From contig JASSKH010000001.1 of NCBI GenBank assembly GCA_031763025.1, positions 15,105,142 to 15,169,141 of the forward strand: 64,000 nucleotides of DNA. The letters are read 5' to 3'. Numbering within the stretch: position 1 is the first letter of the stretch; each line of letters starts with the position of its first letter. Source of the DNA: Macrocystis pyrifera. Its lineage: Eukaryota; Sar; Phaeophyceae; Laminariales; Laminariaceae. The notes beneath the pieces are model-generated. The model had not been told where the DNA came from, ran no database searches, and was given only the letters and a program-made list of their open reading frames with translations. Positions 1 to 64,000 of the stretch are shown one piece after another. The position numbers and the translations under genes were made by a program.

Positions 1-372
1 TCCCTCGCCCCGACCGCCTGAGAAAGTACTCATTCTGACGTAAACTTGTAAAGAGGAATTCGTGTGCCCGATCAGCCAGCTTTTAGTCGAAGCCGGGCCA
101 AGCCGTATACACTACTGCCGCCGTTACTGTCCATTTTAACATGCTTCCACCTCGTGTACAAAAATCCAATAGCTCTACGTAGTCACACGCGAAGCCCGAC
201 GTATTGGGTCTGAGGGACAAAACGCCAAGAAACCCCTCCATTCTCGAGGTGTTTTTCGAGCTTACGTAGTATTAGACTCAATGCGTATGTAGCGTATGAG
301 GGCCTGTGAACACGCAAACAATCTGATTGGGCTCGGGTCATAGCGACGAGTTCCCCCCCCCCACACACACAC
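1..372. other. No gene recognised
   Basis: No exon or repeat could be supported here. A short C-run with CA repeats lies at about 354-372, directly before the retroposon copy that follows. Confidence 0.5.
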
Positions 373-664
373 TTGCTGTCTCTGGAAGTGGCTACACCAG
401 AAATTAAATCAATTCACTGACGCCGTCATCCATCTGGGAGAAAATCCGCCTCAAAGGCGATTCTTAGTAGGATGCAGCCCACCCTTCATGCGACTCGCCC
501 AACACCTCATGGCTCTTCGCGCTTGGCGCAAGCAATGTCTACCTGGTCGGTGAAAACCGGACGTGCTCCGTCCCGGCATTGTAGGGATGAGAGGGTCCAT
601 GGTCATATGACTACGCCCATGCATGATAATGATAATGGGTATGCCCCCCCCCCCCCCCCCCCCC
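373..664 (+). mobile_element. Retroposon R4, copy 1, longest type, poly-C tail
   Basis: The copy runs from the CTGTCTCTGGAAGTGGCTAC end to CATGATAATGGGTATG and is followed by C21 (644-664). It aligns along its whole length with 44915-45184 and, on the other strand, with the shorter copies at 53475-53906. All copies share the 3' end and differ in how far they reach 5', the pattern left by target-primed reverse transcription. It is a SINE or the 3' end of a LINE; no pol III box was certain. It lies against the minus-strand coding-like fragment at 694-960. Confidence 0.7.
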
Positions 665-693
665 ACTATGATATGTCTACCCGAACAAGTTGA

Positions 694-960
694 TCGATGC
701 TCAATGTTGCGCTCCATATACCGATGAGCGCTACGTCGGGCAGCGGTTTTGGCCGCCTTCCGGTCAAGGAACTCGCTAAACGTGCGCCAGCTCTCGTCGA
801 CCTTCCTCTTCGTCTCTGTCGACGCTTCCATTCGGTGGGAAGCCAAGGACATGTTGTTGTGGTGGCGAGATATGGTGCTTTCAAGTGTATCTTGCCTACG
901 AGCTATCTCTTCGCTCGAGACACGCGCGGAGAAAAAGCGTCTGTCTCGGTTGAAGCAACG
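694..960 (-). pseudogene. Coding-like fragment, unknown protein
   Basis: Read on the minus strand from 960, this stretch gives about 85 residues rich in charged helix-formers, including SSEEIARRQDTLESTISRHH and VDESWRTFSEFLDRKAAK. The composition is unlike the surrounding chance frames. A TACAG acceptor with an upstream pyrimidine and TTAAT-type stretch lies exactly at its 5' side. The open frame runs into the poly-C tail of R4 on its 3' side, so the retroposon may have landed in or beside it. Another coding-like stretch on the same strand lies at about 1085-1221 (contains LERFRGGDSLRAESWGKNGG). I do not recognise the family. It could be a host exon or part of a mobile element. Confidence 0.35.
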
Positions 961-2329
961 CTGTACTCGTAGCGAGATAAGTATTAATCAACCTACCAAC
1001 ATGCAGGATATGCCATCATCACAAGCTCCAGAGACTCCGATAGTACGATAAAAAAAATAGACTGGCTGACCATGGTACCATTCACCCTCCATCGCTTGAA
1101 CCATCTGCTTCTCACCTCCGTTTTTGCCCCAACTTTCAGCTCGAAGGCTATCTCCTCCGCGGAAACGCTCTAGTACATGTGAGTCGGCACCATGCATCGA
1201 GAACCTCTTCGTCCCGGCCACCGTACTACATACTGTACACCGCCTCCGTCACCTATCGTCTTCATGGCCTGCTGTTTTTTCACGAGCGAGTTTCTAGCAT
1301 TGACACTGCTAAACAAATAGGGATCCCCTCTCGAAATGCCTGAGGCGTCCGTGCCCGCCGTAACGCTCCCGAAAATATACCCGAATCTGTTCGGAAAAAA
1401 GCAAGCACCGCTTGATATTCATGTAAGAGTACGGGCGGGAAGTGTGTTCCTTGGCAAACGGGAATGTTATTCCCGGCCAGAATCGTGAACCAGCTTAGGC
1501 TTTTGTACAGACAAGTGTACGAGACAAATCCACCAACAAACGCACACCATTTTGACGACAGTTACAAGTACTATGCTGTAATTAGAGGTCCTAGCGATAG
1601 CATATACTTCCCTATCATGGCAAAGGTGCGGACACGGGTTTGGCGAATCGTAACGCCGGGATCGAGGGTATGTATCGTGGTGATGCAGACTAAATAAAAA
1701 ACGTCCGCCTTCGACGCGTGCAACCACGTGATAAAAAGGCATGGTCATAGCCGTAGTATCGTAGTGTCAAAAATTCCAGATGCTTTTCATGAGCGTAAAA
1801 AAACGAGCAAGAAGGCTGCGGCGTTTGTTTTCTCGGCACGCCGAAGATGTGAGTGACCGCGACTCTTCTCGGGATAACTCTTGTTGCAATCTTCCCGTGC
1901 AAGGCACCTACAGGCGGACGCGGCGACATGGCCTTACGAGTAGGAGCTCCCGTACTGGGAGCAGAGAGTACTCATATATACATACTGCAGGTAGACAGCT
2001 ACCTGACATAATACGTGGTTTATAGACGTGTGCTCTTACTCCGTATCAAAACTAGAGAAAAACACTCACTTGTTTTTTCTCCTTGCCACGAGCATACATG
2101 CACCTATATGCTTATGCAATATAGCCACGAGCATACATGCACCTACATAGTTACGCAATATAACTTCATGCCGATAAAGCATTGCCCAAGCTGAGGGCAT
2201 CATTGCTCAACACGTGCAAACTATAGTTATCTCGAGCGTCCCCTCTAACATTCAGACCCCGGCCCCGACCCCGACCTGTCGCAACATTAACACGAAAACA
2301 ACCGAAATCAACACCGCCGGTGTCGACGA
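961..2329. other. Non-coding stretch, no feature certain
   Basis: Apart from the possible minus-strand exon at 1085-1221, no exon could be supported. A 30 bp direct repeat (ATAGCCACGAGCATACATGC type) occurs at about 2087-2160. Earlier exons of the TPR gene may lie here or left of the window. Confidence 0.4.
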
Positions 2330-2580
2330 ACACGACCACGACAACGACGACAACGACGACCACGATGACGCCACCACCACCACCACCACCGCCACCACCA
2401 CTACCATCACCACCACCACCACCACCATTACCACCGCCAATACCAACACCAACACCAACACCACCACGACCACGACCATCACCACCACCACCACCATCAT
2501 CACCACCACCACCACCTGCACCACGATGACGATGACGACGACAATGACAATGACAATGACAATGACAACAAAGACGGACA
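2330..2580. repeat. Degenerate ACC/CAC trinucleotide repeat
   Basis: About 250 bp of ACC, CAC, GAC and AAC triplets. It is open in several frames on both strands, giving poly-Thr, poly-Pro, poly-Val and poly-Gly, all of low value as gene evidence. It ends just before the first recognised TPR exon. Confidence 0.9.
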
Positions 2581-2587
2581 ACTACAG

Positions 2588-2684
2588 TGGTGCGGTGTAC
2601 GACTTCGGGATGATAATCGACCGCGCGGAGGATCCCAGCGCGTCCGACTACATGCGGCGAGCTTGCGCCTTCTGCTGCGGGCAG
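2588..2684 (+). CDS. TPR gene, penultimate exon
   Basis: Encodes the second half of one TPR and helix A of the next. It ends in CAG before donor GTGCAA, phase 0. The low-complexity ACC repeat just upstream makes the acceptor uncertain. Confidence 0.6.
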
Positions 2685-3709
2685 GTGCAACATGACATTT
2701 CATTGAGGCGTGCTACGTATTACGGCGGAGGTGTAGAGCACCTCGCTTTTTCTGAGGCACTTCACTCGATTGTAGTAGCTCTATCGCCCAGCAACAGGCT
2801 TTTGAGATAATAACCAGCGAATTAAGTCTAGACGCGTTCTACGATAGAGGTATTAATAGCACATTTCCGCTGTTTTGCTTTCTGCATGACGGGGTTCCTT
2901 AACCCAAAATCGTCGAAATACCAATCTTGTTTCGAAAAATGACGTTTTGGTTTACTTGGGACTATGGGAGTATTCATCGGGATGCAATTTGATTTTTACT
3001 GAAGTCAGTGTTCGGGTGAGGTATGAAGCTCCTTAAGGTCAAGTGAGGAGCCTCAGAAAATGTAGGGTGAACCTCTATCGTAGAACGCCTCTCAAGCTCG
3101 GTAAGACGCACCCCTGGGCCTGCATGAGCTATCGATACGTGTACAGGTGCCGAACGGAAAAATGCTGTGAAATATATTCACATTAGGGTCGAACGCGGTT
3201 GGGCACAGCTCCTCAGTTGCAATGGCCCATGCAGTGGTCAGGCCAGAAGGGCCTCACAGATCATCGAACAGATCGTCGATTCCCACTTGAAGATCTACAT
3301 ATTTCAGGGCCGATAGATCTACATATTTCAGGGTCGATGGCCGACGGCGAGAACCGACACCCCCACCCGTTTCACACCTTGAACCGATACATTCCGCGAA
3401 CCGTTGCATACCGACTCACATAGTACCCAACCATGCAACCAACGAACGGTACAGAACTGGCAGAAAGCGCTGGACGACCTGGACCGCTCCATCGAAACCC
3501 GTGAAACAGCGCAGGCGTTTTCGCTCCGGGGCCGAGTCCATGCCTGCATGCGCCGCTGGGACGACGCCCTCGACGACTACAGTGCCGCCCTTGCCCTAGA
3601 TCCGAGCAACGCAGCAGCTTTAGAGGGCAGGGCTGAGGCGCTGACACCGTACGTGCCGCTGCCCATGATGAGCGACGAAGATGCGGCTAGAATGGCTGCG
3701 GGGAAATAG
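2588..3709 (+). CDS. TPR-repeat protein, C-terminal two exons (partial gene)
   Basis: Two exons, about 2588-2684 and 3455-3709, join in phase 0 across a 770 bp GT-AG intron and read as tandem tetratricopeptide repeats. These are helical hairpin pairs that act as protein-protein docking surfaces. The first repeat is half visible (GAVYDFGMIIDRAEDP). The second spans the splice junction (YMRRACAFCCGQ then NWQKALDDLDRSIE). The third is canonical (FSLRGRVHACMRRWDDALDD followed by YSAALALDP) with the expected small residue at 8 and Ala, Tyr, Ala and Pro at 20, 24, 27 and 32. A 24-residue tail and a TAG stop follow. The 5' part of the gene was not found. The 5' limit at 2588 follows a CTACAG acceptor but could be 10-15 bases further left. 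Partner and cellular role are unknown. Confidence 0.75.
2834..3088 (+). mobile_element. TIR element R5, copy 1 (255 bp MITE)
   Basis: It is bounded by perfect inverted ends GTTCTACGATAGAGGT / ACCTCTATCGTAGAAC and matches 7510-7762 in inverse orientation through its whole length. There is no coding capacity. It sits in the TPR intron. A target-site duplication could not be fixed because the ends are flanked by GCG/GC bases that may belong to the TIR. Confidence 0.8.
3455..3709 (+). CDS. TPR gene, last exon
   Basis: Starts after a GGTACAG acceptor in phase 0 and ends with TAG at 3707-3709. It encodes 84 residues: the end of one TPR, one complete TPR, and a C-terminal tail ending SDEDAARMAAGK. 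Confidence 0.8.
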   Translation, partial: NWQKALDDLDRSIETRETAQAFSLRGRVHACMRRWDDALDDYSAALALDPSNAAALEGRAEALTPYVPLPMMSDEDAARMAAGK

Positions 3710-6700
3710 GGTGATTTCTTTTGTTCCCAGTTTTACGTTCTCGTTTTCGGAGATTGGCTTTGAATGCGGGATTAGCCCTTTTCGTGTTTTACATGCTGAA
3801 ACGTTTATCATATACTAACTCCAAGAGGTTTGTAGCGATCAAAGTGTTGAGAGGAGGGGGCGGCTAGTCTCGTGCAGAACTAGCTTGGACGTTTTCGGGC
3901 ACTAGAGAGAACGCGTGGGTAGTTGCGCTGACCTGTAGTGAAACAGGTGGGTGGTGTTGGTCATCAGGGGAAAAGGAGCAGTCGAGCGCAAGCTTGCCTG
4001 CAAATTACCGCTATTATTAGTGTATACTTAGTATAGTTCACGCCGTGTGTCTATACGGGTGTCGTGTTCTCGCAGAAATGGTGTAAGACATGAGTTGGAA
4101 CTCTTCAAAGGTCGCCAGAGCACCAGTGCCAGTCCTCGAGACACAGTCAATGACTCGCCAGTGCCAGTCATTTTGGAACACTCGGTCCCCAGGGTACCTG
4201 GGGTCTAAAAATGACTATATAAGTCTCGCTTGACCCAAGAGTACCTGGGGGCTGAAATAGCTGAGTACCGCCAGTCACAAGGTTACCTAGGGTTTGAAAG
4301 GACTGAGTCCCACCAGTCCCACCAGTCCCAAGGGTTCCAGGAGCTGAAATGGGTGAGAGTCTTCGTCAGCCCCAAGGGTACCTGGGGGCTGAAATGGCTG
4401 AGGGACTGAAATGACTGAGTCCCGGCAGTCCCAAGAGTACGAGTAGTTGAAATGACTGGTGCCCGGAGGGCTGGTATTCCGATGATCTTTGGAATTCCTC
4501 TTCGGCGTTGATAAGGCGGGTCGTCGTCGTTGCTCCTTCCGAGTTACGCGAGTGTTTGAATAATAAGCGCCGGGGAAGAACGTGATAAATTCTAGGCGAT
4601 GCGAGCGACGTGCATGTCTCTGTCGGTCCGTTCGGTGACCGTTTTTGTTGCTACTCTTGTGTTTTGCCCTGGTTTTGGGGAAAAAGTCGATCAAAACAAG
4701 AGAACGAATTCTAAGCTAGAGACTCCCAAGCGCAAGTTTATTGTGCGGGGGGGGGAGCTACCTCCATCGAGCGGGTTTCTTGAAGGCGTTTTGTTTGGCT
4801 CAGTGGGTATGATCTTGCGCCCCTCGCACGGCCATCCGTGCCTTAAACAAAAGTAGTTGAAACGTAGGTGCGGGTGCTCCACACAAAGACTCGAAGGTGG
4901 TGGTGATGGTTTCTCATGGTGGTTACTCGTGGTGGTGGCGGCGGTGGTGGTGAGGATGGTGAGGATGATGACGGTGGTCGCAGCCGTGGTGGCGGTGATA
5001 CACTTCAACGTAGGTCCACACTTTCTGGGCACCAACCGAAAATCAATGTCTAGATTGGTCACCAGAGGGCAGGTAAAAGGTAAAGGAGCCGCTTTTCGCT
5101 AAAAAAAAAAAGGCGTACGACAGCAGTAAAATAGAGAGAAACTTACGGTACCAGGTGCTTGGTGCCAGGTATTATACAATATTGGATACGATCTCTACTT
5201 TCACACCACCTCACCGCGTGTTACTTTAGACACGCAACGTACTTTTGCAAGAATGAACAAATGTATAAAATTGGGCATGACAAGGCCAAAATTTCTATGG
5301 AAACTCCCGAACGAGAATTTCCGAACTTTGGGACAATCGAATGAATATTTCCGGAATTTCCGTGGGAATTTCCGACTTTGAGATTTCTGATCAAAACTTT
5401 CTGCAACGCACGACCGCACACGATCCACCCGTTCAGATGAATATCCCAAATAGCGCCTTACCGTGACGCCTATTTTGATTGGCCAACACCGGAAGTAGCC
5501 GATACATCCCGAGGGGCTACAGGGAGGCATACAATGATTGGGGGGAGGGGGGAGCTGAATTTTGAAGTTTTCGCGGAGCAAAAGTAGCGACGAAATATTT
5601 TCGAAAATACGTGTAATACGCACCAGGTCGTGGTCGTAGTTTTTTAACAAGACTCCTTCTCTCTGGATCCATGTCTTGATTCGCCAACAGACTTGCGGCA
5701 TGCCCATCTGATAAACTCGTAATCAGCAGCAGAAAAGCTGTAAAAGTGCATGCCATGACGACGTCGAGGAGTGTCGTTACAAGCTCCTTACGTTGTTTTA
5801 GGAGGGCTGAAATTGCATGCCACTCCGTACGATACCGACGAATTTCGCTACTAGTTAAGCCCGCTGGTGCCGAAACCAAAACAAAAATATCACGTATGCA
5901 CACGGGTCGGAAGCTTGGTCATGATACAAGTACGAAGACCTTGTCGTCCACAACAGGTCGATGCGGTATTAGCTCGAACGCCCCGGCGCACGCATAAGGC
6001 CACGTGCAAGGAGACACGATGACCGTATACTCAGTTTCGTTCGCTTGGGCTGTGTTCTTCCATACTTTTACAACTGTTTTTGGTTGTGCTAAGGGGTTGT
6101 TGTTGCGTTTTATACCGAGAGAGAAGGGAACGACAAGGCGAGAGACACAGCGCGGGGGGTAGGTTTGCTTTGTTTGGTGAGAACTATACGGATCGGATCG
6201 GAATGACGATCGAACGATTGCCTCGTGGGATAAGCTTCGCCTAGAATGAACTTCGTGTAGGATGAGGAAGCAGGGTGATCGAAGATTGGCGTCGGATCAG
6301 GGTTCCTACCGGGAGTAGGGCCGTCGACAGGACAGTAAAATAAAAATATGTTTTTACGAATTATCAATACAGGTTTCCATTATTGTTCCTGGATTCCTAT
6401 TGTTTTACGATTCGTACTGGTACCTTGGCCTCGCCGCTGCTTGACTCGAGTGCCGGCGCGAGAGTTTCGTAGCTGCCTCGATAGGCGCTACTTCGTAGCA
6501 TCTCGACCTCGCCGCTAGTCGGTTCGAGAATCGGCGCGAGCTCACCATATCGGCATTAAACAACTCTGATAGGAACCAGTGCACGGTCTCTGTCACCATG
6601 CGCACAGGTATTACGTGCCAGCATAGACTGTATCGGTGTATCTGCTCCCATATGCTGCAGCCCTTCCGTGACACGCACACACAGGAATAATGCACTTTTT

Positions 6701-6856
6701 GCTGCTAAAGGGACACGAATCGTGAAATATTAAAAATACCAAGTTACGAACCGCTGCTAACTGCTGCACACCTCGCACACATCAACGACCCCCACTCATC
6801 ATCTGTTGTAGATATTTCAGTGCAGATCTATTCCAGATCCTCGTGTGATCTATTTA
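3710..6856. other. Intergenic region, tandem repeats, no gene seen
   Basis: After the TPR stop the DNA holds a tandem repeat at about 4100-4465, a GTG/GGT-rich patch at 4890-5000 and otherwise unremarkable AT-balanced sequence. Open frames here, such as 5517-5903 minus, show no family signature. Confidence 0.5.
4100..4465. repeat. Degenerate tandem repeat, ~40-60 bp units
   Basis: Units contain AAGGGTACCTGGGGGCTGAA followed by ATGGCTGAGTCCC and CCAGTCCC. At least six diverged copies are visible, with internal shorter duplications (CCACCAGTCCCACCAGTCCC). Confidence 0.8.
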
Positions 6857-6961
6857 TCACGGGGGACTACAGTAAATAGGACTTACGATACGTACTAAAA
6901 CCTATACATTTACCTATTTTTACTACCAATATTTGGTCCTGTTTACTATGTTCCCCCGTAA
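6857..6961 (+). mobile_element. MITE-1 copy
   Basis: Near-palindrome with ends CACGGGGGACTACAGTAAAT and ATTTGGTCC...CCCCCGTAA. It is non-coding, with the core TTTACCTATTTTTACTA that fixes orientation. Confidence 0.85.
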
Positions 6962-7034
6962 TAGATATGTCCCCGGGTGGAAGCATGACAGTCTGAATGA
7001 CCTAGCCCGCGTTTCCTGCGTTAGAACTGTACTA

Positions 7035-7140
7035 CTACGGGGGTCCATAGTTAACAGGACCTATGGTATACATAAAAACCTATATATTTACCTATTTTTA
7101 CTAAAAATATTTGGTCCTATTTACTATGGTCCCCCGTACT
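7035..7140 (+). mobile_element. MITE-1 copy
   Basis: Ends CTACGGGGGTCCATAGTTAA and CTATGGTCCCCCGTA. It lies only 73 bp from the previous copy, in the same orientation. Confidence 0.85.
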
Positions 7141-7509
7141 ACAGCGTACCGATCGTGCACAACATCTCGTAACGGTACGTTGGCATCCAGGTTGACGTGC
7201 TGTAGATCGTGATATTTCCGACGTGTGAATTCTTGTCTTCCCCTCTGTTGAGCGTTGCCGTCCACGGGGACACTGTCCAACTGCAAGACTCTAGCGGTAC
7301 TGCGCAAGATCCCCCCGCCTGCTGCTGTCCCCGGCTACAGCATTGATGACGATGAACATCGATCAGAGATGTAGGTGTTCACGCCCGAATATCTTGGACG
7401 CCTTCCCTCACCGACTCCCTCGAACATTTTAGCGGGTGGGTGGGGGAGTGCAACACTCTCCTGAATACCTCTCCGTGGCTTGATGTCTGATCGTTCTCTG
7501 TGAAAGAGG

Positions 7510-7762
7510 CATTCTACGATAGAGGTTCACCCCACATTTTCTGAGGCTCCTCACTTGACCTTTAGGAGCTGCGCACCTCACCCGACAACTGACTTGAGCA
7601 AAAATCAAAATGCATCCCGATGAATAATCCCATGGTCCAAGTATACGAAGACGTCATTTTTCGAAACAAGATTGGCATTCCGACGGTTTTGGGTTAAGAA
7701 GCCCCGTCAGTATGAAAAAAAATATAATATAGCGGAAATGTGCTACCTCTATCGTAGAACGC
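7510..7762 (-). mobile_element. TIR element R5, copy 2
   Basis: Reverse complement of the element at 2834-3088, with the same CTACGATAGAGG inverted ends and about 85-90% identity by eye. Short related ends occur at 36265-36285. Confidence 0.8.
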
Positions 7763-8149
7763 GTCGAAACCCAATGATAAAACCTCGTACCACACATCTC
7801 GGGATGGTGTTCTATCGTACTTCCCGCAGATTGCAAATCACGAATCATATATAGCGTGAACAAACAGCCATCTGATTGGCCAATTATTCGGAACCTACGT
7901 GCACAGCTCATATTTCTCGCCTTTCTGGGCTCCCGATGAAAATGTTATGGTCTGTACTTTTGGACTGTGACTTGGTGTCAGTTCATTATGTTTCACCCCT
8001 CGCTCGAAGAGGAGGGGGTAAGGGTGAACCCCGGGACTGAACTCCGACTCAGGTCCATTCTAGCATCCGCCCACATGCAGGTCAACTACGCCTCCATCCG
8101 GCGTAAACTCCCTACGTATTCGCCGGCCTCCCACAGCACGGTCGGTGGC

Positions 8150-8350
8150 ATAGTGTATAAATACTCTCCCCCCCCTCCTCTGTGTGCCTATGATTACGCC
8201 CCTCCCCCCGTCTGAACGACATGTCTACCCCCGGTCTCCCTCTACATGGTTCATATGACCCTCCCCCCCACCCCCCCTCCCCGACCCTACCCCCCTCAAC
8301 GACTTATAGGACCCCCCCCCCATTTGAATGACTGATAAACCCCCCACGCC
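8150..8350. repeat. C-rich low-complexity tract
   Basis: Runs of 6-11 C separated by short mixed words. It may be decayed poly-C tails of R4-type retroposons, but no R4 body could be aligned. Confidence 0.5.
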
Positions 8351-8716
8351 CCTCCTTTCCCCTGGTTTGTGCGGCTTCCTTACTCTCGACGCCCCCACTC
8401 CCGAGCATCTTCCGCGGGCTCTACTGTAGTTCACCTCAAAAAGCTCTTCGACCTGGCTGCATCCCTCGCTTGCAGCATGTCTACCACACTCCGGACACCC
8501 ACCACCGTGCTGCACCTCTGCCACGCTTACGTACGTATGCACCCCTTGTGCGCCCCCAATGGCATCGGCTCTCGCGGTTCAACAAGTCATCAACGTACAA
8601 AACACATCCTACTAGTGATGTAAGCCTACTAGTGATGTAAGAGAACGAGCCCTAAAGAAATGCAGGCTGATATTTACTGCGGGAAACTACTGCTGTGCAG
8701 CAGGACAGTACAAGTA

Positions 8717-8821
8717 GTACGGGGGGCCATAGTTAATAGGACCTACGGTACACACAAAGACCTGTATGTTTGCCTATTTTTAGCAACATTATTTGGTCCT
8801 ATTTACTATGGTCCCCCGTAA
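8717..8821 (+). mobile_element. MITE-1 copy
   Basis: Ends GTACGGGGGGCCATAG and CTATGGTCCCCCGTAA, with a core as in the other copies. Confidence 0.85.
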
Positions 8822-8877
8822 TAGTACATGCTGGAACCAATACTATACTTGAGTTAGTGTAGAAGACGGCCCTTTCC

Positions 8878-8953
8878 CTAATGTTATGAGGCTTAGATTG
8901 GGTAGGCGATTGGTTAACCTTTTACCTTTAGCCCAACGGACTAAGTCCTTAAC
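8878..8953 (+). repeat. Short hairpin repeat R13, copy 1
   Basis: Begins TGTTATGAGGCTTAGATTGG and ends GGACTAAGTCCTTAACA. The two ends are imperfect inverted repeats. A near-identical copy lies at 9150-9229. Confidence 0.7.
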
Positions 8954-8954
8954 A

Positions 8955-9013
8955 AATGACGACGACGGCAGAACATGGGTCGTTGGTCGTGAGTTCGAAT
9001 CTCACGTAGGCCA
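8955..9013 (+). other. tRNA-3'-half-like sequence
   Basis: GTGAG-TTCGAAT-CTCAC forms a perfect T-arm (B-box-like) followed by seven bases and A, as in a tRNA 3' half. No matching 5' acceptor strand was found. It is probably a tRNA-derived SINE remnant rather than a tRNA gene. Confidence 0.25.
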
Positions 9014-9149
9014 TGAAATCGCTTTCTAAAGAAAAGTGAATTTCCTCATGTCAAGAATCTGAAAAGATACTTCTAGATCCCCAGAAATTGGAACCGCGTG
9101 TTGGTGTCACGCGTCGACCTGTATATCCGGTCCGTTCCAGGGGGGGGGA

Positions 9150-9229
9150 GAGTGTTATGAGGCTTAGATTGGGTAGGCGATTGGTTAACCTTTTACCTTT
9201 ATTAGCCCAACGGACTAAGACCTTAACAC
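9150..9229 (+). repeat. Short hairpin repeat R13, copy 2
   Basis: Matches 8878-8953. The ends AGTGTTATGAGGCTTAG and CTAAGACCTTAACACT are inverted repeats. It follows a G8 run. Confidence 0.7.
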
Positions 9230-11012
9230 TAACTACCCTGGTAGTAAGTGTAACCTGGACACGGCCTGGGTAGGCATATTTATTATTCTTCGTAGAATGC
9301 TGTACCCCAGGGACAGCAGACCCGGCCGACAGATGCGTGCCCCCCACCAATCCTCAGGGAATGCACAGAGCTTTTTTTGCTCTTCAGGCTGCATTTCCCG
9401 CCACTGCCACCCCCTGCCACGGCGGCTACTGCTCCACCTCCGGGGTCACTTCCAACAACAACAGGTATCGTACGTGCTTAGGTAGGTCTCCCACAACACA
9501 GCACCTGCCTGCAAGTCGCGAAGAACCAAGTAAGTGCTTTAGGGGGCCTAACTTTATTTAAATCGCGACGCCGTTATTGCCGATCTCCCGAGCGTATGTT
9601 CCGCTTCATCTGGCGCTGTTAATGTAGTGTTGGACATCGAATCCGTAGACCGTTTTTTGCAGGCTGTTGTTGGCCGATCGCACCGAAGCCCGCTCCCCCG
9701 AACCGGCCTGATAACTCCGCGAGCTCTCTCGAAACATGCCGTCCCCACTCCTCCATCTCTCGCCCCGAGTCGCTGAGGCCTCGTCTTCCGCCGTTGTCTC
9801 GGCGGGGTAGTTGCCGCCTGGTACAACGTTTCTTCTCCGCGCTGTCTCCCATGATGCTGTCGCCGCCGGCCTACAGCAAGCACGTACTGACTGTAGTTTT
9901 GATCCTCCAACAATACGTACCTGGCACGTGGGATAATTTACTCTCCTCCATATCCTCTCCTCAAAAGTCTCCCCACTTTAATCCCAAGAGACAGCAGCAG
10001 CATGCTGCAGTCTTCCCGTTCCATCCTGGTGTCCTTTCCTGCACGAAAAATAGCACCCTGCTGATCGCCTCCTCCCCTGCACACCGCTGTTGGCTTGACG
10101 GCCGCCCCCCTGCTTGCTTGTGATACTCTCTGCTCCTCTTTTGCGTGCGCAACCCACTACTACGAGCCTCGTACGAACCGTTCTGCGGCACTAATACTGC
10201 TGTTACATAACCCCCCGCCTTACTTACATACTGCTGTGGTGTCGTCTGTAGACTGCAGACCGGCTTTTATACGATTTCTGATGTTGTACCATACCATCAG
10301 GGACACCGTCATACCGTAATGACATCATACCGCCCAGCAGGCTCCACCATGCCGCCCGTCAACTATAGGCGCAACGATACCCCTACGAGAACGTATAGGT
10401 TGAAGTGCCAATGCTACGAGTATGATGCCTACCTGGTATGTACTATGTGTACCGAGATGATGCCGCATCCAGTCTACAGAACGACTGCTGGTAGATGTAT
10501 GAACACGAACGAACAGATCACACTCTTTAGTTGGCCGAAATCTTGGCAAATCTGCCAAATCTTTAATCTTTAATTCTAGTGTTATTTGGTCCCCTCAACA
10601 AAAAACGCCAATCTTTGAACTACAACTCCATAATGAAACAAAATGCGAAAAAGGCAAATCAACCCCACCTCAATCAACGCGTTTGGAGGCGGACCACACA
10701 CAGCAGGCCCACAAAACCTGGTGTGGTGCAGCACCTGCAGCAGCCCTCCAAACGGAATCCTAGAGCTACTATCGTGCGAGGCAGCCTCCCGCCCTCTTCT
10801 CCTCCTTGGCCCCGGATTGCGCTGCTGAGAGCGGTGAGCACTTCGAGGAAAAGGAAGATCAGGTGATGCAGGATTTCGAATCCTGCCTCTCACAGGGCAA
10901 GAGCTTTGGGGGGCGCGACTCATGACTTGTAGTTTCACGTTGCTTGTGCTTGCTGAAACTCTGAAGAGCCTTGAGCAGCTACATAGCTCCACAGCAGTAG
11001 TTTGCATCCTAT

Positions 11013-11054
<42 letters not shown>

Positions 11055-12226
11055 GGACCCGTGTATGTGTGCGTGCAGGAGAGATTGCCGTAGGCGTGGC
11101 CGTCATTGGGAGTTGCGCAAGGCCGAGGGGGGGGCAGCAGTTGTTTGTTGCATCTCGGTTCGATGGATGCACGCATGCTCTGTGCGCTGTCGATGGTCGC
11201 GCGCGAAGCCACGCCCTGAGAAGAAGAGCTTCCTTCTCTCGAAAGGTTATGTTTGTTTTGAACTTTGAACCGTTTAGAGGTTTTCATTCGATGATTATTT
11301 GGGTTGTGCTACGTTTGTTCGACCCGACTGGTCGTCCGGAGTCGCGAGTCTATCGTACATACGACGTAGCTGCACGAAGCGGCGGCACCGAACTGAGATT
11401 TCATTGAACAGAACTGAGGATTGAGGTTGTGTTTCCGATCTGGTCCATACTGCTGCTGTACGTAATCGCGGAGAAAACATCCTCGGATGGATGGTGGTAC
11501 TGCAAGTACTGCTCTCTTTAGGTACGACACACGGCACCACATGCTGAGCACCGTACAGCAGAACAGCAGTAAGCAGAACAAGCAGTGCAAGGTCCGTTCT
11601 CATACTCGTGTCATAGCTACCAGTATACAACAGCAGCCGCAGCGTTTGGTATTCCATGTGTCATATTAGTAGTACCAGGGGCGAGGTATGTTATACGTGG
11701 TATACATTGCCATGTTGCTTCGTCGCTCGGCGTCTGCGACCGTCTATATACGATGCCTGCCGCCTCTCTTTCTGTGGGCGGCAATAATATATGTCCGTCG
11801 TGTGCTGACAGCTGATGCCATGCCGTGCCTGACCCCTCCCTCCTCCCTCATCCCTCCTCCCTCTCTACCGCCGCTACTTCTGCTCACTGCTGCTGCTGCT
11901 ACATTTATCGATACCGGTACGTCTTCTCTTGTTGTCTGTTTTGTGTATCATGATGGTGATGACGGGGATGATGGTGGTAACGACGGTGATGATGTCGATG
12001 GTGATGCTGATGACGATGATTTTCTTTTTGAAAAGCAACGGGTTTCTCTCGTTTTCTCGTGGTGCATCACTTATACATCACATCAACCAAGGAGCAAGCA
12101 GTTGAAAGCGAAGCCGGAGCTCGGTTTTTTATTCCCCAACGGAGGAGTAGCTGCTACAGCAGCAGTACGATCTTGTAGGTGTTGATATTAATAGCGACAT
12201 TACATAGGCCAGGCGGGAGCCTTCAG
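9230..12226. other. Intergenic region, no gene recognised
   Basis: Holds a CAG repeat at 11013-11053 and scattered CTGCTGTAG-type words common across the window. The minus-strand open stretch 10582-11172 owes its length to low complexity. Nothing here could be assigned to a family. Confidence 0.45.
11013..11053. repeat. (CAG)n microsatellite
   Basis: About 13 uninterrupted CAG triplets. Confidence 0.95.
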
Positions 12227-12348
12227 GCCAAAAGCCTGAAGATGGCGGTAAATGCTGATGCCGCACTCGGCCTCTTCCGCCGGCTGCACCAGCAAGAGCA
12301 GCAGCGGGAGCAGCGGCACCAGGAGCAGCAGCCTCTCCCCGATCTCAT
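12227..12348 (+). CDS. Possible exon, unknown protein
   Basis: Acceptor CCTTCAG, then an open frame of 40 codons, then a consensus donor GTGAGT at 12349. The peptide contains MAVNADAALGLFRRLHQQEQ and continues Gln/Glu-rich, with a composition unlike nearby non-coding frames. An ATG at 12242 could make it a first coding exon. The exit phase is 2. It does not join in phase with the first kinase exon at 24670 (phase 0), so either intermediate exons are missed or it belongs to another gene. No family was recognised. Confidence 0.35.
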
Positions 12349-12815
12349 GTGAGTGCGGGTCTCTCGACGTGACTTACAACAAGTAGTACGTAGTGGTAAT
12401 TTTTTTGTTTTTTAACGAATTCAATGGATGGAACCCAACACACTCCTGCAGCTATATATATATACTCACACACTCATAGCAGTACAGAGTACTACTATAG
12501 TATCTGCTGCCTGCTATCCTCGCAGACTACTTGCTGCAGGGAACCACAGGTATGTCCTACGTACACGAAACTTGCTTTAGGAGACTGCTTGCTGTAGAGC
12601 TGCTTGCCGGATTTCTTGCTGTGCACCCACGGACGAAATGACACAATAACAATCCGCCCTATTAGTAGTATGCCTGGGCAACCCCTCTATTAATAGTAGA
12701 ACCAACTGCGCCAGCGTTTTGCGCTCATGCGGATACACCACTTGATTTTTTGTGGGGGGTACTCTCTGCAGCAACAGCAGTAGCACAGCCTGTAAGAACG
12801 CCTCCATTAATATAC

Positions 12816-12898
12816 CCACTCTGGCCAGAAACATAATACCCGTCTAATATTCATAAGAATTAGACTCCAAACGGGGATGATATTCTCGGCCAGAGTGG
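12816..12898 (+). repeat. Palindromic repeat R11
   Basis: Ends CCACTCTGGCC and GGCCAGAGTGG are inverted. The centre is TAATATTCATAAGAATTA. Half copies containing GAGTCCAAACGG occur at about 18845-18895 and 51301-51352. Confidence 0.65.
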
Positions 12899-13276
12899 TT
12901 TATATATAATAGTAAGGCGTTTTTTTTTTTTTTATGTCTTCTCCGTATACGTTTCTAGATCCACTCTTGTGGGGTGTATATCCAGCAGTAGTATGTACGC
13001 GCAAGCCAACACTATCGGCACTATTAGCGGCAAGCGGCACTATATAATTACTCCCTCCGCACACTGCTTGCCACACTGGTGAATCCCATCTCTGTCAAGC
13101 GGTTCCACAAGACCTACTCGTATAGGGGGCAACTAGTGTGTGTGCACTACTCAACCGGCACTACAGAGGGACCACTACAATCTGTATACACGTTCGTACC
13201 TCTTGGTACACTAGCCCAGACGTAGCAGCATTTTCGGCTCCTGTACCTAGTACCAGTACTAACTACCGCCGTGCTA

Positions 13277-13381
13277 TTGCGGGGGACCATAGTTAATAGG
13301 ACCTATGGTATACATAAAAACCTATATGTTTACCTATTTTTACCAACAATATTTGGTCCTATTAACTATGGCCCCCCGTAA
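13277..13381 (+). mobile_element. MITE-1 copy
   Basis: Ends TTGCGGGGGACCATAGTTAA and ACTATGGCCCCCCGTAA. Confidence 0.85.
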
Positions 13382-13795
13382 TACGAACTGTTGATAATTA
13401 TTATTTACGTACCAGGTACGTATTGCGTACAAGGACTGAGTCAATGTCATACTCTCGTAGCCCAGAGTACGGAGTTACGTGCGTGTTCATACCGTAAAAC
13501 ACGTAAGATGACTCATTTCGGACTGCAGTCCTATTGTGGAGACCAAACACTTGGAATTTCAATCATGATTTACTGCAAGTATGTATGTGGCAACGTGCAC
13601 CGCACGTTTTCTAAAAGGATAACCCGCACACCCTGAGACGAATTTCCGAGCGAAGTTTTCCAAACCCAGGGGGGGGGGCACACACACAAAGCAACGAAAA
13701 TGATGACGCATCGCTCGGCGTTTGCTGTCCTGGTCCTTCTCCGAGAAAATCAGCTTCGAAAATTCGTCACCGAGAGGGTGGTTGTGTCATCAATA

Positions 13796-13904
13796 TTACG
13801 GGGGACCATAGTAAATAGGACCAAATATTGTTAGTAAAAATAGGTAAATATGTGGGTTTTTATGTATACCATACGAAGGTCCTATTAACTATGGTCCCCC
13901 GTAA
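13796..13904 (-). mobile_element. MITE-1 copy
   Basis: The same element in reverse orientation (AAATATTGTTAGTAAAAATA comes first). Both ends are intact. Confidence 0.85.
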
Positions 13905-15270
13905 TAGTGCAGCAATGGATTACTGCTGTGCGTGTTTTATGTGTGATAACGGATGGTTCGCTGTTTGTTTCCCGTAATACCAAGTATTGGAGTTGCAGCG
14001 CGCTCTCTCGTACCAGGTACCATTGAATAGTGTTCCTGTTGATACAAGGTATACATGTATACGTACATTGTTCGAGGAAGAAAGCTCCGCCACAGAGATA
14101 TATCGGCAAAAAACGCGACATACATATTGTGTGGTCCTTATGAAATAAATACCGTTTTTACATTAGTAGTCGATACAACGAAACGTGCTTATGTTTAGGG
14201 AGAAAGTCGCATCAATGAAGGGCGTGCAGCAGTACAAGCAAGTATCATCGTGCTGCGCGTGTTTGCGAAAATGACCCAGCCGCGTTTTATCGGCCCGTTT
14301 GGCCTGTCTTGGCTGCGGGTTGGGGTCAGCGTTAGGGTTCGGGGCTGGGTTGGGTCTATAATACGCCCGTACATTGATCCTGGTTTCCTACTGTAGTTCC
14401 TATCCCGCAAAATATTTCTACACGCGAACAGCCTGCCCCCCTAAAATCTGCGCAATCAGATTGCAAGACGGGATCCTCCGCGGCCTCAAATGAGTTGTTC
14501 GTTCTGTAGTTGTCAGTAGGCGTAGGATTGTTGGCGTTGTCCTCGACGCATTCACGGCACGACCTGGAACAAGGGTTTCTTGCTGGCTTATTTCGGTTGC
14601 TGTTCGAAAATGCGGTGGGTCTTCTATTGGTCTTATGTGTTGTGTAGCTTATGGATCGGACCGCGTTTTGTGAGAGGCAAAAGTAGCAAAAAATATGAGA
14701 TACCTTCATCTTCATATCTTTGCTTTACTGTGATTTTCCTCTTTCCCGTCGAATACGACACGAGCACGATTTCATTTTGTTCCAGTTTTTTTTGTGCGGG
14801 TTCCTTCCTCCCTTGTATATACGATGATACATCTGGCAGTTGATAGGTAGCGCGAAGGCGAGGTGGGAGGACAGCCCATCATACACAGCAGCGGCAATGT
14901 ACAAGAGCAACTGGGCATACTATAGTAGCAATATCAACACCATTGATTAACGCAAGACTGGTATCATAGTTCGATTCCAGGTAGTTACACCAGCACGCAA
15001 CAGAGGGCTGATACGCCTGGTACAACAGCAGCAGTAGTAGCAGGTTATGACAGGTAAATGATACGTATGCTAGCACTGGTGTAAAACCTTTTTACAGCAC
15101 AGCTAAAGGCTCGTATGGCCCTATTAATGTAGTACCAGCTATGTCATAGAACACAGGTTCGAGTTGGAGTTCAAGGATTATATCCCTAAACTGGCGGGTG
15201 CAGTTATTTTATAGCGTAGCCTTGTACAGCAGAGCAGTGGTGTACCCATTTCAACAAGACCATCCGAATT

Positions 15271-15360
15271 AACCCTTGTAGAACCACGGCCCCTTTTTTG
15301 GGACAAACCATTCAAATTATAAGTAGTTTGTCCCCAAAACGAAACTGCAGCACTAAAAGT
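15271..15360. mobile_element. MITE-2 copy
   Basis: Inverted arms around GGGACAAACCA / TAGTTTGTCCCCAAAAC, with outer CCTTGTAGAAC / CACTAAAAG ends. It belongs to a ~90 bp palindromic family seen about a dozen times. Confidence 0.7.
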
Positions 15361-15833
15361 ACCCAGATAAGACCAGGTAAATCGGCGTTTGTCACAAGAA
15401 AAAAAGTACATGGACTTACTGTAGTACGTACGAGTATGGGATCATTTTCTTCAGTAGTAAAAGATGAGACCGAAACGGAGATAATATCACGTATATTGCC
15501 TTAAGTCACGCGGGGGTCTTGAAAAATGGGTACGCTACTGCTGCTGCTGCTTACCGTACTTGCTATCCACCGGGAACATGCAAGCTATTAATAGAATCCC
15601 CACCCCCTCTCTCACGAATTTCCGAGCTGATTCTTCTCGGCAACGGTGACGGCCAAAAGCAAATGCCGAGCGGTGCGCCGTCTCTCCGGAAAAATACCTC
15701 GTCGGACGATTTTCCGAACTGCTTCTCGCGTCACCCGGGAGGATGCGAACAAACGCGGATCGGTGCGTCTATGGAAATATCTCGGAGATCTCGACGAGAT
15801 AGGTCTGCAGCCGCCATTTTCGTTGTCTGATGA

Positions 15834-15858
15834 CCCCCCCCCCCCCCCCCCCCCCCCC
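15834..15858. repeat. C25 homopolymer
   Basis: Uninterrupted run of C between GATGA and ATCGTTTGGGGG. Confidence 0.95.
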
Positions 15859-16044
15859 ATCGTTTGGGGGTACTCCGCTCGGAAATCAACCCTGGGGGCG
15901 TTGTGTTTTGTGTTGTGTGTTACTTTTTGTCTTGAATACTTATTTTCTGATCTGGCTTGTGTTGTTGTGTTATCGTTCCCGATACGTTCTCGTTTCACTT
16001 GCTTCACCCGTTCATTTACGATTTTTTCGTTTTGGATTTGTGTC

Positions 16045-16165
16045 TTGTGTCTCACAGTCTGACCACGGAATCAGCATCTCTCTAGGATAAAGGAATCAGG
16101 GCGGACACTGGGTGTACTGGTGTAGTTGGGTAGAAACGACGATTTAATGTGAAGACAACACATCA
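16045..16165 (+). repeat. Dispersed repeat R3, copy 1
   Basis: Shares GGACACTGG, a GAATCAGC block, GTAGAAA/GACGA and TTTAATGTGAAGA with 22275-22425 and 33172-33310. No ends or coding were found. Confidence 0.55.
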
Positions 16166-17231
16166 CAGCAGTGTAATAGTGCAAATGCGTCAATACCCCT
16201 GGGTGGCTATCCCTATCTCTTGGTCGAACCTAAAAGGGGTCGACCAAAGAGGTCCGGCAAGTTCATGACATGTACGCTGGTGGAGTGTCATGTTAAAATC
16301 TGTTTTCTACAGATGGACTAGAACCGGTACACGTATAAGAAAGTGTGTTGGGCGTAAGCTTTTTTTACTCAGATCTCCAAGGAGGATAAAAAAAAAGAAA
16401 AGAAAAAAAAAAAAAAACAATACGAGGTGAGATCGGAAGAGACGAAGATGCCCCGCGACGATCCTTCCTCTTCCCTCTCTTCCCACCCCCCGTTGTCCTG
16501 TTGTAGCGACTGTGAAGCTGTGTCAACCAACGTGTTGCCGCCCAGTTCAGTTATTTATTTCTTAGCATTTTGTGTTGGTGCCCAACCTGACCCAACGAGT
16601 GCTCAACCTTCCTGGCCTCCTACAGTACTCCTGGCCTGATTGATTCCTGGTGACCAAAAGCCGGCCAAGATGTAACGTTCGAGAACACAACTGTACTGCT
16701 GTAGTCGTGGAGGTACCATTGGATGACTGTGTGACTGCATGACTGGGGAGGGCCGGGTATTTCCTTCCGGTTGAGGGTTGGGATGGGTCTACGCCCCATG
16801 CCTTCACCGCTCCATCGGAACTGCTTCCTGGGCCCGCTTCATCGTGAGACGACACCCCGACCCATGGAAGATGGCGATTAAAAAGTGTATAGGCCCTACA
16901 ATGCAGGGTCGGCCGCAGCCAGCGAACAGCGTTGTCGTACATGTGGCGTTGACGCACACTAAGTCTGGTTTCGTTAGACCAACAGTCAGCCACTTGCAGA
17001 ACAAAAACTAAGGCCAGCTTTCCGACGCACTGATTGTTTATATGTATTCAATCTAAGTTCTCGCTCCGGTCAAGTATCTTTGCCGTTGATCATTCGCAAG
17101 TAATTATTCATATGTATATATATATATGTAAGTGCTGCTGTTAATAATACCAGGTATCATATACCAGGTACCAATGGTATATATTTCCCCCCTCGTCTTT
17201 TGACGCCCCTTTCAACTCTTGGAACCTTTTA

Positions 17232-17337
17232 TTACGGGGGAACATAGTAAATAGTACCAAATATTGTTCGTAAAAATAGGTAAATATATAGGTTTTTTAT
17301 GTATACCATAGGTCCTATTAACTATGGACCCCCGTAA
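17232..17337 (-). mobile_element. MITE-1 copy
   Basis: Reverse-oriented copy with ends TTACGGGGGAACATAG and CTATGGACCCCCGTAA. Confidence 0.85.
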
Positions 17338-17619
17338 TAGTACCGCATTGTACGTGTGCCTCAATCTTACTCTACAGTCAAGTGTTTTATTCCCACAATG
17401 GGAACACAGTCCTTAAGGCCTATAGGGGTTTCAATCGAAGTGGACTTGAAACGATGTGGCATGGTTTCACATGGCATTAATGGCTAACGATGGGGGGTAT
17501 ACGGGTAGCTCTTCTTGGACGAAATATTTCTGACAGGCTATGCCCCCTTTTACTTGACCGAGGAGCTAATCGTTTCTTCTTGGAAAATCAGTTTTCGTTT
17601 TTTATAATAGTGCACACGT

Positions 17620-18460
17620 CGGGCAGATAGATCATCTTCAGATAGATCCTCTACAGATCAATCATCTACAAATAGATTAACCGAGGAGCTATTGCGGGGG
17701 TCCATAGTTAACAGGACCTATGGCAAACATAAAAACTTACATAGTTACCTATTTTTACGAACAATATTTGGTCCTATTTACTATGGTCCCCCGTAATAAT
17801 CACATATCCTTTGAAAATCATTTTTCGTTTTACAATAGTGCACACGTCGGGCAGATAAGTCATGTACAGATAGATCACCTACAGATAGACCCTCTACAGA
17901 TATATCCTCTGCAGATAGATCATATACAGATAGTTCGTCTACGGATATATCATGTACAGATAGATCATATAGATTCTAACCTGCCGTTAGGATATGCTGT
18001 GCAAGATCTATCTGTATCGATACAGATCTATATATCTATATATCTACAACCCAGGAAACACGCTCTACTGTACTCGTAGATCATGCAGGTTGTGTGCACA
18101 TGGCTCCCGCACGGCAACATGAGCTATTATAGTATACCTGGTACACATCAGGAAGCTGTCTTACCCTGAGCGATCTAGATCATGAAGTGCACACCTCATC
18201 AAACACATGATGATATATCTGATCTGTCTACAGATAGATCATCTAGTTCATCACCTGCCGTTGTGAGAGGCTGTGCGGGATCTGTATGCAGTACAGATCC
18301 AACCCAGGAAACATGTTCTAAGAGATCATGCAGATTATACGACCCTCACTCGTCTACATGAGCTGGATCATACAAGGTCCGGGAATGTACCTCCCCTAAA
18401 AGATCTAGATCATGAACTGCAGTAGATGATCTGTAGATGATTTGTTGGAGGTGTGCAATA
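17620..18460. repeat. AGATAGATC/ATCTACAG satellite-like patch
   Basis: Dozens of variants of CAGATAGATCATCTACAG interrupted by one MITE-1 copy. It includes longer repeated modules with CAACCCAGGAAACA and GATCATGCAG, also seen at 35105-35200, 35965-36095 and 37710-37806. Confidence 0.65.
17692..17796 (+). mobile_element. MITE-1 copy inside AGATC patch
   Basis: Ends TTGCGGGGGTCCATAG and CTATGGTCCCCCGTAA. It splits the satellite-like patch. Confidence 0.85.
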
Positions 18461-19043
18461 GTGCTCGTTGCGCACCTTGGTCATGAGGGGGTATTCCTCG
18501 GATAACACAAGACAAAAAAACTCAGGTCAGTTTTTGGGCGAGGGACATATATTATAGAGCTTCCACAGTAAGGAACCTGAAAAAATATTTGTAGCCCACC
18601 CCTCTGCTGTACGTAGCATGTGGTCTGACACCTTACGTATGACATGATACGTACGAGTCCGTCCCCCGGTCGATCTTCCGACGCTGCTGTCGCCCCTGGT
18701 TGCCACCCATGCTTGCAAGCCAAGCCGATTTGTTCGCTCGGCACAAGTTTAATTTGGATGTCTTGGATTTGCGGTCGCTCCCAGCGGGCAGGCATGGCCA
18801 CCGAAGGGCTCATATGTGGCCGTAAATGTAAGATACGTTTTGATGTGGGCATCAGAGTCCAAACGGGGATTATATTTCTGGCGACAGTTGAAAGTTTTTA
18901 CGTATGTTGTTACAATGACGAGAGAGCAACAGAACCGTTCTCAGTGAGCTATTTTTTTTTGTAGCGACAACTTCTTCCTTTTTTTTTTCCCCCCAGGACA
19001 AGGAAGAAAACGACAGCAAATGACCACTACCGTATTACTACTA

Positions 19044-19150
19044 TTACGGGGGGACTATAGTAAATAGGACCTGCGGTACACGCAAAAACCTATATATTTC
19101 CGTATTTTTACTACCAAATGTTTGGTCCTATTTACTATGGTGCCCCGTAA
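19044..19150 (+). mobile_element. MITE-1 copy
   Basis: Ends TTACGGGGGGACTATAG and CTATGGTGCCCCGTAA. Confidence 0.85.
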
Positions 19151-19406
19151 TACTACTACCGGCTGTTTTGTTCAATACGTAGGCATGTTTTGTTACGAAA
19201 AAATTGTCTGTTCGGGGGCGACCCGACACCCCCCCCCGAGAGAGAGAGAGTTATGTTTGGTTGTTTTAGTACCGTACTGACTGTGCAGAAACGTATGCCC
19301 AAGTCTAATTCCAAGTAAGTTGTCCCCGAAATGGTGGTGCAATCTCCCAGGGGCGAAGGCAAGGGGTCTATTAATGCATCTATCGTGAACCCGGGGTATA
19401 CAATTA

Positions 19407-19512
19407 TTACGGGGGAACATAGTAAATAGGACCTACGGTAGACACCAAAACCTATATAAATGACCTATTTGTACTAACAATATTTGGTCCTATTTACTAT
19501 GCCCCCCCGTAA
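19407..19512 (+). mobile_element. MITE-1 copy
   Basis: Ends TTACGGGGGAACATAG and CTATGCCCCCCCGTAA. Confidence 0.85.
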
Positions 19513-19748
19513 ATAGACCATTTTCACGTTGTGACAAGTAGGTGATTTTATGTTGCGATCTGGTCTTGCCACTCTGACCGAAAATATAGGAAACATTTAG
19601 ACACTAATATGAAGACCAAGCGATCCTTGTATTTGCGCCTAAAGTGGTACTATGTCGTGTAGGGGCGATTTGCTCCCCAGAGAGTTGTTTCCCTTCTCCG
19701 GTCTTGCCGCAAGGGGGGGGGGGGCTGTGAAACGATCCACCATATCCC

Positions 19749-19784
<36 letters not shown>

Positions 19785-20597
19785 CCGTTGCTGCTGTGGC
19801 TGTGGCTGCTGCTGTGGCTGGGCGTTGCCCATGGTCTAGAGCGACCATTCTTGCAATGGCTGCTGGGTGGGTTAAAAACACAAAACGCTTTGGGGGTTGG
19901 GGAGGGAAAGGTATTCCTTACTGAGTACCAAGTTATCACTCTGTCCCGAAATGTAAGGACTTTTTGCACACTAATCTGTAATCCAAACGTTTATTATTTT
20001 TTGAGACATGGTGGTATTTTATTATGATCATGTTCGGGGTTTCCAGGACCGTTTCGCTTGTCGTATGTGCCAGGTATTTAGGACTGCAGTTCCGTTTGGG
20101 GACAAACTACTTAGAATGCGAGTGGTTTGTTGTATATCCTTCACAACAGTAGGCCTAGCCTCTAGGCCTATCAATCGGCAGCGAGCAGTGCCGTGCTATG
20201 CTTGTGCACCCATCACGAGAAGCTAGGAGGGGGCACGGGACGAGTGTGGCCGTGCTTCTCTTCTCTCTGCCTCTGGGCAACTTGAGCTACTAGTTTCCGT
20301 CGGTAGAGCCCATGACTATAAATAATGAATTCCGTCGGTTGTGAACAAAACAGGCATCTCACGTGAACTTAGAGATACTACGGTTTTGTGCCCAAAACGG
20401 GAATGCAGTTCTGAAAGGGTTAAGACGTACCCAACCGATCCTTAATTTTCCGGACAGTGGATGAACACACCCGAACGGAACGGTCCCCATGCGTTTCCGG
20501 ACGGAGTTGTACGTTATTTATTTGCTTTTTTTTCTTTTCTTTTTTGTTTGAGAAGTGCGCCGTGTAGCTATAAAAAACGCGTGTTACGGCTAGAACA

Positions 20598-20772
20598 CAA
20601 GGGCGGTTCACGGGTCAGGAAGTGTTTTTGAAATCTCGCAGGTCGGGTCGGATCGGGTTGAATCGGGTCAGGAGTTTTTCAAACTCTCACCGGTCGGTAA
20701 GGGTTACCCTTTCCCGACCCGACTCGACCCGACCTGACCCGCAATATTTGACCCGACCCGTGAACAGCCCTG
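20598..20772 (+). mobile_element. hAT-like MITE, GGGTCGGGT-rich, copy 1
   Basis: The terminal inverted repeat reads CAAGGGCGGTTCACGGGTC on the left and CAGGGCTGTTCACGGGTC inverted on the right. The interior is made of ACCCGACCCG words in both orientations. CAGGG-type ends are typical of hAT elements. The flanks share TAGAA but not a clean 8 bp duplication. No transposase. Confidence 0.6.
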
Positions 20773-21006
20773 TAGAAAACTTACCAACGGGATAGGCCAA
20801 AAGTTCGCACTTTCCATCCCCGTCCGGGGAAAGAATAGGAGTTCCCAGTATATATCGAGGCAATTCCCAACAGGGGCTAGTTTTCAAATGTCGCGAACGG
20901 CAAGAATTATTATGCGAAAAGCGCGTGAGTGATTTCGTTTTCGCGAGCGTTCGTGTTTATTCGCGCGACACCCACGCATCCCCGGCAATTGTAGGTGTTC
21001 CGCTGT

Positions 21007-21096
21007 CTTTGGAACCGCAGTCCCGCTTTGGGGACAAACCAGTCAAATTCCAAGTAGTTTGTCCCCAAAAAAGGACTGCAGTGCTAAAAGGGTTAA
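21007..21096. mobile_element. MITE-2 copy, intact
   Basis: Inverted arms GCAGTCCCGCTTTGGGGACA and TGTCCCCAAAAAAGGACTGC around a short CAAATTCCAAG centre. Confidence 0.8.
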
Positions 21097-21717
21097 CCCC
21101 GTCCACGAAATGGTGGCATTGCTGCTGTGGTATATATCAGGTATACCGCGGCTCTGCACTGCAGCGGTGTATGAATAGTATGGCGGCACAATGAAACAGC
21201 ATTCTCTATTTGTGATGGCACAGCAGAGGCGCACATATAGGAGCGCAGCAGTACGGCAACACAAACCGCGGCTTCCTGAGTACCCGGCGCTTCGTTAGAA
21301 ACCGGAAGACTGGGCCAGACGTACGTAGATGCTTTATTGATAGGGCTGCGACTTACAGTAGTAGCTGTAGCTCATGGCTGGTAGTACCAGGTATGTGGTA
21401 GTAATGTATACAGTAGTTGGGATTGGCAAAGTATACCAGCTATCTGATTTTTTTTGTTTTTGTTTCTTGTATAGTTGCTGGCATAAAAAAACACAACCCG
21501 AGCACAACTAACAAACGCGCCAGCCAGATGCAAGAAAACAGAACTCCGGGCAAATTTCCGCACGCAACTCATCCGTAACGCCCTGCCAACTAGTGCCAAC
21601 TAAAGAACTGCTGCTGCTGTAGTCGGCGACTGTATATACCGGTCGTCAAGCCAACTGTTAATATCAGTATCAGCCCTGCTTATTTGTGAACGGATGTGTT
21701 CCACGCTGACTATGTTA

Positions 21718-22120
21718 ACCCTTTTGACCCTTGTAGGACTGCAGTCCCGTCTTGGGAACGAGGCACTTAGAATGTCGTTACGGGGGACTATAGTTAACAG
21801 GACCTACGGGGCACCAAAACACTCATATATTCCCATATTTTTAGTGACAATATTTGGTCCTATTTTACTACTACGGGGGTACATAGTTAATAGGACCTAT
21901 GGTGTACATAAAAACCTATATATTTCCCTGTTTTTACTAACAAAATTTGGTCCCGTTAACTGTGGACCCCCGTAATAGTAAATAGGACCGAATATTGATG
22001 GTAAAAATAGGTAAAACATATTGGTTTTTGTGTGAACCGTAGGTCCTATTTACTATGGTCCCCCGTAATAGTGGTTTTTCCCAGAAAAAGGAATCTGCAG
22101 TCGTAGAGAAGGGTTGAGGA
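21718..22120. mobile_element. MITE-2 copy split by three MITE-1 copies
   Basis: The left half (GACTGCAGTCCCGTCTTGGG) ends at about 21777. The right half (AAAAAGGAATCTGCAGTCG) resumes at about 22069. Between them lie three MITE-1 copies. The order shows that the MITE-1 copies are younger than this MITE-2 copy. Confidence 0.65.
21778..22068. mobile_element. Composite of three MITE-1 copies
   Basis: 21778-21870 (+, right end cut off), 21871-21975 (+, complete), 21976-22068 (-, left end lost or shared) follow one another without spacer. Confidence 0.8.
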
Positions 22121-22274
22121 ACGCTCTCCGGTTATGAGGACTAATTGCTTGGATGACTCGAATATGTGTTGATGGTCCATGTTCCTGTACGGTGCTGAGT
22201 GGTAAATGGGCTGATAGCACAACCGCTCCCTGTAAAATACCGGCCTTTTTTCCTTGTAGAGCTCTTTCTTTTGA

Positions 22275-22425
22275 GGAGGGTAGGTCTGACGTGATATCTC
22301 TGTGAGGCAGTTTTTGTGACCACAGCAGTCTCTCGCTCTAGCATTAAGGACTCGGCACGGACACTGGTTGTGATGGATGTCGACGGGTAGAAAGAACGGT
22401 CTGAAGAACACACAATGAGCAAATA
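22275..22425 (+). repeat. Dispersed repeat R3, copy 2
   Basis: Contains GGACACTGG and GGATGTCGACGGGTAGAAAG, matching the copy at 33172-33310 best. Confidence 0.55.
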
Positions 22426-23530
22426 ACCCCTGATTCTGATCGTATCATATACCTCTGGCATCTATTTCTATGAGAAGTATGTACGAACCTGGGAAATTTT
22501 ACGCGCTTCATTCTACAACAACAGGTATGATATGATACCAGGGATCTAATTGTTAATAATATTTGTTTTGGTATTCCGGTGAGAAGTAAACATTACTCGG
22601 GACCCATCAGATGGAAAGGTAAAACATGGTGATGCTGTCTAAGGTCTGAGGACACGCTACTTCGACTAACTGCTGCAGTTGCTCTTGTCCCCTTGAGAAC
22701 TACAGCCATGTTTTTGGGACATTCCGCTTGGGATTAATGTGGGACGTTTTGCTCAGTTCCGCACGTGATGGTTGAAAGTGGGTGAAGCCTATACTCGTAC
22801 GTGTGGGCCTGGTGTTGTATTATATCACAGCTTGTCCCTTGCGTTGTGCCAGGCTGAGGGTCGCCCTGTTTGGTTGAACTCACAGGCGACGAAGCGATCT
22901 GGAATCTGGATGTCTGGACGTATGACGCATACCTGGTTGTTCATACGTAAGCAGTAGGTAGCCCTCCACATAAAAATTGTGCGTTCGGGATTGGAGGCCG
23001 CCCCTTAGAAAAAGTGAAAAAACTTCAAGCTGTGAGATCGAAAAATTCGTTAAAACTCGTACCAGGTATTTTGCAAGCTTGATGTGATATTTCTTTGATC
23101 CCGCGTTGTGGAGGTTTTCCAGTGGTCTATAAATTAGGGCGGTTTTTGTACGCAACGAAGTCTCTTGTGTACGATTTTTTTTTTTTTTTTACTTATTTCC
23201 CAAATACAGACACACCCACTCCTCGAACTCTGCAGATTATCGTATGTCTTCCTCGTATACGGACTCTGTTTTTTTTTTTTTTTAATCATCACTTTCACTT
23301 TCCAGCTTAACTCGTAGGAGGTTTTACCGTCATCGATCTTCTTCTGGACAAGCCGTGGCCGCAGGTGTCGTCCCTTCCCCCGGGTACTTGCCTTCAGTTT
23401 TTATCGCGCATAGAGTTCAGCATTCCCACTGCTCGTCGATTTTTCATTGAAAATTTTGCTGACTCACGCTTTCGCGCTTTCCGCTATTTAATAGTCATTT
23501 TTTATGCAAGAACTACATAGTCCTTGCGAG

Positions 23531-23607
23531 GATGCACTCGGTGAGACTTGAACCCACGAAATTGATCTCGGTAGGCACGCGGACCACCTACCAAGCCACC
23601 CTGCCTG
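23531..23607 (-). other. tRNA-like sequence with A and B boxes
   Basis: On the minus strand it has TGGCTTGGTAGG (A-box-like) and GTGGGTTCAAGTCTCAC (T-arm with B box). The acceptor stem strands do not pair well, so a SINE head or decayed tRNA is more likely than a working tRNA gene. Confidence 0.35.
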
Positions 23608-23656
23608 AGGCGATTTAAAATCCGTACTCGTACTACGCGCGATGGAAGTATCACTA

Positions 23657-23763
23657 TTACGGGGGTCCATAGTTAATAGGACCTATGGTATACATAAAAA
23701 AAACTATATATTTACCTATTTTCAATAACAAATTTTGGTCCTATTTACTACGGTCCCCCGTAA
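23657..23763 (+). mobile_element. MITE-1 copy
   Basis: Ends TTACGGGGGTCCATAGTTAA and CTACGGTCCCCCGTAA. Confidence 0.85.
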
Positions 23764-24283
23764 TAGTATGACACACAGCTTGCAAGGATGAGCATCGACG
23801 AAATCCTCGATCTCACAGCTCTTGTTGTTGTTGTTTTTTTTTCTTTTATAAATTTACTCAAAAAAAGAAAAATAAACATCCCTAATCAAAGTTGGTGCCG
23901 GCCCCTTGCACCGTACCAGGGAATCTTTTCTCGTTGCGGTTAAAAACAGTGCCCAGAAAAAATAGGTCTCCCTTACGCGTATTTTTCTCATCGCGGGGCA
24001 CCTTAATGGTCCCTTAATAGGCGCGACCCTTCTACTGCTGTCTTGTTCAGCAGTACCAGTATTGTGTTTTGACAATATTGCGTACGGGGTTATGAAGGGG
24101 TGAGTCGGTAGTATGTGTACAAAGAATAAGTTTCAGGTGACGGAGTACCATTATATGTTGGTCGATAGAAGCATGGTAGCGATGGTTGTTTTCTTGTACT
24201 CTTTATATGGTTGGCGCGTTGCTGCCTGTGGTTGTGCGGGGCGCAGCAGTGCGGTGCACGCTATGTGAATACCAACCTGTATC

Positions 24284-24322
24284 ACTCACTCACTCACTCA
24301 CTCACTCACTCACTCACTCACT
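24284..24322. repeat. (CACT)n microsatellite
   Basis: About ten tandem CACT units. Confidence 0.95.
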
Positions 24323-24669
24323 TACCCACACACTGACCACTCACGCTCTTTACTGACTGACGTACTCAACGCATACTCTCACCTTGCTCCGGGTCCCCCA
24401 GTGATACTGCTCTGCCGCGCTCAAGAGACTTTTTTAAATAGGATTTTACTGTGAGGGATTTGGTAGCACATCTGAGACATTCCTATTATTTATTCAAGTC
24501 ATTTAATCAGGATTCCCTCCCCCCCCTACAGCAAAAAAAAAAAAAAAAAAAAACCTTAACGAAGGTAGCCTATACCTCTCACCGTAGTATCCTTCCCCCC
24601 TCGCGGCCCCCTCTCTTCCCTCCCCTCCCACTCTCTCCTGCCCGCTCCCGTGCTCCTTTGCCCTTGCAG

Positions 24670-25058
24670 TCTGGAGGATCAGAGCACCCTACGGCGCTGG
24701 GTATACTTTGTCTCCTCCTCCCCTCGCGTGGAACTGATAGGAATATTGCTGGGGATGGCTACGGGGGGTGGTTGCTTCGAAGACGTAGCTTGAGGGACAA
24801 GAGAAGGAGGCGTCGGCAGCAGTGGCAGCGGCATCACCAGCAGCTGCTGCAGCAACTTGTCGTTGATCCGGACAGGAGGTTGGCGGCGGCTGCTGACAAC
24901 GCCGCCACCCCTCGTGCTTCACGCGTTGTGTTGGTGGACGGTGTTCAGGGCGGCGGCGGCAGCGGCGGCGGCGGTGGGGAGTGGGAGAGGGGGGGGGGGG
25001 GGAGGGTGTCCCTCTCGGAGCGACTCGCTCGAGGACTGCCGGTGCTGGGCGCCACATG
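24670..25058 (+). CDS. Kinase gene, N-terminal exon A (predicted)
   Basis: A long pyrimidine tract and CTTGCAG precede 24670. Donor GTGAGC follows 25058. The frame is open throughout (129 codons, exit phase 2) and includes LVVDPDRRLAAAADNAATPR and VSLSERLARGLPVLGATW. It joins the next exon in phase. No domain was recognised. Confidence 0.55.
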
Positions 25059-28000
25059 GTGAGCTTTTTGTTGCGGGGGGGGGGGCGTACCGTGTGACAC
25101 CTCGTGCCTCGTACGCTTGGAATATATTTTGCAGATGTATAGGTGTACGTATGTACCAGCACCCGTGTTTTCGCCTCGAGTGTTGGCTGAGAGGAGGAAA
25201 TATAAACGCGCTTGGCTTATATTTCTGTATACGAAAGGAGGATTTGTACAACGTTGTTTTTTACGGCAGTGTTTAGGTGTTGGGGAGGGAAGGGGTTTAT
25301 GTCTTCGGACTGCTGTGTGTTTGTTGTCATTGCCGTTGCTTGGTGTTATTTTTGTTGTGTTGTTTTACGGTTTGTAGCACTGGCTGTAGTAGCATTGGCT
25401 TGTATGAGGTTCGGCGGCTGCCCCGTCCACCGCAGGCGAATATGCCCTAGAGCCCCAGCAACCCTACAGTGCTCTTACCTATCGTACTCGACCTATCGGG
25501 CCGCACCGTACCGTACCGTTTAGTTTCCCACCGTAGACCACTTGGGACGGAACTATAAGGACCCTTTAGGCTTTTCATATCAATGTCTAAATGATCCTTA
25601 CGTTTCTGTTGAAGAGCGGTATGTCACTGTACCTGGTACGCCTTGGTCTGACCTATTCTTTGCTCGAAACGCCTCGGCTCGACCCGCTCCTCTCCCCTCC
25701 CGCGCGCCCCTGCCCGCCTTGCTTCCGCCTTCACGTGCACCTCTCCCCCCCCCCCCGTTCTAACGCCGCCGCCGCAACCTCCGCCGCAACCTCGCGTCCC
25801 GTTTTGTGGTGGGCAGGCTATGGCAGCTGCTGAGCAGGCTCGACGGGCCGCCCTCCCTCCTCGACCCCCTCGCGGCCCTCCTCTCCTGGTTGTTCCTGGA
25901 GGTGGTGATGGTGTCGATCCCCCCGGACGTCTGGGGCAGGTGGGACCTTGGAAACCCACCGGCGAGGGATGTGGCGGCGGAGCCGATGCTCCTGCTTCCT
26001 CCCGGTACCGCGCCGCTCACGGGCTTGGGCACACATGCACACGCAGGCTTTTGTGCGAGTGTTGCTCCCCCTGCCACCGCCGCCGCTGCTACTGCCGCTG
26101 CTGTAGCTGCTGCCGCCGCCTCTGCTGCTGCTGTGGCCTCCGCTGCTTCCGACACCCTATGGGGAGACGGTGGGGGGAGACGACAGCGGTATGGAGGGCT
26201 AACAGGCGCCAGGGAAGAAGCGGGAGCGCAGGACACGGCGGGCGGAGGAGGACGAGTCGGGGGAGGGGAGGGGGCAGGGGACGCGACGAAGACTACGCAC
26301 GTTCGCGCCTCCTCCATCTCCTCCTCCTCCTCACCAGCAATGGCGGCAGCGGCGGCGGCGGCAACGCCAGCTGCCGGACCGTCGCCTTCCAGTCACGGTA
26401 GTGACGGCGGGGTCAAGCACTGGGGGGGGGGCAACGGGGCGGTGGAAGAGGTGGCCCCGCTCACACCGGTCGACGCCGCGGAATTCAGACTGCGCCAAGC
26501 GAGGTGGTGGAGACCTGGTGCTTCTGGGCGCGGCACCACGCCAACGGGAGGAGGAACGAGCGCGTCCGAGGTGGAAGAGAGGGGGGCGGGGGGGAAGGGT
26601 AGTGGTAGGAGTGGGGACGGGGGTAGAAGTGGAGATGAGGGGTAAGGGTACGGAAGATTCGAGGACAAAGGGGTCGACGGGTAGTACATCGGGTGGGGCT
26701 AGAGGAGGAGGAGGAGAAGGAGGAAATGAGGGAGATGGAAGCAATGCGATGCAGAAAGGTAAGGACTTGGGGGTGAAAACGGCGCCGACAGTAGAAGCAA
26801 GGGTGGGGGGGTCCTCTGGAGACAACGGCAGCAACGCGGCGGCCTCATCACCACCATGTCGACAAGGCCAAGTGGAAAGAACGCCCGCCGCCACCACCGC
26901 CGCCGCCGCAGCCGCAGCCGCTGCCGACTCCGCCCCCCCCTCCTCCCCACCTTCATTCTCTGCCCCCCCCTCCTCCGTCGGGGCCGGGCACGCGACGGCG
27001 AGAAGGCCGAAACCCATACGGCCCACCACCGTCCAGACCGATGCGGCACCACCGCCTAGCCGCCCCGATTGTCACCCCGGAGGGGGGGTGGACGAGGCCC
27101 CTTCTAGGCAGCTCGCTCCGTCGCCGCTGCCGCCCGCTGCCGCCGCTGCCGCCCCTGCTTCCGTCCCACTTCTCACCGCTCTGGACGCCTGGCGGGACCC
27201 GGGGTTCCTCGCGACTGTCGGCCTCGAAAATCTCGTCGCGCAGGGCCCTGACGCCCGACAGCCCACGGCCGCCTGCAAGGTTTGATCCGCGCCGCGGCTC
27301 GTCGAGCGCGGCTGCGGGGGGTGGTGGTGGGCCGGGCTGGACGAGGGGGGGTCGACCGGCAGTGTCGTTGGTGGCGGCAGTGGTGATGGTGCGCTTCGAC
27401 GACGGCGGTTCCTGGCCGCGCTACGAAGGTTTTCCAACGGCGCCGCCGGCGGTCCGGCGTCATCGTTTCCGTTCGATGCTGGAGGGTTGAGTGATGATGG
27501 TGGCGGCAACCGAAATGGGGGCAACGGAGAAGGGGCTAGAGGAGGAGAGAGAGGAGGAGGAGAAGGGGGGAGGGGGGCAGGAGGGAAAAAAGGAGCTGAA
27601 GGAGGAGCTGTAGAAAGAGAAGCAGGGGGAGAACTAGAAAGGGGAGAAGCAGGAAGAGGAAGAGGAGGATCAGGAAGCGGAGGAGAAGGAGGAAGTAGAA
27701 GTGGAGAAGGCGTTTCTTCGAAGAGGCCGCACCCGGGGAGCGGGTGGCTGTCCTGCTCCTCTCCGGCCGGGAGGTCGCCCGCCGCGAAAAAGGCGATGAT
27801 GGCGGAGCGATGGCTGCAGCGGCGTTCGTCTACCGTCGGGGGGAGTGGACGGGGAGGGTGGCAGGAGTCGTCGCGGCGGTGGCGTCTGCAGGAGCGCCAG
27901 CAGCCACAACAGCAGCAGCAGCAGCAGCGACGGACCGACGGAGGCGCAACAGTAGTGATGCCGCCGTCTGCGGCGCTTGAGGGGGGGGTGGTGGCGGTGG

Positions 28001-29724
28001 TTGCCGAGGCTGGGGCTGGGGCTGAGGCTGAGGTGACCACCCACGATTCCGGGGTTTCCCCTTCGGAAACGGAGGCGTCTTCGTCGGAGGAGGAGGAGAA
28101 CGGTGGGGGGCGGGGGGAGGGTGGGGGACGAGAAGGGGTGGTGGAGGAGGAGGAGGAGGAGGAGGAGGAGGAGTCAGTCAGCGAGAGTGGGAGGAGGAGG
28201 GGAGTGGGGCGGAGTGGGATGATCGACGGACGATGGCTTCTTTGGAGTTTGACGGGGGGGAGGAGGAGGAGGAGGGGACGCCGGTGCCCGCGGGTTTGAG
28301 GCCGCCAGGGCAGGAGGGCAACGTGCTCTGCGACTGGAGCTTGCGCCACCTAAGGAAGGATAAGGACTTGGGGGTGTTTGCCAGCGGTGCCTTCGGTGCG
28401 TGCATTGTTGGGGGGGAGGGAACGGGTAGGGGGGGGGGGGGCGGGATGGTATGGGTGATAGGGATGGTAAGGGTGGTGGGGGTGGTGATGATGGTGGTGG
28501 TGGTGGTAGTGACAGAAGGAGCAGAAGTGTCTGCAGTAGACTACAGCAGTGGTAGTAGTAGTAATGCTCTGAAGTGCAGCTATTGGTGATGTATAGCAGC
28601 TGTCGTACTACTAGTAGTGGCAGTGGTAGTCACCTGAATCGGGTGGAACCCGTTGTTTTCACCAATCCTTCGAGTAGCTTCGTGGCGCGCCTGGTGTGTG
28701 GTGCTGGAGAAGTGATTTTTTTTCTGCGATAAACCCTGTTACTTTCTTCCTTCTATCCTCTTTTCTCACGTCGTTCAGATGTCTTTCGTTGATGTGTCGT
28801 TATGGACTCTCTGGCTTCGATGGTTTGTGTTCAGCACCGCCGTTGGCTGCTGCGGCTGTCAACATCATCGTTTCCGTTATCGTTGCCGCTTTCCTCGTCG
28901 TGTAACCTGTCAGCTCATCCCCCCCCCCCCTGGCAATATAAAGTAAGGAACATGCCAAAAAAGAGGTTGCCAGCCATAGTTGATAGAGCTGTATGGGAGA
29001 AAGTAACAAAAGGGCGAGCTGGAATAAGGTGGGATGCGTAGTTGAGAATTTATGGAAGGATCTAGGGGGAAACCAAGTAGAGATGACGTCCGCCGGGAAG
29101 TTTGGGAGGTACAAGGCAGAAGTAGAAGAAAGGATAGAAAGAAGGGAAAGGCTGGCGCTAAGAAACAAGGTGGAATCGGAAAAAACACTTAGAGATATAC
29201 GGGGGATTGAGGGAAGGAATAGGGATGAAAACGTATTTGCATAGCCCAATGGACTTCGCGAAAACGCTGAAACTGCGCTTTCGTGTAGGGGGCCTGGACC
29301 TGCCAGAAAGACGAAAGAGGTACACCAGTAGCCGGGAAGAGGAGGAAGTAGACGCACAGGTGTGCCCGTGTGGCAAAGCAATAGAGAGTAGAACTCACAT
29401 AGTAGGAGAATGTGAAATATACAAGGAGGAACGGGATGTGTTAGAAGAGGAGATGAGGAAAATAGACGAATGTGACATGGAGGAGTTTGATACAATGAAC
29501 AGCAGCGAGAAAACGATCGCTATCCTAGGAGATAGATGGTGGCCACAGGAGGCCAAACAGGACGGGGATAAGATAAGTAAAAAGTTTCTATATATTTTAT
29601 GGAAACAACGTAATGAGCGCCCAAATGTTGGAGGTGTCTCTGTTAGGAGTAGGAACGGTGCTCCGTCTCGAAAGGGATGCGTGGTCAATGGTCAAATGAC
29701 TAAGGCAAGCAACAAATTAGTACG

Positions 29725-29777
<53 letters not shown>

Positions 29778-32700
29778 CTGTCGCCGCCTGGTCATACGAC
29801 TACGGCCATGCATGATAATGAGTACACCCCCCCTGTCGCCGCCGCCGTGTGTTCACCCCTCGCTTGCAAAAATGTCTGCTCGCTTATCGGCCTGGCCTCA
29901 CTTGTTTTCCGTGCACCCGTATCCTTGCTGATTTCCGTTTCGTTATCCTGGTCCACATCGGCACGACGGCGAGAGCAGGCAAGGTGGTGGCAGTTCGCAC
30001 GCACAGGAACCAACAGATGGCGGTGAAGATAGTGGAAAAGTCTACCTTATCCCCGGTGAGCTGCTGACGTTTTTGTTTGCCTACTTTTGGGGTGGTCGTC
30101 AAGTACATGCCATGATGCGTACCTGCACACGGCCCCCCCCCCCCCCCCCCGCTTCGACTCTGCCAGTTTTTTTTTTTTTTTTTTAAATCCTCCGGCGGAT
30201 TGGTAAAAATAAAGCTCAAGCTCGCCACATTTCCACGCTCAAAAATTGTCGTGTTTTGTGGACCTTTCAGTGGGTCTAAGCAACAAAATGATACGTACAG
30301 TAGGCTCAGGGTGCTGACGTGCTGACACCCGCGTGTGATGCTGTCCTTCCTGTCTTGTCCTGGGCCGCCTGTGCTGTGCTTGCAAGTAGGCCGCCTTACA
30401 ATACAGCGCAAAACCAAATATTAAATGTGTACCTGGTGCAAGATTTCCCTCCGAAGTGGTACGTAACCACTAGGCGCAATACGACAGTAGCAGGTGTCGT
30501 AAGGTATTGCTTCGAAGCACAGCAGGTATGGAAATGTGCAAACCCAGCTACGCAAAGAAAACCACGGTGGATTAGGTTACTCCTCAAGAGGGTGACGCAA
30601 GAGAAATGCCACTAATGCTTTACTTACATGCTACTTCGAATTCCAGGCATGCACTGTATGTGCCAGGTATACGGTAGGTAGCGAGGAGACTGCCGTACTT
30701 GCGTCCCGCGACGCGGTTCAAAAATGATGTACCAGATATGATGCCATTAATTAAGCAGTCCAGATTGGAACAACAAAAGGCAAGGACGCTCTATTAATAA
30801 GACAGACCAACAATACGGAGCAGCAGCTTCTGAGACTCAGAAGCACGTATAGTCTGCCGGTACGAGTATTTCTGGAGGAGTCGACAAACATTGTACCGGT
30901 TAATTTTTAACAAAGACAACAAAGACACTTATTAAATAACTCGTACTCGTCGTGATGTTGTGAGGGGGACATATAGATATCGTGGTTGCGCGGCTAAGCA
31001 CTTGTTCAGTGTTGCAGGAGACCTGAACTCACAGCTAGAGGTTGGACCCTGCGGGTACCCGCCAAATTTTGGAGCCCGGACCCTACCCTACCCGCCGGGT
31101 AATGCCATTTTGACGACCGGGTACCCGGGTACCCGTTTTTTTTTGCCGGGTACCCGGATACCCGGCCATATTTTTGAAGTTTTTTCTCCAAATTTCAGTG
31201 CCACAAAGAATGCAATTTAAGCGGAGGATAGTGTGCAGTACTCTTCTATGCCGAAACGACGAGTACGAACAGTTTCCATGATGATTGGTTCGATACACAA
31301 GCCGCCTAAACTTTGCCGTGTCGTGTACTACTTCATTGCGCTGGCGTGCAATTTTTTGGTTTGAGTGCGCGAAAGTGTGAAAATATGTACGGTGGGAGCG
31401 ATGGTTGACGGTCTCCCGCTTAGAAGTCTTAGACTGCTGCGAACATTTTTCGACCCAATCAGTACGCGTGGCAGATATCGGAAAGTAGCACTACGTCGTC
31501 AACATGATGATTGACCGTGTGACGCTGAGAATTACAATCCGTTGTATCAAAGTAATGCGGAACTACCGTCGATAACGTATCAACAACCGCCTGTGCTCAA
31601 AAATCGAAGGAATCGTGGACGGATAGAAAAAAAAAACAGGAAACGAGTGCGTGCATGGTTGCCCGCAAAGAAGCGGCTACTCACACCTACACCCCTGAAC
31701 TCAGCAGGGACCAGGGGTCAGCATCACAGAAGCACACTCTGATACGACTATCCACTGCTGCTGCTGTCAGAGCCGGGGCCTGCAGAGTCGTCGCTGTCGT
31801 CGCTGCTGCTGTCTGTATCGCTTTCGAGGGTGCTTTGCACAGGCGAATTGGAACTCTCGGTAGGATTCTCAGAAAGATCGCCCCCCGCCAGCAATTCAGT
31901 TTCCTGAGAGACCGCGTCAGGATCGCTCACCCCTTGGCTCATTGTGCCCAGCTGGTGCCGCGTGACGATACTGCCGTGTGCCGTGGGCGTCCCCTTGGAC
32001 GTTGAATGTAGCTAGTTGGTGGTTTGTATGCTTGGCTTGTGTGAGTGCGTGTTTTGAAAGGGTTTCCTGAAGAAATTGTACGCGCATAATGAACCGGGAA
32101 TACCAATTACCCGCGGGTACCCGAAAACCCGCGGGTACCCGGGTACCCGGTACCCGACGACCCAATTACCCTTCAGGCCCCGATTACCCACGGGTAATTA
32201 GCTCGGACCCTACCCGTCAAACGGGTAGGACCCTGACGGGTATACCCGCCGGGTACCCGGGTATTTGAAATCAGGGTCCTACCTCTAACTACAGTGCAGC
32301 AGTTATTATTAATGGATACATACGGCAGCAAAAGGTTCTCGTACTAGGATCGTATGAAGATTTTCTGCAACCCAAATTCACGTGAAAGCACCTATTCAAC
32401 TACCAGGTATAGTATTTGTAGCAAAACGTATGACTTGTCGCCGTACTGCTACCGGGGAATCCTCGAAGCAGCTGAACAGTTCATGGGCAGGTGGCACGAG
32501 GCTGAGGCAAAGCTGAGTAGACAGCGCCGTGCATCCGCTGCAGGTAGTGTTAGAGGGAATGGGGGGGGAGGGGTAACAGCAGGAGGGGTAGAGGGAACAC
32601 CGTACAAGTGTATAGGGGCAGGGGGGGGAACAGGAGGAGTAGAAGGGAAACCGCGGTAGAAGAGAGTAGCAGAGAGACCGCAGATAGGGTAGCAAGGTAC

Positions 32701-35394
32701 CAGGCCGACTAATAGGTTGGACTTTTCTTTGCTACTCGTACCGCCAACTGCTGCGGCCGTTCGGTATGCATTTTGATTTTTTCCCTTCTTATCCTTATGA
32801 AAGAAGTACTACATAGTGGGTGGGTGACGAGCGTATTTTGGCCCACTCACTATTGCTCTTTTTACTTAGTTAAGTGTTCACCGGGATGCATAGTCCCCTT
32901 TTTCCTTCTCGTATCTTTCCCCTTGCACGTCCCTTTTGGCTCATGCTCGGGGTAAGTATGTATGTGTCTGAGCTTTGGCTTCCCATTTTTATTTATTTAT
33001 TTGGGATTCTTCTCCTTTTCTTTTTCTTTTCTTGTTCTTTTTCGGTTTGGTTTTTTCGTTGCTTCTCTTTCTTTATGGTGTATTTTGGTTGGTGGCGTAT
33101 GTATGTATGTTGTGTCGGCCGCACCTAGTGCGAAGGCATGGTATTACGTAGGCTATTAATGCATTACGGTGTGTTATCTCTGTGTCGTAGTCTGTGACCA
33201 CAGAGCTCGTATCTTTCTAGGGTGAAGAATCAGCACGGACACTGGGCTTGCTGGATGTCGACGAGTAGAAGAACGGTTTAATGTGAAGAACACACACAAC
33301 ACACACACACTGCAGAAATAACCACACGGTAAAACAGTGATTCGACCGTTCCAGTCAACTTCGGCATCCGAAGAGGGTGTGGCCGATCACTCCTCAGCGG
33401 CCCACGACCAGACTTGAACAGCAGCAGGGCAGATAGTTACGTGCCGCAAGAGGGCACTGGCGAGCTACGATGTGCTGTGCTGTGTGCGGTTATTGCATAT
33501 ATTACCAGGCCCTTGGACCGTTAGAACCATACAGCAGTGTTAACTCAAATTCCAAGTTAGTATTAGGTCAAAATGACTTGCAGCTAGTAATACTGCAAAT
33601 ACGATCAAAACAACCCGCAAGTGCAGCTACTGTAGCAGTCCAGCTACGAATTTGGTCCGCCCTGTATTTAAACAACAGGGCAGGTGAGGCGAAGGTATCG
33701 GTGTGAAAGCTGAGCCCTTCCCGCGGGGAAAGCTGCGAGCAAAAGCTACAGCCATGCAGCGGTGTCCCACAGCGAAGCGTACTGTTGTCGTTCACAGTAA
33801 GCCGAACCAATAATAATTGTGTGAGGCTAATAGGTCAATGAACCTGACAGTCCTGGTACTATATTTTAGCTCCGTCCGGGAATGTAGTAGCACGAACGGC
33901 AGGTAAGTACTGCTGTAGCTCCTGCGCGGAGGCGAAGGTAGGTGTGATCGCCCGTTCTTTCCCGTGGGAAAACGTGAGCGCGAACAAAGAAACTCGGTTC
34001 GTAATGAGCCGAAAGGAAAACACGCGCTGCTTGTTGCTTGCTGTACTTGCACTTCGTATCAATCAAAGAGCTAAAGTGGCTGACAGCAGTCTTGTGATCA
34101 CGATCATCCGCGCCTACTGTACCAGTAGTGGCGGTCTACGTAGCTACGAACTTTTCTATTTTGTGTTCTTGATCCCAGGCGAACACAGCGCCTTGCGACG
34201 GGCAAACAGATCCCAGCACGAACAGCGGTTATGTAGCTACCGCGCGAAGGCGAAGAGAGGTGTGAACGCCGGGTCTTTTCCCGTGGGAAAAAGTGCTTGC
34301 AAGCACTGAACCTCAAAGAAGCTTGGTTCGTGCTGAGGCGAAAGGAAAACACATACTACTTGCTGCTTGCTGTATTTGTAGCAAACGGCCGAAAACGTGA
34401 CAAGTCTTGTGAAAGCTATTCCAGAAAAGTTGAAAGTTGGGAGTTACTCCCGCGAAAAGTTCCAGCTCTCGCGAATCATGGTTGATGGCTATAGCGAAAA
34501 GCCTACCGAAATGCTAGCGACCGACCGCGCCAGACGAGTTTATAGTTATTTCTATACCAAGCATATACGTACGTACTGTAGTATATGTTGCTCGCATTAC
34601 AAATAATAAAGCGCTGTATATACGCGTTTCGACAGAAACCGAGGAAACAGCATGATGATACCCACGAGTCACGAGACAAGACCGAATGAAAGCAATCGAC
34701 GTCGAAAAGCGAAATCGGAATCAAGAAATCGAATGGGAAAGAAAGCAAAGAAGAACATGAAGAAGAATGAGGAGCAAAAAAAACAAGGAAGAAAAAGAGA
34801 ACGCGAATACAGTAGTATCGACCACCAGCTGGGGGTCGAAACTGCTATTCTATTCCCACTTGATGGAACTATATTTTCAGGCGAGATTATTCCCAGAGTT
34901 TTTTCCACTCTATGTCCCTGAATATAAGGAACATTTTAAAATATATATTCAAGCAAAACGTTTGACTATTATTTTTTTGGGGGACGGAGCGATATGAATT
35001 CGCTCACATTGCCGGGTGGGAGACGTAAAATCTGTAGATTTATTCATGATCTGTGTGCTCTATGGCTCATGTTGTCGAGTGATATCCGTATGTTATGTAT
35101 GATCTATACGTAGGACGTACGTCCTGGGTTGGATCTATCGTTGCACAGATCCTGCACGACCTCTCCTAGACGGCAGGTTAGGATCGAGATGATGTACAAA
35201 ACTGTCGTGATATGTTCCAACAGTTTCGTTTTTTATCTTGACGTCACCCGGTCGTCGCCTGGCCGGCCGCTCGTTTTTGCCTCTGCGCTTTTGCTGATAG
35301 GAGCGCTACATCGAGCGAGAGCTGGAGCTGCTTGAAGTGTGCTCGGTGCACCCCAACGTTGTCGGCCTGCTCGGCGTCATTCGGACTGTGGATA

Positions 35395-35461
<67 letters not shown>

Positions 35462-38400
35462 GTTTGCGAAGCCAGAAGCGCCTTCACCGGTCTTTGTATA
35501 GCACACAAATCAGTACCAGATAAAGTACCAAATGTACTACGATTTTGTTGTTGGTTCTAGGTGCTTTTGAATGTTTTGTTTTTGTCAAAAATCACGAGGA
35601 GGCGTCGACCCAACCCAATCCCTACCCCAACCCTAGTCCAGGGTAAGGCTCGACCCGAGCGCGCCTTCGGCCGCGCGTTTTGGACTATTTGGAAAAAACA
35701 GTGTGTGGACCACCGCAAAAATCGTAGTATGTGTTCGGTACTTATCTGGTGTGTTTTGTGTTTCAAGAACACGGGATAAGGCTACGATTTAATGTTACTG
35801 GGGACCATAGTAAATAGGACCTACGGTACACACAAAAAACCTTTATATTCCCGTATTTTTTCTGCCAATATTTTGTCCTATTAACCATGGTCCCCCGTAA
35901 TAATAAGCCAACGGGGGCGAGGAGGCAGAGCGTGCTGGTACATGTATCATTTCACACGTTCGTACAGATCATGATCTACAGATCATCTGCCGTAGATCGT
36001 TAACCTACCGTTACGATGTGTCACGCGGGATCTGTACACTGCAGATCCCACCCAGGCATGTAGCATGTGCTAGCAGGTCATGCAAATTGATACGGGTCCC
36101 ACCCCCTTGGGACTTCATAGGGGAAAAAAATCCCCCGACATAAAAGAAGTGACGGGTTATGGCGACGGCCGACGCGTGATTGGGATGTGATTCGCTTTTG
36201 TTGTCCGAGCCATGTGCGATGCAAGGGGTCGTACGGTACGGCCGCAACACCACCCCACCCTTGAGGCGTTCTACGATAGAGATTCACCCTGAATTTCCCC
36301 CGAGGCTCTTCTGTCCCCCCAAGGTATTACGGCGGAATTCAACGGGAACAAACGGATGCATACGACTGGTGCTTGGAATTATGTACGGGGCGTGCACCTT
36401 GCATAATCACAGATGTCTCCACGAACTGTGGTACTACAGTAGCTATACCTCGTTCAACTGACGCACGGCAAGGAAGCCGCGGTGGTGGCTCAGAGGCTTT
36501 TTTTCCTTTTTTTTTTCTTTTTTTTTTTTTCCCCCCAAACATGCCTCTATTGCAGAACGCCTTGTGTAGTTGTGGGCCCTCACGCTGCTCGTAGACGGCT
36601 GGTTGAGCACTATTACGGAGGACCATAGTAAATAACACCTGCGGTGCACACAAAAAACTATATATTTACCTATTTTTACTAACAAATTTTGGTCCTGTTT
36701 ACTATGGTTCTCCGTAATAGTGGCTATCGTTGTTTTGGTCGCTCTCTTCAACACCGAAAACGGGGTTGTGGCCGGTTTTGGGAACTCAAAAAAAGAGGGG
36801 GGAGAGGAAAGAAAAAAAGAAAGAAAAAAAAAAAAAAAACTGACGGAAGTAACGCGGATTGCTGGGTTGCCGCTGGTAAACACGCCAAGACAAAACGCAC
36901 CTTCTGCTGGGAACGAAAAATTCCAAGAGGCGTTTGTCGACGACGGGGAGAGTGTGCAACTGCCGAGCGATGCATGCGTGCGTGTTGTGATGGAATGATC
37001 TCGAGGTGATATTTTTTATTTAGCCGCCCAATGTTCGTGTCATGTGCCCTTCTTGTTCTCGGAGGGGGGACATCGACTACTGCTGTAGGAAAATTCGTTC
37101 AAGGGGGTGTGCTATCTTTTAGCACCCATGTGATACGTAAGGTAACCGAACGGAGTTTTTTTTTCATTGGCCCTTTTTAGAGCTGCAGTCCCGTTTTGGG
37201 GACAAACTACCCAGAATTTGAGCATTTTTGTCCCCAAAATGGGACTACTGTCCTATTTTACGGGGGGCCATAGTAAATAGGACCAAATATTGTTAGTAAA
37301 AATAGGGAAATATATAGGTTTTTGTGCGTACCGTAGGTCCTACCTGGTATTTACTATGGTCCTCCGTGATAGAGGGGTCAAGGTGTTGCATGTGCAGCAG
37401 GGCCTTGCAGCAATGATACTGCTCGTTCTGCTGCGCGCTCCTCACCTGAAATCGTTGTGGATATCGCGACCAGATCATCGATTCCCACTTGAAAACAAAA
37501 AAAAAAAAAGAAAAATACACAAACGTTTCCAGGGCAGGTGTACTCCTGATCCGAAGAATCTATTACGGGGGACCATAGGAAATAGGACCAAATGTTGTTG
37601 GTAAAAAATGAAAATATATAGTTTTTTGTGCGTAACGTAGGTCCTATTTACTATGGCCCCCCGTAATAGTGTGATCTCATTGTTTCTGGGTGAGAGCCGC
37701 GAACAACATGCGTGATCTACTGCTGTAGGACGCGTTTCCTGGTTGAATATGTACAGCAGTGCAGATTCTGCATGGGCATCTGGGAACAGCAGGTTGGGAT
37801 CTAGAGCTATTGGGGGGGGGGCATATTAAATAGGACCTACGGTACACACGAAAACCAATATATTTCGCTATTTTTACTAACAATATTTGGTCCTGTTTAC
37901 TATGGTCCCCCGTAATAGAGCATCTATGTAAATCGAGATACGTATGTCCGAAGTATAAAGTTGGTAGTATAACACGTTTTTGTTTTTGTTTGATCGTTGT
38001 ATTTGGGTCCCCAAAGGGTATATATTCATATATCCATGTGTAAGTATATGTGTATCACGAAAATATAACTCCCACGTTGTGCTCCTGTCTACGCAAGAAT
38101 GCCGTATGTTGATTGGAGCTCGTGCGGGTCAAGAGTGACCCATTGTAAATAGCCTACTTTTGTTCTTTCCAGGGCTCTTCACGGGTCCATTGCCCGACCC
38201 GCGGGCCGGCGGCTCAGGAAGTTTGTCATATCTCACGGGTCGGACAGGGTCAGGTCGGATCAGGAGGTTTTCAAACTCGCACGGGTGGGGTCGGGTCGGG
38301 TCACCCTTACCCGACCTGACCCGACCCCCGAGGTTTGACCCGACCCGTGAACTGCCATGGTTGGTTCGTATTTGCAGTCTGAACGGTTAGGCGATCCGTA

Positions 38401-41400
38401 TAGCTTTTCGTTGGAGGGGCGCAACATAAGCATCTATCTACCTCTGGATGCTCTTCGAAGTACACGTATATTTTTTTTCATGAAAATAAAAATAGCGTGT
38501 TTACGATCATGCGTATTCGTACGCGCACCGTGCGCACGAAAGCTTGACAGGGGAATATATGTAACATGTATAAAGTAATTGAGCGAATCAGAATTGTCAG
38601 ATTTTCCGCCAATCGTCTCGGCCTCTGAACCGGGATCCGTTCGCCTCCAAGGTCGGGCTTCGCCCTCGCTTTGTCGCCCGCCATCCTCGAGGATCGCGTT
38701 CCCCGGCCTCAGCCGCGTCTATTCCCGCGCCCGTACGCTAGGGGTCGCGCGCCGCCACCGCCGAACGCAGCGGCCCTGAACAGCGTGGATCTTGCGGAGA
38801 CGGAAAAACATCGAGGTTGCTTCTTGAAGACAGCGAGGTTCTACGTACTTTTTAGTTTCTGGTCTCTAAAGAGATACAATAACTATCTTGTTTTTCTCCG
38901 TGCTACGATCTGTTTTTTTTTTTTTTTTGTTTGTCGTCGCTAGCTTCGATACGTCCTCTCTTATGTGTCTCTGTCTCGCGGTTGCGAACGTTTTCTACCA
39001 ACAGCCTCCCTGGACGGGGCCGCCTCTGTGCCTCTTCCACCCCCTCCGCCTTGCCTCATCGGGACTGTACAGTTGTACTGCTGCAGTAAGTGGTGCATAC
39101 CGTTCTCCTCAGAAACGAGTCGTAGAGGGACGAGATGTAGAACTACTTACTTTAGATCTCGATCTCTGAGCGTGCTCGGTTGGTACATCCCTGGCCTCTC
39201 AGAGCTCCCACTTGGAAATCGTCTCCTTTTATTACTTGCCGGACCTTTCCAGCGGGTCTTTGTTTTCTCCATTGCTCTTCGTACTTTCGGTCCTTCTTTC
39301 CTTTTTTCTTCTTTCGTTTCGTGTGTGTGCGTGTACTCCGAGCACGGTTGCGCGGGCGAACCGGCACCGTCGCGGGTGTCAGCGGATGCTGGCGGGTAGA
39401 GGGGGAGTTGCAAGGAGCGCGGTCGCCGCTTTCGTACCTAGGCGTCGCGTGTGCCTCGAGACACGAGGGATGCATCAATAGGCTCTGTTTGGCCTCCATT
39501 TGTGATTTTTGATATAGTACGTACGAGTATTTAAGGGTCGTTCGGGATTGCAAGATAATATTCAAGCGGTGCTTATTTTTGCGACCGGGCTGAAAGTCAC
39601 AAGAGGGAGGTACCCGAATGAGCACCAACATTGTCGAGCTTGCGTCGAGGTCCACGGTGAGCACCGGGCTTCACGCGAGGCGGGCGACGGGGCTCACTGT
39701 GGAAGAGAGGGAGGAAAGCTTTACCCGGACTGAATCGGTGGCGAGATGGTCGCGAGAGGGGCGGGCGGCGTACGAGGCTGAGAGAGAAGCTCTGGTGTTC
39801 GATTTTTTCTTTTCTACTTTTTTTCTTTTTGACCGGTGTAAGGTGTTCCAATCAGGTAGTAAATTATTACACGAAAGGGGACGGGGGTTTTATTTCTTTT
39901 AGAAATTTTCGGTTTCATTTTCATTGTTTTTGCTGTGTTGCTGTCCCGCGCTGTGTTTATATTTCGTACATACGAGTACAGACACAAGAGCATATCGAAA
40001 GAATAAAATAAATACCCTACCTGGGGTATGTACGTACGTACGACATGTGAGTGAACGTAGCGGAAAACCGCCCGCGACGCGAAGCTTATGTACTTTCGTA
40101 CGATATCCGCGACGTGAAACTTATGTTGCGTCCGAGCAGTTTTCTCCTGAAGCATGGTGGCGGACTCTTGGCATTATCAAGTCGCCAGTTTGCAACTACA
40201 ATCATTAAAAAAACTATACCATTCAATCGTGAACTTCTGTCCGCTTCGCATAATTTGATGTACTTTTCATCCTGAGAGAGCGTAGCGGGCGGCGTAGGCC
40301 GCCCGCGGAGCGAAGCGCCTTGTAGATGCATACATAAACTGCTGCAGTGCAAGAACTGAGCCTCCCTGGTGGGGCGAGAAATCGGACTTGCTGTAGAACT
40401 GAGTGATTTCAGAATGGACGGATCATGAGAACGGGAGAACGTGAATTTGATGGTGATAAATAGTCTCATGAAGGCACCTGACCTGAGAGAGACTGGCAAA
40501 GGAATACCAATTATCGCACGAACCTGAGAGACCGCAGGACTACTGCTGTGGGAGGTGTCATTAACAAAATAAGGGCGAGGGATATATACCTGAAAACAAC
40601 GAGCCTGATAGAGAGAGTATGCTGCTGTAGTAATAGTGAATTAGATTGCTCTGGCTGCTGACAAACTTGGCAGCTTACCTTGATCCTGTACTGCACTGCT
40701 ACGTTTGGCATTGCTTGGGTTCTTTTCTCCTGTAGAAAAAACAGTTTTGTCAGGCATTGCCTTCTCCCTGCAGCACTCGAAACATTAATTACACTGAGGT
40801 ACGTATAGTTTCCTATCCGAAGCATAGGTACCGGCGAATGCGAATGCCGGCACCCGTGCGGAGCCCTTCTGTGAAGTACGATAACGACGCCTAAAGGCTG
40901 CGCCGCTTACTCAAATGAGTTGCGATTAGTCGATATTTTGTACCAGGTATGTGCTCTTGTTCGTGATTTGTATCCTCACCGTTTTGGGGGGTGTTTTGTC
41001 GCGCTCTGTTCCCCTTTCGGCTCATTGTTCTCTTCGATCTGTTGTGTTCTTTGGTGCGGTGCCGTGCTGTGCTGTGCCGTGCCGTGCCGTGGTGTGCTGT
41101 GCCATGCTGTGCTGTGCTGTGCTGTGCTGTGCGGCGCTGTTTGTGCGCTGTGCCGTGGCTGGCCGTGCCGCGCTTGCTGTGCTGTGTATTGCCTTCGCGT
41201 GTTGTACAGGGTGTACGTGTTGATGCCACTGGCTGACACGGACCTTGCGGCGATGGTGAAGGTGAGCAACGAGCAAGGGAATTCTTACCTCTGTATTCCA
41301 CCACGGCGTACGTACGTACGTACGTACGAAGGGTATAGCGCCACGGTACTGTAGTGACTGCAGCAGTACAGTACTGTAGTGTATACCACCACCTACAACC

Positions 41401-43152
41401 TACAACAGCAGTGATTTGGTAGTATCACAGACTGCTGTCGTGTACCACTATGTCCGAAAATGTTAGGATCGCTTGTATGTTACTGTTTAACCCAGACGGT
41501 CCTTGAATTTTGGGACATAGTGGTACCTGGTGTGATGCCTTGCTTTCGCAGTCTCTTGTATTCGCTGTTGTTGGTCCTTGGCGACAGGGCACCCGCCAGA
41601 ACGAGAAACAGGCGGAGTTCTAAAACCGTGATGTAACCGTGGCGTAACCGTCATGTAACCGCCGCGTAACAACTTCGTTGCCGCCACGTAACCGTCATGT
41701 ATGCGTAACATCATGTAACCATCATGTTACCGTCGTGTAAAGACGCATTTAGTAAGTGATGGTACCGGGTCATTTTGTAACCGCCACGTAACGCCAATAG
41801 CCGTGACGTAATTACCACGTAACCGCTATGTAGCCGCCATGTAACCGTCACGTGAGATGCCGCCCCCCCCCCCCCGCTCGCTCTCCCTTGGCTATGCTGT
41901 TATCCTCGGTGGGCGACACAGAGCACCCGCTTGGACAAGAAGCAGACCGGGTTCTGAAGCCGTCATGTAACCGTCATGTAACTGCCATGTAACCGTCACA
42001 TAACCGCCATCTAACCGTCATGTGTGATGCCCCCCCCCCCCTATCTGGGCTCCCTCTTGTTCGTGCTGCTGTTCCCGGCGGGCGATACAGAGCACTTGCC
42101 TAGACGAGAAACAGGCCGGCTTCTGCATGCGTCAGGTGGTGGCGGCCGTGGAATTCCTGCATGCAAAGGGCATCGTGCACAGGGACATTAAGCCCGCCAA
42201 CATCCTTGTTTTGTCGAGTGAGTAGTGCTGCGAATACCAATGGCGTCTTTGCACTTTGGTGGTCTGCTGTGTTTATATTTGTATTTTTGCTTTTCATCTT
42301 TTGTTTTTGTCTTTCGTGTGTTCGCGTTGATTACTGTAGTTTTTTCGGCTTGTTTGTGTCTTGCGGTAAGATATCGAGAAAAGAAGGCAATCTGCTGTGG
42401 GGATCGAAGCACTTATTACGGGGGATCATGACCTACGGTACACACAAACACCTGTGTATTTTCTTTTTTTTTACTGAAAATATTTGGTCCCATTTACTAT
42501 GGTCCTCCGTAGTACAGCATCTCTCATAAACGGCTGGTCGGGATGGGATCTACCTGATCGATGCGTCGTGCTCTGCCAATCCGGCGTGTGAGTCTTGCAA
42601 TCCCATGGCCAGAGTAGGTACGGCGAAAGGCAAAAAAATCCCATCGCGAAAAAAAAAATAACGATACAGCCGTGGGCACCCCGATTTTGAGAGCGCCCCC
42701 CAAGATGAAAGAGAGCATTCGGGATCTAAAAAAAAGCGGTAAAAAATCGGCGTGTCTCGCCTACTACTGCTGCTGTAAAAGCTATGTACTGCCCCACTGC
42801 AGATGACAGCGTTGTTGTAATTGCCTCTGCCCTCCCCCGTCCTGCGGTACCCGACGACAAGCAGACAAGGTGCTCCTGGCCGACTTCGGTCTCGCGAAGG
42901 AACTTCCACGGGGACAACAGGGCATTATCGGAGCCTGCGGCACGAAGGTGGGTTGGGTGGGTGGGTGGGTGGGTGGGTGGGTGGGTGCGCTAGTGTATCA
43001 TCGTGCGTGATGCGTGCTCATCTATGATGATTACCGTTGAATATCGATCAAACAAGAAATTTAAAAAAAAAAAAAACGATACGCACGATCTCGAAATACC
43101 TGATATCTGGTAGATTGAAGCGTTCGTTCAAAAACACACGGTGATGCCACAG

Positions 43153-43183
<31 letters not shown>

Positions 43184-45494
43184 GGCAGATGGAGGGCTAA
43201 ACTCGAAATTTCGACATTTGCGACATTTTCGAAAGTTTTGATACGAAATCCAACACTTGAGATGACGACGTTTTTAACAGTAGTACATCTGCCACTCGAA
43301 TGCGTTTTCCGCACCTTGGTGTAGCTCTACGATTCTCGCGTGTTGCGCGTTTGAGAGTGCGCGTGTCGCGCGCAGTCGGGCGTTTTTTTTGTGTTCCTTC
43401 TGCACGTTCGGGGGTTGGCGTAGCTTGGCGCCGGATGATGGGTTTGCCGGGAAGAGCTAGCTGTGAGTCGGAGCGGAAGTTCGATCGATGTCATGTTGTG
43501 GAATGCTGGACAGAAGCCGATTTTTACCGCTTTTGGTTTGATTGTGTGAACGGGCTCGCTCGAGTTTCGAGTGAAATCGAACGATAGCTATATTTTATTT
43601 CGGCCGGTGAAACGCGTTGTGGATAGTTGTCTTGTCTTGTCTTTCTTTTTTTTCTTGTCTTGCCCTGCCCTGTGTTGCGTTGTATTCTATGGTACTATAT
43701 TGCCTTATCTTGTCTCCCTCTCCTGTTCTCCCTTGGTTTCGTCTCATCTCAAATCATATGTGCGTGTCTTGGAACAGCCGTACCTTGCTCCCGAGTTAGT
43801 CCGTGACCTTCCCTACGACGCTGGGGTAGACCTATGGGCGATCGGAGTGGTCTCCTACGAACTCCTTCATGGCTACACACCATTCAGGTGATGAGCGCCA
43901 ACGCATCAGGAGGCGGGGGGGGGGGGGTAGGGAGGGTATGTCGGGGCGCTCTCGGTGTACGCGTCTAATCTCTCTGACGCCGAGTTGATCAGGGTAGAGA
44001 TGTTCTGAAAAAAAAAAGGTCGGCGGTGTGACAATAAGAGGTCCGGTGGTGATGTCGTCCAAGAAAGCATCCCTGTCTCCCAGAGCCTATGCCCCCCTTC
44101 CTCGTACCCTTCCCTCCCCTCCCTTTCCTGATCAAACCCTTAAGGGGTACGTACTGCCTTTTGAATTCCTGCGCTGCTATACACAATACCTCAGCAGTAG
44201 CGGTCGCGTTGCGCTATGATGGACACTTTATTTTTGTCTGTCCTTTTGGGACTGCGCACTCCCGCTTCGGGCACTGACTACCTGAAATTTGAGGTGCGGT
44301 TCTAAAAGGGTAAAAAAGCGAGACGGTCCGATTTTTTTTTTTTTTTTTTGTTTCTATAGCTTCCACCACCTCACCAATTACGGGGAGGAGCATTTTGCGG
44401 AGGCGAAAGCCACGATGGACTCGAAATCCTCCATTCCCCCCTATGTTTTCGAGCCAAAGTCTGTGCTGATTGCTATGATTTGTTCCCCTTTAATAGTTGA
44501 TGACGGTTACGGCTATTCAGCACTAGTGCGTAGCGAGAGCTATGCCCCCTGTCTTCCGATTTACCGTACGTACGTGTACTCGTAGTACTCCAAGTACTCG
44601 AGTAGACCCCCCCCCCCCATTATGCTCCCGCGTCATTTCTCGCCTCCCCACTTTTCAACCTCCCCACGCCCCCCCCCCTGTCTCTGGGTTGGCGTCGGTT
44701 GGCGACAACGCTGTAAAACACGCCTTTAACCGCGTGAGCTAGACAGCCAGGGTACCGTTTTTTTTTTTTTTTTTTTGGCGCTTGCCACGACTGGCGGTCA
44801 AGTTAGATCATTTTTGTGCGGGGTGCAGAACCTTCACTCCGCACAAGGGGGATGATCATATCACGTAGTGTGTACATGGTGAGGCACCCACGAGGCAGTT
44901 ACATGGTAAACCCATTGCTGTCTCCGGAAGTGGCTACACCGGAAACTAAATCAATACATTGATGCTGTCATCCATATGCAAGAAATCCACCTCTAAAGCG
45001 GTTCTTCGTGGGATGCAGCTCACCCTTCATGTGACTCGCCGGACACCTCACGGCGCTTCGCGCTTGGTACAAGCAATGTCTGCCTGGTCGCTGAAAACCC
45101 GACGAGCTTCGTCCCGGCATTGTGGGGATGCGAGGGTCTATGGCCATATGACTACGACCATGCACGATAATGAGTGCATCCCCCGCCCACCCCCCACCTC
45201 TCGACGTACCCCGCTTTCACCGTACCCCACGTACCCAATTTCTGTTTCTCGTCCTTTTTGCTTGTGCCCGTTCGCACGCCTGGTTGCTTCTGGTGATGTT
45301 GCTGGTTGCTGTTACTGCCGCCGCCGCTGCTGTTGCTGGCCGTGTTGTTGTTGTTGTTGTTGTGGTTGCTGTGGTTGTTGCTGCTGCTGCCCCTGCCGCT
45401 GATGCTGCTGCCCCTGCTGCTGCTGCTGCTGCCCCTGCCGCTGATGCTGCTGCCCCTGCTGCTGCTGCTGCTGCCCCTGCCGCTGCTGCTGCCT

Positions 45495-45553
<59 letters not shown>

Positions 45554-48211
45554 AACGGGTGATACGCACAGCCCGAAGCTCGCTCTCAGTCGCTCGTGGG
45601 ACGGCGTTGTGAGAGAACAGCGCGCCGAAGTCACCGGGCCAAACGCAAACAACAAAAATGGCAACAACAACACGTCCACCAACACCAACTACACCACCAA
45701 CGACGACAATAACAACAACAACCTCAACGACTACACCTACACCGGCAGCAGAAGCGGAGGTGGTGGTGGTGGCGGTGGCGGCTGGAGTGGCAGTGTCAGC
45801 GAGTCGAGCGGCTCGATCGTAAACCAGCGTATGTTCGAGAGGTCGGCTCCCGCAGCCCCGGGGTGCGGCCTGGACAGAGCCTGGATTGCGAGGCAATCCC
45901 ACCAGGACCTCCTCTTCGGAAAGGAAGATGAGGAGGGCAGGGCGAGCGACAACGGCCCGTGGGGGGAGAAGGAGGCCGAGACGACGGGGGCACAAAGAGG
46001 CGGAGCGGATGAGGCTGCTCGACAATATTACGCGGGGAGAGTACGAAGTGTGCGAGGACTTCGTTGGGAAGGATGGCACCGATTTTATCTCTCAGGTGGG
46101 TGGGGGTAAGGATTTGGTAAGGGTTGGGGTTGGGAGGATTGGCGGGGAGTGGTGGAGGGGTGGGGGGGGGGGTGGGGGCTGGTGGGGGGGGGTTGGGGGC
46201 GGCTCACTACCTCGATTATTTTGTTGTTCTATACTGACTTGAATACCTGGTATGTAGTAGAGCCCTTCTAAGGAAGCAAACCCGATACGTGAGAAACAAG
46301 GCACATATTTTCCTCTTTTTTCTTTGTTGCCCTTCGTAAATTCACGTGATAACTCCGCTGAGATTTACGAAACGGCTGTTTCCCCACAGCATGAATTATG
46401 CCAGATACCAGGCATGCATGTGGTAAGCGCACACCTGTGCTGCTGTACCCGCATGTTGCTATACCGGGGCAACTGCAGCCACGCTGGCATCGGCGCACCC
46501 TCAGGATCATACGAGGCAAATATAGAGGAACTGCAGGGAGGGATGTGGTGGTCTCGTACCTTCTGCTCGCACACTCGCACGTACCAGTACACGATACTGT
46601 TGTGCGAGTTCGACCACGAGTACGATACACGTTTTAAACCACGTGTTTTTATGTCGTACTGCTGTATGTACCCACCGCTAAAAGTAAAACATTTGTTTAA
46701 AAAAGTTGAGGTCGTACGCAGTACATATGACTACGGGTACAATGCGTACCTGGTGCATCACCTAATATGATGCGAGTACTCTCGTATTTTATTACCTGTG
46801 CCTGACTGTTGCTGGGGCCCCGAAAAAAAAATCGAAAACAGTCGAAAGTGGTGGAGTGGCGGGGTGAGGCGCTGAGACTGGCGGACAAGCGGTGCGCTCG
46901 TGCTTCCTCCAGGATGAGCACCACGTACTCTTTGGCTAGCTTTCTTCTGCTGGGAGAAGGGTGGTCGACGGCCGTTTTCGGCGACTGATGGCGTCTAATC
47001 TAAGCGGAGTATCGTACGAGGCTTGCCGCGGGGCAGCATCAGCGACATAGCAAGCCCGATCTTAAGGCTACCGCTCACGATTCTTGTCGCCGGTTTCGCC
47101 TTGGACACTAACGCTAACCTAGCTGCACACCTTTTAGAACTGCAAGCCCGTTTTGGGGACAAACCAGTCAAATTCTAAGTATTTTTTCCCCAAAACGGGA
47201 CTGCAGTCCTATAAGGGCTAGGCTGCGAGCCCTGGACCGTGGGCGTGGGTTCCATATGCTGGATGGCCTCAAGCGTAGCTCGCCAGTTATAGTACGAAAA
47301 ATCTGGCGAAAAATGGGGCAGATATTTCGACACGCGCACAACATTCTCCACAGTTTCCTTGAGGCTGCAGCCCACTGATGCGGGTCCAGGACGATGGGCG
47401 CCGGAGGATCGACGCCAGCCCGAGTCCGGGAGCTTGGCTCAGAAAGGGCTGGATCGGCTCGATCAGAGCTCAGGACTAGTGGGCTAATTCTTGGTGCGGT
47501 TTTGGCTCATTGTTTCAAGGAACTGGGTGTTTTTTCGCCCCACACGTTACATACAGGCAGTCCTCAAGCTACCAAGATCAACCTCAATCGTCACGGCCAT
47601 GGTTCGGGTATCTTTGTTTCCCTCAGTGATGGCCTGTAGCTCCCGGTCGGCAACCCGGGTACGCTCCATCCTCGGATAGGCCCTGGAGATTTAGTGGTAA
47701 TTTGTGCCAATGACTGGCAAATAGAAAAAATGTGACCATTTCTGTTGGCTTAAAAATCATGCCGCACAAAAAAAAATAAGAAGGCATCCAGAAACAAAAA
47801 AAAATGTCCTCTGTTCCACCACTTCGGGATTGCTCCCTTGAATAGGAACTTTGTTGTGAAACTTAGTCAGAACCTACTATTACGGGGGTCCATAGTAAAT
47901 AGGAAGAAATATTGTCATTAAAAATAGGTAAACGTATAGGTTTTTATGTATACCATAGGTCCTATCAACTGTGGACCCCCGTAATAGGTCATTGTCGGTA
48001 AGGGTGGGGGTGGGAAGGGGGTGGGGTTTGTGTTGTTGGGGGATGAAACAGGTATCACAACTCCTACCTGGTAACAAAAACAGCCTCAACACACCCCAGA
48101 TATTTGTCTTTATTTTGTATTATTGCCCCCCCCCCCCCGTAACCTGAAACGATACACACCCCTTGTGAACCTGCCCGAACTGTTTTTTTGTCCTCCCGAA
48201 AACTGATCGGT

Positions 48212-48246
<35 letters not shown>

Positions 48247-49134
48247 ATTTTCCGCCCGCACCCGCTTTTTCTTTCTGAATTGTTTTTGCCCCGGAAAATA
48301 AATCGTGTTTGCAGCTCTTGCAAGCGTGCCCCGCTAGGCGCATGTCCGCCTCGCGCGCGATGGAGCACCCCTGGCTAGGCCCGCTGTCGAAGGTCCCGCC
48401 AAGAAAGCGCGCCGCTAGGGCAGAGGTTGCGGCGATTTCGGCGGAGCGCTCGGCGGACGCGGCGGAGAGGTGCAGGGCGCGGGTACAGGAGCAGGAGGAG
48501 GAGGAGGTGCGAAGGCGGCAGCAGCAGGAGAGGGGGGGGGCCAGCAGCAGCGTCAGGCGCGTCAAGAGCAGCGGTATCACCACCAGCCGCAGCAAAAGCA
48601 GCAGCTGCAGCGGCGGCAGCAGCGGCGGCCGCTTTGACCGACATCGCCCACCTCGCCGTGGCCATGTCCGCCGAGGCGCGCGGGGCTCTAGAGGACGCCA
48701 AGCGCTGGGAAAAAGTCGCAGTGGAAGCCGCCGCGACCGCCGCCGCCGCCGCCGCCTCAGGCGGCGCCGGAGGCGCACGCAGCACCGGAAGGACACGCAA
48801 CACCGGAACCGCACGCAGCAGCCACGCATGCAACCTCATCTCGGAGGCCGCAGCCGCTGGGAAGGCCGAGGCCGCGGTGAAGCGGGCGGAGATGTTGGCA
48901 ATGGAGGCAGAGGCGGGCGCGGCGGCGGCGGCGGCGGCGACGGAGGCGGCGTGGGAGCAGGCGGTGGCTGAGGAGGCGGAGGCGGAGGCGGCGGCGGTGG
49001 CGGCAGTAGCGGCGGCGCGGAAGGCGGCGAGAAAGAGGGCCGGCGTGGGGGTGGGGGCGGGAACGGGCGGCAAGGTGGTGGGGGTTGGCGTTTCTGCGTC
49101 CGCGTCCGGCGGGTCCGTGGTGGTGCGGGATTAG
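24670..49134 (+). CDS. Ser/Thr protein kinase, CAMK-like, at least 11 exons
   Basis: A single gene over 24 kb encodes a complete, apparently active kinase domain that phosphorylates Ser/Thr. In order it shows a Gly loop FASGAFGKVV, catalytic Lys MAVKIVEK, alpha-C Glu in ERYIERELELLE, hinge YVLMPLADTDL, catalytic loop IVHRDIKPANIL, LADFGLAKE, activation segment CGTKPYLAPELV, DLWAIGVVSYELLHGYTPF, GEYEVCEDF and subdomain XI PARRMSASRAMEHPWL. Exons joined by GT-AG introns keep phase from 28395 onward (1,0,2,0,1,0,2,0). Upstream lies a long disordered region rich in Ala, Gly, Gln and Ser/Glu. Downstream is an Ala/Glu-rich helical tail. CAMK-like is inferred from the PYLAPE and HPWL regions; the exact subfamily and substrates are unknown. 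The true start exon was not found, and frame changes in low-complexity DNA at 27.3, 28.1 and 48.5 kb are unresolved. Confidence 0.85.
25817..26641 (+). CDS. Kinase gene, N-terminal exon B (predicted)
   Basis: Follows acceptor GTGGGCAG and ends before donor GTAAGG at 26642. It starts with a hydrophobic helical stretch (LLDPLAALLSWLFLEVVMVS) that could be a membrane or docking helix. Poly-Ala, Gly and Ser sequence and VEEVAPLTPVDAAEFRLRQA follow. Confidence 0.5.
26832..28395 (+). CDS. Kinase gene, exon C: disordered region and Gly loop
   Basis: The 3' end is secure. NVLCDWSLRHLRKDKDLGVF and ASGAF lead to donor GTGCGT at 28396 in phase 1, and the next exon supplies GKVVAV. Upstream, the frame holding LLTALDAWRDPGFLATVGLE runs from 26833 with one TGA at 27283. 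It continues through SSKRPHPGSGWLSCSSPAGR and HDSGVSPSETEASSSEEEEN to about 28110. The frame then changes within GGA/G runs before REWEEEGSGAEWDDRRTMAS. Small introns, homopolymer length differences or sequence error could explain both breaks. The start at 26832 rests only on a phase-compatible GGCAG. Confidence 0.5.
28930..29724 (+). mobile_element. LINE (non-LTR retrotransposon) 3' coding fragment
   Basis: Encodes the C-terminal part of a LINE ORF2-type polyprotein. RLPAIVDRAVWEKVTKGRAG and ERRERLALRNKV lie downstream of where reverse transcriptase would be. LPERRKRYTSSREEE precedes the CCHC-like knuckle CPCGKAIESRTHIVGEC typical of LINE C-termini, and WKQRNERPNVGGVS follows. The frame switches twice, with a stop at 29039 and a shift near 29200-29240, so it is dead. 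No RT core (YxDD) is present, so the copy is 5'-truncated. It ends AAATTAGTACG directly at a C52 tract. The wording matches LINE proteins I recall from Ectocarpus. Confidence 0.8.
29725..29776. repeat. C52 homopolymer after LINE end
   Basis: Fifty-two uninterrupted C between the LINE 3' end and a truncated R4 copy. Confidence 0.95.
29777..29832 (+). mobile_element. Retroposon R4, severely 5'-truncated copy
   Basis: Only the 3' end remains: CATACGACTACGGCCATGCA then TGATAATGAGTAC, with a C-run after. Confidence 0.65.
29979..30055 (+). CDS. Kinase exon: beta2-beta3, catalytic lysine
   Basis: Acceptor GAGAGCAG, donor GTGAGC. Encodes KVVAVRTHRNQQMAVKIVEK and STLSP. The Lys of AVK is the ATP-anchoring lysine. 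Phase in 1, out 0. Confidence 0.85.
31036..32287. mobile_element. TIR element with GGGTACCC-rich subterminal repeats
   Basis: Ends TAGAGGTTGGACCCTG and CAGGGTCCTACCTCTA are inverted. Inside both ends lie 100-190 bp of GGGTACCCGG/CGGGTACCC words. The middle is about 900 bp and includes a minus-strand acidic-Ser stretch (31748-31942, with LESDTDSSSDDSDDSAG) that may be a coding remnant. No transposase core was recognised, and the 8 bp flanks do not match cleanly. Confidence 0.6.
33172..33310 (+). repeat. Dispersed repeat R3, copy 3
   Basis: Best preserved copy, with GGACACTGG, GGATGTCGACGAGTAGAAGA and TTTAATGTGAAGAACACAC. Confidence 0.55.
33630..34390. repeat. Three imperfect tandem units of ~240-320 bp
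   Basis: Each unit carries GAGGCGAAGG(T), a CTTTCCCGTGGGAAA core and, in units two and three, GAGC/GAGGCGAAAGGAAAACAC followed by CTTGCTGTA. Confidence 0.6.
35301..35395 (+). CDS. Kinase exon: alpha-C helix
   Basis: Acceptor GCTGATAG, donor GTGAGA. Encodes ERYIERELELLEVCSVHPNV and VGLLGVIRTVD. An alpha-C Glu is available to pair with the beta3 Lys. Phase in 0, out 2. Confidence 0.85.
35428..35460. repeat. G33 after (GA)n at the intron start
   Basis: (GA)n from 35398, then 33 G, all within 65 bases of the 5' splice site at 35396. Confidence 0.95.
35795..35900 (+). mobile_element. MITE-1 copy
   Basis: Left end diverged (TTACTGGGGACCATAG), right end intact. Confidence 0.8.
36613..36717 (+). 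mobile_element. MITE-1 copy
   Basis: Ends TTACGGAGGACCATAG and CTATGGTTCTCCGTAA. The changes on both sides are complementary. Confidence 0.85.
37171..37257. mobile_element. MITE-2 copy, abutting MITE-1
   Basis: Arms CTGCAGTCCCGTTTTGGGGA and TTTGTCCCCAAAATGGGAC. Its right end meets the next MITE-1 copy at 37258. Confidence 0.75.
37258..37369 (-). mobile_element. MITE-1 copy
   Basis: Reverse orientation, with a few extra bases (CTGGTATT) near the right arm. Confidence 0.8.
37563..37666 (-). mobile_element. MITE-1 copy
   Basis: Reverse orientation, ends TTACGGGGGACCATAG and CTATGGCCCCCCGTAA. Confidence 0.85.
37810..37915 (+). mobile_element. MITE-1 copy
   Basis: Left end decayed to a G9 run, right end intact. 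Confidence 0.8.
38170..38359 (+). mobile_element. hAT-like MITE, GGGTCGGGT-rich, copy 2
   Basis: Ends CAGGGCTCTTCACGGGTC and GACCCGTGAACTGCCATG. The flanking octamers GTTCTTTC and GTTGGTTC match at six of eight positions, consistent with an aged hAT target duplication. Confidence 0.65.
39618..39902 (+). CDS. Hypothetical 94-residue open frame inside kinase intron
   Basis: Starts at ATG with AT-rich GTATTTAAGG about 95 bases upstream. The first 60 residues look coding-like and helical (for example RATGLTVEEREESFTRTESV and EGRAAYEAEREALVF), then become Phe-rich over a T-run. No family was recognised. It could be a captured exon fragment, a nested gene or chance. Confidence 0.25.
   Translation: MSTNIVELASRSTVSTGLHARRATGLTVEEREESFTRTESVARWSREGRAAYEAEREALVFDFFFSTFFLFDRCKVFQSGSKLLHERGRGFYFF
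41210..41261 (+). CDS. Kinase exon: beta5 and hinge
   Basis: Acceptor TTGTACAG, donor GTGAGC. Encodes VYVLMPLADTDLAAMVK. The hinge reads M-P-L-A where most kinases have M/L-E-x-x. Phase in 2, out 0. Confidence 0.85.
41446..41525. repeat. Palindromic repeat R12
   Basis: Ends ACCACTATGTCCGAAAATG and TTTTGGGACATAGTGGT are inverted. Related palindromes lie at 57908-57962 and 61834-61912. Confidence 0.65.
41577..42090 (+). repeat. Tandem copies of the next exon's 3' splice site plus ATGTAACCGTC repeats
   Basis: Acceptor and exon-start copies at about 41588 and 41922 precede the working site at 42091, spaced 334 and 169 bases. Each is followed by many 11-12 bp ATGTAACCGTC-type repeats. Both upstream copies hit a stop codon (TAA at 41621-41623 and TGA at about 41955) in the exon frame. 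Confidence 0.75.
42091..42217 (+). CDS. Kinase exon: alpha-E and catalytic loop
   Basis: Acceptor GCGATACAG, donor GTGAGT. Encodes CLDEKQAGFCMRQVVAAVEF and LHAKGIVHRDIKPANILVLS. HRD Asp, Lys and Asn are all present. Phase in 0, out 1. Confidence 0.9.
42416..42511 (+). mobile_element. MITE-1 copy, internally deleted
   Basis: The left arm lacks about ten bases (GGGGGATCATGACCTACGG). The right end is intact. Lies in a 647 bp kinase intron. Confidence 0.8.
42865..42947 (+). CDS. Kinase exon: DFG and activation segment
   Basis: Acceptor CAAGCAG, donor GTGGGT. Encodes KVLLADFGLAKELPRGQQG and IIGACGTK. The DFG Asp is intact, with one Thr before the P+1 loop. Phase in 1, out 0. Confidence 0.9.
42948..42987 (+). 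repeat. (GGGT)n overlapping 5' splice site
   Basis: The donor GTGGGT is itself the first unit of about nine GGGT repeats, a predicted G-quadruplex in both pre-mRNA and DNA. Confidence 0.9.
43778..43887 (+). CDS. Kinase exon: APE and alpha-F
   Basis: Acceptor TTGGAACAG, donor GTGATG. Encodes PYLAPELVRDLPYDAGVDLW and AIGVVSYELLHGYTPF. Phase in 0, out 2. Confidence 0.9.
44915..45184 (+). mobile_element. Retroposon R4, long copy
   Basis: Matches 373-664 along its length. Ends CATGCACGATAATGAGTGCAT before a C-rich tail. Same orientation as the kinase gene. Confidence 0.75.
45300..45552. repeat. CTG/CCG-rich tract ending in (CTG)n
   Basis: Higher-order repeats of CTGCTGCCCCTGCCGCTGAT, then about 18 CTG. 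It is open in all frames (poly-Ala, poly-Leu, poly-Cys; poly-Gln on minus) and so not evidence of a gene. Confidence 0.9.
45906..46095 (+). CDS. Kinase exon: alpha-G to alpha-H
   Basis: The 3' part is clear: HKEAERMRLLDNITRGEYEV and CEDFVGKDGTDFISQ before donor GTGGGT. The 5' limit is chosen because CCCACCAG at 45905 gives the required phase (2 to 0) and completes GYTPFR. It then adds a short basic insert (RRPRRRG). A stop at 45820 sets the outer limit. Confidence 0.7.
47128..47220. mobile_element. MITE-2 copy, intact
   Basis: Outer ends CCTTTTAGAACTGCA and TGCAGTCCTATAAGGG, with inner TTTTGGGGAC arms. Confidence 0.8.
47880..47984 (-). mobile_element. MITE-1 copy
   Basis: Reverse orientation, ends TTACGGGGGTCCATAG and CTGTGGACCCCCGTAA. 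Confidence 0.85.
48213..48246. repeat. C34 homopolymer after GGTAC
   Basis: Preceded by CTGATCGGTAC, the same GTAC-plus-C junction as in other tailed sequences of this window. Confidence 0.9.
48315..49134 (+). CDS. Kinase last exon: subdomain XI and Ala/Glu-rich tail
   Basis: Acceptor GTTTGCAG. LLQACPARRMSASRAMEHPW closes the kinase fold with the conserved Arg. KVPPRKRAARAEVAAISAER and a Glu-rich helix follow. At a G8 run near 48533 the coding-like frame changes by one. The new frame reads LTDIAHLAVAMSAEARGALE, EDAKRWEKVAVEA and AAVKRAEMLAMEAEAGA, then stops at TAG 49132-49134. The frame change may be a tract-length difference, a sequencing error or a small intron. If real, the protein would instead end in an Arg-rich frame at 48971. 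Confidence 0.65.
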
Positions 49135-49288
49135 GTGTAAGCGTGGTCGAGTTGGTTTTCTCCGCGCATGCTGTTTGCTGTTGATGCTGCTCTTCCCCCT
49201 CTTGCGTCGTCCTTCTACTCCTCCTCTTCCTCGTCCTGTTTTGCTCCTTCCCCTCCTCGCCTGCTGGCGGTGGTGGGCGTGCTGGCGG

Positions 49289-49332
<44 letters not shown>
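49289..49332. repeat. (CTG)n microsatellite
   Basis: About 14 CTG triplets. Confidence 0.95.
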
Positions 49333-51427
49333 ATGCCGCTAATACCGGTTTGTGTTTCGTCACCAGCAGCGGCGGTGACGACGGCGGCAGCGGTCGAACT
49401 CACGAGCTCAATGAAAGGCGGCAGTGTTGTCGCTTTCGCTACTACAGCGTCACGCCGGGCTCCGGAGTGACGCTTAGCATCTCGGCCCCTCCTCCATCGC
49501 CTGCACTAGTCTGCCCTCAGCTCGACCTGCTGTACCTCCGCGTTACTCTCAACCCGGGCCTAGATGATGGCGCGGGGTTGTGAGGAATGGGGTCGGCGCT
49601 GGCGGCATGGTACCAACGGTTAAGTGTCGTTGTGTTGCCAAGGGTGGTTTCGTGGAAGGCGGTCGTTTCGGTTAGCGGTGGAACCTGCGGCTGCGGTGTC
49701 GATGGGGCGGTGGGCTGTGGCGGCGATGATGTCGCGGTTTTCCTAGTGATGTACGTAACCGTTTTCTGTTGTGGGGGGGGGGGAGGTCAGGGTATGGGGG
49801 GCAATTGAAGGCATGGCATGCGCTGTCAGGAGCAGCGCTGTCGGTTGCAAGCAACCGTGGGGATTGCGCATGCCGCCGAAATATGGGGTGTGGCTGGATG
49901 GGTGAGTGGGTGGCGGGTGCGTGGGTCGGGGGGTAGTTCGGCGGGTGGTGGGTGGTGGGGGGTAGATGGGTGGTTGGGTGCCTGGGTAGGCGGGTGGTTG
50001 CTTGAGTGGGGGTAGGTGGGTAGGTAGGTCATTGTGCGAAGTGGTTGGTAGGATATAAAGGCGCGCCTTTGGAGTTTTGTTCTGTTTTGTTGTCTTGGGA
50101 TGTTGAAGAAGTTGTAGTTGTTTTGTGGAACCTTGTTTCATGGGATTCTTTTTTCGTGGAAAAGTGATGGTTGGACGGTCCTTCTGTTCCTCGAAGTTTC
50201 TCGAGTTTTTGTTCGTTGAAGCTTGTGTCTGAGATTTTGCGTCTTAGAGAGTTGTGTTTCACGTAACTCTTGTTGCTTGAAATGTTTCTCTTTCTTGATA
50301 TCTTGTTTCGTGGAACTTTGTTTCTTGGGCATCTAGTTTCCTGCGATCTTCGTGTGGGCAAAGTACATCGTAATCGTTCGGCTGCGTTGTTTGTTTGTGC
50401 TTTTTTCGGCGTGTTGGGTTGTTGATCTATATACTATTATTGACACGTTACCGTGAGTGAGGACGTCCTGCGTAACAATCGTTTTTTTTTGTCTGCGTTG
50501 TGTTGCTTTGTTTCGTTTCGTTTCGTTTTGTTTTGGTTTCTTTGGTTTCTTTGGTTTGCGTCGCTTTGATTTGCTTTGCTTTTGCTTCGCCTTGCTTTTA
50601 GCTTCGCGTAGCTTATGGCTTAGCGTGGCGTATGGCTTAGCTTAGGTTGTAGCTTTACTTAGCTTGGCTTGCCTTTGATGTGTTTTTTGTTGCTTTTTTG
50701 GCGCAACCGTATGCGAATGGCTTTGTTTGCTGCTCGTCGACTCTCTGACAGCCGCACTCGAGACGCTGTACGACATCGTCGTTTTGCGTCGCGCCCGAGC
50801 TTAATCACTGCAACCACGTTTCGGGTGAAAACTACTTGAAATTAAAGTGAGGTAGTTTCTGCAGTGGTAAAAAGAATCAAAAGCCTTGTCATCCTCTGTA
50901 CATGATACTGTACTGTTCACTTTATAGTATACACCTGTGTCTCAAGCCGGTATACATGATGCTGACTCGTACATTGGCTACTATACCGTGTTCTCATGTA
51001 GCCCTTCTATTGCTAGAATTACTCCCTCCTTCTTTGGGGACAAACTACATTTGTGGTCCCTCTATAGTGCCGGCTGAATAATGCCGTAGTGCCTGTGGAA
51101 TCGCTTGGCGCAGATGGGAGAAACACGTAACAGTGTGCGGAGTAATGCCGGTTGCCGCTTTATACTGCCGGTGATGTCGGCTGGCGCATACTGGCACTAC
51201 ACTCATAGAGGGACCTTCACGGTACTTGGAAATAGTGTGGGATTATTTTTGCAGTAGTAGAAGGGTTCGCTATGATGTCCGGTAATATAATAACCGTTTA
51301 GTGTTCACATCGGAGTCCAAACGGAGACTATATTTACGGCCAAAGTGGTACAGGATAGGGTGTGATATACCATGTAGCTTGTTATTATTCCGTGTGGTGC
51401 TGTTCATAGAAGGAAGGGCCGGGGGGG

Positions 51428-51429
<2 letters not shown>

Positions 51430-51489
<60 letters not shown>
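51430..51489. repeat. G60 homopolymer
   Basis: Sixty uninterrupted G, preceded by GGGCCGGGGGGGTT. The longest single-base run in the window. Confidence 0.95.
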
Positions 51490-51490
<1 letters not shown>

Positions 51491-52479
51491 GAGTTGTGGT
51501 TCGATATCCGGCACATGGTATACGTGTGGTATTCGATTTTTCGGTTTTCGATAATTTTGGAGGCGCGTCCGTGATCGGGGCAAACAAAACAAACAACAAG
51601 TAGCGAATGAGCATCTTCGATTCATAGCCTTATCGATGCGGACAGCTATGAAATAGTACGAGTGGAGCTACAGTAGAGCTCTGACCCCCCCCCCCCTCCC
51701 CGAAAAGCCGAGCGCCGAGACGAAACGTGGGCTACGATTAACACTTTTATGGTATGCAGGAGGGGTCGCTGTACGCTTTATATAGGTCGTTTTCTTCCCT
51801 CTGGATGGCTTTGCCCTGGACTATAGGTGGAATGCAAGAAGACCTGGGGAGGGGGGAGGGGGGGTTGCAGGCGGCGTCTCACGTCGAGCGTTTTGAGCGA
51901 ATGAACGGGTGATAGCCCTGCTGCCTTTGCTTGCTTGTACGCTTGTTTGCTGACTGGTTGTGCGGACTGTAATAGTAGCTAATTTCTCTCTATTTTTTCT
52001 CTGAACTTTTTTCGGCATGAAACGTGTGCATGAATGCGTGCGGGAAGGAAGGAGGGAAAGGAGAAAAAAACATTTTTTTTTCGACGCGTGGGCTTTTGCG
52101 TCGCGTCTTTTTGGTCAAGTATTAATAGGGATATTAATAGAGAGGAGCAGCTCCTGTCTTGACGTGTTGATAAGGTGTACGTTGAGGTCGAGAAAAAAGG
52201 GGCGAAATAGTTGTGGAGTATTGGGGAAGGGGGATCCGTTCTCAGTATTTGGGCCATGCCCTTGGTGCATTTCGAAACTGTTTTTTTCGTGCGCGACTAC
52301 ACTACTATGTAGCGCCTGGCTGCTACTACTTAGTGCGTGACTACTACTACTGCTAGCTGGTGCAGTAGTGCGTGCCTGCTGCTGACACATTCTGAAGTGC
52401 GTGATTACTCCCTTTTCCTAAACCCGGGTTTGTATTTACCTACTATAGTATACACTATTGATACAGTGGTTGGTGTTTG

Positions 52480-52740
52480 GCGCATCCGGTTCATGGTATA
52501 TTGATGCATAGTACAACATGGTGCATGTTTTATGTGCATATGGTACCAGGTACATGGTCCGTACATGGTACATGTTACAATGGTTTCATGGTACTCATGT
52601 ATACGGTACGCGATGCATGGTAAATATTACTGTTACGTAGATATGGTACATGGTACAGGGTAAATGGCATAGGGTTCATAGTACATACAGTAGTATACTC
52701 GAGTATGTGGTACGTGATACATAGCGTATCTTACATTTTG
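52480..52740. repeat. Degenerate GTACATGG repeat
   Basis: About 25 variants of ATGGTACATGGTAC, self-complementary and AT-richer than the surroundings. Confidence 0.7.
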
Positions 52741-53474
52741 ACATGGGGGGGGCGTGTTTGGCGCGTCCTATCACCACGCGGTACGTAGACATTACACAAA
52801 ACGTGTAACCCTTGTCTTGCATTTTCGATTTGGATGCAACACTCAAATCATCATTTTTTTTTTTTTTGGTCCTCTACTCTGCAGTGTGGCGCTTGGTATT
52901 GGACCGGCTCTGCGCGCGGGGTGTTGATGGAAGGTTTTATTAGACGCGTCATCCACGAAATACTTGAAAATGAAAAATAGCTATCAAGGCCGGTGTTTTC
53001 GACGAGTCTTTCCCCCTAAAGTTCCTGCATTTTCCTGATGTGTTTCCCAAAAAGAGAAAAATCTAAGCGTTCCCGATGTTTTGCCCTCTGTTTAAGATTC
53101 CAGATTCAGAGGAAATGTTTCCTCTTTCTCCTCCTGTTTTAGAACAGAGGGAAATCAAGAAAAATGTTGTTCGATAGTGGCCCACTTTTTTTAGATGACG
53201 GGCACAATCACACAAACACGAATTTACTTGGTATATATATGCGCGCACACGCGTCCCTCCCCAACGCCTGGTGATCTCGAGTGTGTGCCCCACCCTGTCC
53301 TGCGGTTGTCAAAATTGTTTGGCGATGGTCGCACTGTGTATTAAGCAGTTGTCAAATAGTTGTCTTCTGATCTATTTCGATTGCTGCCGTTGGTTTGTTC
53401 ATTGGCGGGGTTTGAATCCGATAGCTGAGGTCGGCATAGAGCTACAATGAATTGGTCGAGGGGGCGCGGGGCCT

Positions 53475-53577
53475 GGGGGGGGTGTACTCATTATAATGCA
53501 TGGCCGTAGGCTTATGGCCATAGACCCTCGCATGCCTACACAGCACGTCGGGTTTTCACCGACCAGGTAAGCATTGG
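53475..53577 (-). mobile_element. Retroposon R4, truncated copy
   Basis: On minus it starts within GTCGGTGAAAACC and ends TGCATTATAATGAGTACACC followed by a C-run. Confidence 0.65.
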
Positions 53578-53811
53578 GGGGGGGGGGGGGGGGTGGTACT
53601 CGATATCATGCATGGCCGTAGTCGTCTGAGCATAGACCCTCGCATCCCTACAATGCCGGGACGGAACACATCAGGTTTTCACCGACCAGGCAGACATTGC
53701 TTGCACCAAGCGCGAAGCACCGTGAGGTGTTGGCGAGTCTCTAGAACGGTGAGCTGCACCCTACTAAGAACCGCTTGTGAGACGGACTTGCATATGGATG
53801 ACAGCTTCGGC
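53576..53811 (-). mobile_element. Retroposon R4, mid-length copy with C18 tail
   Basis: On minus it begins at GCTGTCATCCATATGC and ends CATGATATCGAGTACCA plus C18 (53576-53593). It lacks the first ~45 bases of the long copies. Confidence 0.7.
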
Positions 53812-53906
53812 GGGGGGGGGGGGGGGGGTCATGCATGGCGGTAGTCGTATGGTTATAGACCCTCGCATCCCTACAACGCCGGGACGGGGCACGTCGGGTT
53901 TTAAGG
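53812..53906 (-). mobile_element. Retroposon R4, short copy with C17 tail
   Basis: On minus it begins near AAAACCCGACGTGCCCCG and ends CGCCATGCATGA plus C-run (53812-53828). Confidence 0.65.
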
Positions 53907-55160
53907 GGGCGGGTAAGAACGAAACATAACGGCAGTCAAAATGTGCCGTGCCTGTGTGGCGGTGGGCGACAGGACAAACCACATCGGCGCGATCGACAGT
54001 GTACTCGCCGGGTTCCAGCACATACATGCTATTATTAATATACTACATATATACCTGTACGATAAAAAAAAAAAGCATGCGAGTTCAATACCGCGTTTGT
54101 GTGGCGCGGCTTGTGGGGTTTGCAGTCTACTGCGAAGCCTACCCCATGCAGCATACATTGCCTGGCACTGCTACACAACGTGCCTGTCGTGCGGCTGCAG
54201 CAGTACCGGGGGTACACTGCAATGCGGAATCCGTTTCGTTTTGCAATGGAAGAAGTACTACACTAAATACAGTACGTACTGCACATTCTGCGGGGTCGAG
54301 ACGGGACTGATTGCACTTGTCTGCAGGTGGTGGATTGGTGGTTTTGCCTGGAGCGCAGCAGAGGTGCACCGTGGCATGGTTTTGTGTAGATAATCGAAGT
54401 TAGGAAGTCATATGGACGAATAAACAGAACGCGAAGGAGGAGGATCATGATCGCCCAAAAAAATCATCGAAAACAGTATAAATACTTGGAATAAATAAGT
54501 TATTACACCCCTTTTTAGCCCAGGGGTAGAGAAAAAAAAACTGCAGCAGTATGTCAGGTGCGGTCAGTTGCTACCAACCGTCAGGCGAGAGCGGTACCAG
54601 TACGACTATTGATGCCAGCATGCGGCGTAGGTTTCGGAGATACCCTTGCATTTGAAGCTATTCATAGGGTACACCCCCTAGCTTGTGAGGCCGGGCTGCT
54701 GTCGTGGAAGCGATGATCGGTGTAGAAGTCGTCCCAGTACTTTCCCCGTCAATGTCCCAAAGGGTAAATTGGTAGATGCGCTAACAAGGTGCATACACGC
54801 ATGCCACGGCAAGGTATAGGGGGTGCGCGTGCGATGTTCCTGAGGCTCCTCACTTGAGAAGGTTTCTGAATGAACCAACCACCTGAAAACAATTTTTGAG
54901 AAAAAAAGTACACGCTTAAACCACTTCGGAAGTCCGATATAGCGACAAGAAAACGACAATTTTGGCGTTATCAACGACTGTACTGCTGTCTACGAGCAGC
55001 GTGGTAGCCCAGACATACGGGTATGATCGTGTTGCGCCCCGTGCCGTACGCCTCCTTGCATTTAACCACTGTGACGCGGACATCAATGCCCATCGCCCCC
55101 TACAACACATTTTCCGTTTTCTGAAATCGTCACCTTTTAGAGTCATTTTTTCCCTCCTTC

Positions 55161-55252
55161 TTCAAGTCCTTGGAGTGCCGTTCTGGGGACAAACTACTTG
55201 AAATTTGACTCGTTTGTCCCCAAAATGGGACTCCAGTTCTCAAAAGGGTTAA
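55161..55252. mobile_element. MITE-2 copy, intact
   Basis: Arms GTGCCGTTCTGGGGACAAAC and GTTTGTCCCCAAAATGGGAC. Confidence 0.8.
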
Positions 55253-55989
55253 CACGATGAGCAGTCCCATGGCCTATACAGGCTTACATGGAAAAATAAG
55301 GGTACTGAAACAAACGATGATGCGTACACGACTGCTGTAGTAAAATAGTGACTCAGTTGAGAAGCCCCTTCAGTCAGGAACATTTTGGCCAAAAAACTGC
55401 TATACCCCAATGGTCTGTATTCATAGCGCCCAGAGATCAGAAAATCTGTAGTGTCGCCCTTTATGCATATAGTGCTACCGTGCATATCTTAGGGGTGTGA
55501 TGCGTGACGTGGATCAGCTCGAAGCTGATGTGTACGCCTGCTAGACGCGCATGTCGATGGCCGGTCGACACGCAGACTACGATTATTATTGGCAGGTCAA
55601 ACATTTGACTGAGCCACCAGCTAATCAAAAGCTCGTACACATGAGAGCTCCAACAGACGAGAACATGGTGCTGGTGGCCCCAGGCCTGTGTATGTGTATC
55701 ATAACCGCTACGTTCGTCTATATGGGGGTATTGGCGTATGTATCTATTTGCAAAAGTTTAAGTCATGGTTTTGTATCTTCTGCACTTCTTCTTGTTCTTG
55801 GAGTTTTGCATGGCCGTTTGACTGCTGTGCTACATGTACGCAGAGGCAAGTTCTGGCGGTATCCCCCTCAGCGTCCGGGTTAGGAGCGCAGTACCGCACT
55901 TAGTAGATCCCGCGTTTTCTACCGGGGAAAAATTCCAGAACGTTTCGATATTTACAAAGTGGAAAACTCTTATCGGTTTACCCTTTGTT

Positions 55990-56070
55990 CTGCAGTGCAC
56001 AGACAAACCTATTTAACTCTAATTCCAAATGATTTGTGCCCCAAACGCGAGTGCAGTCCTGAAGGGATTA
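55990..56070. mobile_element. MITE-2 copy, diverged
   Basis: Recognisable by CTCTAATTCCAAATGATTTG and GAGTGCAGTCCTGAAGGG. Confidence 0.55.
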
Positions 56071-56921
56071 GAAGACCATCGGTGAGGTCACTACTGCTAC
56101 TACTACTACTACTACTGCCACTACACACTTCCTTCAGTGGGAAACCGGGGTGGCAGGAAAAAATATACCAATAACATGAAAAAAAACGCCAAACAGGTAA
56201 AGGCAGGGGATTATATTAATAGCTACAAATACACAAGATTTTACTCGAGGTCTAGCACTGCCGTACCAGCTATTATTAGACTCGAGGGCGCGAGGCAGCG
56301 CTGCTACATACTGCGCTGTGTGCCACAGCCGTAGGAGTGACGACAACTATTACTGCACTACGACGAACACGGGATGCACATACATACCGCAAGCAATGCG
56401 AGTAGTGCGGGAGAGAAAAGAGAGGTGGAGCACGTGTACGTTACAAAAAGCGAGTTGCCTAGACGAGTGACCCTATACCGCTTGAGTGTCGGGGTCTGGT
56501 GTCGGGAAAAAAACATAAAACCTACGAATACCGTACTCGTACACGTCATCAGACACTCTGGGAGGCTGCTATATCGCATGGTGTACACCAACTGCGATTT
56601 TGGTCTGACCAGTCATGGCCTACATAATCTGACCCCCCTCCCCGGGAAAGCTACTAAGGAAACTAGCCACTCTTGAAAAACTGCCCCCCCCCCCCTCCTG
56701 TGGACCTAGCACATACTCGGGGGAAGCCCTTGCCATGATGACGATCGGCGGACTACAAAATACCTGCACGCAGTATGCAGTACAAGATACCAGGCGCATC
56801 ACAAGACGACGACAATTTCTGATAGATCCCAGCATTCTCAAAAAAGAAGGGCGCCGAGCACGGTCTATGAAATAAAAAAAGCCCAAGCAAACCAAACGCG
56901 AACAATGGCCATGCGTCCGCG

Positions 56922-57215
56922 TCATCTTCGGCCCTCCTTTTCTTCCTCCATCGCGTCCTCTATATCTACACCGTCCGCCAATGCTCCCTCCCCCTCCCCC
57001 TCCCCCTCTTCTTCTCCCTCCTCTCCTTCCCCCTCCTCGCCCTCCGTGGCGCGAGGCCTTCCCTTGGTGCAGCACCAGGGGCACACCCTTCTCTCCCTGG
57101 CACAGGGCGTGCATATCTTGTGGTAGGCCGCGGTGATGGTCTTCTTGTGGCAGTCGTTGCAGGTAGCCGGCTGGCGCAGCGGGCGGTACTTGCGGTACTT
57201 TTTCCTCCACTCCAC
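56922..57215 (-). CDS. DUF2039 gene exon 2
   Basis: Acceptor TATGTACAG on minus, then 97 codons and a stop. Holds three of the four CxxC pairs and the acidic tail. Confidence 0.88.
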   Translation of the reverse strand: MEWRKKYRKYRPLRQPATCNDCHKKTITAAYHKICTPCARERRVCPWCCTKGRPRATEGEEGEGEEGEEEGEGEGEGALADGVDIEDAMEEEKEGRR

Positions 57216-60200
57216 CTGTACATACATTACGTTTCGACGAGGACGGCAGCAACAACGATGTCGATATAATGCACCGCTATTCGAACAAATACAAACAAGG
57301 GACAGCAGCAGCGATGACGACACGGCAACGAAGGCATAGCACAACGGCCACGAGGACGAAAACGAAGGCAACGCACCAGGGAGTTGTGACAAAAAGGGGG
57401 GGGGGGGGGGGGGGGTACTACGGCAACCAATAAGCAATTAAACTTTTTAAAAAAAAGCAATTATTTTTTTTTTTTTAAATCTCGGGATTTGTACGGTGGT
57501 ATATAAAAGCGCCACCAATGCGTGCACCGCTTGTGCAGTACCAGGCATCCGCCCAAGGCGACAACGACAGGTCGGGTCCTTCGCACAGAGCAGCATGCCG
57601 TGCCAACACGCAAGATTTGCACACACCCCTCGCCGTGATTTTCACGCCGATTGTGCGGAGGGTGCACACGCCGAGCCATGTGGCTCTGGAAACACCTCAA
57701 CGAGAAAATCTCAACGCCGCCCCTTTTCGTTGTGTGTGCCCCCACCCCTATATATGATGGTCTACAGTAGGATAAACTCGTTTCGGGAATTCGTCCCTGG
57801 CGATGTGCTATCTTTCGTGTTACCAGGTACCGGTACCCGGTAAATAATATGTACGGTGTACAGCGTAGTACTGGTGTAATTGGTGCGTTATAGCTCTTTG
57901 GGCGGTAACATAAGGACGGTTTAGAGTTTCATATGAAGACCAACCGGTCCTCATATTTATGTCCTCTAATAGGTGCTATTAATAAATCAAGGTTTCTAAA
58001 AACATTACGGTATGACATATATCATAGGGTAATGCTATTTGCGACACCGGTGTCGTAATTTCTTATTTGCGACACGGTGTCGCAAATAAGCGGCTTATTT
58101 GCGACACAGCGTCACGTTCGCGGCACATACCTCAGATTGGCTCCGCACCGCCAGGGATGTGTTGGCATGGTGCAGGGCCATCATTGAAGCTATCGCACGG
58201 TCGAAACGGGCCAGGACTCGAGGAGATATCTGGCATCCTGGTGCACCCGCAAAACGTTCAGATCGGTGTCGCAAATAAGCCTTATTTGCGACACGCGTGT
58301 CGCACATGAGCCTTATTTGCGACACGCGTGTCGCAAATACCGTATTTGCGACACCGCAACGTGGTTGCCGCACACGCTCCGGATCGGCAAAGCACTACCA
58401 GTAGAGTCTCAGCATGAGCTCGGGCTACCATTGAGGCCATAGTGTAGCCAAAACGGGCCAGTACTCGAGGAGATATGGGGTATCCTGGTACATCCCGCAG
58501 AATCTTCTGGCTCCTGTCGCAAATAAAAATAAGCCTTATTCGCGACACGCGTGTCGCAAATACCGTATTCGCAACACCGCGCTGTGGTTGCTGCACACGC
58601 TCTGGATCGGCAAAGCGCTACCAGTAGAGCATGGTGTAGGGCTACCATTGAAGCCATCGTGTAGCCAAAACGGGCCAGTACTCGAGGAGATATGGGGTAT
58701 CCTGGTACAACCCGCAGAATCTTCTGGGTGGTGTCGCAAATAAGGCTTATTTGCGACACGCGTGTCACAAATACCGTATTTGCGACACCGCGCTGTAGTT
58801 GCCGCACACGCTCCGGGTCGGCAACGAACTACCATTAGAGTCTCTGCATGGTGTCGGGCTACCATTGAAGCTATCGTGTAGCCAAAACGGGCCAGTACTC
58901 GAGGAGATATGGGGTATCCTAGTACACGGTTAGCATATTCAACGTGGCTCTTCTACTACTACTGCTGCTGTGCTACATACAACAGAGTAAAACACACAAA
59001 CACGATAAGCTAGGAGTGCGAAAACTATATGCATAACCCATCAGACTGCCTCCCCGACCAGGGCATCCAAAATAATCGGGAATTGACTGCGTAGCTGGAC
59101 GAGGAGACTACGCGTGATTTGAGTGGGGCAGGTCAGTGCGCACAATCTGCTGGAGTTGCGGGATGTTGGTGAGTCTTCCATAATGGTTCGGGTTCTCTCC
59201 GCAAAACTTCTGCCTAAACTTATGGAAAAACCTCCAACCCGCGCACCAGTGTGCACAGCATACAACAGCGCGGTGGGAACTCTACACAATGCTGCAGGGC
59301 ATCGAAGGATACCTTCCAAGCAGCCTACGAACTCTACGACCTTCTACACGCGTTACACATACGAGTACCGATTTCTTCCTCACACCATGAACAAGGCGGC
59401 TAACCCCTCTGCCGCTTACATTGAACTCATGCAGTCCGCTGTGAGTTTCTGTTGTATGTTTCACAACCGTTAGAGAAAAACATCGGGAATCCGTTTACAA
59501 ACTACGTGCTACGCATGTGCCCTAAGTTTGAGTATTGATATTAATAGCATATGTCAATACTACAGCAGTGCGGATACTATGTACTGCTGTTGGTGCAACA
59601 ACAAGCAGGATTATGTGTCGGAAAGAACGCGTGCAACAAATGCATAGCTATAGGTAAGCTGTTGTAGCATGGCCGCCCTCTGTGCATCTATGGGGTGTGT
59701 TCGTTGCCTTAATTAATCCGACAAAAACTGTGCACAGCGTTTCGAAAGGTTGTTCAGTCCTGTGCGGCAAAACGATAGGCGTTGGCAAACGCCTGGGGGA
59801 TGGGCGCTTTTACACGGCTGTTCAAGGGCAATTAAACAACCACATTGATGGGTGATGATGGTTGCACGGAACGAACGCCGATTTTACTGCGGTTCTATGA
59901 TACACTGCTGTAGATGACATACACCCACCTATTTCGATAGCATCCACAGACAAGTACAAACACCGTATACAGAGCGCAGCGTGCACAAACTTCTGTGCCC
60001 TTCACTTGTGCCCATGTGAATAGACACATAAACAGAGCACCCGGTGCTTTGAACGATACCAGCGCTCTCAATTATAGTACGTACGACTTATTAGAACACG
60101 GCGCGGCAATATAATCAAGATAATTTCAAATCCATTGATTCACGATGACGTGGCTAACGATCGACGTACTCGTGGAAACATGCTATACAGTGGTATAGTT

Positions 60201-62248
60201 CGAGCTCATGCTATAAATAAGCCACCGTGGTTGTCCTGGTCTAAACGAGGCGCGCGCGACGAACGTCGTGCGATGTCGTAAAAATGCGGCTTTACGACAC
60301 CAGTCTGACTATTCTGACAGTGCACCAGGATGAACAGGATACCGCACACAGCAGTATCTACTACTGTAATGGCCCGTTCTGGATACACGCGAAATAAGGC
60401 TTATTTGCGACATCAGCCTGGGTGTACTAGGATACCTTATATCTCCTCGAGTACTGGCCCGTTTAGGCTACACGATGGCTTCAATGGTAGCCCTACACCA
60501 TGCTGAGACTCTACTGGTAGTACGTCGCTGATCCGGAGCGTGTGCGGCAACCACGTCGCGGTGTCGCAAATACGGTATTTACGACAACCATAAGGTTCTG
60601 CGGGTGTTGTACCAGGATACCCCATATCTCCTCGAGTACTGGCCCGTTTTGGCTACACGATGGCCTCAATGGTAGCCCTAGCTGAGACTCTACTGGTAGT
60701 GCTTTGCCGATCCGGAGCCTGTGCGGCAACCACGTCGCGGTGTCGCAAATACGGTAGTTGCGACACCAATCTGAACGTTTTGCGGATGCACCAAGAGGCC
60801 AGATATCTCCTCGAGTCCTGGCCCGTTACGGCAATGCGATAGCTTCAATGATGGCCCTGCACCATGCCAACACATCCCTGGTGGTGTGGAGCCAATCTGA
60901 GGTATGTGCCGCGAACGTGACGCGGTGTCGCAATAAGCCGCTTATTTGCGACACCGTGTCGCAAATAAGAAATTACGACACCGCTGTCGCAAATAGCATT
61001 ACCCTATATTATATCATACAGCAGTATCAATAATGGTGCTTACGCCTGGCTCCAGCTTCGACAAAATGCTTTGATAAGTCAGCAGTTAGTGTTGAGAGAC
61101 TATTAATCGAGACCTCTTCACCTGCATCTTCACTCCGAGAAATCTCCAGGGTTCTAAATTCGCAGGGTTTCAATATGCATGGTTATTTCAAGAGTGTTTG
61201 AAGTTTGAAGGCAAGTGTGCTTCAACCATTGTTTGACCAAGCTCACCAAATACGTACGCACGTACGAGAGAAGAGGCAGCGAATCCACATGCCTGATGCG
61301 GCACACCAGGACGACACACTCCACGCAAGCAAGGGGTACTCACGTATCGTCGTATCACATGTACGTACAGATATACCAGGTGCGAATAACTATTTGATAC
61401 TCGGGCATCTCGTACCTGTTGGTACTGCAGTACTCGTACCACAACCTGAAGCACTTGTGTTCGTGGCGGAGAAGGTGCCGGACGAGGTTTGGTTGGTTTC
61501 AAGAAGGCATTAACTGGTTCTGTGGAAGGCAGAGACTCCTGGCGGCAGACTCGAGGGCGGCTGCGTTATTTTCGTTGCTCGCGATTGGCGGGATTTAGGT
61601 TACTACTTGGGCCCCAGGCGCTCTCAAGGCCGCAGCGGAGGCTGCTGTTGCTGTTAGGGTATTAACGTGCTGACCAATGGGCATGACAAGGTGATTTACA
61701 GGCCTATTACACCACAACTACAGTAGTACACCACCCGACGTACACCCGTGCAGTTAGCCGGGGAGCGGAGCTAGGGCACCACCCAAATAGACACTTTGGC
61801 GGGTCCTCATCTCCTCTCTCCTCACTCCGCATCACGACATGTCCGAAAATGTAAGGACCAATTTTGTATTCATATTAATACTCCAACGATTCTTACACTT
61901 TCGGACGTATTAGGCATGTGCCACAAAACGTCATCTGAGCCCTTCGTGCTCTGGTGCACAGGATTGCTTGTATTGGGTCTTCCCGCCTGCAAGTTGCCGG
62001 GGCAGTGGTAGCACGGCATAGGCGCGTCTGTATATCTGTCTGTGTGTCTGTCTGTGTGCTTGGCTGCCGGCTACTGCTGCTAGTCTGTGGCTGCTTACCT
62101 TATCGTGGCAAGAGGCACATAGCCCAGTGTTTGCCATGCCCAAAATCTTGGCCGTCTTTTGAGACTTAGGGTTGTGTCGGAAGGCGAAGCTGTTCTGGTG
62201 TGCCGGCTTCCTCGTGCGGGTGTCTCCCGCTCCTTTCCGCGTGCTCAT
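56922..62248 (-). CDS. C9orf85/DUF2039-family zinc-ribbon protein, 147 aa
   Basis: Two exons on the minus strand, 62099-62248 and 56922-57215, join in phase 0. The N-terminus MSTRKGAGDTRTRKPAHQNS followed by FAFRHNPKS matches the family start (human C9orf85 begins MSSQKGN...HQNTFSF). Exon 2 starts VEWRKKYRKYRPLRQP, again a family hallmark. Four CxxC pairs (CASC at about 44-47, CNDC 69-72, CTPC 85-88, CPWC 95-98) predict two bound zinc ions. The family's molecular role is not established; it is conserved in eukaryotes and presumed nuclear or cytosolic. The tail is acidic (EGEGEEGEEEGEG) and ends EEEKEGRR. The length is close to the 179 aa human protein. The 4.9 kb intron carries a foldback element. 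Confidence 0.88.
57396..57415. repeat. G20 run (poly-C on minus after GTAGTAC)
   Basis: On minus the run follows GGTTGCCGTAGTAC, resembling the junctions of the C-tailed retroposons. Confidence 0.85.
57908..57962. repeat. Palindromic repeat, R12-like
   Basis: ACATAAGGACGGTTT and its inverse GGTCCTCATATTTATGT flank a short centre. Confidence 0.5.
58024..61007. mobile_element. Foldback-type DNA element, ~3 kb
   Basis: Long inverted arms begin ATAGGGTAATGCTATTTGCG on both ends. Each arm consists of diverged ~200-250 bp units: four on the left (58024-58930), three on the right (60390-61007). Units contain TTATTTGCGACACGCGTGTC, a GCCGCACACGCTCCGGATCG block and ACTCGAGGAGATATGGGGTA. The middle (58930-60390) has no recognised transposase, so the element looks non-autonomous. 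No clear target duplication was found. It lies wholly within the DUF2039 intron. Confidence 0.7.
61834..61912. repeat. Palindromic repeat R12, copy
   Basis: CATGTCCGAAAATGTAAGGA and TTCTTACACTTTCGGACGT are inverted around a CATATTAATACTCC centre. Confidence 0.6.
62099..62248 (-). CDS. DUF2039 gene exon 1
   Basis: Exactly 50 codons from ATG to CHDK, donor GTAAGC. Carries the first CxxC. Confidence 0.88.
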
Positions 62249-62474
62249 GATTCCTTTAGCGCTCTTGAACAGAAGGTGAGAAGGGCAAAGAGAGTGCTTG
62301 TGGCGAGCAATAAATCGGGGATATTGTGTTCTTTGGCCCGTTTAAAACATCCCGCAAAACATCTTATAAAAACCCTCATGACACACAACACGCAACACCT
62401 GGCAGTCACTGGCTACTCGTCAGAAAGGCAGGCCAAGCCACTCCCGTCCTCCGACTATTTTTCCCACACCGACC
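62249..62474. promoter_or_regulatory. Shared bidirectional promoter region, 226 bp
   Basis: Separates two divergent start codons. A TATAAAAA box at 62365-62372 lies about 103 bases before the plus-strand ATG. No equally clear TATA faces the minus gene. Both 5' UTRs must fit within or overlap this interval. Confidence 0.6.
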
Positions 62475-63047
62475 ATGGCAAACGATCGCAAGAACATGCT
62501 CGTACACCATTCCGGAGCAGCGGCGTCGGTGGCAGCTGCAGCAGCTGCGGTATCGTGCTGCCTCCTCCTCTCTTGTGTGTCGGCGTTCCTTCCGTCTCCG
62601 GTGATCACGCCGCATCGTCACTCGGCTGGAGGAGGTGCAGCATCCACCTTCCAAAGAAGAGTACCTCCGGTGATCACAAGCTCCCTATTCTCCCACCGCG
62701 CGGTATCCTCCTCCTCCTCCCCCCCTCTTCTCCTTCTCCTCCTCCTCCTCCTCCTCCTCTTCGTGGTCTCGGAAATCTCCGTTGTATGGCGGCGGCCTTT
62801 TTGAATTGAACAAGCAGGGGTTGCCTCGCGCTGCCACGACGGTGGCAGGAACGAGGGCGGAGCCACGGAGACCAGCACGCGGCGTGTTGGGGATGAGCAG
62901 TGCTGGTGCTGATGCTGCTGCCGCTGCCGTGGAGGTTGTAAGAGATGGGGCGGGAGGAGAGGCTGCTGCGGGTACAGCAGGGGGAGACTTCGGTGTGAAG
63001 TCAGACTTGCTGAACCAAATCGACATCGCTTCATCCTCTAGCAAGAG
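62475..63047 (+). CDS. Plastid-targeted protein, N-terminal exons (partial)
   Basis: ATG in GACCATGG context. Residues 1-36 form an ER signal peptide with a hydrophobic AAASVAAAAAAVSCCLLLSC core. It ends at VSA-FLPSP, the ASAFAP-type cleavage motif with Phe at +1 that routes proteins into red-lineage secondary plastids. A Ser/Arg-rich transit region follows. A 115 bp intron (62703-62817, GT-AG, pyrimidine-rich) joins in phase 0 to GLPRAATTVAGTRAEPRRPA and GVLGMSSAGADAAAAAVEVV, then GDFGVKSDLLNQIDIASSSS before donor GTCAGT at 63048 (phase 2). Mature function is unknown because later exons lie beyond the window or are unrecognised. Confidence 0.7.
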
Positions 63048-64000
63048 GTCAGTCAGACCCTTTGTTATGCAACATTTTCAGGTGGAGAAAAAAGAAAACC
63101 TCCACACCTCGGACAACGTACGTGACACACGGATAACACTCATCTACGTTATGCGGCTTAACATGGGGACGTGACCACGTGCCAACATAGTGTTAGCACT
63201 GGAGAAGCAATCACGGTAACGCGGTAACACAGCAGTGTTACCTGGAAAGCCACGAACGTGCACACGCCTGAACGTTATGTTTATGCTCGATCTCGTCCAG
63301 CTCTGATACAGTAACATGATACACCGTGACCCGTGCTTGTACTTCTGAGCACTGCTGTAACACAGCAATATTAGGATTTGACCATACACATACCAAGGCC
63401 ACTTCTTATGCAGTCAGATTTGGAGTCAGTTGAAAAAGTCCCTTTCAGCACATTCGCCTGAGCTTTTGCCCCGGAAATGTTGGAAATTGGTCTTTCCGGG
63501 GCAAAAGCTCATGCGAACGTGCTAAAAGGGACTTTTTCGTCTGACTCCAAATCCGACTACATTAAAAGTGGCCTTGTGGCCTTTAGGCCACTTCTTATGC
63601 AGTCGGAAACATGGATTGAAAAAGCCGGTTTCCGATCGGAGACAAAAATTGGCGTTCTTATGCAGTTGAAAAAGCGCCTTTTCAATCCAAGATTTTTCGA
63701 TTATGATTTCCAACTGGACCAGACAGTCGAAAAAACTGAGGTTTTCGATCCAACTCGCCAGTCGGATTCATGCATCGGAGATGTTAGGAAGTCCCGCCGC
63801 ATACTCGTACGAATCACACACACCCACACGACAACACGACATACGACACGATCCCGCACCACAACATCGGCGACGCTGGCTTGGCTGCTGTCACTTCTGC
63901 TGCTGCTCGCCGCGAGTCAGCGTGATACACCCTTATCGACGCCCGTCAGCAGCAGCACGTGACAGCACCCGATGGCCGCAGTGCGCGGTATCGATGACCT
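63048..64000 (+). other. Presumed intron of plastid-protein gene with hairpins
   Basis: No further exon was recognised. Contains a large palindrome (63389-63580) and, at 63590-63720, shorter repeats of its arm words (CTTATGCAGTCGG, TTGAAAAAG). Confidence 0.5.
63389..63580. repeat. Near-perfect palindrome, arms ~90 bp
   Basis: CCAAGGCCACTTCTTATGCA with TTTGGAGTCAG on the left is mirrored by CTGACTCCAAATC and AAGTGGCCTTGTGG on the right. The centre is near TGTTGGAAATTGG. It could form a long hairpin RNA or a MITE. Confidence 0.8.

Follow-up and report, generated by a model that had tools for sequence, protein, structure and literature searches.

A probable LINE and SINE-like pair with poly-C tails in the kelp Macrocystis pyrifera

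Introduction

The tails of LINEs and SINEs are mostly A-rich or built of short tandem words, and in LINEs of the L1 type the tail pairs with the primer at a homopolymer.

The nearest known system to the elements presented here, as compared by description only, is that of the brown alga Ectocarpus, in which RTEX-N1_Ec32 is approximately 600 bp long, is present in more than 6000 copies, has a 5' part of unknown origin and shares its 3' end with the RTE-X LINEs RTEX-1_Ec32 and RTEX-2_Ec32, as given in the text of PMC12477816. Its authors consider it a possible SINE but place it among the LINEs, as a Pol III promoter is demanded of a SINE in some classifications; the LINEs of Ectocarpus are listed in the same text as CRE, RTE, RTE-X or unknown (PMC12477816). 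In the “stringent” SINE/LINE pairs, e.g., the tobacco TS SINE with an RTE LINE, the machinery presumably comes from the LINE, and the 3' repeats that the text of PMC3747384 gives for plant and green-algal LINEs are (A)n, TTG, TTGATG, CATA, CA, CAA, TAA, ATT, CTATTT, CCAT, ACAATG and CTTGTAA.

In this study, we analysed a window of 64,000 nucleotides of Macrocystis pyrifera (the whole stretch of DNA under analysis; contig JASSKH010000001.1, positions 15,105,142 to 15,169,141) together with the assembled genome. A first-pass annotation, made from the letters of the window, had proposed six copies of a retroposon family with a constant 3' end, variable 5' truncation and a poly-C tail. What we describe is a real and abundant pair of a LINE and a SINE-like element that most likely moves by target-primed reverse transcription. 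New with respect to the annotation are the full length of the element of approximately 520 nt, the copy of a partner LINE in the window, and the preference for C-tracts as landing sites.

Results and Discussion

SINE-like copies in the window

All six copies were recovered by blastn in the 64-kb window, three on the plus and three on the minus strand, with the 44915 copy as the query returning the other five at E values from 1.7e-8 to 4.7e-85. The copies are thus real, while two of the starting coordinates shift: the copy placed at 44915 reaches back to 44685 when it is compared with the full-length consensus, and the one placed at 29777 begins at 29789 and consists of 38 nt plus C7. The C tails of up to C21 were also confirmed on the window copies, except that the tail of the 44685 copy is C-rich and interrupted. 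The features are as follows.

353..362, plus strand: C10 tract 10 nt upstream of the 373 copy, likely its target tract
373..643, plus strand: SINE-like copy, 5'-truncated at consensus nt 256 (consensus 256-515, 92.3%)
644..664, plus strand: C21 tail of the 373 copy
29778..29788, plus strand: 5' target-site duplication CTGTCGCCGCC of the 29789 copy (11/11)
29789..29826, plus strand: 38-nt SINE-like copy (consensus 483-520), inserted at the border of the C tail of the LINE
29827..29833, plus strand: C7 tail of the 29789 copy, between the element and the 3' duplication
29833..29843, plus strand: 3' target-site duplication of the 29789 copy, its first C common to the tail
44685..45178, plus strand: longest SINE-like copy of the window (consensus 28-520, 93.1%)
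45180..45198, plus strand: C-rich tail of the 44685 copy, interrupted
53829..53902, minus strand: SINE-like copy A of a chain (consensus 436-509)
53812..53828, minus strand: C17 tail of copy A
53596..53808, minus strand: SINE-like copy B of the chain (consensus 302-519)
53576..53593, minus strand: C18 tail of copy B, possibly sharing its final C with the start of copy C
53483..53576, minus strand: SINE-like copy C of the chain (consensus 416-520, 80%)
53475..53482, minus strand: C8 tail of copy C

The duplication around the 29789 copy amounts to 10-11 bp, and since C7 lies inside it, C7 belongs to the element. The minus-strand trio forms one head-to-tail chain, A-C17-B-C18-C-C8, running from 53902 to 53475, in which copy A (53902-53829) lacks the last ~11 nt of the common 3' end; identity to the consensus is 89% for A and B and 80% for C. 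Elsewhere in the window, 58298-58926 and 60423-60827 are tandem repeats of 217 and 179 bp, the former including TGTCGCAAATA-type inverted motifs.

Full-length element and its class

The searched genome comprised 537,376,219 bp in 223 contigs, and the element search gave 5044 first-look candidates, of which 40 were scored, leading to 30 loci. According to the flanks of the genomic loci, the element reaches ~250 nt further upstream than 44915. Its majority consensus spans 520 nt, from TATATTATATACCTGG to GAGTACA, with an internal T-run of ~20. The sample consisted of 93 SINE-like copies, namely 29 query-selected and 64 free ones (i.e., not picked by the query search), the latter including the six window copies, one of which is the query; four hits without the 3' end were excluded, as were loci L001 and L031, which overlap the window.

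Among the 64 free copies, 11 start at consensus positions 1-29, none at 30-171 and 53 across 172-486. The proposed check of scattered 5' ends over a fixed 3' end therefore came out in favour (53/64 at 172-486 of 520), whereas the claim that every copy begins at a different internal point holds for the six of the window and not for the wider sample, where 11/64 copies have complete or almost complete length, with starts in the first 29 nt.

The element is short (520 nt), non-autonomous and has a LINE-derived 3' end, as SINEs do, and it probably depends on the partner LINE. The label “SINE” does not strictly apply, because no Pol III promoter was found: A and B boxes occur only with a mismatch, and a T-run of ~20 lies inside the element. 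No tRNA was found, no Rfam match at the gathering threshold occurs in the window, and three loci gave only two sub-threshold Rfam matches, both outside the element; a tRNA- or 5S-derived head was rejected on the lack of a tRNA and of a gathering match. An origin of the 5' part from the LINE 5' UTR was likewise rejected, with no match in ~1.4 kb of the LINE 5' region apart from the T-run, and the LINE body gave no match to it either. No relatives were found in the viral contig, phage and genome contig collections.

Two further observations concern the family. In loci L005, L010, L012, L028, L041, L042 and L061, a variant end of the element is followed by TCTCTCCTATCGAGTAC or something close to it and then by a C-run, which could represent a subfamily with a duplicated 3' end. 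On contig C125 (~1517366-1610869), 3' words of the element are found, several of them on one strand at a spacing of ~11 kb, which may reflect a large tandem array that carries the element.

Partner LINE and the common 3' end

The first-pass annotation had suggested looking for a LINE with the same 3' end, and such a LINE is present in the window itself, as a decayed copy with a C tail of its own:

28919..28929, plus strand: C tract immediately preceding the start of the truncated LINE, likely its target tract
28930..29724, plus strand: partner LINE 3' end, 5'-truncated and frame-broken, with a C-terminal coding piece followed by the 3' UTR
29725..29776, plus strand: C52 tail of the window LINE

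When the last 90 nt of this LINE were aligned, anchored at the end, with four SINE-like ends, scores of 35-50 were obtained against shuffle maxima of 18-30 (0/2000 shuffles in each case). All four random window segments that reached the LINE score lay inside element copies, and the best of 4812 random segments outside elements scored 22 versus 47. SINE-like positions 466-519 and LINE positions 3477-3526 are 81.5% identical (E 2.4e-7, with the next best match at E 2.7); the likeness is strongest over the last ~54 nt, the anchored similarity extends over ~90 nt, and only the 3' end is common to the two elements. This end folds no better than its shuffles (z -1.1, +0.9 and +0.3), and a 3' fold standing out from shuffles was rejected on these values.

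The C-terminal protein piece of the window LINE, in which a CPCG-H-C motif can be seen by eye, gave 18,184 first-look candidates; the 150 that were scored all had 91-99% amino acid identity, the window's own copy included. A LINE 5' piece gave 341 candidates, the two numbers being only roughly comparable, as one comes from a DNA search and the other from a protein search. Reverse transcriptase is present in the family (RVT_1, 1.2e-30 in L061 and 1.7e-21 in L063), and so is an endonuclease (Exo_endo_phos in L008, 2.5e-6, 27.9 bits versus a cut-off of 24.5), with the two matches sitting in different LINE copies. The L008 copy can be aligned to L062, whose endonuclease piece has no Exo_endo_phos Pfam match and was recognised by eye only. 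The nearest solved structures include R2 (1.5e-19) and L1 ORF2p (8.9e-13), and all the LINE copies that were read are frame-broken or truncated.

The LINE sample contained 39 copies, i.e., 51 merged hits minus 9 running off the locus and 3 without the 3' end, and both a fixed 3' end and 5' truncation were found. Upstream of the match in L065-L069, the LINE 5' region extends over at least 1.4 kb and holds tandem repeats of roughly 125 nt, possibly a repeated promoter. As for the clade, RTE-X is suspected only from the LINE types that the text of PMC12477816 gives for Ectocarpus.

Poly-C tails

The 19-base 3' word of the SINE-like element, CATGCATGATAATGAGTAC, occurs exactly 1723 times forward and 1640 times reverse in the genome (3363 in total), and its backward reading does not occur (0). 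CCCCC follows within 3 nt in 1305/1723 forward sites (76%), and AAAAA in 1/1723 (4 sites in all). For the LINE 3' word GGCAAGCAACAAATGAGTAC, C5 follows 1822 of 2203 forward occurrences (83%), so that 24% of the SINE-like and 17% of the LINE words are without C5. The pattern counts are for one strand only, because on the other strand a variable-gap site is probably counted several times. Among the sampled SINE-like copies, 77/93 have a C-run of at least 4 following no more than 8 nt from the expected end (median 9, longest 34), and 29 of the 30 LINE ends that were fetched, counting the one in the window, stop at the same point and continue with at least 7 C, the exception being L050 with CCCTCCC.

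The C tails announced for the window are thereby extended to the genome, and copies without them, which would have refuted the annotation, are not the rule in the exact-word counts (1305/1723 forward words with at least 5 C versus 1/1723 with 5 A). The use of C rather than A as tail letter and target is unusual. In the running text of the one open library searched (with one of the queries being too loose to carry weight), no poly-C-tailed LINE or SINE was found; two papers that came up were set aside, as the passages of PMC3184123 concern read trimming and those of PMC9942856 the end of a DNA transposon.

Landing sites and target-site duplications

At least 5 C are found within 10 nt upstream of the start in 48/93 SINE-like and 21/39 LINE copies, compared with 1.7% in a control of 8000 positions outside elements; such a run is lacking at approximately half of the 5' junctions in the sample. 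Exact full-length 5' ends, counted on the reverse strand, are preceded by CCCC within 3 nt in 43/60 cases, and 16 of 20 sampled copies that start at 1-8 are preceded by a C-run. Since truncated copies adjoin C-runs too, it is unlikely that those C are the 5' end of the RNA.

If a G-ended nick in a C-tract primes on the C tail, the C-run is part of the duplicated target, and any x bases that separate the 5' C-run from the element are expected to appear again right after the tail. This was evaluated on 101 insertions having both a 5' C-run and a C tail, of which 61 have a gap of 1-16 nt, while 34 without a gap and 6 with a gap above 16 nt were left out. A full gap match was obtained in 15/61 (shuffle mean 6.43), and for gaps of at least 3 nt in 9/61 (shuffle mean 1.47), values that 0/2000 shuffles reach in either case; the test is post hoc, as it was framed after the flanks of the same copies had been read. 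The best matches are L052 (GTACCAGG, 8/8), L044 (AGGTACC, 7/7), L032 (TCCCT) and L058 (TCCTC), and the signal comes mostly from the LINE (8/17 versus 7/44 SINE-like). The target-site duplications that belong to target-primed reverse transcription were thus found by this post-hoc test. In a plain flank test (n = 91), a score of at least 7 was reached by 10 copies versus 4.3 expected, at least 8 by 5 versus 2.06, and at least 11 by 1 versus 0.51, and most copies have no duplication outside the C-runs. The duplications that the first-pass annotation had proposed to look for are therefore there, although most of them emerge only if the C-run is taken as part of the duplicated target, and the plain test is weak apart from the 11 bp at 29789. 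Its reading as target-primed reverse transcription gains support from the 5' scatter, the fixed 3' end, the C tails and the 3' end of the LINE.

Chains and long C-tracts

Of the 132 copies whose 5' end can be seen, 43 begin at most 70 nt downstream of the 3' end of another copy on the same strand, versus 0/132 for the antisense equivalent; as the loci are enriched for elements, this is not a genome rate, and the antisense control serves as the comparison. The 43 chained pairs consist of 22 SINE-like after SINE-like, 15 SINE-like after LINE, 5 LINE after SINE-like and 1 LINE after LINE, with at least 4 C between the members in 40 of them and no C4 in three.

Such chains could also arise if the reverse transcriptase moves to the C tail or the 3' end of another RNA, so that the chain and its 5' C-runs are made in one event and no copy is nested in another. 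Locus L064/L008 (minus strand) carries a SINE-like copy, C9, another SINE-like copy and then a truncated LINE joined without C at the common AC, likely a template-jump chimera judging from its junction, and this suggests that template jumping also occurs. As a general account we regard it as unlikely. Truncated copies without a neighbour adjoin C-runs as well, and the duplications consisting of a C-run plus gap (L052, L044, L032 and L058) fit nicking in a C-tract. Furthermore, the 38 nt copy has an 11 bp duplication of its own downstream of the C tail of the LINE, suggesting that it arrived separately and at a later time, and divergence differs along the 53.5 kb chain (89% identity in A and B versus 80% in C).

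A second alternative places the tails in the DNA and not in the RNA: the elements would land in C-tracts that were already there, and the C-run at the 3' end would be target sequence. Many copies are indeed flanked by C-runs on both sides, and the CCCC before 43/60 exact full-length 5' ends would also be expected. We consider this improbable given that C7 falls within the duplication at 29789, that C follows 76-83% of the exact genome words and 77/93 copies and precedes only 48/93 5' junctions, and that 19 C (L052) and 46 C (L044) precede the repeated bases.

Taken together, the window and the loci (289,453 nt, enriched for elements) contain 83 C/G runs of at least 20 versus 9 A/T runs, and in the window alone 7 versus 1. 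No element end lies upstream of six of the ten window C-runs of at least 15, and the pair accordingly does not explain all C-runs. C/G runs of 18-60 without an upstream element end are located at 15834-15858, 30133-30150, 35428-35460, 48213-48246, 51430-51489 and 57396-57415, and these six are candidates for tail-only insertions or plain homopolymers. For two of them, the tail of another abundant family was considered and seems unlikely: the flank of the 51430 tract is single-copy, and the 15834 tract has 13 weak matches besides itself that are not anchored at the end. Another repeat, a stretch of ~111 bp that is 78% alike at ~47.9-48.0 kb and 35.8-35.9 kb, is situated upstream of two long C-runs and not at their edge.

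Duplication at the DNA level or satellite amplification, with the C-runs being slippage-prone microsatellites or long-read homopolymer errors, is the least probable explanation: the six of ten window C-runs without an element end, some C125 matches ~11 kb apart and tail lengths that may be unreliable in a long-read assembly are in its favour, but the 5' breakpoints vary per copy over a fixed 3' end, the flanks differ between copies, chaining is 43 same-strand versus 0 antisense, and A tails are nearly absent.

Proposed mechanism

We return to a LINE and a dependent SINE-like retroposon, both ending in poly-C, that are copied by target-primed reverse transcription with C-tracts favoured as targets, and we assign this reading a probability of roughly 0.85. 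The common 3' end, C tails, truncation, C-run junctions, partial duplications, chains and the enzymes of the LINE family can be read directly from the DNA, and the steps between them might be the following. The LINE enzyme would bind the common 3' end in either RNA, and its endonuclease would nick the G-rich strand of a C-tract, upon which the G-ended 3' OH could pair with the C tail and prime the cDNA. Slippage on C may lengthen the tail, and a cut in the second strand a few to ~12 bases downstream would yield a duplication that comprises the C-run and these few bases. As every insertion would plant a further C-tract, tails may become landing pads for later copies, a likely consequence being a genome rich in long C-tracts.

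On balance, we also lean towards a broader proposal, of which we are considerably less sure: the tail-primer code of a LINE lineage may have switched from A/T to C/G. This lineage would combine an endonuclease for C-tracts with a poly-C RNA tail, and each insertion would serve as a landing site for the LINE and its SINE-like parasite, producing same-strand chains and seeding long C-tracts, some of them as tail-only insertions.

A C-tailed and C-targeting pair provides a test of whether the letter of the tail changes in evolution along with the preference of the endonuclease, and it may account for many of the long C-tracts in the kelp genome. The feedback in which a tail becomes a target is open to test in population genomes.

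Comparison with known systems

The kelp element resembles RTEX-N1_Ec32, as described in the text of PMC12477816, in belonging to a brown alga, in being short and non-autonomous (~600 bp there and ~520 here), in carrying the 3' end of an abundant LINE and in having thousands of copies, and the 5' part is of unknown origin in both elements. The poly-C tail and the C-tract target of the kelp element may set the two apart, as neither is mentioned for RTEX-N1_Ec32 in the text of PMC12477816.

With the stringent SINE/LINE pairs, the kelp pair has in common a shared 3' end of ~50-100 nt plus a shared simple tail, as outlined in the text of PMC3747384. In contrast to the SINEs of those pairs, a Pol III head was not found in the kelp element, and its (C)n tail is absent from the plant and green-algal LINE repeats given in the text of Ohshima 2013 (PMC3747384).

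The LINE is similar to APE-type LINEs such as L1, as these are portrayed in the text of PMC2881922, in that it combines endonuclease with reverse transcriptase, has a Cys/His motif near the C terminus, and is found with 5' truncation and target-site duplications. The proposed tail-primer pairing at a homopolymer would be a further likeness. Unlike L1, its tail and target consist of C rather than A, and it has a specific 3' end that is common to its SINE-like partner.
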